This document shows positions 1 through 64,000 of a DNA stretch of 64,000 bases, piece by piece (the stretch's first letter is position 1; every line of letters begins with the position of its first letter). Origin of the DNA: Mesodorylaimus sp. YZB2_4 (taxonomy: Eukaryota; Nematoda; Enoplea; Dorylaimida; Dorylaimidae); assembly GCA_030248295.1 (NCBI GenBank), contig JASANH010000924.1, positions 124,001 through 188,000 on the forward strand, in the 5' to 3' direction. Below the pieces are notes generated by a model. That model saw only the letters and a program-made list of their open reading frames with translations, did not search any database and was not told where the DNA came from. Made by a program: the position numbers and the translations under genes.

Positions 1-54
1 TCATCTAAAGCAAACAACCGAATCATAACCCACAATTTTTAGTTCATTCTCTTC

Positions 55-3000
55 CTATTCCTTACCTAATTCAGTGGCCGAAACAGTACTGCTCGAAGAT
101 GTCGAGTCAGCCCGTCTTCGTTTTCTGCTAGCCATCATCGGATCTTCGACCATGATGCACAATCGATTTTCACTTTCCGAATTGATAGACGGCAGCGAAC
201 ACGCGCCACTCGAACCATTGGTCAAGCATGACGAAGTTGTACTGCCCACGGACGATCGACGCGAACTGTTAGCATCGCCGTCCACTCCAATCGCCATTGC
301 GTCCATGGCTGTCGCTGAGGACACTCGACCAGGCATCATCGACACACGCTGCGGTGCAGGCTGTTGTTGAATCACTTGCTTGCGAGGTGCCTGGTTGCCG
401 TTATTAATTGGACCCGTATTCTTAGCCGTAATTATAGTCTCCTCCGACTCGGATACAGTTGGCAATGTAACGCCGGTGCGACTCGATAATAATTCCAAAT
501 GACGTCGTAGCAGGCATTGCTGACGATACAACTGCTCCTTGTCGGCGATCAATTGACGATCTTGGTCTTCCAAGGCCTGAAAACCATCATACGATTAGTC
601 ACGTGATCTGGTACACTCACGTGCCAGCTGACCAGCCTAATGCTTGCACTAATCATGGACTCAGCTTACCTTAATGTACATCCTCGCTTTCGTCAATAGA
701 TTCAAAGTCGTGTGACGACTGCTGTCAGGTCCCAATGGGACCAATTCTTTCAAAGCCTCCAAACAGGTTCGCAGATGAGCTCGCCTGAAAAGGTAAAAAG
801 CCAGTTAGCCATCACCGCAACTAGTTTCACAATTCGCATCAGTCACGGTCGCTGCTGCTCATTACAACTTCAAGTTTCATCTCCTTTTTCAAATTTTTCC
901 AACATCTTCAGTATTTCTTCTTACTCATCCCCACTTCCTCTCTTTCAACTGCTTGCACGTGACTCATGCGTGTTTCTCTGCCAAGGTGGCATCCCAGGGA
1001 AGCAAAAACGCGGGGTTTAACGAGTAGGTAGAATTTTTGATGCCACACATACTTTCTACGCCAACTAGATTTTCAAGGGCGAACGGAGGGCGAAGTACAA
1101 AACGGAAAGCGCTAAGAGTCCACTAGAATTCCGATCTGCTAACAACAGCTGCTTCTAGTCTGCCACCTATTCATCCATCCCAGCTGGCGTCTACTTTCTC
1201 TGATGCAACACACTTCGAGATAAAACACGTGAACCAAATGCGCATTGGCTCCCTTCTCAAAGCTTACGTGAACACCAGACAAGGTTTACTAGGCAAATAG
1301 CGGGTATTGTTCCCGACGCAGGGAGGAGCGCAAGATTAGTCGGCTCCTAGCTCTTACAGTAGGAACACACTAGTCCAAAGGTCTATTAAAAACTAGAATA
1401 GCAAACACAACTTTGCTTATCGCCTTGAACTTTGTCCTAGTTACTTTTTCTCATTTCGCAAACTCGTGATCCACAGCATCTGCGCTGCCTCTTCAACAAA
1501 CTTGGCACCAATTTTGAAAGACACATATTTGCATGCCCATATAAGACAAGGCGATCGATTTTTCCCCAGTCATAACGAAGTTCAAAACATTTTCTACGCA
1601 GTCGTCTCGACGTTACGTCGTTGTTACGACCAACCAGGCCGTTTGTCTTTTCAACTCGTTCACCCTGTCCCCCCCCCGATCTCGTGCAATTTGTCATTAA
1701 CTCTAGTCGCACATAACTTGGTTATTTTAGTCACTAAGGCAACCAAGACTCAGAGAGGAATCAACTAGACGACTACACCGACACAACAAGACCCACTCGC
1801 CATGCACCCGGAACAAGCTCGCTATGCAAGCAATCCGTGAATTTATGCATTCGAATTGGAAGAATTTCACCTGCTCTCATCCCAAATGCTTTGCTCTACG
1901 AGTGAGACATGTGTCAACAGCAGCGACCAGACTGTTTGCCAAGGTCAAAAATAGACCTAGACAAAAATCGATTCTTACCTGTTTTTCTCCAACTCGTTGT
2001 GCGTAGCTCTGAAATGAAAAACAAAACACCTTTAGTCTGCAGTTTGGTATTGCTCCAACAAAGAAAACATTGCATTGTGCCAGAATGGTTTAGACACCAC
2101 TTTTTCCATGGCCCTGGGGGGGGGGGGGGGTAGGCTGACAACGTGTCATTATACGTAAATTTGCACTATCAAGTATCCAAACGCGACTTGATTCTTATCC
2201 AATTCACGATTCCAGCACGTGAACAAAGTTTGCGCGCCGTCTATGCGTCGCGCCGCACGTCCTTTTTGTTTCTTCTCTTATCCGGAAGCTTTAGTCCGTA
2301 AAAGGATTCACTAGGCGAGTGGGCGAGGAATGGCAGATACGTGACTGACGAGTACATGCACCGCATCGAACCCATTTTCGGAAAGTTGATGATAAGAAAC
2401 AACATGAAGTTGCATCATCCAAATACACGTGCGCTCAAACCTAACACCTTGCTTTATCTTAGCAAACTTTTTTTAATTTTATTTGAGCTGCTTAAATGTT
2501 GGCGTTTCGACAAAGCGCGTGCAAAGAGGCTTAGCTTTCGAATCGAAAGAAATCATTCCCGCAAAATACCTCGATGAAGTGGGCTTAATATGCGCACAAG
2601 TTCGCACGATTGAAAAATAAACTTTTGCAGGTTTCAAACATGCTGGCCAAGTCACCATCCTCGATTCGCTCGCACGTGAAAGCTTACAAGAGAGCACATT
2701 GTTGCCCGAGTCTGCCAATCGTAAAAACGCCCATCGCCGTGACTATGCTATTCCGAATTTCGAGTACTTTGCCCCCGCTCGCCCCGATCTCCCAAAACAT
2801 TCAATGCCTGCATAAACACGTGGCGCAGATTGCTAGCATTTGACGAATGGGCATTGATCGTGAGAAGCAATGATTGCCTTCACGCGGAAACGACTTTTAG
2901 CAATTCTTATTCCATAAAAGGCCAGAATCGCATTGAGCATAGTCAAACTGCGCAGTGGGAAACGTTGTGTATGCGTTGGCACGCTCTCTTTTTGATTGGC

Positions 3001-4466
3001 ACGATTCGAGAAGTCGGGCTTATCGATAAAGTAGCCGACACGAGTCAGTCAACGTGGCCTGGCTGAACCTTGAGCGATTAACGAACGAAAGTTTTCTATT
3101 TGACAAATTCGCACGCTTCGCATCCGCGTGAAACGCACGTTTCACCAGAAGAAGGCACCCACGCCAGGAGAGCACGTGCGAAAGGTGCTCTGTCACGCGC
3201 TTGGCCACTCAGCGCAAATACGACGCAGTATTGTGCAAAAAAAGGATTTAGACCTAGTTGTAGAGGGTGGGTGCAGGAACAGAGCCAACGTGGGAGACAA
3301 GAATAAGAAAAGCGAAAAATGGAGGTGAAGCAAAATATTTTCCTCTAGCGAGACAGGCTGATAAGGTGATTGGATATCTGCGGTTCTGTTTCGTATGGGG
3401 AGGAAGGGTGCAGTGCCAAGGCGTGGCTGCCTGTCCAAAGGTCGTTTATGCCCCTCCTGACAAGGTGTAAACATGAGCAGTGATAAGCTCTGGCTCTTCG
3501 ATATGTCTTACTGTAGCGATCTTACCTGTTCATGTGGCAATTAGACGAAGCTGACGTGGCGCTGACGGATCGATTGGACGTGTGCTGATTGCCGCCCAAG
3601 CCATCGTCGCTGTGTACACTTCGACTTCCGTTGCTATTTTCGCCATTGGCCACACTCCCATAAACCAAAGCGCTACTCGTCCGTCTCCGCTTTGGCGCTG
3701 TTGCTCCTGACGACGGCAAAGATTGTTGTTGAAAACAAGCTTGCGACTGATGTTGAGTCGGCGGCGATCGTTGGTGATGCGCCTTATCGGTGGCCACAGT
3801 CATGGGTGCACTAATGGGCACTGCTTGAATCATCTTCCGTTGCCCATTTAATTCAACTGAAGTAAGAAGGCCGGGCGTTAGGATGGTGTGCATGACGCAT
3901 GTCTCATAGTCAAACAATGCAAGCACCCAGTCATCATTTCCCTCGTCTCTTGCCTACCACCATCCCATCCCAGTCGTCCTCCTACGTGCATTGTGGTTCC
4001 AAAAGGGAAAACATGCCAATCGAATTGGGCGCGCGCGTGGCGGCAGCCGGCTGATGCAGTGGGGGGGGGGGCTGAAGGGCACGTGAATTTCACGCCCGCC
4101 TCAGGCCGAAAGGTCGAAGTACACATGGGCTACACGCGTTACGAAAGCGGGATGTTTTGTTGTGAATGAGTTTGATTGGACGAAAATGATTTTTTTCGTG
4201 GCATTCCGGCATAACTGCATCAAAACTTACATAAACACCAATCACCTAGGTTGCGCGTCATAGGACTGAAATTCACGCCAACCCCCTCGCCCTCCTTTCC
4301 ATTGCGCGTGGATGGAAATTTCAGAAAAAGCAGGTAGCTCCAGAAAATATTTACTTCAATATGAGCTTTGAGAAATAGCTAACTTACCTTTGGGCTTTGA
4401 ATTGGGTTGATGTTTTCGTTCCAAAAATTCAGCAGCTTCCAAAAGCTGATTGACATTGGTCATCAT
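55..4466 (-). CDS. Mxd/MAD-family bHLH-leucine-zipper transcriptional repressor (358 aa)
   Basis: Five coding exons join in phase: 4466-4388, 3856-3526, 2008-1979, 784-670, 576-55. Exon 1 starts [18 protein letters not shown], the Sin3-interaction helix of Mad proteins. Exon 2 is a Ser/Gln-rich linker. Exons 3-4 encode the basic helix-loop-helix ([15 protein letters not shown], then [20 protein letters not shown]), with the His, Glu and Arg that read CACGTG. Exon 5 carries the zipper ([20 protein letters not shown]) and a Ser/Thr-rich tail with a basic KRRR patch. By family knowledge such proteins dimerise with Max, bind E-boxes in the nucleus and recruit Sin3/HDAC against Myc. The single MAD-type gene could serve as Mxd or Mnt orthologue; I cannot separate these. 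5' UTR exons were not located. Introns hold many CACGTG sites (see separate entry). Confidence 0.88.
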
Positions 4467-5125
4467 GAAGAAATCTTCAGGCTTGACGTTTACAGCCATT
4501 CTTCTCATTCAAAACGACGCAAGAGCATGAAACCTTTTCTCCCAGGCGATCAAGGAATTTGTCAGGACTGTCAAAAGTTGCTGAAAAGAGCAAAGCGAAT
4601 TGGTCATGCAAATGGTACTGTTCCAAAAGGAGGGCAGGAGGGTGAGGGATACTGTAACCCCTGCCAGCTAGGTACATGTGTGATAAAGCTGCCCGGTTGC
4701 GAGCCGACCGCCTCGAACGAGAATGAGAACGCGAGTAAGGGGGGCTGGCTGGAGAGCCGAGGTTGCGACGGCAGCCGTGTCCGTCCTACCTAAATGGGCG
4801 GCAAAGACCTGTAATTTAACATGCACCAGGTATAAGCTATGCGACGAGTCGTGAGGTCGCAGACAGAAGAAAGAGACTCGATCGAGCCGCACGCCGTCCA
4901 GCCACAACCATGTTGCATTGAGGACCGTTCACGCGCACCCAAGCAGGCCCCTATCCAACCAGTCACGTGAGAGCAGCCAATCGGAGAAGAGAGCGCACGT
5001 GAAGTCGGTGTTATTTTGGACCAGCGCCCCGATCTCCGTCCAAAGTCCGCGTGCATCGACGACTCGAGCGCGTGGTCTGCCATAAACACGGCTGCTGACG
5101 ACGACGACGACTAGGAATACACGTG
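600..5125. promoter_or_regulatory. Cluster of 13 CACGTG E-boxes across the Mxd gene and its upstream region
   Basis: CACGTG occurs at 600, 618, 956, 1226, 2216, 2426, 2673, 2817, 3173, 4080, 4964, 4996 and 5120. My hand count finds about 11 copies in the other 59 kb, so the density here is roughly ten times higher. Several share the form GCACGTGAA. CACGTG is the core site of Myc/Max/Mxd and related bHLH factors; autoregulation of this gene is an inference. Confidence 0.7.
1979..2008 (-). other. 30-nt microexon encoding the DNA-contact half of the bHLH basic region
   Basis: Between a CAG acceptor (2011-2009) and a GTAAG donor (1978-1974) lie 30 nt that read A THN ELEKN in the phase left open by exon 2 (ends AAC AG) and exon 4 (starts G CGA). 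Without it exons 2 and 4 also join in frame, giving a protein whose basic region lacks the E-box-contacting His and Glu. So exon skipping would yield an in-frame isoform that keeps the dimerisation domain but should not bind DNA. Confidence 0.85.
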
Positions 5126-6534
5126 GAAGAGCGAGCCGACCAGCCGGCTGCCTCTATGGCAAATTGCGTGTGTTCTGGCCGGGCGTGAGAGAACGGGGGA
5201 GACTGCGATTTGAGTGGATGAGCACGAGAAAACCATTCTCACCAGTTTCAGCAGAGGCGAGTCGACTGCCACTAACTGGCGACGGAAAAGAGGAGCGACT
5301 AGCACATTGATGGCATGCATGAGAGAAGTGTTTCGCGCTTTACAAGAAACAGTTCAGACTAAGATGACAGTAGAACTTGTTCAAACTCACGCGGCAGACG
5401 TAAGCATGAAAACCGTTTGCATGCTTGAATTTTAGAAAGCTGAAAAAGTTTGTAAGGAAAAAGCCTGGTTTTTAGGATTGAAGAGTGCTCGCTTTGGTTT
5501 CGCATCGAGACAACCAATGTTAGCAGTCAGCGTTTTGCATCGGCGGTGTTCTATTAGAAGGCTAAACACAGACGGGGTTTCTAATTTAGGAAAGGTCTGG
5601 CATAATGTGAGAGAGCAAAAAGGGGTATACATATGTAAAAAGCCCAAGCGATGGGGAGGCGACGGAAGCCTGGATTGTTCAGAATTTAAACGAAAAAGCC
5701 CTGCGAATATATGATCTATGAATAATGTGCTAGCACGTTTACCTTTAGCTATCGATCCAAAAAAGACCCTTTGGGTAAAGTACGGATATTGAACCAGCAG
5801 CTGAAAAGTCACTGTACATATTTTCGAAAGCAGGTGTCAATGAACATAGCCAAGTGCAACTCTTTGTCTGCTGGTACATCTTGACTAGGAATAGCAACTT
5901 CTGAGAACATTTAATGCTAAAGAGACTCTAATTCTGTTTAGAAGGAAGGCATGGAAAATGTAGAAAATACGCACAATTAGTGACCGTTTGTAGAAGCCGC
6001 CTTTTTAGTCATGAAAACAGCCCATTTGACCATCTGCTATACTCCCGCTGTGTGCGTGTAATATCTGCCATGATGATGGCACAGACCGTGCACACTGATC
6101 ACGCCTGAGCATAATTTAATCAACCCACGATCAGTTACATACATAAGGTCCATCAAATATGCCAGAAACAGTCTGACACCGACAGGGTTCAGAGTCCACA
6201 GGTACCATGGTCAGAGGATCCAAGTGTTTGGTCCAGGAGGTGCTCCAAGTTAAGACTGAGCAAAGCTACCGCGCACAGTCTTGCGTATATAAGGTGTTAC
6301 TCATCTGATGTACGTATCGTGAGTTGGGTAGCTGATTTGGGATTGAAAGTTGAGTGCAAGAAAGTTTGGCGAACCCATCTGTGCCCATCGTTACTGGTCT
6401 CACCATCACGGGTTGCACCCGTGACTTCAATCAATGTCTCCGCCTTTTCAGGTCGTGGCTTTAACAATCGGGAGCAAGAAAACTGCTATGCTTGTGTCGA
6501 ATCACCTGAAACCAGATCATGCACACACTAGAGA
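4467..6534. other. Upstream region of the Mxd gene and intergenic DNA, no coding signal
   Basis: Contains the last three E-boxes of the cluster (4964-5125) and probably the Mxd promoter and 5' UTR. Open frames here are short and show no family pattern. I see no gene from 5200 to 6530. Confidence 0.5.
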
Positions 6535-6890
6535 GCAAGCGCAGTGGTTAAATGGCTTAGCTTGCCCACATTTGCTGCTTGGTAGCGAGCGGCTGGGCTT
6601 TTCCTGGGTTCGATTCCTGGCCGGGGAAACAATTTAGCTCGCCAGGCCCTGAGTGCTCACCCAATACCTCTGAGTGCTCTGAGCGGGCAGACGGAAGCCA
6701 AGTGAGCAGACACTCTGGAGGGATCAAAGCCCATAGGCTGTCGTTTAGGAAACCAATGTCCAGCCTGAGATGCCCTCATGTGGGGTCTTTTCAGGGGGAA
6801 GCTGCCGTTTGGCCCAGTACCTTACCTAGCAAGGTTTGACTTCTGGCTGGAAAGGTGCTACCACTAAAAGTATTATGGGCGCTGGAATCC
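6535..6890 (+). mobile_element. tRNA-derived SINE copy 1
   Basis: A tRNA-like head has a box A-like GCGCAGTGGTTA near 6540 and a box B GGTTCGATTCC at 6607-6617. The body matches the family seen at 26751-27238 (for example AGATGCCCTCATGTGGGG near 6769). Diverged; no clear target duplication seen. Confidence 0.7.
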
Positions 6891-7418
6891 AAAGTTCTTC
6901 CAGTACAAAAAATGCGATGAAACTAAGGTTTTAATTTAGAGTTCCAATCTCTGGATAGGAATCCTAAATCGTGGGAGAAAAGACCCCGAATATTTGCAAA
7001 ATGGACACCGCCCAGGTGGGTGGAGTCAAAAAACTTGGAAAAATCCAAGACCGCGCGAGCAAGGAACTGACGATTAGTCCTGCCGCGCGCCCTGATGGCG
7101 GACCGATTATGAGTATTTGACTATAGGTTTTTCAGAAAACCTGGTGAGAAGAGGGTTTGTATTGTGATAAGGTGTCTTTAGAGAGGTCTCCCCTACATAC
7201 TCGATGTTGTTGATGTCTCCATCGATGAACGCTTGATGGCCGCTCGTTAGACTCACTCTGACTTTTTAGCTGTTTTGTAGCATCTGTAGGTATTCTCCTA
7301 GTGCCGACAGATTGCTTGATTTTGTATTTTTGAAGATTTTAAAACACACAAGGCACTTCAGGCGCACATCAACTTTTCTTTCAGGCACACACCAGCATCA
7401 CGTCACGAAGACCACGGA

Positions 7419-9974
7419 TCACTGGCTTTTCATCCGAATTGCTTCTGAAAGGCCTGCTGCTGGACAGCAGAATCGGGCGAAGGGGCAGACGCGTTTGGAG
7501 CATTTGGATCTTGCACTAGTCGCGTGGGCGGAGCATCGGCGACTAAAACGCAAAAAATCAGTGGCATAGCTGATCAGCAAAATCAAATAAGCATCTTACG
7601 TTTGGCTGCGCTCGAGTTCGAACTTGGCGCGAATTTTCTTCATGAATTCTTGGTCGGCTTCAGTCGTGTCTTCGAAGAGGAGGCAAGCGGGGGGGGGGGG
7701 GGCGGGCACTCGGCACACGGTTGGCTACCATTGCGGATGTGTCTGAAGAGGAGAAGTGATATTCGGGGCCGATACAGGCAAAACAGTCCTTACTGGCAGA
7801 AGTGGCCGTGGCTGATGTTCGGCGCTCGACACTTGTAGCACATGGTGGCACCGCAACGGCACGTGACATGGTTGCAACCTCCGGACTTGACAATCAGAGC
7901 GTGGCACTTCGGACACTTGCGAGTGAGAGCCTCCGTCAGGGCTTCCTCGCTGAAAATGGAGCAGATGATATCAACGAAACTGGAGACAAGAATTCATTGC
8001 TTACACCTTCTTTCGACTCATCGCTTCGTCCGTCAGCTCCTTCGGCCTGCATCCTCGCCCTTCATGCCCTTTCCAGCTCTCGCCGCACAATCGACATTCC
8101 TGGCGCATGCAACGCGGATTCTGGCACGAGAAGACCTTAAAAGCTTGATTCTAGAAGAAAGCAACATTTTCAGAAGGCCTTTACTACCTTGTCCACTTCG
8201 ACGGGTGTTTCGACGACGGCGGCATACTTGCAACGGGAGCATCTGGAAAAAGTGCCCACTTTTACTGGTCGTCCCTTCTGAAACCCTAACCTTCTCTTTC
8301 CTACTTGACAAGGTGTTCCAGCTTTGTCGCTTCCAACACATTGTTGAGATGGACCTCGTCGACACGCACCATCTGCTCCGGCTCCAGCGTCTGCTGCAGC
8401 AATGCGTACTGGAACTTACCCTGGCAGCCCGACTGGAAGCATTCGATTTCTCCGTTCAGGGAGATCTAGAAAAAAGGCAAACTCCAGTACCCTAGCTTCA
8501 GACAGCCGAAATCATGACCGCTTACTTGGACTTGTCCGGACACGACATCCCAGCAGACATTGGTCAGGCATTGCTTGCAGAATTCGTGGCCTTGGCTGCA
8601 CCGAATCGAGTCCTCTTTCATCCGGTAGTCACACCCGCACACGACGCATTCGGCCGTTTCTCCACGCAGTTTCGCCTCCGCCACAAGTCGAACGTGTCGT
8701 TCCCGAGCGAGTCGTTTCTCCTTCAGCTCCTTTCGCTTCTAAACGATGCATCTCAACTGCAAAAGGCAATATCTGTGTTAGACTGTACGTCTTACCTTCC
8801 TCATCCGCTCCAAGAAGACATTGACCATGCGCATTTCTTCCGCGAGGACTGGTGGGAATCCCATGTGCCGGCCTTTCTTCCTGCTCCAGCATTTCTTGCC
8901 CTTGACCACGATCAGAAAGTAGAGGTATCGACGACCGTCTCGTTTCACGATCACGTAGATCACGTCTTGCGACTTGAGATCCTTCCAGTTCTTGTCTTCG
9001 TGCTCGAAGTAGTCTTCCAGGGCTTCTGCCAAGCTGAAACCAAGACATTACGAAACAAAGCTACGAAACTCGATGGCGTTTACCTGATGGCTGCCGGCAT
9101 GTAGTGACGTCCGAAGTCGTTGAACACCTGGCGAACGCATGGAGTGGACACCTGAGAACGAGAAAAAGTGATTCTCGTTTTTGTCAAAGCGCGATGAAAA
9201 CACTTACGAAAGGGAACAACTCGTTCAACCTGACGTGGGCGAAGAACTCGTAGTCGATGTCGATCTCGTGCTTGTAGTTGATCAGGTTCTCCTTCATCGT
9301 CTCCAGATCCGCGTTGTTGGCATGTTGGATCTGCAAGTAAGATTCATTGCGCCACTGCTTTCCGGGGCTCATCTGATCACCCTGATTCAACCGTGCTGGG
9401 GGCCCTACACGGGAATACACCGACTTGACCGAAGCTTACTTGACGTTGTTTCCTCGGCGCGATGCTCTCGTTCTCGAAGATGTACGCGGCTGTTCGATCG
9501 AGATCCCACTTGTCTTGCACCATCCTCGACTCGATGCACTTGCGCAACCAGCTCTCCGACAGCTCGGGCGCCAACATGGTCTAAACAGGGGAGGGGGGAT
9601 CGAAATTGCTACGTGAGAATCGACCAAATGACTTACCAGGGTCTGCGTGGCATCGTGGACCATCGTTTCCTGTTCGGTCATCGGCATTTCGACCGTCAGT
9701 TCCTTCTCTGGCTCCGCTGGCCTTGGATCTGCAAAGAAGAAGGAGCCGAACCATTAGCAAGCTTCCTGATCTTTAAGTAGGCTTACTTTCGGGCTCCTCC
9801 GTTTCGGTCGATCGTTAGTTGACCACAACGCACGTACGCACTCACTTTCGGTCCCGGGTTGCCTTCCTCCCTGTCGAACATGTACTGGTCGTTTTGTTGT
9901 TCAGGCTGCCCCTCGGCGAGATGGTCGATCGGAGGTGGTGGACAAGTTTCCGAGTCTGAATGCTCTTGCTGCAT
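7419..9974 (-). CDS. RNF216/TRIAD3-type RING-between-RING E3 ubiquitin ligase
   Basis: Exons (minus): 9974-9846, 9728-9637, 9580-9440, 9330-9208, 9151-9084, 9033-8796, 8738-8526, 8465-8305, 8242-8188, 8135-8005, 7949-7794, 7742-7600, 7542-about 7419. A 10-nt microexon (about 9794-9803) may be needed to keep phase between the first two. RING1 begins ECVVCGCDYRMKEDSIRC, followed by the IBR (CSRCKYAAVV, CRLCGESWKGHEG) and RING2 (KCPKCHALIVKSGGCNHVTC); the Cys of GGCN is the expected catalytic thioester residue. Order and tail (HFCQH, PCAEC) fit RNF216, which builds ubiquitin chains in the cytosol. The N-terminal part (DTTEADQEF-type helices aside) is a helical region typical of the family. The next-to-last exon contains a C14 run that breaks frame (see findings). 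The gene lies about 340 bp downstream of the gene at 10312-13083 on the same strand. Confidence 0.85.
7689..7702. repeat. G14 mononucleotide tract inside an RNF216 coding exon
   Basis: On the coding strand it is C14 and encodes prolines between PCAEC and the ACLLFEDTTEADQEF segment. The two flanking protein segments are in different frames with 14 C and in the same frame with 12 or 15. Confidence 0.85.
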
Positions 9975-10311
9975 TTTTACGGACGACCGTGCACTGCGAC
10001 GACAGAGAAACGAATGAACGTCCCTCTGCGGGTACATTGGACAAAATGGACAAAATGGAATGCAATCTAAAAACAAGCTTGCACAGCTTGTCCTATGAGA
10101 TTGAAGCCTGAATAATCAACAACACGTCCAGTTAGCATATATTCTTGAATAATCGCAAAAAGCTTCACTCGAAATCGGCCCAATGCAGGATAAAAAAAGA
10201 ACGCATAGAACAAAAACCTAGACATTCTATATAATTTGGTTCTTCCGCTAGCTTCTGTAAGACACACGACGTCATTAAAAAACCCACTGAAGTGTGTCAT
10301 CGATTTCTCGA
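9975..10311. other. Short intergenic gap between two minus-strand genes
   Basis: 337 bp between the stop of the upstream gene and the RNF216 start codon; it must hold the 3' UTR of one and the promoter (or a trans-splice site) of the other. No recognised motif. Confidence 0.4.
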
Positions 10312-13083
10312 TCAGCCATTATTTTTCTCGCAGCGGCCAGTCAATCCAGCCGGAACCAGCAGGCAGATGCTGTCGACACTTTCGTGCACGATGCAGTGAT
10401 CGCTGCCCAAACACACGAGCAACGAGTCGTCCACGTCCACTTCGCAGAAACAAAATTTCTGAAAAACCAAAAGTCAACAAGCGCAGTGCAGAAAAAGTTG
10501 ACTGACTCACGGCATCCCCCATCAGCGGCAAGGTGAAGTGGCGGTCGGTCCTCTCATACAGTCGCGCGGCGTAATGGAAGTAGAAACCGCCGAAGTGGAA
10601 TAGCTCCCTCTTGGAGCACAGCAGACGCCAACGGTCCTCTTGGTCGTAGTTCCTCAGCCGCTTCTCCAACTCCCCGAGCACGCACGCATCGATGGCCTCC
10701 TGGGTAGAGTTCAGCTCCTTCAGTTCTTGCTCGAAGGTCGGCTTGCCCTGAAAACCACTTGCATGCACTCTCAGGCAGGGGCAGCCAAGGTGGACCCACT
10801 CACTCGGATCTCCTCCACCCTCTTGTTGTGCTCCATCAGCATCTCCGTGGCCGACATAAAAATAACGTCGATGTCCCCTGGCTGAAAGACACACGGTCCA
10901 TAATCGAGGGCATTCGTAATCTTTTATCAAAGACCCCTTACCCCCACTTCGTCTCGACTGTCCTGCTGTCCCTCTGAACCACTGTCCTCGATCAACCCGT
11001 CCTGCAACTCGGCCCGCGAAATTTTGCCCAAGCATTCGTTGAAATGCATGTTGCGGTGAGGCGAGTGCAGACTGGAACTCGTCTGCTCCACGATCTCGGT
11101 CAACACGATTCCATTCAACCCATTCACATCGATCCCTGAAAGGAAGTTCCGAGGCGTTTTCGGGATGACAAATCCTGACTCTCACGCACCACGTTTCGCG
11201 AGCTTCTTGATCACTCGGCGGGTCACCTCGTCCACGGTACTGTTCAGTTTATGGTCAGACTCGTCACTGAACCACAGGACGCGCTCCTTCACCCGCTCTC
11301 CATTCGCCTGGATTTGCAGCTCGATGCTGAAACGCAGAGTCCAGTTAGCACAGCGCGTCCGGGCAAGGACGGACCTCGAACTTACGTCCTCGGCGCGTTG
11401 TCGTATTCGATGCCGTCGAAAAAATGCTTTTGCTTCCTTGAGCACCACGAATTCGGTGCCCTCGTGGCTGTGTGGTCCCCGTTCTTGTACTCGACAGTTC
11501 CGTTAATTTTCTGCTTCCTCAGATGTCTGAAACAAACGTCAGCAATGGCCGCCATGCGACAGTTGCTTGTGCCTTACTTGTCCGACTTGCACTCTGGACA
11601 CGAGGCTGCCTCCGATTTCACCAGGATTTCGCACTGCACGCAACGGAGCAGTTTTCCGTTGGTCGCCGCCATCACGATCTTCCTTCCCGTATCGCCTGAA
11701 ACCTGGCCTCCAAGTTTTTCACGACTCTGAAAAAATCGTGCCTTCCTACCTTTCACTTCTTGTCCATTGAAATCGCGCGCCCACTCGGCCAACAAGCGGG
11801 GATGGACGGACCCTTTTTTCACCGCCTCGTTCTGGAAAGCCGTCACAATGCGACGCAAGTTTTCCGGCTTGAAAGTGAAAAAAGACTCAGCTATTGGGGG
11901 GAATACTTTTATAGAGACCGGACTTGCCTTGAAATACTTTCCGTTGGCCACCTTGCACAGGCCTTGTTCGTCAAAGTCCACGTAGTGGGCCACCATCGCC
12001 TCGCTCAGACCGCCCCAAACCGGTTTGAACCACTCCTTCGGAAGTCGGATCGTCGATACTGCGCGTTCGTTGGCCGTCGCCACCAGAATCGATTTCGTCG
12101 CACGATCGTCGTTCGACCAAGCAAAAACCAGAGGCGAGATCTTTCGGCCACCAGCGTCTCGACAGTCTTCAGGACGCCGCAGGAAGGGCACGAAGACGTT
12201 GATGGTGAAGGGCGACTTTGAATCGAGAAGCAGGATCGTCCTGCAAAGAACATTCGCCATGGCGGCTAGCTCGAGTACGCAGTTGCGGAGGCCTTCGACA
12301 GACGAAATGTACTTTCGGTCGATCATGGCCCACAATTTGTCGTCGTTTAATCGCTTTTTGTACTCGCGTCCTGACTGCCGCAGGTGCTTGATCGTTTCTT
12401 CGACGATCCTGTTCGTAAACACCTCGCGCCCAGTGCAAGCCCTGCTCACCAACGCCGCCGAGTTCCACGGCCACTTTGCTTCAATGGTCGACAACGGAAC
12501 CAGACCGCGATTTTCGTTCAACTTCCCGACTGTCTGCAGCAGGGGCGACAGATATTCGACCACGGCTTTGTCCATGCCATATCTGCAATGGGAGAGATGG
12601 TGCTGCGACGAGGGATATGGCATTTCGAGCGTGGTGTCTTATTGCTCCGCATGAACCCACAGCGACTTACTCGATCAAATCGACGTGTTCGTCTCGAATT
12701 CCGAAGGCGAAGTCGCCGAGCATGACCACATTAAACGGTTCCTTTCGTCCCATTTTCGACAGTTTCTTCACCTCGCCGCTTTGCCAATCGACGCCGTAAT
12801 GTTCGAAGTCATGCTGCATCACTAAGGCGTGCCCGCAGCCCATCAACCCGTCGATCATCTGGCCAGCCATTTCGGCCCGACCTTTACCCAACGCGCCTTG
12901 CATTTGCAGCAGAGACGCCCGAGAATTGTACCAATCGTCCACTTCTTGCTGCGATTTGGCCTCGACGATTCCTCGAAGTTGTCCAACAGGCAGGCGGAGA
13001 CGACACCACCAACAATTGACGTGCGTTGATGTCTCGAAGAATATCAACGGCCGATGACACTTTTCGCAAACGGCACCACGCAT
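10312..13083 (-). CDS. Unrecognised 745-aa protein with two zinc ribbons
   Basis: Ten exons join in phase: 13083-12671, 12582-11928, 11867-11750, 11695-11578, 11526-11386, 11326-11190, 11135-10942, 10881-10804, 10747-10511, 10458-10312. Introns are 51-88 nt; that at 11868-11927 has a GC donor (AAG GCAAGT) and is 60 nt, and that at 11696-11749 is 54 nt, so both read through in frame if retained. The start is the Met before RGAVCEKC; an in-frame Met at 13215 would add a hydrophobic stretch. An N-terminal ribbon (CEKCHRPLIF, then CWWC) and a central one (CVQCEILVKSEAASCPEC) are CxxC pairs. The middle is a mixed alpha/beta region, the C-terminus is acidic then helical (FEQELKELNSTQEAIDACVL). No signal peptide or membrane segment from this start. 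I do not recognise the family. It sits directly upstream of RNF216 on the same strand. Confidence 0.75.
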
Positions 13084-15280
13084 GACGAGAGCTTCTTTCA
13101 ACACGACCGTACTCAAATAGCAATACAATACGACAATGGAGGAAAGAAGTGCTTGCCACAACGAAAAAGAACACTGGACTATTCCAAGCTGATGCTTGTA
13201 TTTGGAGTCCTGCAACGAAAAGAGGCAATCACTTTACACCCCATCTACTCGTATCAGCGCTGCCCAAGAGTGCTCAGGCCTGGCTGTCGAGATGCTGCTT
13301 TTCCGCAGATGAGAATAGTTCCGCAGTAGAATATTGGAATGAACAGGCTACGCCGTATTAAGAAATTAGACGAACAACTTGGCCACTGTGTTTATGCAAA
13401 ATTATGGGGGTTACGCTTATACAATCCATGGGGGCGCGGTAGCGTCCCCCATGTAGTACATGTGCCACACCAACAACGATATCTCAACATCCTGATGTCA
13501 TGAAGCGATGAAATTTCGTTTCTTAGTGTAACTTTACACTAGATTAAGTTCTAGCAAAGGAATTTGCAAGATCTTTTTCCGTTCGGGCTCCACTCATACT
13601 ATGGGTGCGAGGGTGAAAATCCCGACCAGGTTTTTATTTTTGCAATAACTCGCGAACCGAGTGGCCGAAACCGATGAAATTTGATATATATATGAGGGAC
13701 TAGTTGGGGAAGGTGTGTACCAAAAATCTTTGAAAAATCTCTACTGGTTATCCTTCTATGGGCGAAAACGTCACGCGTCATATATGTATGTATGTATGGA
13801 CCCGATAGATCACAACGCCGATCGGGAGCTGTGTGAAAGCGGGGGATCCAGCTATATGTTCAAACGACAGGGTAACATCACTGCTGGTGCCTTTTAACAT
13901 TGATTTTGACCACATATTGCCTCTAATCGTTGTAGGGTGCTCAGAAGGGGGTCCACTCAGGTGAAATTATCATTTTTTGCACTTTTAGACCTCATAAAAA
14001 CCGTCTGGAGAGGCGTAGGGCAACTTTATATAGCTTAATCGAATCAGGGATAATTTTATATCGAATCAGCGATCTTTTTATAGCTGAATCGATCGGAGCA
14101 ATTCCTGACTGAAAAATGTTACTTATTACAAAAGTTCAAAGTTTCGGTTTTTGTTGGGGGTCAATTTGAACACAAAAACCGAAAAAATTTAAAAACGCGG
14201 ACAAAGTCTGCAGGATATAACTTGATGGCTCATTGATTGATCGGGATCAAAGGATTTATGGAAACGCTTATCAACTCAATAAATACACACGAAAAAGCTA
14301 TATAGTTTTTGGAAGGCGGGAAATTCAAAAAATGAGAGTCAACAATTTTTTGTTCATTTTGAAAGCTGTCTAAGCACAACAATGATACTACTTGAAGGAT
14401 CAGGTTATACAAAAAATTTCAAAAAAGCGGGAAATTCAAATTAAAATATTTACTTTTAAAAAAGGTGTTTATAGAGAAAAGGAGTGTTATGAAGAGTGAC
14501 TGACAATAACAGCGGATGACAGAAGGAATGGTTTGTGAGAGCTCGCATTTTCCCTTATACTTGCGCGTGTCAGAAGCAAAACGGGATCGCTGCATGAGCC
14601 ATGCAATGCGCCAACGTAATATTCATAGTTACACAGATATGGGAAAGTGGATCTAAAATCCTAGCCCTTTCCTTCCTAATGTAGCGCTAAGAGCATGAAA
14701 CTTACAAGACAGCAGCAGAGAAGAACACTTTAACGGCGGGAAATTCAAATTCGAACTAAAAATTAATTTGTTAAGGATACAAACGAGGTCACGTCAATAT
14801 GAGAAGAGTAACATGCAATAAAAAAAAGTGTTCTTCCTTCGCATTGGAATCAAAAACTTGGCGAGTAAACGTCAGAAAATTCAGGTTATGATTAAGGATG
14901 AAGGATGCGCCGACAAAATTTTTTAAAATGTTGTGCCGCCAATGACAGCATGCAAATATTGTAAGAAAAAATGCTGCAAAATATTTGAAAAACTCAATCT
15001 TAATTTTTTACTAGCGCCTTTCTAAAATACTAAAGCATGTATTCTGAACGAAAGCTTGTCACCCACCAAAATTAAATATTTTTTCCATACATGGGTGAAG
15101 GACTAATCTTAGTCAAGCTAATGTCACACTGAGGAATTTAGAGGAAGATTGAGAGGAGGGCGGCAGATTTTGAAGAATGGTGCTGTTTGCACTCGAGATT
15201 GCATGTGCTCGAACGCGGCCAGTCCTCGAGGGGGTATCGTGGGCAGGTGGAGAAGAGTCAGGACTGAGAAAGTCGTGAAA
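13084..15280. other. Intergenic DNA with three E2F/CHR-like motifs, no gene seen
   Basis: AT-rich DNA with only short open frames. The 14-mer GCGGGAAATTCAAA occurs three times (14316, 14427, 14736). A short ATGT microsatellite lies near 13785. Confidence 0.5.
14316..14749. promoter_or_regulatory. Three copies of GCGGGAAATTCAAA
   Basis: Copies at 14316-14329, 14427-14440 and 14736-14749. On the other strand each reads TTTGAATTTCCCGC: a CHR-like TTTGAA next to an E2F-like TTTCCCGC. Such pairs are bound by DREAM/Muv B complexes in animals. Function here is inference; flanks are not otherwise alike. Confidence 0.35.
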
Positions 15281-17249
15281 TTAGCAAAAAATTCATGAAA
15301 TGAAACTAGGAAAGGTAGTACATGTGGTTTGATGCGCCTTCGGAGCAGGCCGGTCCAGGCTGACAAAAGGTGATCAAGAAAGACCCTGCCTGGCTACTGG
15401 CTGGTCACATGTACTCGCGGTTTTAGGGTTGGCAAGTAGATCATAGCAACAGCCTCATTTATGTCACGGGGCGTGCCAGGTGCTACTCATTAGACCTTGG
15501 ATGACATTGCATGCAGATTGTTCATGAAATAGAGGATCTTGCGTGCCTTTCTGTTAGATGGCTGATGATAATCAATGACAAGAAAAACGCGGCACCTTAT
15601 TTTGCGTGGAATAAGCCCATCTAGACATCATAGAATGCGCATTTCATAAGTATCGGGTGTGCCATAAAGAAGGACCCTCTAATGTATCTTCTTCTACCAG
15701 CCTTACTATGCAAGTTATCGCAAAATATTTTATACCATTGTGTTCAGCATTCAATTCTGAGTCTGTAGGTTACTGAGCCATAGTTTCTTCTTTTCTGTCA
15801 CCCACAATTTGGTCAAATGTTCACTCGCTCTCTGAGAATGCTAAGGATGCGAATCTTACAATACAGCATTTGGCACCAAGGTGAGTAATATCTTCACTCA
15901 TTGACGATAGACCCCAAAAGGTGCGCACCCGTCCAACGCTCCAACGTTTAGATACTGTAGATCTAGCTTGGTGCTATCGGCTGACCAGACCTCGAAGGTA
16001 CTCAATTAAGATTCGAACAAAGCAAAATGGTTCAGGGAGACCGGAGAGAGCTCGTTTCATGATCTTCCTGTGTCTTATCATAAGCTGGATCACAGTGTGA
16101 CAAAATCACGACGTTTTAGCATTGAGCGCCAGAGTTTACAGAGCCTTACCAAACAAGTACAACATAAATATGAAGAAACTGGTTCAGCAAAGGAGGGTGC
16201 TGTAGATCAGGACAAGATTATCCCGTCCCACCGACACGAGGCAACGAAAATTCGATTGCTCCAGTGTTCTAAGCAGTGTCACCATGGGGTCTCACAAATA
16301 TACCGACTGAGGCTTATCCACGTTTGTCCGCCCAACATATACACATGATTCCTTCATGTCCGAGTCATAGAGATGGAGCTAACTTTCATGAGCAGTTCTG
16401 ATAGCAATTCGTAATAAATTACGTATATTGGCTTAAAATCGCTGTCATTATAATTTTCGCACCCAGCCCCGCATATCAATGTTCTTAGGCAATAGGACAG
16501 ACGACAGAACTGATAAACTCACTACAACAACTATGACTCCAAGTGTAAGCCTAACCCTTACCAGTGCGACTGACAAAAATGTTTTCCCGAGTTGTGTAAC
16601 GGTTAAAATGATGTCTTCTGTGATTCCTCCTGAGCGTTCACCATTTCAAGCGTGTGTTATATCCTAGCTCCTTGACCTATCTACTCAGCTTTGGATGGCC
16701 GCCAAATAAATTTTAAAGATGTGTAGGAAATCTGGCTATTAAAACTCATTCTTGCAATGATTTAGCAAATCCTTTTTTACTTTTAAAGAGGAGCTACTTA
16801 TATTCATCAGCATAAACTCCATGCATCGGCTCGAAAGTGGCAGGCATGCAATTCTGTACATTCCTGCGTTCGGAAACTCGATTCGCCCAATAGCTGCAAA
16901 AAAGTCCAGCGAAGATGCAGATTCCTCAAAATTCCTGCCTAAAGCAGGAGATGATGAAATTGAAAGCGCTGTCCTGAGTAATAGCATTTTGCATAACATA
17001 GTCCCTGAATATCCACTATACAAGAAGTGCAGATGTGAGCATCTTCTAGGAGCCACCAAGCTGGTGACATAAATGAGGCCAGTTGTTATGGTCTACTTGT
17101 CAACCCTAAAAACCCGCGAGTACATGTGACCAGCCAGTAGCCAGGCAGGATTTTTCTTGATCACCTTTTGTCAGCCTGGACCGGCCTGCTCCAAAGGCGC
17201 ATCAAACCACATGTACTACCTTTCCTAGTTTCATGAATTTTTTGCTAAT
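15281..17249. mobile_element. 1.97-kb element with about 187-bp terminal inverted repeats
   Basis: 15281-15467 and 17064-17249 are inverted copies, about 90% alike by eye, both ending TTAGCAAAAAATTCATGAA outward. The interior has only short frames (for example 16070-16348 and 16821-17072 on +) with no transposase motif I know. No target duplication is evident. Looks like a non-autonomous DNA transposon. Confidence 0.7.
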
Positions 17250-18789
17250 ACTACATTATTTCAAACATGATAGGCACGGACTGAGGGCTTATTATTTGAA
17301 ATTTCTCAGCAGTGAATCGGGTCGGATCAAAATCGGCTTTTACACCCCTAAAAATATCACTGACTGAGTTTCTTTCAACAGTTTCGAAGGTTTCATAATG
17401 ACGTAGAGGACGTACAAAAGTTCAGTCAGTTTACGGTCAGGTTTCACTCAGTTTTTTACAGTAAACCATTTTGAACGACAAGATAGCCGGGTGATTAGGC
17501 AATAAGCTGACGTGAGCCGGTAATGTAAAGCCCGTTTTGGGGCACTATTTTTGTAACATGCTTCTACGCAAAAATATGGCAAAACCGGGATCGTGCCCTG
17601 GTGAGGTAGGCGTCTGCCTCACGCCAGTGCGCAGTTACGGGCGATCATGTGTCCCTCAACCCCGAGCGGTTGCTGTTGTGGTAAAACAGGAACAGGAGGA
17701 ACAGGAACAAGCGCCGCAAGTTGCCTGACATCCATTTTTCCCGTTCCCTCGTCTCTGGTGAAACACTCTTCCCTCCATCCTTGTTTTTGTCCAAGGTTTC
17801 GTCAGAGGAGGAATTGGAGGGGCGGAATAAGGGGGGGGGGGGGGGACAGGGCCTCTGTTCTGTACAATTCGCCAACTGCCAGCATAGTACGGGATGGGCT
17901 CGTGCTTTGACGCCTATAAAGCTCCTTCATTCTGATCGTGAACCCGCCATCTGGAAGTCCAGCCATAGTGGTGTTACCAGGACAGTCATGAGAGTCCCTC
18001 AGCTTTAAGGCTCCAAATGGCGGGCAACGGTTAATCGCAACACAGTGACATCCATTGTCCCCTCGATCTGCACAGTACTAGTCTGTACAGTACGTGCAGT
18101 GTTCTTTGTTGTGACCGCGAGCGACCGAGCTACTATTTTCCGCTTTTACCTGCGTTATAACATCTGATGCCTTTTTCCTAACATATTTTTTGCTATATTC
18201 TCTTTTCCGCTAGCGAAAGATTGAGAGCACCATGGAAGCAGTTCACTGCGTTTTACTTTCAAATGTTCATTGCGTGCGATCATCATCAAATAAAATCATT
18301 CGTTGAAACGCAATAAACTCTTGTAATTGCTCAGTTATTTGTACAGCATTAACATGGTAGCATTTGAATGTAAAACAAGGCCAATGACTCCAATGGTCAA
18401 GCTAATGAATGGGAGGTGGTGGCATGACCGATATATTTTGAGTTTGCTATCGCTGGCACGAAGCTGATGACCACAATCGATGTCACGCACCATAATCAGT
18501 GCAGTTTGTTATTGATGTATGATCTAGAAGCAGTCGAATCAAACAAAGAAAAGATAGGCAGGATGATATACTTTTGCTGGGCAATAAACAAATGCAAGCA
18601 GCGACAAATACGGCAGGTGCATACAATGGCTAGGCGGCAAGGCACGACCATATAGGCATATAGCAAGGCACGACTTTCCGTGATACTAACAGAAGACGAT
18701 CATTGTTCATGGCACCACCTCGGGGACACGTGAAGCCAGAACAAACAATCAGAGCTGGCGCAGAATCTACAGCATGACTTCGGCAAGCC
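17250..18789. other. Intergenic DNA, no gene seen
   Basis: Contains a G15 tract at 17831-17845 and a small imperfect inverted repeat (CCCGCCATCTGG near 17943 with CCAAATGGCGGG near 18013). Open frames are short and unrecognised. Confidence 0.45.
17831..17845. repeat. G15 mononucleotide tract
   Basis: Fifteen consecutive G; one of about ten such G/C tracts in the window. Confidence 0.95.
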
Positions 18790-21151
18790 TCAAGAAAATT
18801 CCTTCTTTGGTATGAACACCGCTGCATCCTCCTCGTACTTGCTATCATCCTTGCCAAATTTCGAGCTGACAGCTACTTGCTTCAAGAATGTTTTCATAGT
18901 GGGCAGTTTTGTTTTGGCCTCCCTGTTCTTATAAGTTTGACTAAACTGTTCGACCATGATCGAGATAGGCATGGCCATAAGGATGATGCCCACCACGCAC
19001 ACCACTCCCGCAAAGGCACGGCCGATCCACGTCGTCGGAGTAACATCGCCATAACCGACCTGAAAAGAGACAGTGCCGAGCACAGGTAGCTCGAGCATGG
19101 AGAGATGCTCACCGTGGTCAGTGTGACGATGCACCACCAGAATGTGGCGGGTATGCTGGTGAAGGCGGTGCCCTCCTCGTCACGCTCAAAGTAGTATATG
19201 ACAGAGGAGGCGATGATGGTGGCCATGCCCACAAAGACTAAAAGAACGCACAAGTCTTTTCGACACTTCATCAGCGTTTCGCCCATGATACGAATACTGT
19301 CGAAGTAACGAGCAAGACGTAGGGCCCGCATGATACGAAGGATACGAATAATACGAAACACGTAGATCACAATCACTTTCTTGGTGTTCAGGTTGAATGC
19401 CCAGAGGAGCAGTTCGATGTAGAAGGGCACAGTAGCCAAGATGTCGATGATGTTCATTGTTGATTTGAAGAAGTGGCACTTGTTGGGGCATGCAATGAAG
19501 CGCACCACGAGCTCCAAGGTAAACCATCCGATGCACACCATCTCGATAATGTCAAATATTGGGCCACCTTCGCAGCGACGGATCGATGAACTCTGAGATG
19601 GAGCAGTGTGTAAGCGTTGTAGTCCGGTGCGGCATGGCTATGCGGGAGAGCCCGGCTTAACCTCTACAGCATTTTCATAAAATGCACATAGCGCCTCCGT
19701 AAAGGCAATCCTAAGGAAAACGAGGGATAAGTTGCCATACTGAAGACAATTTCCTGACGGCAGCCATCGTTCAACTAAATAACGGCTTCCTTTGATTTAA
19801 TTTGTCTCAAATGGCTCTGTTTCTTTACCGCAATGAAATCTCAAGGACATGCTTACACCTGCATTAAGGTTATGGAAGGTCTGTGCAGCATGCATATGCA
19901 CCTGCAACCTTGCATACCATAAATATTCTTCTGTAAGACCTGAGAATTTGAAATAACGCTGACCCCAAGCTTTAAAGAATTGGGTTTGCATAATTTGAAT
20001 AAGAATACTGTAACTGCTGAAACGCGCATGCAGACACTCACATATCTTCCAAAAATAAGGGGGCATGACATCACAAAACAGCAAATTTACCTACGTTTTT
20101 ATGTTTTGCCTGTTTTTAAACCTTTTAAAATCTACTGTTGCAACTAAAAGGACACAAAGCTCTTGCTAGGTCCTAATTCCATGACCATTTTAACCAAAAA
20201 TGAAATGCAACTGATAGCGTTCACGTTGTGAGGTTTCTAATGATGAAAACTGCAGGATACTTACTTCTGGCTCCGGTATCGCACTGATCAAATCCCGTTC
20301 AGCAGTCGCATTCACTGGGCTTATATCATCGGGCTCGTGGCAATGATGCAGTCCTTTCACAGTGCTTAATATCAGATTGACTATTGACAGGAGAATGAAG
20401 AAAATGGATATGATACTTGTGATCTGAAATATGAGGAGCTCGGAAAAAATAATTTTTTTCTGTACATGCCTGTCGCTCTATAGCCTTATACTGCGCAAGC
20501 GATGGGATCAATTATTGACACGATGTCCGCCAGATGCCCTGGCAAGAACCTGTAAGCGCCTTAGAACCAGTTGATAGCAATGAGGCAGCCTCAATCTTCC
20601 ATACTAACCGATGCAGCTGACGAGGAGCTGGGATCATCGCAGCACATCCAAACCTTTCCCATTATCGTTCTCGGTTCATGCGTAACCTCGTCCTGCTGGT
20701 CCATGGCACCATCCATTCCGTTCACCTCCTCCCCTTTCTCATCACCTTGTCCGCCATCGCAGCACTGAACCACTTTCACGCCCCGTCTTCTGTCCCCCGT
20801 GGTGATCACTCTCCAGAACTCCATCTCGTCCAGAAGCATGTCCTTGCACACGCCATTCGGACAGTGCAGCCGTCCCGTGTACGCATAATGGAGCACATAA
20901 TCCAACACCACAGACGATCTCTCCATATAGAACTCATTGGTGTCAACCATATAGAAACTGCTGGCCGCGGCTGGAGTCAGCCTGTGACCCCTGTCCCTCG
21001 GGTCTACTCCACCATCCGCATCCAGTTGGGCTAATTCGGCAAACAGAGTGCCATGCAAACCGAGGGCTGTGGACTTTAGGATTTTGTATCTTTTACCACT
21101 AATGTTCAATTTGAGAAAGGCTTTAGAATAGTCAATGACTTTCGTTTCCAT
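18790..21151 (-). CDS. Voltage-gated K+ channel alpha subunit, paralogue A (483 aa)
   Basis: Exons (minus): 21151-20609 (T1), 20423-20265 (S1 and loop), 19592-19113 (S2 to pore), 19059-18790 (filter, S6, C-tail). All phases agree. The T1 domain starts FLKLNISGKRYKILK and carries an HxxxxxC plus a later CC pair, as in the zinc-binding T1 of non-Shaker Kv channels but with 27 rather than about 20 residues between. S4 is RIIRILRIMRALRLAR. The 53-nt intron 19060-19112 splits the selectivity filter between TLTT and VGYGD. S6 is FAGVVCVVGIILMAMPISI, with a PIS rather than PVP bend. The product is expected to form tetrameric K+ channels in the plasma membrane. The start is METKV, shared with paralogue B. 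Subfamily placement needs a tree. Confidence 0.9.
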
Positions 21152-21878
21152 GACGACTACAGCCAAATATGGAAGACAGTTTTCTGTAGTTGTTCAGATG
21201 CGCTCGCCTGAGCTCGTGTTCGACACCTGGGACTGTCCGCTCTTACGACTATCACATACGCTTTTATTGGGACATAGGAGAAAGATCGCAAACTCTTTTC
21301 TCACTTATCGTTGCCTCTGCAACCAGTATTTGGGAAGATTTATGTCACAGCCGACAGACTGCGAATCGAACTGTCACTTTGCGCCTGTGGCAACGAAGTG
21401 CCACAATTGAAGAGCAGAGATCTTCTATGTTTGTAGCTTGATGCTCTATCAGGATACTGGTTCTGCATTTACGAAACAAGTTTGATACCTTCATTTTGGC
21501 CCCTCTCAGCCTCATGCATCTGCAATGGATTGCGCGTTGTCAAGATTTTGGCGCTTGAGACTATCTACTCTGAATGTTTTGGCTCCTTTGGATGGAAACG
21601 CAGGAAAAGAAGTTGTGGCGTGCTCATCAAATGAAATCGGTTTGTGTTAACAAACTAGAAATATAGAAGGGTGCGGGTTGGAATGCTGCCACACACATTT
21701 TGCAAAGGTAGGTCTCTGACTCGACTGAATATCGTGAAAGAACTGATGTTAGTCGAAATAGCATTGAAGCAGCAGAGAGTAATTCAATCTATTAGCCACA
21801 AATGCTACCTTAACTTGCCGTAGCGAAATCGTATTATGGCTAATACATCCCGAATCAGAATGGCCAAGAAACGAATAT
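21152..21878. other. Intergenic DNA upstream of Kv paralogue A
   Basis: Identity with paralogue B extends only about 30 bp above the start codon. No other feature seen. Confidence 0.4.
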
Positions 21879-23110
21879 GTGTTAGATCAGACTGCACGAG
21901 AAAAAGTCGAATCAGAAGAGGCCAGAAAGAAAACACCACTGTTTACAATGGTCGCCACAACAAAGCCACCTGACCGATTGGAGGTTCAGAACTTTTCGAA
22001 CTATACACATCTTCTTCGAATAACAGAATTGTGTCACAAATTTGGACGGAAATGCAGAAATCAAGACAGCTCTAAGGGCGAGCAACTCACGGCGCATGAC
22101 ATGGAGATCGCAAAGTCGTACTGGATAAAACGAGACCTAAAAATGCACTTTGGAGAAGAGCTACAATGTCTAGAATGTTGAGAGTCGGTACACGTTGGAA
22201 AAATCCTGCTAGAAATGGATGTCAAGGGTCTGATTCGGGGTCGAGGTTGGATCACGCACGCTTCTCTGAGCGAAGAGGCAAAGAAACCAATCCCGCTATG
22301 AAGGAAATCTGAACTTGCGAAGTTGATAATCGCGCACACTCACGCTCAATTGTGTCCCGCTGGAACGGCACGGACGCTCGCTCATCTTCGCCAACGATTT
22401 TGGATCACAGCAGGACGGCAAGTTGTGTTCAATGTCATTCGTCGCTGCACTTAGTGCAAAAAGCTCGATTGAGACCCATTTACTACGCCAGAATCTCCAA
22501 GTTTACCGCAAGCACGAGTCACTTCACTGTCTTCACACCTTTTGGGTCAATTGGTGTCGACTACTTTGGTCCGCTCACAGTTACAATCGGAAAGAAGAAA
22601 CTCGCAAAGCGATGGACCCGCCTATTCACATGCACCGCAAGCAGGACAATCCATCTCGAGGTAGTCGAGGGCTAGCGCTGACGATTTTTCAACGTCTTTC
22701 GCATCTTAATCGCTAACCGACAAAGGCCAAAAGTGGTCTGGTGAGATAACGCCGGTCAATTTATCGCGAAGCAGATACAAAGGTTCGCTGCTGATCATGG
22801 AATGCAATGGAGCCGCATCCCCGAACGCCCCCCCCCCCCCCCTGGATGGGCGGTTTCTACGAGCGACTTGTGGGAATGGTTAAGCGAGCACTGCTCAAAA
22901 CAGTTGGAAACGCACTACTCAACTCGCGACAGCTGCAGGTGCTTACAACAGATATATAAGCCGTAATCAATTAGTGGCCTCTCATTAATGTGGGAGCTGA
23001 AATTGGAGGAGCTGCAATCACGCCAGCACATTTCATGCAGTTGGGAAATGATGGGAGTAGGGAAATGAATGAGAAGAGAATAGGCGGTGGGGGCCAAAAA
23101 AAACTTTTTT
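21879..23110 (+). mobile_element. Degenerate BEL/Pao retrotransposon pol fragment (integrase region)
   Basis: Broken frames in order match the end of BEL/Pao Pol. First the linker after RNase H (NFSNYTHLLRITELCHKFG, 21980s), then an HHCC zinc-binding module (IAHTHAQL ... RFWI ... RRCT, 22330-22450) with a TAG between the last two Cys. The integrase core follows: GVDYFGPLTV (first Asp), VWDNAGQF (second Asp) and GGFYERLVGMVKRAL (Glu), and a tail with NVGAEIGGAAITPAHFM. At least two frameshifts, several stops and a C15 tract at 22828-22842 show it is dead. No LTRs or upstream gag/RT seen, so a truncated relic. Confidence 0.82.
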
Positions 23111-23266
23111 GGTGGACGTCCTTTAGGGGAGGCAACCGACGCGACAGTGTATCTGCTGTACACTTCCGTAATCTTCGCACAGAATCTTCCAGTCATTCTG
23201 GAAGCGGCTGTGTAATTGTCCTACAGTGCTGCTTCTCAGACTAGTGCGAGTCTAGGTCTAAAGACG
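23111..23266. other. Junction between the BEL/Pao relic and the vWA-like gene
   Basis: About 155 bp; probably promoter/5' UTR of the next gene. Confidence 0.3.
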
Positions 23267-24862
23267 ATGTGGTCGTTGGCGATTTACGCGCTCATCGTCC
23301 TGTGCCTGCTATTCCATGACAGGCCGTCGTGGGCCAAAAGCAACTATAGTTTTGACTATCCAAGCGAGGTTGCGGTCTTGATCGAAGAAACGGAACTCAC
23401 CAGTCCGCATCTCAAGAGCGTAAAGACCGCTGTGACAAAGTTTCCAGACTACTTTCGAATGGGCCCCGAACACGCTCGCCTGACCGTCATCGGGTTCACG
23501 AACGAAACGACAATTCTGCTGCGTTTAACACCGGAAGAGAAATTTTTGATAATGCCAATGGAAATTGGAAGCGAGGTTCGAACGGACCGCGCCTTGCTAC
23601 ACGTCAGAGACTTGGTTGATTATGGTCGTCCACATTCTGCAATCATTGCCATCCTGATTATGGCTCAAATCGCGGCCAAGGACACTCGAGAAGACGCTGT
23701 AACCATCGCCGCCAACTTGCGAGGGCGACCTTTTCTGTTTATTTACGCCGTGTTTATTGGCGCGACGGACTCGAACACGAAGCAGCATCTCGACAACATT
23801 ACCGGCGATCCTGCTCGCGTATTTGAAGTTGACCGAGTAGATCCAGACATCTTAGGCAACATCAGCCGTCTCGCCTCGTGCGAATTAGTGGAACTGTGTC
23901 ATTTCCAAAAAGCCAACTGCAGCTCATCTCAGGCGCTACTGATGGCCAACATGTTAACTAGGTGCACCACAAGCACATCGACCTCGACCACGACCACAAC
24001 CACTGACACGACTGAAGTTGCATCTGCGTCGACTACATCAAGCACCTCGCTGCCCCCATCGTCGGTCCCATTCTCATCGAGCGAATTATCAACTTCAAGC
24101 GAATTCGACGCACCGAGTAAATCCTTGGCGTCAGGTAAGAAGACGGCGACTCCCAAAATGCCAGATTCAGCCTCCTTAAAGTCGACCGAATCGACCAGGT
24201 CGCTCAAGACTGCTTTATCCAGACCTTTCGTCATTGGAATCAGCCCAGCTACTGATCATGAGTCTGAGGAGTCGAACGTGGCCGCTTGGGTGGTCCCTGT
24301 CATCGTCTGCATGGTGGCCTTCCTCGTGATTGCCGTCATCGTTGCAGTCGTGTTCATGGCGCGCAGGCGGAAAAAGAAGCAAGCCGCAATAAAGTCGAAT
24401 GCAAGGAGGTCTTCTCCTGGAAGCAACTGGCGTGGAATGAAGAAACCGCCGAGTCGCCAAAACTCGCCCAACGTGAACTTAGACGATACAGACTCCTTCA
24501 GAGACTCCTATTTCAAGAGTCAAGTTGGCTCGAAGGTTCCGAAAAAAGCCAGGAGACCAGACCTTCGGCATGGCGGGTCTCGATCGTGCCAGCATCAGTC
24601 GAGGACGGAAAAATCGACCGCTTCAGGTCCAAAATCCCTCAGTCCGCCAACGCCCATCGAGTGGGGGTCGTCTATCGACATTGAGAGGTCGAATGTGGTG
24701 TGGCTCGACTCGCACGCCAGCAGAGAATCAAACCCGAGAATCAATGCGCTCTCAATGTCTAATCTGCAAAGCAAGTCGTCCATGCGCAAGTCACTGGTCA
24801 GCAGGCACATCGCCCAGTCTAAATCGGCTGCGCCTCAGAAATCGACGCTGGTTAGGAAATGA
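23267..24862 (+). CDS. Intronless single-pass membrane protein with a vWA-like ectodomain (531 aa)
   Basis: The frame is open upstream, but the Met at 23267 starts a clear signal peptide (MWSLAIYALIVLCLLF), so I use it. Residues about 30-215 have the strand-helix pattern of a von Willebrand A domain (EVAVLIEE; RTDRALLHVRDLV; PFLFIYAVFIGAT; PARVFEVDRVDPDIL). The metal-binding DxSxS is absent, so a MIDAS is unlikely. A Thr/Ser-rich stalk, probably O-glycosylated, follows, with TTTTTTDTTE. The membrane helix is WVVPVIVCMVAFLVIAVIVA (about residue 345), then RRRKKK as stop-transfer and a basic, Ser-rich cytoplasmic tail of about 160 residues. All neighbours have introns; this gene has none, which suggests a retrocopy or a lineage-specific gene. 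It lies just after a retroelement relic. Confidence 0.72.
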   Translation: MWSLAIYALIVLCLLFHDRPSWAKSNYSFDYPSEVAVLIEETELTSPHLKSVKTAVTKFPDYFRMGPEHARLTVIGFTNETTILLRLTPEEKFLIMPMEIGSEVRTDRALLHVRDLVDYGRPHSAIIAILIMAQIAAKDTREDAVTIAANLRGRPFLFIYAVFIGATDSNTKQHLDNITGDPARVFEVDRVDPDILGNISRLASCELVELCHFQKANCSSSQALLMANMLTRCTTSTSTSTTTTTTDTTEVASASTTSSTSLPPSSVPFSSSELSTSSEFDAPSKSLASGKKTATPKMPDSASLKSTESTRSLKTALSRPFVIGISPATDHESEESNVAAWVVPVIVCMVAFLVIAVIVAVVFMARRRKKKQAAIKSNARRSSPGSNWRGMKKPPSRQNSPNVNLDDTDSFRDSYFKSQVGSKVPKKARRPDLRHGGSRSCQHQSRTEKSTASGPKSLSPPTPIEWGSSIDIERSNVVWLDSHASRESNPRINALSMSNLQSKSSMRKSLVSRHIAQSKSAAPQKSTLVRK

Positions 24863-25407
24863 TGGCGGTGTGATGATGTGGATGGCCGGTTTTTTGTGCT
24901 CAGAAATGAAAGGCTTTTTTTTAGCACAATGTGCGAATATGCGCTGATGACATCGCAATGTTCTGGCGTGATCTGCGCACCTCAGCGGCACCATTTGCAC
25001 GCGAAATAACACGGCTGCCATGTAATCCTCATCAATATACCCATCGAGCACTAGATGGATTCTGTGTGCATCCCACGCTTCCTATGCTCATCTATTCGTA
25101 TGTAGCTGCACATTTCACGGCGGGCTTGTTGACTGTAAGCCCAAATAGCCAACAAGCCACTGAAAAGTACTCTGGTTCTTTGCATAGAAACGATGAGGCC
25201 ACATTCGCCACTTGTTTTCCTAGGCAAACATTCCATCTGCCCCCTTTCAAATGTTATAAGCATTTAAATATTGTAAGGATCTTTTTGATGTGTGCGCTGC
25301 CCAGTTGGCTGTTCTGGACGACCTTATATGGCTGTGTGCGCAGCTCTCCTTGTCCACGTTTCGTCCAGAGAAAGACTGTTTGAGAGGAGGTGACTGATAT
25401 TCAGGAA
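24863..25407. other. Intergenic DNA, no gene seen
   Basis: 3' region of the vWA-like gene and upstream region of the PEBP gene; only short frames. Confidence 0.4.
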
Positions 25408-26594
25408 ATGGATAAAACATTGTTCTATTTGACATTCTTGGTTGTGGCCGTGATGGCGTAAGTTGTGGGCTACTGTGTGACTGACAATGGGTTTTTGGGA
25501 AAGGGAACTGGAAAAAGATGGTTTTTGCTCTCACGCTTTTTCATTGAAACGAACCCTGTGGTCAGCCTTTCAAATCACCAGTGCCAAGGGTATTTTATCA
25601 TTGTAGTGATACCCAAGTCGAACAGAAATTTAAAGAGGCAGGAATCGATACCGACTTGCAAATCCCCGCTCCAAAGAAGCTATTGGAGGTAGGACTGGAA
25701 GCAATTCTATGTAGTCAGAAAAACTTTCTTGTGACTCTTGCATGTAGGTATCATATGGAGCTCAGAAAGTGGAGATCGGTGGTGCTTTGACCAAGGATCA
25801 AACCAGTTCACAGCCCACTTTCAAATTTGAAGGATTCGGTGACAAGCTGGCAACTGTGGTCATGGTTGGTAAGTATACCGGGCCTGTCCAGGTTCTGCGA
25901 AAAGTGCAGTGGACCAACCCAGAATGCAGCTCATTCTTGGCCATCTTCTCATTCTTGGACATCACATCAGAATCTTACTATTGGCTTTCACTAACGGCAC
26001 CCATTTTCAGATCCCGATGCACCAAGTAGGGCGAATCCGACGAAGCGTTCTTGGCTGCACTGGCTGGTAACCAACGTTCGCGGAAACGATATTAAGACAG
26101 GCGAGACCGTGGTTGCGTATAATGGACCGACTCCACCAGCTGCCAGTGGTGAGTCGCAGTTACCCAGCATCTGTGATCACTTGTAAGCGCATCTGTCATC
26201 CTGTTGCAGGGCCACATCGCTACGTCCTCTTGGTCTTCAAGCAATCGGACAACATCGACGTGTCGGGGCTGCAGCGTCCAAATTTTAACATAGCTAACTT
26301 CGTTAGTGATCATTCCTTGGATGGACCCATTTATGGGAACTTCTACACCGTGAGTCAAGGACTCAAGGATCTCCAAATCAATGCTAGATCAGTATTTCGG
26401 ATTTTAGGTAGAAGTAAATTAAGAACGAAGAAGAAAAAGCTGACGGGCAGTTGTAAATATATGATTGATGAATTAGCAAGTGGCAATTGCCTTCTCATTT
26501 CATGTCATTAGTGCTGGTATTTATTGATTTGGGGATTGATGCAATGATTTTACAGTGGTATAATTGTCCCTACAGATGCTGTGATATGAAATAA
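25408..26594 (+). CDS. Secreted phosphatidylethanolamine-binding protein (PEBP), 189 aa
   Basis: Exons 25408-25457, 25607-25688, 25748-25868, 26011-26148, 26210-26349, 26556-26594 join in phase. A signal peptide (MDKTLFYLTFLVVAVMA) precedes the PEBP fold: IPAPKKLLEVSYG, then VVMVDPDAPSRANPTKRSWL and HWLVTNVRGN, then YNGPTPPAASGPHRYVLLVF, the family's anion/phospholipid-binding pocket (DPDAPSR, HWL, GPHRY). The C-terminus (FYTWYNCPYRCCDMK) contains three Cys, unusual for the family. Secreted PEBPs of this type (OV-16-like) are known in invertebrates; the ligand is not predictable from sequence. Confidence 0.9.
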
Positions 26595-26617
26595 TAACTT
26601 ACCAACTGAATCTTTTT

Positions 26618-26623
26618 AATAAA
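26618..26623 (+). terminator. AATAAA polyadenylation signal of the PEBP gene
   Basis: AATAAA 24 bp after the stop codon. Confidence 0.6.
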
Positions 26624-26750
26624 TTGCTAAAAACCGAAAATTTGTTGCTTTTACTGACTTGCCCTCTGCTGTTCTGCCTGATGCTAAACTAACCTGTACG
26701 CTAGACTTTCCAGGGGATCAGCCGTGGAGGCCATGTAATAGACTGGCTGG

Positions 26751-27238
26751 CGGCCGCGGTGGTGCAGCGGTTCGGCATCTGTCTCTCCGTATTGCTTGGG
26801 AGCGAGTGGCTGGCCCGTCCCGGGTTCGATCCCCGGTGATGGAGGTCGGTTTGCGAACCATAAACCCTCGCTGACCTTGCACGCCAGGCCGTGGGTGACT
26901 CACCCGGTACCGCCGAGGTGCTCCGAGTGGAGAGACGGAAGTTAAACGAGAAGACAGTCTCGGCTGCTGAACACCCTTAGGGTTCAAAGCCCGCCTGCCA
27001 TCGTCCGAGGAAGTCGGTGTCCTGTCCAGGACGCCCTCGCGTGGAGGTGCTGCCAGTGGAAGTGCTCCAGCGCAGAGGGACGCCGGCGTGAGAGCTGGTC
27101 ACTTGACGGCCTTGGTTATTACATTTACTTGTACATGTACATGTATCATGACTGCTGGCCGGCTATAGGCAAAAACGGGTTGGAAGTCCCGTTGGGAACT
27201 TGGGCGGCGCGGGACCCAACCCACAAATTTTTAAAAAG
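26751..27238 (+). mobile_element. Complete tRNA-derived SINE (488 bp) with 18-bp target duplications
   Basis: Perfect direct repeats ATGTAATAGACTGGCTGG flank it at 26733-26750 and 27239-27256. The head has box A-like GGTGCAGCGGTTCGGC (26761) and box B GGTTCGATCCC (26823-26833). The body ends with GGCAAAAACGGGTTGGAAG and an A/T-rich tail (CAAATTTTTAAAAAG). It is the reference copy for a family with at least six members here (6535, 41935, 43438, 50340, 59850). Long duplications and the tail fit LINE-driven insertion. Confidence 0.92.
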
Positions 27239-27256
27239 ATGTAATAGACTGGCTGG

Positions 27257-28068
27257 ATGGTCCTGCATTGGATAAGTTACCTCGGGAGTGTCGCTGCCGC
27301 TGTGATCTGACGAGGTAAGTAGGCACTAACCCAGCAGCATACTTTAATTTGAAATTGCCTTTTGATTCTTAACTTTCCTATATTTCCCAGATTTCAAGTG
27401 GTCTTCGCATCTAATTATCAAACACGTACTGGAAACAATGGGCTCAAAATGCGTTGTCTTTTTTGACAAGCATCCTTTCAGACCGACAAACGAACAATAC
27501 CGCGCAGGGCAACGTGCCAGTATCTTATTAGCTGCATGAATACCCATACTTACTGAGCATCAAGAAAATAAAACTCAATAATATTTTCTGCCGATCAAGG
27601 AAACGCTCCTCATCTACTCGAAAAGCAAACCATCGAAGGATCCGTGAGCTACCTGGTCTTCTCCTATTATACCTGCCGTGACGCGATCATAATTTTCCAC
27701 AGTCAAGAGCTCCTATTATCTGTTTTCTTGGGGAATGTACACGCGGTCTATTCTTTAACGCGGCAGGCGTGTATATTCCCAAAGAAAACAGGTTATACCA
27801 GTAAAAAAGGTAATGCTGTAAACTCATGCAGCTAGAAAATTTATATGTTTTTGTTTCAGGCTCTGTTCTGGCAAGTACCAAAGTGGCTTTGGTACGCTAG
27901 TCTTGTCGAAACGGCACAACAGATCGTTCAAATAAAGGGGCTAGCGGTGATTGAGAGTGTTGGTAGAAAGCGTATCTATCGGCAGTGTGTTGATAAGGAG
28001 TAAGTGAAAGACGGTCGCTCTCTTGTTGGCTTGCACCTCTTACAATGTAAGTGATCGCGATCGACGAG
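27257..28068. other. Intergenic DNA with a long hairpin
   Basis: Besides the hairpin at 27720-27791 I see only short frames. Confidence 0.4.
27720..27791. repeat. 25-bp inverted repeat (hairpin), 22-nt loop
   Basis: 27720-27744 and 27767-27791 pair at 23 of 25 positions. Could be a small foldback element or an RNA hairpin. Confidence 0.8.
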
Positions 28069-28107
28069 CTACTGTCCGCAGAAGCGGTCTATCACCAGCG
28101 GCGCCAG
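28069..28107 (-). pseudogene. Possible serpin C-terminus remnant
   Basis: In the minus frame it reads LAPLVIDRFCGQ then stop, matching the very end of the serpin frame at 30548-30590 (LVPLVMGQFCGQ then stop). About 55 nt of DNA including the 3' flank are alike (about 75-80%). It lies downstream of the small membrane-protein gene, as the serpin tail lies in its own gene, so it may be what is left of a tandem serpin duplicate. A dispersed repeat is the alternative. Confidence 0.4.
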
Positions 28108-28749
28108 CGTGTGCGGGCTACGCGACTCTGCCTGTTCCCACATTGGATATTGGAGATATCAATGTGCTTTTCAAATGGACCCATTATGGGACACCATGTC
28201 GGGAGGTCCAAAAAATTTTTTTACCAAAAAAAAAAAAAAAGTCATCTCGTCTGGCTAGCGGCATAACAGGGTGGGCATCTGCCTCTCACACTGACTGCTT
28301 GCAGGCGAATGTTCGACTCGGATTCAGGTGAATTATTTTGTATCACGCGTTCCTTTGCCTTCAAGTGCGCATACCCGCGTTTGAAGTTTATCATAGACTC
28401 TTCTGCGTTGATTCCCCGTCATTGCGGAGTGGCCAGTGATGCGTTTCTTCCCTGATACGAGTAAGCTGTGGAACTCTGATTTTGCCACAGTGCTATTCTA
28501 CAACAGCATTTGGCATCGAGCTCGTTGGCATAGCATGCGGCGAACAAAACACATGAACGGGAGCAAATGCATATCACGATCGATATCTACATCGAAACGA
28601 AATCACTCGAATTCTCCGGATCTTTCTTCTTTTTCAAAGCTCGAAATCACTAAAATACGAGACCCAGTCACAATGAGCTCGTCCTCGAAGAAAACATTCA
28701 AACAACAGCGAGGCCCTGCCAACAGTTGGTGCGAATAAACTCAACATCG

Positions 28750-29688
28750 ATGGAAACTATACTCACGCTGAACGCACCGACGACGTACGACTTCGAGCCA
28801 CCTTGCGGACTTTTCGCCATTGGTGTTTCCTTAGGTTGCATTGATACCTGACACAGGAACATGCAAAGTAATTGCTGGGGAAAGAAACTAATGGACCTCA
28901 CCTCGGGCGCTCCTGCAGCCTTTGTTGATGGAACGTGCGACTCGACTCCGCCGGATGCTCCTGTTGAAACCTGAAGCACATGGCATTATATTTTCAATTG
29001 TCTCCACCAACAGGTTAGTCGAGGGACTTACTTCACTTTTTGCAGGAGGAGAACCGGTCGGCGATTGAGACTTTTGAACTTGGGAAATCTTGCCGTCGAC
29101 TTCTTTGGGGGTCTCGAACTCGGCTCGGAGCTTTTCTTGAAGTTTGAACACCTGGGATTTCTGCCAGACAATGCGACGAGTTTCCTTCTTCTAAACTTCC
29201 TTTCCTGCTGGTTTCTTCTTTCCGTCATCGCTGTTGACGCTGTCCCTTTTGCGTCGGTCCTTGTCCCGTCCGTGCTGCTTGTCCTGGTCCCGTTTGTCGG
29301 GCTTTTCCTTCTGCACCCTGTGATCTTCTCTGTCGGCTGATCGTCCGTGCGTTCCGCCTGGTTTCTCGCCTCGTCTTCTCTGTTCAAAATTTGGATCTCT
29401 CTGCATAAGCATTCGGCGATGTCGATCGGTGGCGCTGCTGCTGAGACTGCTCGCCAAGTGTTGCCGATTCATTTGTTGCCACTGAAGCTCGCGAAATCGT
29501 CGCTGATCTTCGTCCGGCTCCTCGCAGCACGCGCAGGCCAGAACCACCGCCATCAACGAGACCAAGGCAACCGCGGATGCTACGATAGCCAATATCCACA
29601 TCGAGAAGGGCAGCGGCGACACTTGAGGGTCCAGGTCTTCCCATACCATTCTCTTCGAGCCGTCGCTTCCAAACGGCGAGGGTGCCAT
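28750..29688 (-). CDS. Small single-pass membrane protein with a charged cytoplasmic tail (unrecognised)
   Basis: The first exon (29688 to about 29191) starts MAPSPFGSDGSKRMVW, has one membrane helix (MWILAIVASAVALVSLMAVV) followed by ACACCEE, then a very Arg/Lys/Asp-rich tail. Further pieces downstream read VFKLQEKLRAEFETPKEVDG (29150s) and STGASGGVESHVPSTKAAG (28950s) in different frames, likely later exons whose borders I could not fix. The layout (MAP, one helix, CxC/CC at the cytoplasmic face) resembles the N-terminus of the serpin gene 1 kb upstream, suggesting a tandem pair. Confidence 0.5.
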
Positions 29689-30547
29689 CGTTAAGCGAAA
29701 CTGCAGCGCACAAGCCCGCACATAGTACTGACCGCAAGCCCGCACGTGAATATATGTGTGTATTACGGTAGGTACCTACCGTACTACTCAACATTACACT
29801 GTAGGGTGAGTTTGATGCATGGTCCTCGCACACCCACAAGTTGCGAACGCTAGCGACAAACATGCAAACGTGTCAGGCAGCCTAGGAGATATGACGGCAG
29901 AATAACGCTTTGAATTTACTAATACAGTAGGTACTTGTACCAACTTCTCGTTCATGTACTTATAGAAAACCTTGATACAAGTGCACACTTGATTCAAACA
30001 CAGTCGGATCAAGTGCTCGGCACGGCTGTAATACAGTTGGCCTACCTCGGAAAAGATACCGCAGGGACAAGATTAATTTTGTCGTAGGGGCCCGAGACAT
30101 CAACTTGACGAGTGGCTGCCACGTCTGGAAGTAAAAACAGCGAAATACTCTGTCTTCTCCACAGGCCAAACACACTTATTACATGGCTCACTAGTAAACC
30201 GCAATCACTTGTCTCATGCTGTCTTCATGACACGACACCGCGATTGCTTTGTCCGCCCCAAACTAATAGTCCCGAGGACAAAACACATCAAGAGCCAAGG
30301 GTCGAAAGAGCCAATGCTGCACTAGACTGCGTCGGAGGTGCTGAATATCACCGTAAAAAGTAAAGTGATGCACCATTCAACCTGCGCTCTGATTTGGGGC
30401 CGTTAAATTGGAATCGGGTCAGAATACAGAAGCGAGCCAATAGTCACGACCAACTGGACCAATCAGGACGTTTTTCAAAAACAGTCCTTCATGACAGATC
30501 AGCACATCACAGTCATTTAGCGTAAATCACGATCACGACCGACTGCG
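29689..30547. other. Intergenic DNA, no gene seen
   Basis: Between the two minus-strand membrane-protein genes. TACC/GGTA-rich stretch near 29765-29785; nothing else recognised. Confidence 0.4.
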
Positions 30548-30610
30548 TTATTGTCCGCAGAATTGGCCCATCACCAGCGGCACCAAAACAGGATTCTCGA
30601 CCACTACGAG

Positions 30611-32768
30611 TCAGATGAACGGATGATCGGCAACAAATCGCTTCAGTTGCGGATGCACGCCGCGCGACTCGATACGGGTGCAGACTGGACAGGGCAGGTC
30701 GTCCGCCATGGTCGGTGATTTCTTTCGATCCTGCTTTGCAGAAGCCTCCTTTGCAGACGTCACCTTAGCGCTCGGTTTGCTGGCACTTTTCTCGGGCCCA
30801 CTTTCGCTCGCTGTATTTCCACTGCTGCATTTCTCCTTTTCGCTTTGACTTTTGCTGCTCGACTCCTCGCTTTCCTTCTTTCCGCTTTTGCTGCTGGAGA
30901 AGCAGGAAAAGATGGAAGATGCCTTTGTCTTGCTCGAGACTGCATTGGTAGTCGTCGGCGGTTGGAGTTGGAGTCGTGGCAGTCTCGTTTTTCCCGCTCG
31001 TCTCGAATGGCGATTGTGTCTTTTTTCCCCGATTTTGTATCGATGGTGTCAGTCGACTTTTCGGCAATTTTGCTCTTCTTTAGTTCGGCCCTTTGGCTTT
31101 CGCTGGTTTCATCCGCGATCTTGCTTTTGCTGGACGCTTTTTGCCAGACTGTCTTGCTATTCTCCTTCAACTCGGACAGTTTCTCCGCTTCGGCATCGAC
31201 GAGCTGGAGCGAAATAATAGACGCACTGGCGGGCCGACCTAGTGGATCAAGGGATATCACTTACCATACAACACTCAGAGTGGACGGTGTCGGTCAAACA
31301 CGGGTTTTAATAGGAGCCTTTTTTGGTCATCTTTCCTTTTGGCGCTTTTGATTTTGGCGTCTTCCGAGTAACTGCCGACTTTGCGGGCTCTTTAACATCG
31401 TCAATTTGTTCTTCGGCAGCAAACATGGCAGCGAGTTCAGCATTTTTGGGATCGACGAGCGCACTTGTCCCGAGGCTCTTCATTCCATCCGCGAAATCTT
31501 TGTATCGGTATTCGAGGACCATCTTTGGTATGACGATCTAAAAGGGAGGAATGGTGTCACCGTTTAAATCGTGAATGACGATGTACACTTACCCGAACTC
31601 GTTCCGGGTGAATGCACTTTTGAATGCGGCCAGTGAATGTTGCGGGCTCGAACTTTCTTTCCATCATTCTCAGGGTGCCTCGCTCCTTCGGCAGCAGAAA
31701 GTAGACGGCTAGCTGCGAGGAGGACTTGGAGCTTGGCTTAAGCGGAAGGCGCAGAAGTTGGAATTCGTCGTCCTCGTGGTAGTAGTAGCAGAAGTCTGTC
31801 TCGTCTTCTTCGCAAGTGTGCAGCATCGGCAGATTCGGAATCATTTTTCGTCCGTCATAGCTCAGGAACGGATGGCCGGTCGAGGAGACGTTTTCTGCTC
31901 GGAAGGCTCTCTCCATGTGGCAACGGAACCCGCACACATTGATCAGAAGGATTCGAGGGTCGGCCTTGTTCAGGAAGAACGTTTGCATCTTTTTCTCGGC
32001 GTAGTCGTACAAAGGGCGCTCCATGAAGCCGACGAGGCGCTTGGCCCAAGCGTTTAGATCGTCCATGACTTCTTCTCGCTTCTTCTCGCTCCTGTCGAAC
32101 GCTACCATTGCCATCACTTTTCCAGAACGCTCATTAAACGATTCGAACTTTCGACGGTATTCGGGGCAGTAGGCATATATTTGCTTCTTCGGGGCGTAGA
32201 GTCGGGTGCCGAGGCGCCAGCCGCGGTCTGGACCACCAAGACCCAGCGGAGAAATGGTGGCAGTCAGAAGAAGGAGAGCTTCTTCGACGATACTGTCCGG
32301 CAGCGTGGGAAAGAGGACAGTTCGCATTTGGGCACGAGTCACGTTCGTGGCTGCATCGTAGTAGGGACCGAATGATACTTCGAGTGCCGACGGAAAGGCC
32401 AAGAAGGTCTTTCGGGCGTGCATGGTCCCGCGCCAACGATGCACGTTCAGAGCAAAGGAGAAGAAAGACCTGCATAAAGCCAGAATAAAATAATGAGAAA
32501 GAAATAAAGACATGGAACTTACGTCGACTGAAGAGAGATCGAGATGGGTTCTCTGGTTGGCATCGGCAGAGGAGCGGTTCGCACAGATGGTTTCCAATCT
32601 GTAAGGTTTCTCTTGTTTCGCCGACTTCGCCGATTTAGTCTTTCGTCCTTGGCAGCAGATACAGATCGAAATGGCGAATACAAAGGCCAGGAAGGCGGCG
32701 ATAGTTGGTGCGAAAGGCTCAAATAAACTGTTGAAAGACTCGTCGTCCAGCACAAGCAGCGGAGCCAT
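30611..32768 (-). CDS. Membrane-anchored serpin-like protein with an in-frame TGA near its C-terminus
   Basis: 32768 starts MAPLLVLDDESF, followed by a helix (IAAFLAFVFAISICICC). The serpin core follows in one open frame to a donor at 31592: FSFALNVHRWRG, ILLINVCGFRCHMERAF, LAVYFLLPKERGTL. The next exon (31537 on) gives IVIPKMVLEYRYKDF and MKSLGTSALVDPKNAEL, the strand and helix before the reactive loop. Then comes a Lys/Glu/Ser-rich insertion (about 31210-30760) whose splicing I could not resolve. The last part reads CPVCTRIESRGVHPQLKRF and VADHPFI, the serpin signature, then TGA (30613-30611). The same frame continues with strand-like VVVENPVLVPLVMGQF to TAA at 30548. An intron-like 53-nt stretch (32522-32470) is open in frame; removing it would break the frame. 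Inhibitory function is uncertain because the usual hinge is not seen. Confidence 0.6.
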
Positions 32769-34086
32769 GGCGCAACAGGATCGTCCGTCGTGAACTGCCC
32801 GATTGACTGAAAATGAGATCTCGCCCGCTTGTTTGGGACAGTCTGAAAGTGTAAAGCAAATTAGCGATACACAAACGAAATCCGCGCCATCAATGTTTGA
32901 AAATTTTGTGGTTTTTTCTCAGCGGAGGAGGGCAAGACTTCTTCTTTTTCGATACAGGATCTCACTGTGCGTGATTATGGACAATGACCCTTTTTAAAGG
33001 TTTTCTTTCCATAATTCTTCAAACTGCTGGTGTTGTTTAAGGGCTTGATCATACCACTGTTGCAACAGGTATCGCTTTAGAAACTAGCAAAGGAAACGGC
33101 AAAATAATTCTTCATGTCTCTGACTGTAAATGATTTGCAACTAAAATATTGTATTCAGACGTTTTCGCATGTCTCTTGTGAAAGACAGATGGGCGATCCC
33201 AAAGACTAGGTGGGCAATTGTCCACTCGATGGCGATGCCTTCCTGGATTCAGAAACCTTTCCTGGAAGATGTGGTGACCTCACTCTTCCCGTGAAACGAA
33301 GTGCATGTTCGGAAATGGGGATGCAATGTCCAGATTGTGTCAGGTAAAGGAAAACAAGGATCAGAAGACCAGTGTGAGAAGGGTGGCAATAAGACTAGAC
33401 CAGGAAACCTGTAACCGAAACACTGACGCAGTGACATTATGGCCATACGTCAATGCGATATACAGGAAACCCGTGTGATATTCAGTCATGCCGGAAAATG
33501 CGCATACATCAACCTGTTTCTGGTTACGATTCCTAACTCTTTGATAATCTTCCCAAAAGTGCTTTTCTCAAACCGCTATCTGTCCTATTCGCATATCGCA
33601 TACGGAAAGGCCACGATTTTGGTGATATAGTTATGCAAGGAAAGTAGACGGCCGATAGCAAAGAAGTGATCGCGAGTCATTGCCGTCGCTCTGACTGCAA
33701 CCTGCTGGGAGTGGGCAGTGTCGTAATTAAAACACACAAAATAAGTGCACATGAGGAGAAGGGGCTAGCAGGAGCTTGTAATTCTTTTGACACGCTTTCT
33801 TCTTGGGTTTGCACACATGGCTAGTGATACTGGTGGATCTCTCCAGCTATCGAAATTTTGCTCTGGCATTTTTGTAGTATATCATGATCTCTAGCAGAAT
33901 TTTACGTTTCGCTTATCTAGAATTGTTCAGTATATTCAGTACAGTCGGCCCTGCTAAAAACTTTAATTGTAAAATCCGAGGACATTTAAAACTTTCCGAA
34001 AGACACTCCTCGCTCAATACAAACACATGTAATCGCGCCTTGTTCGCAGTAGAGGGATGCGCATCGATGAATCCATGTATTTCTTC
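32769..34086. other. Intergenic DNA, no gene seen
   Basis: About 1.3 kb between the serpin start and the Kv paralogue B stop; only short frames. Confidence 0.4.
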
Positions 34087-36654
34087 TCACGAAATGCCCC
34101 TATTCTTCGGGATGGATATCATGGCTGCATTTTCATCGTATTTTGTATCATGCTTGCCCAATTTCCAAGAAGGTCTTTTTATGCTGACTTGCTTCAAAAT
34201 TGTCGTGACAGCCGGTAGCTTCGTCTTCGCCTCCCTGTTCTTGTACGTTTCCCCAAACTGTTCGACCATGATCGAGATAGGCATGGCCATAAGGATGATG
34301 CCTACCACGCACACCACTCCCGCAAAGGCACGGCCGATCCACGTCGTCGGAGTAACATCGCCATAACCGACCTGAAAAGAGACAGTGCCCAGCAAAGGTA
34401 GCTCGAGCATGAAGAGATGCTCACCGTGGTCAGTGTGACGATGCACCACCAGAATGTGGCGGGTATGCTGGTGAAGGCGGTGCCCTCCTCGTCACGCTCA
34501 AAGTAGTAGATGACAGAGGAGGCGATGATGGTGGCCATGCCCACAAAGACCAAAAGAATGAATAAATCCTTTCGGCAACGCTTGAATGTTTCGCCCATGA
34601 TAAGAACACTATCGAAATAGCGGGCAAGACGTAGGGCCCGCATGATACGAAGGATACGAATAATACGAAACACGTAGATCACAATCACTTTCTTGGTGTG
34701 CAGGTTGAATGCCCAGAGGAGCAGTTCGATGTAGAAGGGCACAGTAGCCAGGATGTCGATGATGTTCATTGTTGATTTGAAGAAGTGGCACTTGTTGGGG
34801 CATGCGATGAAGCGCACCACGAGCTCCAAAGTGAACCATCCGATGCACACCATCTCGATAATGTCAAATATTGGGCCACCTTCGCAGCGACTGATTGAGA
34901 CATCCTGAAATAGATGAGTGAGTGGATAGTGGCCTGACGCTTGGAAGAGGGGTGATTAGGCTCGCCCATGGTAATACTGCATCGGTCAAAAATGTATGGA
35001 TCATGATTTGTATTCTTGATACGGAAACCAGCCAGCACCCTGCTTAGATCATCCAAACAGACTCAACGTGTAACCGTGGCTGACTTGACCGCTATAACCA
35101 GAAAAACGTTCCGAAATTTTCGGTGGCTTGCTACTTTGAAAAATATCAAGACCTCATCTTACTCAGACAAAATTTATCCACTTTTTTATGGTCTCGACGT
35201 AGCGTAGCGTGGGAATTTACCTGATCGTCTAGCATTGATATGGTGGAATATTGTTCATTGGTCGAGTTCACCAAGTTAGCATCATCTCCAGATTGCTCGC
35301 AATGGTGCAATGCCTCCACAGTGCTCAACATTAAATTGATTATCGAAAGAAGAATGAAAAGGATCGATACAATACTGATGATCTAAAATCAGAAGGCGTT
35401 AGAGAAGTGTTAATGCGAAAATTTTCAGTCATTGATCATCAGTATCAGGCCAGGCATCTTGTACCCAAAGGGTGCCTCACGTGAGCTTCTTTAGTGCTTA
35501 TTGAGTAGTGTTCCCGTACCAGTGAATAAATGCGCGATCAGTCAGCTGAAGGCACGTCATCCCATCTGAAGCCCGACGGCGATGGACATAAGGGGTTACA
35601 GTAGGTGCTGCCTGTCGTGCTGAGCACTTCCCTTAGTCGCTTCACCTGCATTTGATGACACAATAAGACAGGAACTTGAATCTTTCTGATCTCTAACCCC
35701 ATTAAATCGCAAACTTAAAGAGACATCAACTGGTTCTCAGGATCGTCATCGAAAATCGCTTCTTGTCTGTTAAAATACTGGTTTATACACTGTATAGTTA
35801 TACATACTGTAGGTTTACTGCGCAGGAACTATTTTTTATAGTACAGCTCCGCTGGACAATAATTGAAGGTGACTTGGACTACATTACACTGGCGAAAATA
35901 CTGGCCTACCAGTGGCGCTCCAAACCCGCTGTAACACACACCTGGGCGGTGGGAGATATGAACGAACGATCCCTGCGGGACACGAAGCTCTTAGCATAAG
36001 CAACTGGAAAAAAACAGCTGAAGCAACAGGTAAAATGGCTTGATTCCTTCCTGCCAGGAGGAGTGCCGATCTCCCGGAAATCCCGGAATGCTGGTTACAC
36101 CATCCTTACACACTTACTGATGCAGCAGTTGATGAGCTCGGATCATGACAGCATATCCAGACCCTTCCCAGAAATGTGCTTGGTCCTTCCGCAGTCTCGT
36201 CCTGCCCCACCGTTTCATCGGTCTCATCCACTTCCTCTTTGTCATCAACCTCCCCCATAGCGCAGCACTGAGCCACTTTTACGCCCCGTCCTTTGTCCTC
36301 TGTTGTGATCACTCTCCAGAACTCCATCTCGTCCAGAAGCATGTCCTTGCACACGCCATTCGGACAGTGCAGTCGTCCCGTGTACGCATAATGGAGCACA
36401 TAATCCAACACCACAGACGATCTCTCCATATAGAACTCATTGGTGTCAACCATATAGAAACTGCTGGCCGCGGCCGGAGTCAGCCTGTGACCCCTGTTCC
36501 TCGGGTCTACTCCACCATCCGCATCCAGTTGGGCTAATTCGGCAAACAGAGTGCCATGCAAACCGAGGGCTGTGGACTTTAGGATTTTGTATCTTTTACC
36601 ACTAATGTTCAATTTGAGAAAGGCTTTAGAATAGTCAATGACTTTCGTTTCCAT
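34087..36654 (-). CDS. Voltage-gated K+ channel alpha subunit, paralogue B (487 aa)
   Basis: Exons (minus): 36654-36118, 35382-35221, 34904-34425, 34371-34087, the same structure and phases as paralogue A, 15 kb away in the same orientation. T1, S2-S4, pore and S6 are almost identical to A in DNA, including the 53-nt intron inside the filter (about 50 of 53 nt). In contrast the S1 exon, the S4-S5 linker (DSVLIMGETFKRCRKDLFIL) and the C-tail (ends KNRGIS) differ. The open frame extends upstream of METKV to 36822, but similarity to A stops about 30 bp above METKV, so I start there. Confidence 0.9.
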
Positions 36655-38077
36655 GACGATAACAGCCAAATATGGAAGACAGTTTCGCCCAGATTTGCGC
36701 TCCACGCAACACTCTTGTTTGTATGTAGTAGACTTGCCTCCTCTTCCGACGACCACACAAGGTTTTCTTACGCCATTGCAAAAGGACTGGGAAAAATCTT
36801 TTCTCACTTGTGCATTATGCACTGGGCAGGTATGTGGGGAGAATGTATATGTATGTCACGGCCGACAGACTTTGCGCAGTGAACTGTCGCTGTTACTGTA
36901 TGCCTAATGGCAACGTGAGTGGCATCTTTTGAGCAAAGCGCAGATCGAGTATACTGCATCTCTTATGAATCACTAGGAAATCTAAAACATACATTTTATT
37001 GTATTTAGGCATTTAAGCAAGATTGAAAGTTCATACTTGTGCCTCCTCTCATTGTAATTATATTTAAATTGTGTTCGCGAAGTTTGACACTAAAGGTTCA
37101 GCTCTAGAAGACATGTTTTGGCGAGAATAGACCATTGATTGAGCAGTCCTTATGCGTACAGTATGTGGGCAACAGTGCATTTACTACTTGACTCCAAAGC
37201 ATGCATGCATTGCGGAGACAAGTACCGCACGAACGAGCATGCATGCATTGCGGACGAGATTGCGGTGCAGCAGGAGGAGGTTTTGACGGGCGGAGAGGAC
37301 ATGAATTTCAAGGTAACCCAATGAATTCGATCGGAAATTATAACTTCCATGTGAGGATGACAGTAGAACGATAGGATAGGGTTATCACTTTTCCGAATTA
37401 GAATCTGCTCACACGCTAAGTTTTGGGTAAAATGATAATGCCATGGCTGCAGTACAAGTTCGATGCGATGCCACGTGCTGTGTGCGATGCAATCAGCACC
37501 GTCGATCGCGAGCTTGACGCATCACATCGAACCTTACTTCCAGCTTAAGCTGTTGGCTGGGTATCCAGATTCACATATCTCAGAATCATGGCTCCTACAG
37601 TACATGGTCCAAGTCAGTCTTCCCGCGGCATGCCTCCCCACGCCTTCCCACTGGGCTGATGGAGTCAATATGGATAACTTTATAATCTCGTATCGACCTC
37701 TAGCAGCTGAATAACACGAAAAGAATAATCACCTAAAACGGCGTGTCATATCAACTGCTATGCCTGCTGAGATGTCATGTCGGCATGATGTTGGTTGATC
37801 TGATTGTATAAAATCCAGGATATTGTCTTCCAATCAGCAGGCCTGCTTTAGAACCAGCCAACCAGAAGTGCTGTGCAAAAACACCAATTTTGCCCTTTTT
37901 TGTCTAATTTTTCATCGACCAAACAAGAAATTTGGGGGGGGGGGGGGCTCTAAATATGACATGGACAACAAGAAGCCAAATTTCAACACATTTCGTCCGT
38001 GCGCTCTAGAGATCCCATATGCACGTTTTGTTGCTCCAGATAAGCGGGCAACGAAGGAACATTGGGCTGACGCGATA
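36655..38077. other. Intergenic DNA, no gene seen
   Basis: Contains a short direct repeat of GCATGCATTGCGGA near 37200 and 37238 and a G14 tract at 37934-37947. Confidence 0.45.
37934..37947. repeat. G14 mononucleotide tract
   Basis: Fourteen consecutive G in intergenic DNA. Confidence 0.95.
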
Positions 38078-39680
38078 ACCAGGTCACGACTGGATCGGAT
38101 GGAGGTTTTTCGGATCAGATCAGATCGGAAAAATTTCGGATCGGATCGGATGAGTTTCGGATCGGATAATGTGAAATACTTGTAATTTTTTTAACAATCA
38201 ATAACGCATTTACTTTTTTCGAAAGGCCTCGACCGATGATTAACAACGGTATTTATTATCATGGTGCCATGGCTATAGCAACGCCTTCGGGAAGCTTTGC
38301 CACACAGCTCATCATGGATCACTGAATACTTTACTGACTGACTGCTGAGACAGCCACTCATTTTTGTATGGGGCATGGACACTTTATCTAGGACGCGAAA
38401 GAAAACTTGGCAATCACGTAGATGGCACTAACTTGCTGACTGGATGTTCTAAATCGATCGAAAGAATTTCGCATGTCTACGATATGTCTAAACAAGCGTC
38501 AGGTGCAACACTGAAACGAGGAAAGACCAGAATCCTGCTGATTGGGATCATCAACAGGCGTGGGTTAGGAAAGGAGCTAATGCATTTTGTAGTCGATAAA
38601 CTGAAAATGTATGGATTTTGGATTAGCAGGGATGGCATGGAAATAGCCGAAAACTAGGCGTGTGTCACAAATCACATTGGTGGACTTGAGGGAAAGATCC
38701 CGAGCTCAAAAATTTAATATTTCAGCAGAATATATGTGGCTGACACCTACTATTTACCAAAGCTGTGGTACTTGGCCTAATGACTAGAAGCTAACTTGCA
38801 ACGGTTCATCAAAAGGAAAATTGACAGATACCTCTGGCATCCAGCAAAAGTCAATATAGGGACAAGAGCAATGAGTCCTGGACCATCCTAATTTAGGAAT
38901 GACAACCTGGGCTTACAGAATAATGCTGCTTCTTCGGAGGTTTCTAAAGCGCGGAAAGAAATTCGTCTGTTACGATACTTATGATTATTTTGTTGACAAA
39001 GGCAGGTCTGATGGACTGAGACAACTTGCGCACGTCAGCTGTAGAAGGATGCCAGAAAAGCTGAATTAGCTGCTAAATTCGAGCTCCTGGATCAGCACAC
39101 TGTAGGGCTCGAATAGGTGATAACCCAACTAATCAAAAATATAAAAACCAAACTCATTTGTAACCACTTAGTCGATAAAAAGGTATCGAAGGCAACCGGG
39201 GCCATGCAATGCTACTGTATTGGTAAGTTTAGGAGAACTAGGTTTTTTGTGGTGCATGCATTGATTCATGAGTGCTAACATCGAAAAAATGTTGGGAAAA
39301 AACTGACTGTAGCCATAACTTCAAATTATCTTATAAAAATGGATATTTCCACTCCACTCACAGATATTTCTGTCGACGGACTCCAATCTAGTTGCAAAAT
39401 CTGAGTCATTCATGTTTTCTCTGGTCTAAAATAATAATAATGACAAGATAACTTTTAACTCCATTTGTGAGCATGAATAAGCAAGCATCAATGCAGAATC
39501 TCGATTTCATCTCATTCGTTACACTACAGGCGTTAAAGAAAAATTTTAGTTAGTTGTTTTCATGCAGTTTTCTAAACACCATGGGCTCGGAACTTCGGAT
39601 CGGATAATTCGGATTGGATGATCCGATCCGAATTTTCGGATCGTGATTTTTCGATCCGATCCGATCCAGCCGCGAACCAG
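38078..39680. mobile_element. 1.6-kb element with inverted, GGATC-rich ends
   Basis: The left end (38085-38170) and the reverse complement of the right end (39590-39675) share GGCTGGATCGGATCGG-like sequence and clusters of GGATCGGATCGG, TTTCGGATC and ATCCGAA. Subterminal arrays like this are common in hAT elements, but no 8-bp duplication is visible and the interior frames (for example 38364-38657 +) match nothing I know. Probably a decayed non-autonomous copy. Confidence 0.55.
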
Positions 39681-40588
39681 AAGGAGTATAGGCACAAAAC
39701 TTAGCTTTCTCAACTTCAGTCATCACTGTAAGCTGCAGCCATTTCAGAAAATAGAGAGAGCTGGATGACAGGAAATGTGAACTCCTACCGGCGCGCACTC
39801 TATCTGATGGTGAGATCTATTTGGCTGAAAGAGAAGGATAAAGACTGTCATTGGGGAAGCGCTACAGATGTGGCGATGACAAGGTTGCTAGAAACAACCG
39901 AAAATGCTGCAAGTTTGCATAATGAACACACCACTCGAATTGAATCAACCACCTGGAACTGACGTGAACACTGCCTTGACTTGAGTCGTGGCTATAACCC
40001 TTACGTAGTTGATCGAACTGTTGGCTCCTTGGAATTATCATGTCTTATAACACACGCGGCTTTCAGATCGTCTGGCCCCCCTTCCAAAAGTATTTGTTTG
40101 AAAAAATTTCATACAGCAAATATCTAGTTTTTGGTGAAAGCAATAAAATGTTCGGATTCGATTTCAATTAATTTATTCGATTGAGTGACTTGAAAAACAA
40201 TTATCAAGTAGGTGATTAATCCTTTCCTGTTTTTAGACAAAAATCGGTGGACTTTTATGCACGCATAAGCGTCTCATGATGAGATGGATACGACGGCTGC
40301 TGCTAAGACTGATTCGTCATTGCGGTTCCGCTACCCTGCATCTGCTTAAACTTGAGTTGGTTTTATCGACATTTATAGATACTCCAATAAACCAAATGTA
40401 AAAACATATGTTCTACATTATTCTGAAGTTCGCATGATATCAGAATTATGGATAGTGAACCCATGCAATGCGGCCTCTGACAATAAAATTTTTCACCGCC
40501 ATGCCTCATTCAACCCATATTCTTCTCGATACTCAAGTCGGGTCCACTGAAATCCACATCGGAAGCCCCAACATCACACAACTTTTGC
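39681..40588. other. Intergenic DNA, no gene seen
   Basis: 3' flank of the Kv gene at 40589; only short frames. Confidence 0.4.
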
Positions 40589-43500
40589 TCATTCCTCAAA
40601 ATGTACCCGCATCGTCGACCCATTCATACCACCACTTTGCTTTCCACCACTGCTGAGTATGCTCGTACTTCTAATCATGGTGTTGCTTAAAGTGGCTATC
40701 CCATTCTTCACCACACTAGCCCCAGCGGGACTGATAACCGACTGCACGCGCGAAAGTTGTTGGTGCGGTCCGAATGATGGACGTTGCTGCAGTTGTTGCA
40801 GCCGCATGTGGTGCCTAGGCACCTTGCCCCGATATACTTCATTGAACGATTCGACTAGTATAGAGACGGGGAATGCCATAGTCAGAATGCCCACTATGCA
40901 CGCAATGCCCGATATCGTTCTTCCCAAGGAAGTGGCTGGGATTTCTAGAAGTTCAAACACGCGAGGTTCAGGCCTGGCTGAAATCGATACCAAATGGCTT
41001 ACCATCTCCGTAGCCGGTTGTGGTCAGGGTGGCGATACACCACCAGAAGCAAGCGGGTATACTTGTGAATACGCTACCATGCTCCTGATGTTCCAAGTGG
41101 TACATGATAGAAGAGAACACGACCATGTTGACAGCTACGAATAAGAGTAAAAGACCCAGCTCGGTCGAACTGCGCATCACTGTCTCGCCAAAGGTTCGCA
41201 TAGCCCTGACATAGCGACCTACTTTTAGAATGGTCAATATACGTAGGATGCGCATGAATGTCAAAATGGTGTACAGGATTTTATAATTATTTGACTTGAG
41301 ATCGATGCTGGCACTGCTAGCGATCCATTGCACATACCAAGGGGCCGTGGCCAAGAAATCCAGGATGTTCAAAGGACTCCTCAGACATAGGGTCTTCCGG
41401 TCAGCGGCTAAAAATCGAATGATTAATTCCCATGTGAACCAGAAAATACACACGATCTCCATGCCATCCAAAATGATGATGCCCCAATCGCACTGGGTAA
41501 AGTAGTTAGTGAAGTAGGAAGCCACACGACCGAGCAGCGTTGGTTTGTCGCCCTCATCCCACACCATTGTCTCGTTAGTGCTGATGTTCTGGTACAGGAC
41601 GGGGGCGTTGAGAAGCATGAGGATACTATTGAACGATTCTGGTCGTGATGGTGTGAAGTTGGACGAGTTGGATGAAGAGAGGTGGTTGCAGTCCTTAACT
41701 TCCGGCAGTGTGCGTACAACTTCGATTATGACGGCCAGAAGAACGAAAAAGACGGAGAGGATGGCAAAAACCTGAAAGAGGCTCGTGTATGCTATGTGAT
41801 CCGTGAAAATATTGCATACGGCCTGGTGGTCAATCCTCCGCATTGGTTATCCAATTAACCCGCCTCGTACCCTTCCTCTTCACCCAACTGACCACTGCGG
41901 TGTGCCTTCTTTTTTGGATCCCCCTTTTGAGTGAAACCTAGTTTTGCCTGTGGCCACCCAGTAACAAAACCATAATCAAGGCCGTGCGGGAACGGGCCAC
42001 GGACACCTTCCTTCTCTGAGTCAGCACCCCACATGAGGGCATCCTGAACCAGCCCCCAGATTTCTCGCAAAAGGGCGGATGGCCTCTGATCGCTGATGTT
42101 CTACTCTGGCTGTCTACTCGTTTGGCATCCATCTCTCCACTTGGAGCGTTGAGCCCGTGGCGACCACCCCCATACATTATACTGCAGTGTTATACACACA
42201 ATTAAGAGTAAAACAGAATTGCTTCGGCACGAGCAGTGCACCTGACAGCAAGGGCTACCACTTACCCAACCAGCCTTCGACTTGGTCGGTTTTTCGCAAA
42301 CCAGCCACAGCTTCTTCTTAAAATCGCCCCACTTGGATTTTGGAAAGATCGGCTCTTGAGGATCCACTCCTCCATCCTCCGCATTGGTTATCCCATTACC
42401 CGCCTCATACCCTTCCTCCTCACCCAACTGATCACCAGACAGAACCGCTGCCAAGTCGCCCACCCGCCAGAACCTCAATTCTTCGATGAGTGTCCACTCG
42501 CACACGGCAGGTGGACAGTGCAAAGTCCCTGTGCTGCAGTAGTTCAACACAACTTCGAATGCCAACGGGGAACGTTGGGCGAAGAACTCCTTGGTCTCGG
42601 GCAAGTAGAGGATATCCAACTCGTCCTCTAGTTCATACACCCTTTCCTGCACCACGGACAAGTTGGCTGTGTCGAAGGAGGCTAGAGTGGCCAGCACAGA
42701 ATCTGGATATCGCATGGCCACCGTCTTCAGGACTTGGAACGTGACACCTGAAAAGACACAATTTGTTTTTATTCGCCTAAACCCCTACTGCTGAAGCGAG
42801 CAGTTTGCTGTGCCATTTCGCGCGATCATTGAGAATGGCAGGACAGTTTCCCTTGCACTCGGGTAACGAGCAGTGAGACTGTGCATCGTGGGTATGTTCT
42901 ACTGTAGTATTCGACACCCTGTTATGGCCACCCTCATCAACACCTTTTGTCACGATGGTCCCCAAAAGCTATGGTCAAGCCTTACTGATTTCACCCATAA
43001 CTGGCAAGTATGGGTAGGGATACCCTGCCCCTCACATTGGCTGAATGAGTTTGTGAGTCGGAACCTGATCGTGAGGTGAACAAAGCAGGTAAGAGACAGG
43101 TATTCTCTCAATTCAAATTTAGATTCAGTCACACCTATGATCTCGGCCTTGCATCATCCCCCGCGCGAAATCCTTGGCTCCCCTTGGGGTGCTAGAATTT
43201 GCCAGAGGGCTGCAGCCACTGTAACGATCCATGACTACTGACTCATCGCGCCTATATAGTTTATTACAAGGGCTGTTTAGACTCACAGTCCAAGGATCAA
43301 TCCCACCAGTCAACCGCCAGCGAGGTTCTAAGGATCTGAGTTTCAGAGTGCAAGTTACCGCCAATACTTGAAGACCAAACCTTGACCTTCGGCCTTGGCC
43401 TTGTGTCTGGTCCTGACCTAACGTTATAGGGCACTGAGATTCTTGTGGGCCAAAGCCCGTTTTGCCCACAGCCGGTCAGCAATGAAACCTTGCAAGCAAG

Positions 43501-44156
43501 GCTGTGGAGGGACCAGCGCACACAGCAACGTCCCTTTGTGCGTCTTTACTTCGAGCACCTCTGCGCGAGGGCACCCTGGACTGGACACCTCAGACAATGG
43601 TGGGAGAAGTGTGAACCCTGTCGGTGTTCGGCAGCCGAGACTGTCTCCTCGTTTGGCTTCCGTCTCCCCACACGGAGCACCTCGGCGGTACCGGCTGAGG
43701 CATCCACGGCCTGGCGTGCAAGCTCAGCGATGGTTTATGATTTTCAAATCGACCTCCATCACCAGGGATCAAACCCGGGACGAGTCCAGTTACTCGCTCC
43801 CAAGCAATAAGGAGAGACGAATGCCGAATCGCTGCACCACCTCGACCACGGGGCACTGATAAGGTGTTCACACCTATCACGCACGCAGCCCATGACTCAC
43901 CACTGATATTCAGCCTGATAAACCAGAGGCCACTCTTCTCGTCTCTCCTACGATTCCCGATCTTCGATACCGGCATTCCAGGAGATGACTTGGACCTGCC
44001 TCGTTTCTGACTAACATCATTTTGCCACTGCAGGAATCGTCTTCCATTTTCCAACCTCGTCGCATACTCGTCCACAGACGCCGAATGCTGTAAGTGGGTG
44101 ATATTGTGGATTTGGCTTGCCAAATTCGCCAGCATAGTTCCACCTCTGCCCAGCAC
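40589..44156 (-). CDS. Divergent voltage-gated K+ channel with a TTGYGD filter (620 aa)
   Basis: Exons (minus): 44156-43901, 42747-42266, 41771-41003, 40944-40589, all in phase. Exon 1 ends in the first T1 strand (LWFIRLNISG) and exon 2 continues VTFQVLKTVAMRYPDSVLA. T1 also has LHCPPAVC but no following CC pair that I can see. S1 starts VFAILSVFFVLLAVII; the S1-S2 loop is long with several N-glycosylation sites (NSSN, NIST, NETM). S4 is FMRILRILTILKVGRYVRAM, with a Thr and a Lys at sites usually Arg/hydrophobic. The filter reads TLTTTGYGD, with Thr for the usual Val. S6 ends MAFPVSILVESFNEVY. The C-tail is Gln/Ser-rich. A 58-nt intron follows GYGD rather than preceding VGYGD, so intron position differs from paralogues A and B. 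Confidence 0.88.
41835..41905 (-). repeat. Partial copy of exon 2 inside the following intron
   Basis: About 65 bp (minus) matches exon 2 DNA at 42375-42440 (shared GGTCAGTTGGGTGA-like start, then CGGGTTAATTGGATAACCAA versus CGGGTAATGGGATAACCAA), but with a frame-breaking change. It ends just above exon 3. Confidence 0.7.
41935..42190 (-). mobile_element. SINE copy, headless, in a Kv intron
   Basis: Matches the body of the SINE family (AGGATGCCCTCATGTGGGGT; CAAGTGGAGAGATGGATGCC) but lacks the tRNA-like head. Confidence 0.6.
43438..43850 (-). mobile_element. SINE copy in Kv intron 1
   Basis: The head is at the high-coordinate end: GGTGGTGCAGCGATTCGGC and box B GGTTTGATCCC. A short direct repeat GGGCACTGA lies on both sides (about 43429-43437 and 43851-43859), fitting a target duplication. 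Confidence 0.8.
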
Positions 44157-45095
44157 TGCATTGCTTGCTCTATGGTCTAACCTAGTCTACTCTACCTGGC
44201 ACGCCACCCTGAAACCAAAGACGAGGAAAGCACTTTTCGTAAAACGACCACGACACGCCATTCCGTTCCCTAAAAGGACAAAAACTGGTCTCGGAAACTT
44301 GGCTGCTTTTCATAAACGTGCCAAGACTTTGTTCCAAGTCCATCCGTCCTCACGACCTCTTCGATGACACATTGTCTTATAGTTATCAATCGCTACAGTA
44401 CATTGCGCATACAACGCAGTACTATGAAGGAAAGCACAGTCCAGTCCTGACAGTACAAAGCCTCAGTCATATTAACAGTAGCAGGCCCATCTGATATCAA
44501 CACAAGCTTATCACTTAACATAAATCTAACCAAAAACGTTAAATCTACACGCGTAACATTACCCATTAGCAGAATCCTATTCCCTAAAGCCTACTAGGGC
44601 CGTATCCATGTAATAAGTATGCATACAGTAAGATTACATATCTTACACATTCCACAAAAATGCATTACTTTCGATTTTAGACGAGCAAACGGCACCTCGC
44701 CTTCCTTGGACAGACATTAGCAAAAACATTACACGAATTCCAAAATATAGCAACCTTCACACGTTCAAATTACCCAAATAAAATTTCAGGAAGACCTCTG
44801 CTTACACAGTGTACCCTCACTCACAGACCTACATATTTTCAAATGCGATTTACACAAAATTAAATAAAAAACTCAAATTGAAAAATAACTTTTCCTTCGC
44901 TCATGCAGATTCGAGTACAAAGAAAAGCAATAGAGAAAAAAAAACTGAGCAAAATAGCAACACAAAACATACTCATCAGTTACAGACGTAATAAACTCGC
45001 TTACGTGAAAACAGTCAGACAACAAAGGTTGCTCTGCGTAGAATACGTATTCTCGTTTCGGTCCACAAGGCGCCTTTATTTTCACTGATCCATTT
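44157..45095. other. Intergenic DNA, no gene seen
   Basis: AT-rich stretch between the third Kv gene and the SWIB gene; short frames only. Confidence 0.45.
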
Positions 45096-46578
45096 TCAAC
45101 TTTGAATCAATTTCGCGTCTTTGATATGAGTTTTTAATATTTTCATCATGCTGAACGCTTTGAATTTCTTGCATTCTAAAGGAAAAACAACTAAAATCCA
45201 GAGATTTAAGTATTTCAAAGCTGACTTACTAAAAACTTTCTCGAGCTGCTCATCGCAGATGACATATTGCTTATTCTTTGGGTCCTAAAATAAAATGTCA
45301 CATATTGGATATTTTTACTGAAAGTAAGTCCATACCATGAGGTTCCGCTCTTTGAATATCTTCCACATTCGACTTACGACGTCTTTTCTGGCCAACTAGA
45401 ACCAATAAGCTGATAAGATAAAAAGGTCGAAAAGTTTTTAAAAATATTTACGCGGTCAGTCCCCATAACAGCAGCCAATTCGTGTGACAATACGCACTCT
45501 TGACTATATAAAGAGTTCCCTAAAGAATAAACTATGCGAACAACAAAACCACAGTAACAAAGATGTGTGTACCTTTCTTTTTGCTACTTCCTTCTGAAGA
45601 AGCGGACTTAGATTTCGATGCCTTGGGTTTCTTTTCAACCTAAAACTAAGAATCCATTACTAACACCGTCATGACGTTGAAAAGTTCCGTATACAGCCTT
45701 TTGCTTCGACGAACGAGGCCTCATTCGGAGCTCCTGCTGTTGCAGTTTTCGAGCTAATGCTTCGTCATCAACCTAGAAAAATGTATGCTTTTGTATAAGA
45801 GAAAAATGAAGATAATTGTCACGATTTACGTCATCATCGCTTGAAGATGCGTCGCTGCCTTTAGCTTGGGCGTCAGATTCACGTCCCTTCTTACTTGACG
45901 ACTTCTAAAAAAAGCAAGTTATGTAAAATATTATAAGCGGATTAAAGCAAAAAACTGACCTTATGAAAATTATTATCGACAATGCCTGCATCCGAATCAG
46001 AGCCTGTACCCGAAGTAGAAGATGAACGACTTCTTTTTCGCTTTGACTGCGTTGAGCTGGTATTTGTCAATGACGAAGAACCGTTCTTGTTATCGGTCGA
46101 GACCGCCGAGGCACTTGGTTTGCCGTTGGACGCATCTTCACTGTCTGCTTCACCATCATCGTTTTCACTATCGCTTCCACTTTCTTGCTTTACGTCCTTC
46201 TCATCATTGATCAATGACATCAAAATGTCATCGATTTCTTGTTTTCTGAAACAGCAAGGTACCGTTGTTGAGATGAGATGGCAGAGATGGGTACAGTGGT
46301 AAGATTATGGCCTCCCACTGCAAACCACTGGCTCTACACCATCTGTGCATTACATAGATATAATGTGGCTTACGTCAACAGGATGCTAAGACAAGTGTAT
46401 CTATATCTAGATTGCACGAAGATGGGCACATGTCCAGCGTTACTAGGTGGGTGGGAACATATCCGCAAGTCCCTCTCTTATCCGTACCGTGGTGTCAAGT
46501 CCGTACGAAACTTCTCTTCCAATTGTTTTCGAACAGATTTCGATGATAAAGACGACAAATCGGCATTCCTGAGTATTT
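45096..46578 (-). CDS. DEK_C plus SWIB-domain chromatin protein (5' end not found)
   Basis: Exons (minus): 46578-46488, 46245-45960, 45904-45830, 45772-45695, 45639-45573, 45519-45452, 45395-45336, 45284-45230, 45175-45096; 285 residues known. The first two exons form a DEK C-terminal domain (ILRNADLSSLSSKSVRKQLE, then TPRKQEIDDILMSLIND). An acidic and Ser-rich, Lys-rich nuclear linker follows. The last four exons encode a SWIB/MDM2-type domain (LYSQECVLSHELAAVMGTDR, RMWKIFKERNLMDPKNKQYV, CDEQLEKVF, FKAFSMMKILKTHI). This pairing is known from UAF30/TRI1-like proteins that act in transcription and chromatin. The first exon (start codon) lies upstream and I could not identify it. Confidence 0.87.
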
Positions 46579-47120
46579 CTAAATTTACAAAATAAACTTG
46601 CAGATGTGCAACAAAAACCGACACTCAAGCTGCTTGGCCTATACCTCGAATTGAATCGCGAATCTGCAATTCTGAAATCGAAGCCATATTCTACGACTTC
46701 TTTAATTCCATGCACAAAAAACAACTGGTCGCAAAATATCACACCAACAAGTTCTCAAAGCCAAATGTTTCAATACAAACTAGATATTTTTTCCTTTCTT
46801 TTTCTTTTTAGACAAGGCAAGACAAAACAGAACACACAGCCGGTCGATGCCCCCAGTCCCGCCTGCGCTGCGACATTTCCGGTTACGATAAAAGTGTCAG
46901 TATCAGATAAAAATATAAAAATATATAAAACAAAACTTCCGCAAAAAAAAGATAGCTTAAAGAATTATCGCGCATTGTTCCCGAAAAGTCTCGCTAGAAT
47001 GTGAGAAATAATCCATAAATCTATATAATTTATCTGAAACTTATATTTACCGTGTCTGCACTTTGCGCGGGCCTGCGAATTTGGAAAAAGAAAAGACGTG
47101 CGTCTAATCCTGCAGCGTAA

Positions 47121-48280
47121 AGCGCGATGTATACTCGAAATGGAGAACGTGCGCACATCCAAAGTCCATTTCAAAAAAGACAGAAAACAGGGGTGTGCGC
47201 GCTCTTTTTGGCGATCTGTCCATTTTCTAGTATACATTGCCTCGAATGGAGACCCAAATGGAAGGAATGGTCCCTCCATCGAATGGAGACGGGAAGCCTG
47301 ATGGAGACTGTCTCCATTCGTGCCGCACGTGACGAGAGGACTTGGAAATTAATTCTGAATCCTCGTATTTTGGAATATTTCGAGAAAAATCGGCCAGTTT
47401 TGGCCATTTAGGAGGTACAGGCTCGTGAGCTTTTATGTAAATTCGATGAGTGGAGAAAACCAGGTATGTAATATCCGTATTTTACTTATTTCTTAATATT
47501 TTTTGAGGAGTGGCCTTAAAAAATACAGCATGGCTGTACAATGCACCCTCACCGTAAAGAGTCACATTTTGCGGGAGTTCCGTCATCTCACCTGCACTGT
47601 TATGAGCAAGGTTTGCAAGGTTTCGTCTTTAGCAATCATGTGCTAGATAAATTATAGGCCTAGGTATCATCAATCCGTTTATATGTTGGTCCTATTTCAG
47701 ATATGGAATTCGGATCACGTTGGCTAGAACGGGGATAGGAAATACTTGGTTCAGCTAAACAAAGAACATGTCGACGCCGGAAAAAGAAAATCAAGTACCT
47801 ATCGTTCCAACATAATGAAATTCGCGATGATTAGGCATCGCTGGCTCGAGGCAAACATGATGCTGGCGCGGTGTCAGAGTCTATTAGCAACATAAAAGAA
47901 GAGAACTAAACAGAAGATATGATGTTTCAAGCGAATCGATGATCTGTCTTGGCTAGATGATCAATTATTACTATTTTACTATTTTACTCCGTACTTATTT
48001 TATGTACAGTACGGTACTCTTATTTTGGAATTCTTTTGTGGTGAAAAATTTTCGGTTGTATCAGTTTGTAAAATTCCCAGTCCGTCAGACATCCTGTAGC
48101 TTTTTATTTCAAGAAATCTATATTTTATGTGCACATTTTTCATTATGTAATGCTAAGGTAAAATATAAGTGGAGACGCGCACATTTTTTCTTGTGCGCAA
48201 CACTTGGAATGGTCCACGAGGAGCCCGTCTCCATTCGCGATTTCTCCATTTTGTCTCCATTTTCGAGTATACATCGCGCT
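47121..48280. mobile_element. PIF/Harbinger-like MITE (1160 bp) inside the Mutator-like left TIR
   Basis: Perfect 17-bp TIRs AGCGCGATGTATACTCG, extended by AAATGGAGA-like sequence, flanked by TAA at 47118-47120 and 48281-48283. Three-base TWA duplications are typical of PIF/Harbinger. Interior holds repeated ATGGAGAC motifs and no transposase. Confidence 0.8.
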
Positions 48281-48868
48281 TAACACGCACAATTTTCCCA
48301 ACGGTTGCAGGCAGTGCTGCATACTTACTGCAAATTGCCGGTAATTCAAATTTTGCTTCCTCCTCCCTCCCTCCTCCTCCTTGTGCTCACGTCTGCTAGT
48401 TGCGTTTTACTTTACTTTGTATGATGTCTGACCTACGATATTAGTTTCGCGTCTTCCGATCTTCGAAATGATTCCTTGCAAGTTTTGTGGAAGTTCAGTA
48501 CGTTTCCCGACCGAAGATCTCTTTGGCGTAATTGCAAATTTTTCCATTGAAATGATGGTTTTCCTTGCTTGACGTGCGATGAGGTCTTTGGGAACCAAAC
48601 TTCTCACTGAACTTTATGAATCGACTTTACCTACTTTCGACCTGAACATGCTTCCGAAACACGAATCAAAGAATGGGTGCTATGGGCGAGGAAAGGGGCG
48701 GTTCAAATACGACGTCGTATGCAAATCAGCAATTTTTGACCCCCTCCACCCCCCCCCTCCCCCATCGTATTTTGTCGTTTTCCACCTGACCCCCCTTTAC
48801 GACGTCGTACAAGCCCATGCCCCCTCCCCCCCCCCCCCCAACCCTCAAAGGGGGAGTAAAGACATATC

Positions 48869-50065
48869 CAGTGTTGCCAACCTGAAACAACACGACCGGC
48901 GAAAGCTGAGATAAAAACCGGCGAAAAACCGGCGACAAAATAAGTGACCGGCGACAGAAAACCGGCGATCATAAAATGCATCAAAACACAGTGCTACTTT
49001 GTATACTTTTACTTCACATCAACAACTCGTGCATTTCGCATTAACGAAAAACAAAAATCGCCTTCTGCTGCCACTTCCTATAGGACTGTTTCAAGCACTG
49101 TAATCATGAATTCTTTCCCAAATTTTAAAACTGTCTCCGTCAACGACCAACTCTTCTATCTTCTCTTATGATCGTATATATTTTCCTAAAAGCGACCTAG
49201 GAGTTTTTTGATGGCAGATTCATCTTCTTCTGGGTTCAAACTATTGGGTAATGATTTTTCCTGATTTTCCCTGATTTTCCCAGGTTTTTGAGACAATAAT
49301 CCGATCTTTCCCCTAACATTTTTACCCTGACCTAGACTTGGTAGAAGAATTTTTAACTGGTTACATCTCCTAATCATGACATTTACAGATGAAGCCGTTG
49401 GAAAATAATTTGAATTTGGATGAAATGATGAAGCGATACCAATCCTTTAAACCACTTCATATTGTAAAGACGCCAAACTTTAAGCCAATGCAGCCTCTCA
49501 GTTTCTTCTGAATTTGGCTCTGAACCTACCATTTTCCCTGAGTTTTACGGGGAAAATAGGAAATTCCCTTGAAAAGTGTTCCAACCTTGTATGAGCCGTC
49601 TTTTTGCAAATTATTCAAGAGAATGGACGAAATGCTCAGGCATGACTTAGCCAGTAGGTATAATAACCTAAAGTGATTGGGCTGCAGGGCATCTAACGAC
49701 GTACTGCCCAGAAAGTTCGAAACGAAATAAAAAATTACTAGATAAGCGTTTCCAAATTTTGACGCAAAAAAAAGGGTGAGAAGAGGAAAAAGGAGATACA
49801 CAGCAATCTTGTGGACTGGGTTTAAATGATATGTCCGTACTTGGCACAGAAAAAGAGAATGCGTCAACATCAAAGCTGGCGGTCAATGCCAAAGTTTGCA
49901 CACTGTAGTGCTGGAGAGGGAAGCTTCCAGAACCGGCGACAAAACCGGCGATATTGAGGCTGACCGGCGAACGGAACCGGCGAAGATACCCGACCGGCGA
50001 AAAACCGGCGACAGGGTCAAAAACCGGCGACAAATCGCCGGTTTCCGGCGAAGTTGGCAACTCTG
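48869..50065. mobile_element. Non-autonomous hAT element (1197 bp) with 8-bp duplication
   Basis: Starts CAGTGTTGCCAAC and ends GTTGGCAACTCTG; identical 8-bp GACATATC on both sides (48861-48868, 50066-50073). Both ends carry arrays of the subterminal motif ACCGGCGA (about 6 left, 8 right). CAG...CTG termini, 8-bp duplication and subterminal arrays are the hAT pattern. No transposase. Confidence 0.92.
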
Positions 50066-50339
50066 GACATATCTCAAAAAAAATTTTCATGAATTAATAT
50101 CTGCACACTTCACCACACCGTAATTTGATTTCAGTAACAAATTTGGTAGAGGTCAAATGTGCTGATGGTTTCACAGCTTGACTCTACGCCTTCAGTTCTC
50201 AAAGATTGTTTGGGAATTTTTGAAATGCGCTTGTTAAAAACCGAATAAGCATAAAAGCAATCGAATAAGTATAAAAGCAAAACGAATAACTCTGTATGAT
50301 AGAGCACATTTTCTTTATCAAACTTTCACTTTTTTGCTT

Positions 50340-50700
50340 TAAAAAATTTTTTGGACTGAACCCCGTTTTTGCCTTCAGCTGGGCAGCAGTCAAACCTTGT
50401 AAGCAGGGCTGTGCGGGGGCAAGCACACCTGCAGATTCCCGCTGCGTGCCTCCTCTAGGAGCACCTCCACACGTGGGCATCCTGGACTGGACACCAACTT
50501 CCTCGGACGATGGCGGGCGGGGTGCCGTCTCTCCACTCGGAGCACCTCTAGGGTACCAGGTGAGTCACCCACGGCCCGGCGTGCAAGGTCAGCGAGGGTT
50601 TATGGTTCGCAAACCGACCTCTATCATCGGGGATTGAACCCAGGGTGATTCCAGCCTCTGCCTTCTGAGCAACATAGAAAAACAAATGCCAAACCGCGCT
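50340..50700 (-). mobile_element. SINE copy inside the Mutator-like element
   Basis: Head at the high end (GGTGCAGCGCGGTTTGGC; box B-like GGTTCAATCCC), tail GGCAAAAACGGGGTTCAG then A/T-rich. Same family as 26751-27238. Confidence 0.8.
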
Positions 50701-51107
50701 GCACCAAACGCGGCTGCTTTCTCTAACAGACTGAGTCTGGCCAATCCACGTTATTATAATCAAAAATATGTTAAATAGGTAACCCAAAAGTGGCGGACCT
50801 GTGATCATCTGACCGTAATTAGGCTCTAGCAGAAGAGTTCCAACGGGAGGAAAAACGCTGCAATACCTAGTACGTTGCTGATACGCTTGTAGAAAATAAT
50901 GAATTAGAATAAAGCATGAACATGAACATGAAGCAAGAGTTTTGGCACCCTGTGGCGCTTTCAATATGCATTACAGCGCAATTTGAATTACCCGCAATTT
51001 GCAATAAGTATGCAACGCTGCCTGCGACCGTTGGAAAAATTGTGCGTGTTACGTTGCAGGATTAGACGCACGTAAAGAAAAGAAAAGAAAATGAAAATAT
51101 ATTTCAG

Positions 51108-51121
51108 TTTTGGCGCCAAAA
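51108..51121. promoter_or_regulatory. Palindromic E2F-type site in the SMC3 promoter
   Basis: TTTTGGCGCCAAAA, a perfect palindrome containing TTTGGCGC on both strands, 60 bp above the SMC3 start codon. E2F control of cohesin genes in S phase would fit; binding is inferred. Confidence 0.6.
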
Positions 51122-51180
51122 ATTTAGGAATTTGGCTTGCTTGGGATTAATCATTAAACTTCAGATTTTCGTTGTTTGAA

Positions 51181-58091
<6,911 letters not shown>

Positions 58092-58758
58092 GGTCTTGGA
58101 CTTTGTTGTTAAGTTCCCATTTATATTGCTTATCACGTAATTGATTTGGGGTGATGTAATTGTATCTTATCGATTGGCGAGTCTGATTTGGATGTAGTAA
58201 GCCATTACCATTTGATCCGTGAGTTGTGGGACGTGACATTGAGTAAAGGATGTGCGCAAGCGTGTGGGTGTGCAGTGAGTGACAAGTGATACGCCATGGT
58301 CTGCTTTGAGGGGGAAGGGAACTAAATCGGATTCAGGATGTTTAAAGCAAGCAGCACACAGCCTTGCAAGCACGTGTTCGATTCACGGAAAACTGGCTGT
58401 GCTGTGTGTCAACAAGCTTGTTGACCCCTATATTTGCTTTCAATTCGTGCATACTTGCCAAACAGACGGCAATGTTGTGTATAAACATGCTACTCTGCTT
58501 ATTGTACACAAGGCTTGTGGGTGGGGCAAGTGCGTGACGGACATGCAGTTGACATGAGGGGCTGGTGGGATCCGGGTTAAGTTGAATAGCTGACCCTTTC
58601 TGGAATTTAGGCTTTATTTGCGTGTGAACTCGCTAAATTTGTTGTAGTCTTATTTGGGAAGGCGAGAGCTGTGAGGTGGTTACGCGAAATTTTCTGTTTA
58701 AGGAAGGAATTGACTGAACATTAGTTTTTTAATCGAAATTATTCAAGATTAAACGATA
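58092..58758. other. Gap between SMC3 and ferritin, no gene seen
   Basis: Holds the SMC3 3' UTR and the ferritin promoter. I looked for an iron-responsive element (CAGTGN loop with a bulged stem) and found no convincing one. Confidence 0.4.
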
Positions 58759-60829
58759 ATGGCTCAACAAGGATCGATGGTTCGTCAGAATTATCATCAG
58801 GATTGCGAAGTTGGCGTGAATAAACAAATCAATTTGGAACTCTACGCCAGCTACGTTTACTTGTCAATGGTAAGGGTCTCATGAACGGGTATTGCTCGAT
58901 GCGTAATTTGCGCAGATACTTCAGAAATTTTGTCGCCATTTTTTAAAGGAAAACCTAGTTTTTGCTACTTTTAACAGCACGGTAGCTGATAGTGACAAGC
59001 TCAATGTCTCAGAACTTGTCATATAGGCTAGGAAGAGTGCTGGAATGGTTTTCCATGAGACCACGGGTGTCTGGAGGGAGCCATGGCCAGGTTTCTAGAA
59101 GGGGGTCATGCTTGGATCTTCATTGCAGCATGTACCGAATCATGGTCATCTACACTTGCTGAACCTGAAGTAAAGGTTAGTGTGGCCCTTCGAAACTGAG
59201 ACTATTATGCTGTACCTCTGGGACTAGGGTGCTTAACGACTTCAAAATCCCAGAAAAAAAACCTAGTTTTCGATGACAGTCGATGCGAGTAAATCTGTAA
59301 TAGGTCTACTGTAGATGCTATAAAAAGGAGCGTGTTGTTGGTACGTGTTGGGTACGACCATTCCACGGTGAAAATACGGCATCCCGTCAGATCTGCCAAG
59401 TCAAGCACCATTGGGCCCGGTTAGTACTTGGATGGGAGACCGCCTGGGAACTCCGGGTGTCGTACTCTTTTTTTATTCTTTGCAATAAGTTCGTTTTCTT
59501 TGTTTTAGGCTACTTATTTCGAACGTGACGATGTGGCCTTGCATGGATTCGCTAAATTTTTTCGAAAATCTAGCGACGAGGAACGGGAACATGCGCAAAA
59601 GTTGATGGACTACCAAAATAAGAGGGGCGGACGAGTCGTGCTGCAGAACATCTTGGTAAGATCAATATGGTTTCTCATGGGTCTCGATGGGTTGAGATAG
59701 CAAAAAGGGCGAATCATGGGTCGATATCTGCATCGATATCCGCTGCCAAGGTTGAGACTGCTTACGAAACGCTAATCTTCGAAAGGCATGAGACGGATGC
59801 ACTGTGCTGTCGTCTGACGATGACCCTCTTCTTATTCACGCCTATCCTGCTGAGAAGCCCATGGGATGATACGGGCCTCCCCTCCCTGCGTCTCCGCTGA
59901 GAGCAGCTCCTCCCTGTATCTTCCTCGGGCTGAATGTTGTCCACTCGTGAGGCTTCTATCTCACCACTCTGCGAACCTTGCCGGCACCAGTTGGGTCGTA
60001 CAAGGTCAGATTTATGTACAGAGCGATCTCCATCGGTGGGGATCAAACCTGGGGATGAGCACTGGGTGAATCACACTATCCAAGCGATACCCTACCGAAC
60101 CGCCCAACTGACCATGATCATCAAGGCGTATAGTGCATGCCGCAGTGGGAGCACTAAGTTCACTTCTTGATGCGCCGATTAGCTGGAAAAGGCACCTGAG
60201 GCGATTTGTCTTTCGCCCTGTCACTGCACTCATTTTCCCGTTCCACTACGGTCTCCCGGAAAACGTGGTGCACTGTCGGACATATTGACCAGCTGAACCT
60301 TCCTTTGACACTCAAGCTCAAGGAAACCTTTTGTCTGTCTTGGGTGATATTATTTTCATTCATACATAAATGATGCTTCGTTTTAGAAGCCGGAACGTGA
60401 TGAATGGGGGTCTGGCTTGGAAGCTATTCAAGCGTCATTGGCCTTGGAGAAGAGCGTCAATCAAGCCTTGTTGGACTTGCACAAAGTGGCTACCGGTCAC
60501 GAGGACAATCACGTGAGTACAATTGATTCTTGGGCTTTGGGTCTTGGTTGCGAACGAATTCTTCCTGCAATGCAACGAGGTTTAGAACTGTTCGGATGTC
60601 AGGGAAGGTCATTAAAGCACAGTGGCTGAAACACCACACCTGAATTCATGCATATTGGTATCACTCTTTTGCTGCTGAACACAACTTTCAGATGACCAAT
60701 TTTCTGGAGGAGCATTATTTGGATGAGCAAGTAGAAGCTATCAAGATGTTGGCCGATCACGTGACCAATTTGAAACGCGTCGGAGCCGGTTTGGGCGAAT
60801 TCTTTTACGATAAGGAAATGAACGAATAA
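58759..60829 (+). CDS. Ferritin heavy-chain type subunit (173 aa)
   Basis: Exons 58759-58869, 59509-59655, 60387-60512, 60692-60829 join in phase 0. No signal peptide, so a cytosolic subunit. Ferroxidase residues are present: the Glu and Tyr of [11 protein letters not shown], Glu and His of [14 protein letters not shown], Glu of [17 protein letters not shown], and the Glu-Gln pair of [11 protein letters not shown]. Length is normal for the family. It stores iron as a 24-mer shell. Intron 1 contains a 5S rRNA gene and intron 2 a SINE relic. No iron-responsive element seen just above the start. Confidence 0.95.
59319..59326 (+). promoter_or_regulatory. TATA box of the intronic 5S rRNA gene
   Basis: TATAAAAA about 30 bp above the 5S start, the spacing seen in invertebrate 5S promoters. 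Confidence 0.65.
59350..59467 (+). rRNA. 5S ribosomal RNA gene inside ferritin intron 1
   Basis: 118 nt with 5S landmarks: GGGTACGACCATTCCACGGTG at the 5' side, AAGTCAAGCACC (box A), GGGCCCGGTTAGTACTTGGA, TGGGAGACCGCCTGGGAACT (box C) and a 3' end GTCGTACTC that pairs with the 5' end. It stops in a T7 run (59468-59474), a Pol III terminator, and has a TATA box at about -30. Same strand as ferritin. Small differences from consensus in helix II/III mean it could be a variant or a pseudogene; promoter and terminator favour an expressible copy. Confidence 0.88.
59850..60125 (-). mobile_element. Diverged SINE copy in ferritin intron 2
   Basis: Head at the high end (GGGCGGTTCGGTAGGG, box B-like GGTTTGATCCCC followed by GATGGAGATCG), then a body only loosely like the family. 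Confidence 0.55.
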
Positions 60830-63407
60830 TTTTGGAGAAAGATATTTTTTAGATTAACGTTATTGGGGAAATAATGTGGTGACAGCTTTGCATTACGGAC
60901 TAGTACTCGTGCAGCATGCTTGTGTGTCTTACTAATACAGATGTCCGCTTTGCTAAGCAAGGCTGTAAATTAAAACCGATGCGAGTAGCCGCTTGCAATT
61001 CGATTTTCCGTGTCTGGGATAGAATACCTTTTTTGGGCGGGAATTCCAAGGGATGGTGTAAGTCAGAGCATGAGATAGAGGTCGCCTCAAAGACGTATCG
61101 ACTAGTCACACATTTGAGCAGTAAAGATCGCTTGGTGGCCTCTCGCGCTGTGTTAACAGTACTTTACAGGCATGTGCTCGAGTCGCGGCCGTTCGTGCAA
61201 TATCTTCACCCTCGAGCCCTTTAATGATGTAAAATTTGAGATCCGCTACTGGTTGCGAGTGAGTTGGAGCAACTGGAAACAGGGATGAGTACAAGCAGAA
61301 AAATAGTGATTACAGCTGTAGATAAAAATTTGGCGAGAGACAATTAGATTTGAACTTGCGAGATTTCTCGACATTACACTTTGCTGTATTTGAAATCGTT
61401 CGCCTTGATCCATTCGGCCATCGTAAGCTCCGAGAGCTGAAGCCGCTCAAATGCTCTTGTGTCTTATTGTAAAGACGCGATAGGCATACTGACAGTGTTG
61501 TGACCATGAGTCCTGCTGCGAGCAGTAAGAAGCAGAGTGCAAGGGGGAATCAAGATCCAGTTGTATTCATCACGCAAATGTAGCCTCATCAGGACTTGAG
61601 CCTGTTTGATAAGATCTGGTGTTCGATGTGCGAGGAACCTGTCTTTTTTGTCTTTTTGCTGGCGCTGTGCTAGTGCACTCCTGCTCTGTCGGTTGGTGCC
61701 TTCAGACTAACCAGTGTCATGCCTGTGCGTGATCAGTGCGGTCGAGTAGTAAATTCCCCATCTATAAGGCTCTGGGTCTTATAAGAGCGCGAGTAGCCTG
61801 GGCAGTCGGCCTATTTAGTGGCCGTGCGATAGCTTGTTAGCCGATTGCTATAAAAAATCCCATTTGCATTGTACTGTACCGTAAGATGATCCTTTGTCTC
61901 AAGTACAGCTTCCCCTAACGGACCTGTGACGCTTCTCTAACGGACCTGTGAAGTCTCACAGGGAATGGGAGAAAGAAAGGGATAGAGGTTACGATAGTTT
62001 AAAATGATATACAGTAAGGCTAATGACGCACAATCCTAGGGTATCACACAATCACGCTTCCACATTTTCTGGTCCCCATTTCCAGGAAAATTTGCGAGTC
62101 GTGGAAATTCCAGGGCCCGAATGGGCTAGTGTCATTTGGTCTAACGATAAGAAGCACAGGCATACATGGGTACAGACGGACAAACCCTCTTCTATCAACA
62201 TACTTTTTCCCACATAGCTTCCATATTAGCACCATGGAAACGAAAATCACCACGGCTGCTGCGCACAATGAAGAGATCAAAATGATTTGCCATTGCGGTA
62301 AGACACCTAAATTGATGCAGTATAAAAACACCTGCTGGTCTTACAGTCGCCTTGCTTGTCAGGCAGATGGGAGTGCCTGTCACGCACAGCCCTACTACGG
62401 TTTAATGCATAATTGAAGCCAATGAGATGGTGTCACGAAGAAAAGCTGATTTGCTTTAAATAGCCTTAAATAGCTTTAAATTTAAATATAAATAGATTTG
62501 CTTTAATTGTTTGTTAGCTACAGTATATGCTGGTACAAGTGGTTTCCTGTTGACGCATGCGTTAGAGCAATTTTGGACATGCACCAATCGCACCAATCGA
62601 CTTTGCATATTTGACGATTGCACAAAGAGAGCACCACAAGCTCTTACATAATTTACGCGCCTCTATGTAGTATCTACTTACCCTTCCGCTTCCAGCATGC
62701 GACGCGCCATTTGTGAAGTTCGCAAATTCTTCGTTAGTGCCGTTTGAAACAGCCGATAAAAGTGACAAAGCTTTACTGATAGCGCCACTTACCAGAGTGG
62801 CATTGATTAGATGGAGAGTCATTGGCTTTCAGTTAGTGGCTTTCAGTCAGTATGGCCGACCACTTCGAGCCGATATAGTCCGAGTAAGATGTGGACATGA
62901 AGAATACAAGAGCGGCTGTAGTGATAACGTGATGTTTACTTATAACTGGTCCTAATCATGCCCTTCAACCTTTTGTGTCTGGTCTCATCGTGTGTGCCTA
63001 GATGTGGACTAACTAAGTAGTCTTGTCCCGGGTCGCCGTCTAGTAAAGTCGCTTGGCGCGTGGCGGGTGAACATACTACACTGGTGCGTCGGCCCACGTT
63101 TGCTGCCTTTTTTTCTCTTTTCTTTTGAGGTGAAACCATCCGACGGCCGGGGGCCGATCAATTGATCGAACGAGCAAGATTGAGCAGATTGGACGTTCGC
63201 ACGGCCAAGTCACCAACCTCAATCGTTCTATATCGGGACAGTGTCTGACGCCTTCCAGGTAACACAAGTTTTCTTACTTGAGTGTAGGCCAGCGATTGAG
63301 GCGTAGCGTTTTGGGGAGCGTCACCTCACCGTCACGCACTGGACTATTGGCAGCTTGTTTTTGGCGTATCTCCACCATCCTCGAATAGTTGTGATACTCA
63401 CGCCAGC
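60830..63407. other. Intergenic DNA, possibly including a 5' LTR
   Basis: No gene recognised. A duplicated phrase (TCTAACGGACCTGTGA) occurs near 61917 and 61935. A candidate primer-binding-like TTGGCGCGTGGCGGGTGAAC lies near 63053, upstream of the gag-like frame; LTR borders cannot be set without the 3' copy. Confidence 0.35.
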
Positions 63408-64000
63408 ATGGCGACCGATGCACCGCCGGAGGCGGCGGACCAGTCGAATGTGGTTATTGGTCCTGATGATGTTGACTTGGCACGGGAGTATGCTCTTCGG
63501 GATCTGAGTGACCTGCCTTTGCGGTACCTGGTGAATTTCTGTCTGCATAAAGACATTTCGATGGACAATCTGTTGGATCAGTCACGCGTGGGACGCGATG
63601 AGCTTATCTGTCGTATTCGCGCGTATTTTCGCATTTAGTTGAAGCAGCTCAACCCAAACTCTCATGTCGACGATGCATTTTTGGACGGGTGTAGATTTCC
63701 TATTCTGTATACGGATCCCCCCTCGCAGGCTACATCTCCCGCGGGTGTAGGCGTCTCTACTTCGCAGCAGCCAGGGCACGACTTGAACGGTGGCCGTAGT
63801 ACACAACCTAATCGCGGTGATCGAGGGTCCGCTCAGTTCGATTTGTCTACTCTGGAATGTGATCCTGTCCCAGATGCGCGGTTTCAGATACCTCAGAACC
63901 GTAATCTGTTGCGTGATACACCGCCGATCACTCGTCGTGACGCAGAGCAGCTTCGTCCCTCAATCGAAGAAAATATTCGTCATCTGAATGAGTTGCATTG
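63408..64000 (+). mobile_element. Gag-like retroelement frame with an internal TAG, cut by the window end
   Basis: 63408-63638 encodes 76 residues (starts MATDAPPEAADQSN, with a helical LRDLSDLPLRYLVNFCLHKD segment) and ends at TAG (63636-63638). The same frame then stays open for the remaining 120 codons to the window edge, with a Pro/Gln/Arg-rich composition. High GC compared with its surroundings and no introns. A retrotransposon gag with a stop (dead copy or readthrough) is the best guess; a host gene is possible. Confidence 0.45.

What the first reader, a model, noticed from the sequence alone, without database searches (positions are those of the whole stretch)
47087..51082. Four-layer transposon nest, every layer datable by its target duplication, ending at the SMC3 promoter
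A Mutator-like element (9-bp AAAGAAAAG duplication) has a Harbinger-like MITE (TAA duplication, 17-bp perfect TIRs) inserted in its left TIR, a hAT element (GACATATC duplication) in its body and a SINE further right. Removing the MITE restores a left arm that matches the right arm over about 95 bp, which proves the order of insertion. The outer element ends about 107 bp above the SMC3 start codon, so its TIR may act in, or have supplied, that promoter.
Basis: partly seen in the sequence, partly recalled or inferred. Interest (0 to 1): 0.72.

Follow-up and report, generated by a model that had tools for sequence, protein, structure and literature searches.

The report
Nested transposons beside a nematode gene
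A mobile DNA element that landed just upstream of a chromosome-cohesion gene in a nematode-like genome was later hit by two other mobile elements; the nest is real but of an ordinary kind, and one of its supposed late layers is in fact the oldest.

Summary
The nest is real and its borders are right. Leaving out the inner 1,160-bp element gives a left arm that matches the right arm at 87 of 94 bases. Other genomic copies supply empty sites for that element (5 copies) and for the hAT element (4 copies). The outer element is MULE-like: 9-bp duplications, and a 3.24-kb relative with the same ends and a MULE transposase domain.

(1) The SINE is not a late layer: it sits at the same place in seven other copies, so it rode along when the family spread. 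(2) The nest is two deep, not four; three elements lie side by side in one host. (3) The inner element makes 3-bp duplications, but AAA, TGT, TAT, ACA and AAT occur beside TAA/TTA, so the Harbinger label is doubtful.

The element lies between divergent genes: a DEK_C-domain gene (408 bp to the left) and SMC3 (107 bp to the right). Insertion just upstream of start codons recurs in this family (5 of 13 sites within 250 bp), but two unrelated families also do it (3 of 14; difference not significant). Whether the TIR acts as SMC3's promoter is untested.

The parts
47087..47095 (.). left 9-bp target duplication AAAGAAAAG of the outer element
   Evidence: low-complexity sequence, but the 9-bp length is seen independently in L019 (9/9), L012 and L013 (8/9)
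47096..51073 (+). outer element: non-autonomous MULE-like transposon, about 1.6 kb without its two late inserts
   Evidence: TIR copies in the genome; relation to 3.24-kb transposase-bearing copies L018/L019
47096..47120 (+). left TIR, outer 25 bp, interrupted by the inner element
47118..47120 (.). TAA duplication of the inner element, left copy
47121..48280 (+). inner 1,160-bp non-autonomous element, 20-bp perfect TIR AGCGCGATGTATACTCGAAA, 3-bp duplications; superfamily unassigned
   Evidence: 46 genomic matches, fragments included; duplications; empty site in five MULE copies
48281..48283 (.). TAA duplication of the inner element, right copy
48284..48352 (+). left TIR of the outer element, rest
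48594..48696 (+). remnant of the MULE transposase gene, brought next to the left part by an internal deletion
   Evidence: 84% identical to L019:2876-2988; protein match at 48629-48703 to residues 119-143 of the transposase query
48861..48868 (.). GACATATC duplication of the hAT element, left copy
48869..50065 (+). 1,197-bp non-autonomous hAT-like element (CAGTGTTGCCAAC end, repeated ACCGGCGA motifs near both ends)
   Evidence: 45 genomic matches, fragments included; 8-bp duplications at other copies; empty site in four MULE copies
50066..50073 (.). GACATATC duplication of the hAT element, right copy
50345..50716 (-). tRNA-type SINE with B-box-like GGTTCAATCCCC, ends approximate; carried by the MULE family
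   Evidence: ARAGORN finds no tRNA
50980..51073 (-). right TIR of the outer element
51074..51082 (.). right 9-bp target duplication AAAGAAAAG
51181..51195 (+). SMC3 first coding exon (MYIKQ), start codon 107 bp from the MULE end
   Evidence: exon read by eye; SMC3 by a later exon; ATG
46645..46687 (-). first coding exon of a divergent DEK_C-domain gene, start codon 408 bp from the MULE's left end
   Evidence: exon 2, inside 46481-46624, matches PF08766 DEK_C, E=1.5e-10; exon 1 and start codon read by eye

Best explanation
An ordinary two-deep nest of recently active cut-and-paste DNA transposons. A SINE landed in an internally deleted MULE, which then spread, presumably by borrowing the transposase of 3.24-kb relatives, taking the SINE along. 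One copy inserted into the roughly 0.5-kb space between the divergent start codons of SMC3 and a DEK_C-domain gene, leaving 9-bp duplications. A non-autonomous hAT-like element then entered its body, and a 1.16-kb element with 3-bp duplications entered its left TIR; which of these two came first is not resolved. The landing place fits an apparent tendency of DNA transposons in this genome to settle just upstream of start codons, most likely because that DNA is accessible (inferred). SMC3 most likely keeps working because core promoter function lies in the 98 bp left between duplication and ATG (inferred). The order of insertion is shown by sequence; the borrowed transposase and the causes are inferred.
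For: Arms match at 87 of 94 bases once the insert is left out. Five other copies (L009, L012, L013, L015, L016) have the uninterrupted CGTAACACG, and four (L009, L013, L014, L015) have a single GACATATC. The SINE stretch is collinear in seven other copies (L009, L012-L017). L019 has a perfect 9-bp duplication and L012/L013 8 of 9. MULE domain PF10551 at 33.6 bits against a cut-off of 27.6 in L019. Nearest copies compared: inner element 3 of 1,160 differences (L023), hAT 8 of 1,190 (L031), MULE 13 of 1,585 (L015) or 6 of 1,563 plus 15 indels (L009). Start-codon distances.
Against: No empty site of the outer element itself: the SMC3 flank gives one match in the assembly. Of the six other copies with both ends, L015 shows no 9-bp duplication, L018 only 7 of 9, and L009 only a likeness of 9 in 11. 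The inner element and hAT could in principle have entered before this copy moved, though a MULE with a broken TIR is unlikely to transpose. No chromatin or transcript data were available, and no matched random control for the closeness to genes could be made.
Confidence: 0.87

Rival explanations
1. The MULE TIR has become part of the SMC3 promoter: transcription of SMC3 starts in, or is controlled by, the right TIR.
For: The TIR end lies 107 bp from the ATG; arms of the same family lie 61-237 bp upstream of four other gene starts (gene identities). An abstract states that Mutator TIRs carry promoters (PMC3310237, search listing only).
Against: No transcript data. Two unrelated families with different ends also lie close to other gene starts, so closeness alone says nothing about this TIR.
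Confidence: 0.12
2. The MULE transposase, through its C-terminal PHD finger, directs insertion to promoters marked by H3K4 methylation.
For: PHD finger PF00628 above cut-off in a frame of L019 (25.5 against 24), and in one frame with the transposase C-terminus in L018, there just under the cut-off (22.2); the motif was found in 5 of 19 transposase loci scanned, L018, L019, L051, L052 and L060. 5 of 13 insertions have a homology-supported gene start within 250 bp.
Against: hAT and inner-element insertions do the same in 3 of 14 sites; Fisher P=0.42 against 5 of 13. 14 of the 19 loci scanned showed no PHD motif; some of these may be diverged or truncated copies, which was not checked.
Confidence: 0.07
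3. The SINE is an independent late insertion into this MULE copy.
For: The SINE is a large family: 3,123 candidate places, of which 40 were scored.
Against: The SINE is at the same place in seven other copies and in an older copy, 80% identical over the SINE stretch, whose flank matches the MULE by eye (L091).
Confidence: 0.01

Closest known systems
Mutator-like elements (MULEs), animal clades such as Spectre
   Same: 9-bp duplications, TIRs of tens of bp, MULE transposase domain, a C2H2-like finger (below Pfam's cut-off), short non-autonomous derivatives
   Different: the 3.24-kb copies have a C-terminal PHD finger; in PMC6446971 the term 'PHD finger' occurs twice, both times for Rehavkus (passages)
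Rehavkus
   Same: 9-bp duplications and a PHD finger (PMC6446971, passages and section 8)
   Different: no minisatellite inside the element in L019; hosts named there are arthropods/insects and annelids; no Rehavkus sequence was compared here
hAT non-autonomous elements
   Same: 8-bp duplications, CAGTGTTGCCAAC-type ends (family traits recalled)
   Different: no transposase-bearing partner seen; no search for a hAT transposase was made
PIF/Harbinger MITEs
   Same: 3-bp duplication, TAA in this copy
   Different: 8 of the 13 matching duplications are not TAA or TTA; ends begin AGCGCG
Tm1, a Mutator/Foldback family of root-knot nematodes (PMC3169594, search listing only)
   Same: Mutator-type element in a nematode
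   Different: not compared at sequence level

Membership tests
MULE (Mutator superfamily) | target duplication of 8-11 bp | tested here: met
   window 9/9 (low complexity), L019 9/9, L012 and L013 8/9; weaker: L018 7/9, L009 9 of 11; none in L015
MULE (Mutator superfamily) | MULE transposase domain in a full-length relative with the same TIRs | tested here: met
   L019, PF10551 33.6 bits against cut-off 27.6
MULE (Mutator superfamily) | TIRs at both ends | tested here: met
   94-bp arms with 7 mismatches
Rehavkus | PHD finger in the transposase | tested here: met
   L019 above cut-off but in another frame than the transposase; L018 in the same frame but just below cut-off
Rehavkus | minisatellite before the 3' TIR | tested here: not met
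   the only arrays found in L019 lie at 4996-5045, outside the element at 1052-4288; L018 not tested
Rehavkus | transposase groups with Rehavkus in a tree | not tested
   no reference sequence at hand
hAT | 8-bp target duplication | tested here: met
   window 8/8; of seven other copies, perfect in L031, L032, L034 and L035, 7/8 in L037, unclear in L036, none in L033
hAT | hAT transposase in an autonomous partner | not tested
   no search for a hAT transposase family was made
PIF/Harbinger | 3-bp target duplication of the form TWA | tested here: not met
   3-bp duplication in 13 of 16 copies with both ends readable; TAA or TTA in 5, other triplets in 8; the TWA rule itself is recalled
PIF/Harbinger | Harbinger transposase in a partner with the same ends | tested here: inconclusive
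   the one longer copy fetched (L067) seems to owe its length to a LINE insertion, judged by eye; no transposase search was made
tRNA-derived SINE | internal Pol III B box and high copy number | tested here: met
   B-box-like GGTTCRATCCC in the window and 5 of 6 other aligned copies, ATTTCAATCCC in L093; 3,123 candidates. No tRNA found by ARAGORN; no A box was established

The most novel reading that the evidence does not exclude
A PHD-finger MULE family has repeatedly placed nearly the same TIR (94 bp; only its outer 45 bp at the HMG-box gene) 61-237 bp upstream of unrelated basic genes (BUD23, FAM50A-like, a THAP gene, SMC3, an HMG-box gene), and the TIR now acts as a shared promoter or regulatory element for them.
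Probability: 0.06. Interest if true: 0.6.

Novelty: new member of a known kind. Interest (0 to 1): 0.25.

Why it matters
As a nest it is a clean example of ordering insertions with empty sites. Two details are of wider use. A SINE was multiplied by a DNA transposon that carried it. And insertions of three unrelated DNA-transposon families in one genome lie about 50-240 bp upstream of start codons of basic genes, which can be tested genome-wide. Whether such insertions alter or supply promoters of essential genes such as SMC3 is a direct question for transcript mapping.

Tried and rejected
MULE-specific promoter targeting through the PHD finger: raised after five MULE copies proved to lie near start codons, then weakened by the hAT and inner-element controls. 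Codon-usage model for gene starts: trained on 22 window ORFs, too weak, used only as a printed side score. Autonomous partner of the inner element: L067 is a copy with a LINE-like insert. SL trans-splicing as the reason the insertions are tolerated: TTTCAG-type acceptors lie between element and ATG in SMC3 and BUD23 only, 2 of 8 homology-supported gene starts (which also listed one unnamed ORF without and the DEK_C gene with one); Rfam SL1 was not found, but the control genomes did not ring either, so this is inconclusive. Rfam on 47000-51300 gave three matches, all microRNA models far below their gathering scores. In one search the four hAT comparisons after L031 (L032-L035) are artefacts of my script picking the wrong strand, and the line 'pre-insertion join' repeats TAA by a coordinate slip; neither was used.

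Full report
What was checked. The window lies in a 145-Mb assembly of 1,067 contigs. It is probably a nematode: the transthyretin-like family PF01060 has 27 listed matches over the cut-off there and rings in none of the 14 control genomes; that this family is nematode-typical is recalled, and what the controls are was not shown. The arms 47096-47120 + 48284-48352 and the reverse complement of 50980-51073 differ at 7 of 94 positions; the alignment score is 150, and the best of 200 shuffles was -2. The right arm has 23 matches in the genome. In the 13 stretches then fetched, 21 ends were listed, 19 of which reach the terminal base.

What the outer element is. Two copies of 3.24 kb, L018 and L019, carry the same TIRs. 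L019 has a perfect 9-bp duplication, TGTCGACGA. Its frames hold a MULE transposase domain and a PHD finger above Pfam's cut-offs, and a C2H2-like finger below its cut-off. In L019 the PHD finger is in another frame than the transposase; in L018 it is in one frame with the transposase C-terminus, at 22.2 bits against a cut-off of 24. Both copies have their transposase split over frames. The window element matches such a relative over about 300 bp at the left, a 100-bp piece of the transposase and about 150 bp at the right. It is thus a deletion derivative that also holds about 1 kb of other sequence, the SINE included. Six other copies have both ends: duplications are 9 of 9 in L019, 8 of 9 in L012 and L013, 7 of 9 in L018, a likeness of 9 in 11 in L009, and none in L015. 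L010, L011, L014, L016, L017, L020 and L021 lack one intact end.

Order of insertion. Copies L009, L012, L013, L015 and L016 have the left arm uninterrupted with one TAA, and L009, L013, L014 and L015 have a single GACATATC where the window has the hAT element. These are true empty sites, stronger than the arm match. The SINE is different: the stretch 50066-51073, SINE included, is collinear in L009, L013, L014 and L015, and its part from 50120 or 50139 on, also SINE included, in L012, L016 and L017. The eight best hits of the SINE search are the window and these seven. An older place (L091, 80% identical over the SINE stretch) shares flank with the MULE by eye. So the SINE is the oldest layer, and it was multiplied by the DNA transposon. 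Among the copies compared, the nearest differ at 3 of 1,160 bases for the inner element, 8 of 1,190 for the hAT, and 13 of 1,585 (L015) or 6 of 1,563 plus 15 indels (L009) for the MULE. All layers except the SINE are therefore recent, and inner element and hAT cannot be ordered securely.

The inner element. Its perfect TIR is 20 bp. Of 18 copies looked at (window, L023-L029, and ten pairs of ends L068-L087), 16 have both ends readable; L078 and L084 do not. A 3-bp duplication is seen in 13 of the 16: TAA (window, L074, L080), TTA (L070, L076), AAT (L068), AAA (L023, L024, L027, L082), TGT (L025), TAT (L028), ACA (L029). None is seen in L026 and L072, and L086 has 2 of 3. In L024, L027, L074 and L080 one terminal base of the element has to be taken as mutated for this reading. 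The length of 3 is clear, the TWA rule of Harbinger (recalled) is not met, and I leave the superfamily open.

The hAT element. Duplications of 8 bp are perfect in the window, L031, L032, L034 and L035, 7 of 8 in L037, unclear in L036 and absent in L033.

The neighbourhood. The SMC3 start codon is 107 bp from the element's end; the exon at 51648-51785 matches SMC3 chains at E=1.6e-20. On the other side a gene with a DEK_C domain (PF08766, E=1.5e-10) reads away from the element, its ATG, placed by eye, 408 bp off. The element thus split a divergent intergenic stretch of roughly half a kilobase.

Is closeness to start codons special? Among 13 insertion sites of the family (L010 and L011, which show the same 14 flanking bases, counted once), five have a gene start supported by homology within 250 bp, the gene pointing away: BUD23 at 61 bp (PDB match of a downstream exon E=4.3e-12), FAM50A-like at 84 bp (aligned from residue 1, E=8.9e-11), a THAP gene at 100 bp, SMC3 at 107 bp, and an HMG-box gene at 237 bp. 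The other eight (L010/L011, L013, L014, L015, L016, L017, L020, L021) gave none; L014 has a thioredoxin-domain gene with a start about 540 bp away and L017 an unidentified ORF at 93 bp. As controls I looked at seven hAT and seven inner-element sites. The listings were not quite alike: up to 1,400 bp and ORFs of 45 aa or more for the MULE, 900 bp and 48 aa or more, printed shortened, for the controls. Within 250 bp of control ends: an enoyl-CoA-hydratase-like gene at 53 bp (Pfam match below cut-off, E=7.1e-5), prohibitin-2 at 101 bp (E=0.0055, with a Band_7 exon behind it), and PRPF4 at 130 bp (E=3.4e-30 for its second listed frame). An ORF of 281 aa at 25 bp without a Pfam match (L035) and a PARP-type exon whose start was not located (L036) were not counted; gene starts near 390 and 425 bp (L029, L026) lie beyond the limit. 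MULE 5 of 13 against controls 3 of 14 gives Fisher P=0.42. Against an assumed 30,000 genes, 8 of 27 has P=4.6e-5 and against 40,000 P=3.4e-4; the controls alone, 3 of 14, have only P=0.033 and 0.067. Gene numbers are assumptions, the 250-bp limit was set after seeing the data, and start codons were picked by eye, so this is a lead and not a measurement. Several gene names were first guessed from memory and then tested; Maelstrom, my guess for the HMG-box gene, was not confirmed.

What is known. The title and start of the abstract of PMC2774946 (search listing only) report that maize Mu insertions coincide with marks of open chromatin and that Mu elements make 9-bp duplications. PMC6446971 (passages and section 8) describes MULEs as tending to insert in or near genes, with duplications of 8-11 bp, and uses 'PHD finger' only for Rehavkus. 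PMC13359780 (abstract, outline and passages) treats arthropod MULEs and has no occurrence of PHD in its main text. Searches for MULEs with PHD fingers and for SINEs inside Mutator-like elements listed nothing that described this combination, but only listings of the top papers were seen.

Verdict. It is an ordinary nest of known kinds of elements. Its best by-products are the SINE that travelled inside a MULE and the recurring position just upstream of start codons.

Noticed in passing
L019:3744-4061 (+), L018:1285-2409 (-), L051, L052, L060: PHD finger at the C-terminus of a MULE transposase with C2H2-like and SWIM-like motifs, without a minisatellite in L019; the motif recurs in relatives 34-41% identical in the transposase.
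   Followed up: partly
L023 left flank, L024 right flank, L037 right flank: Insertions of two other DNA-transposon families 53, 101 and 130 bp upstream of the start codons of enoyl-CoA-hydratase-like, prohibitin-2 and PRPF4 genes.
   Followed up: partly
L067:775-3624 (-): Frames that look by eye like a LINE (reverse transcriptase and endonuclease) sit inside a copy of the 1.16-kb inner element, another nest.
   Followed up: no
L010 and L011: Two contigs (C967, C282) show the same 14 flanking bases and left end of one insertion: perhaps a duplicated or allelic contig end.
   Followed up: no
L056, L057, L058: A second MULE subfamily with TIRs starting ACCCGGCACT and approximate 9-10-bp duplications.
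   Followed up: no
G000:C460:20974-23587: A hAT copy and an inner-element copy lie about 300 bp apart, a second close pairing of the same two families.
   Followed up: no
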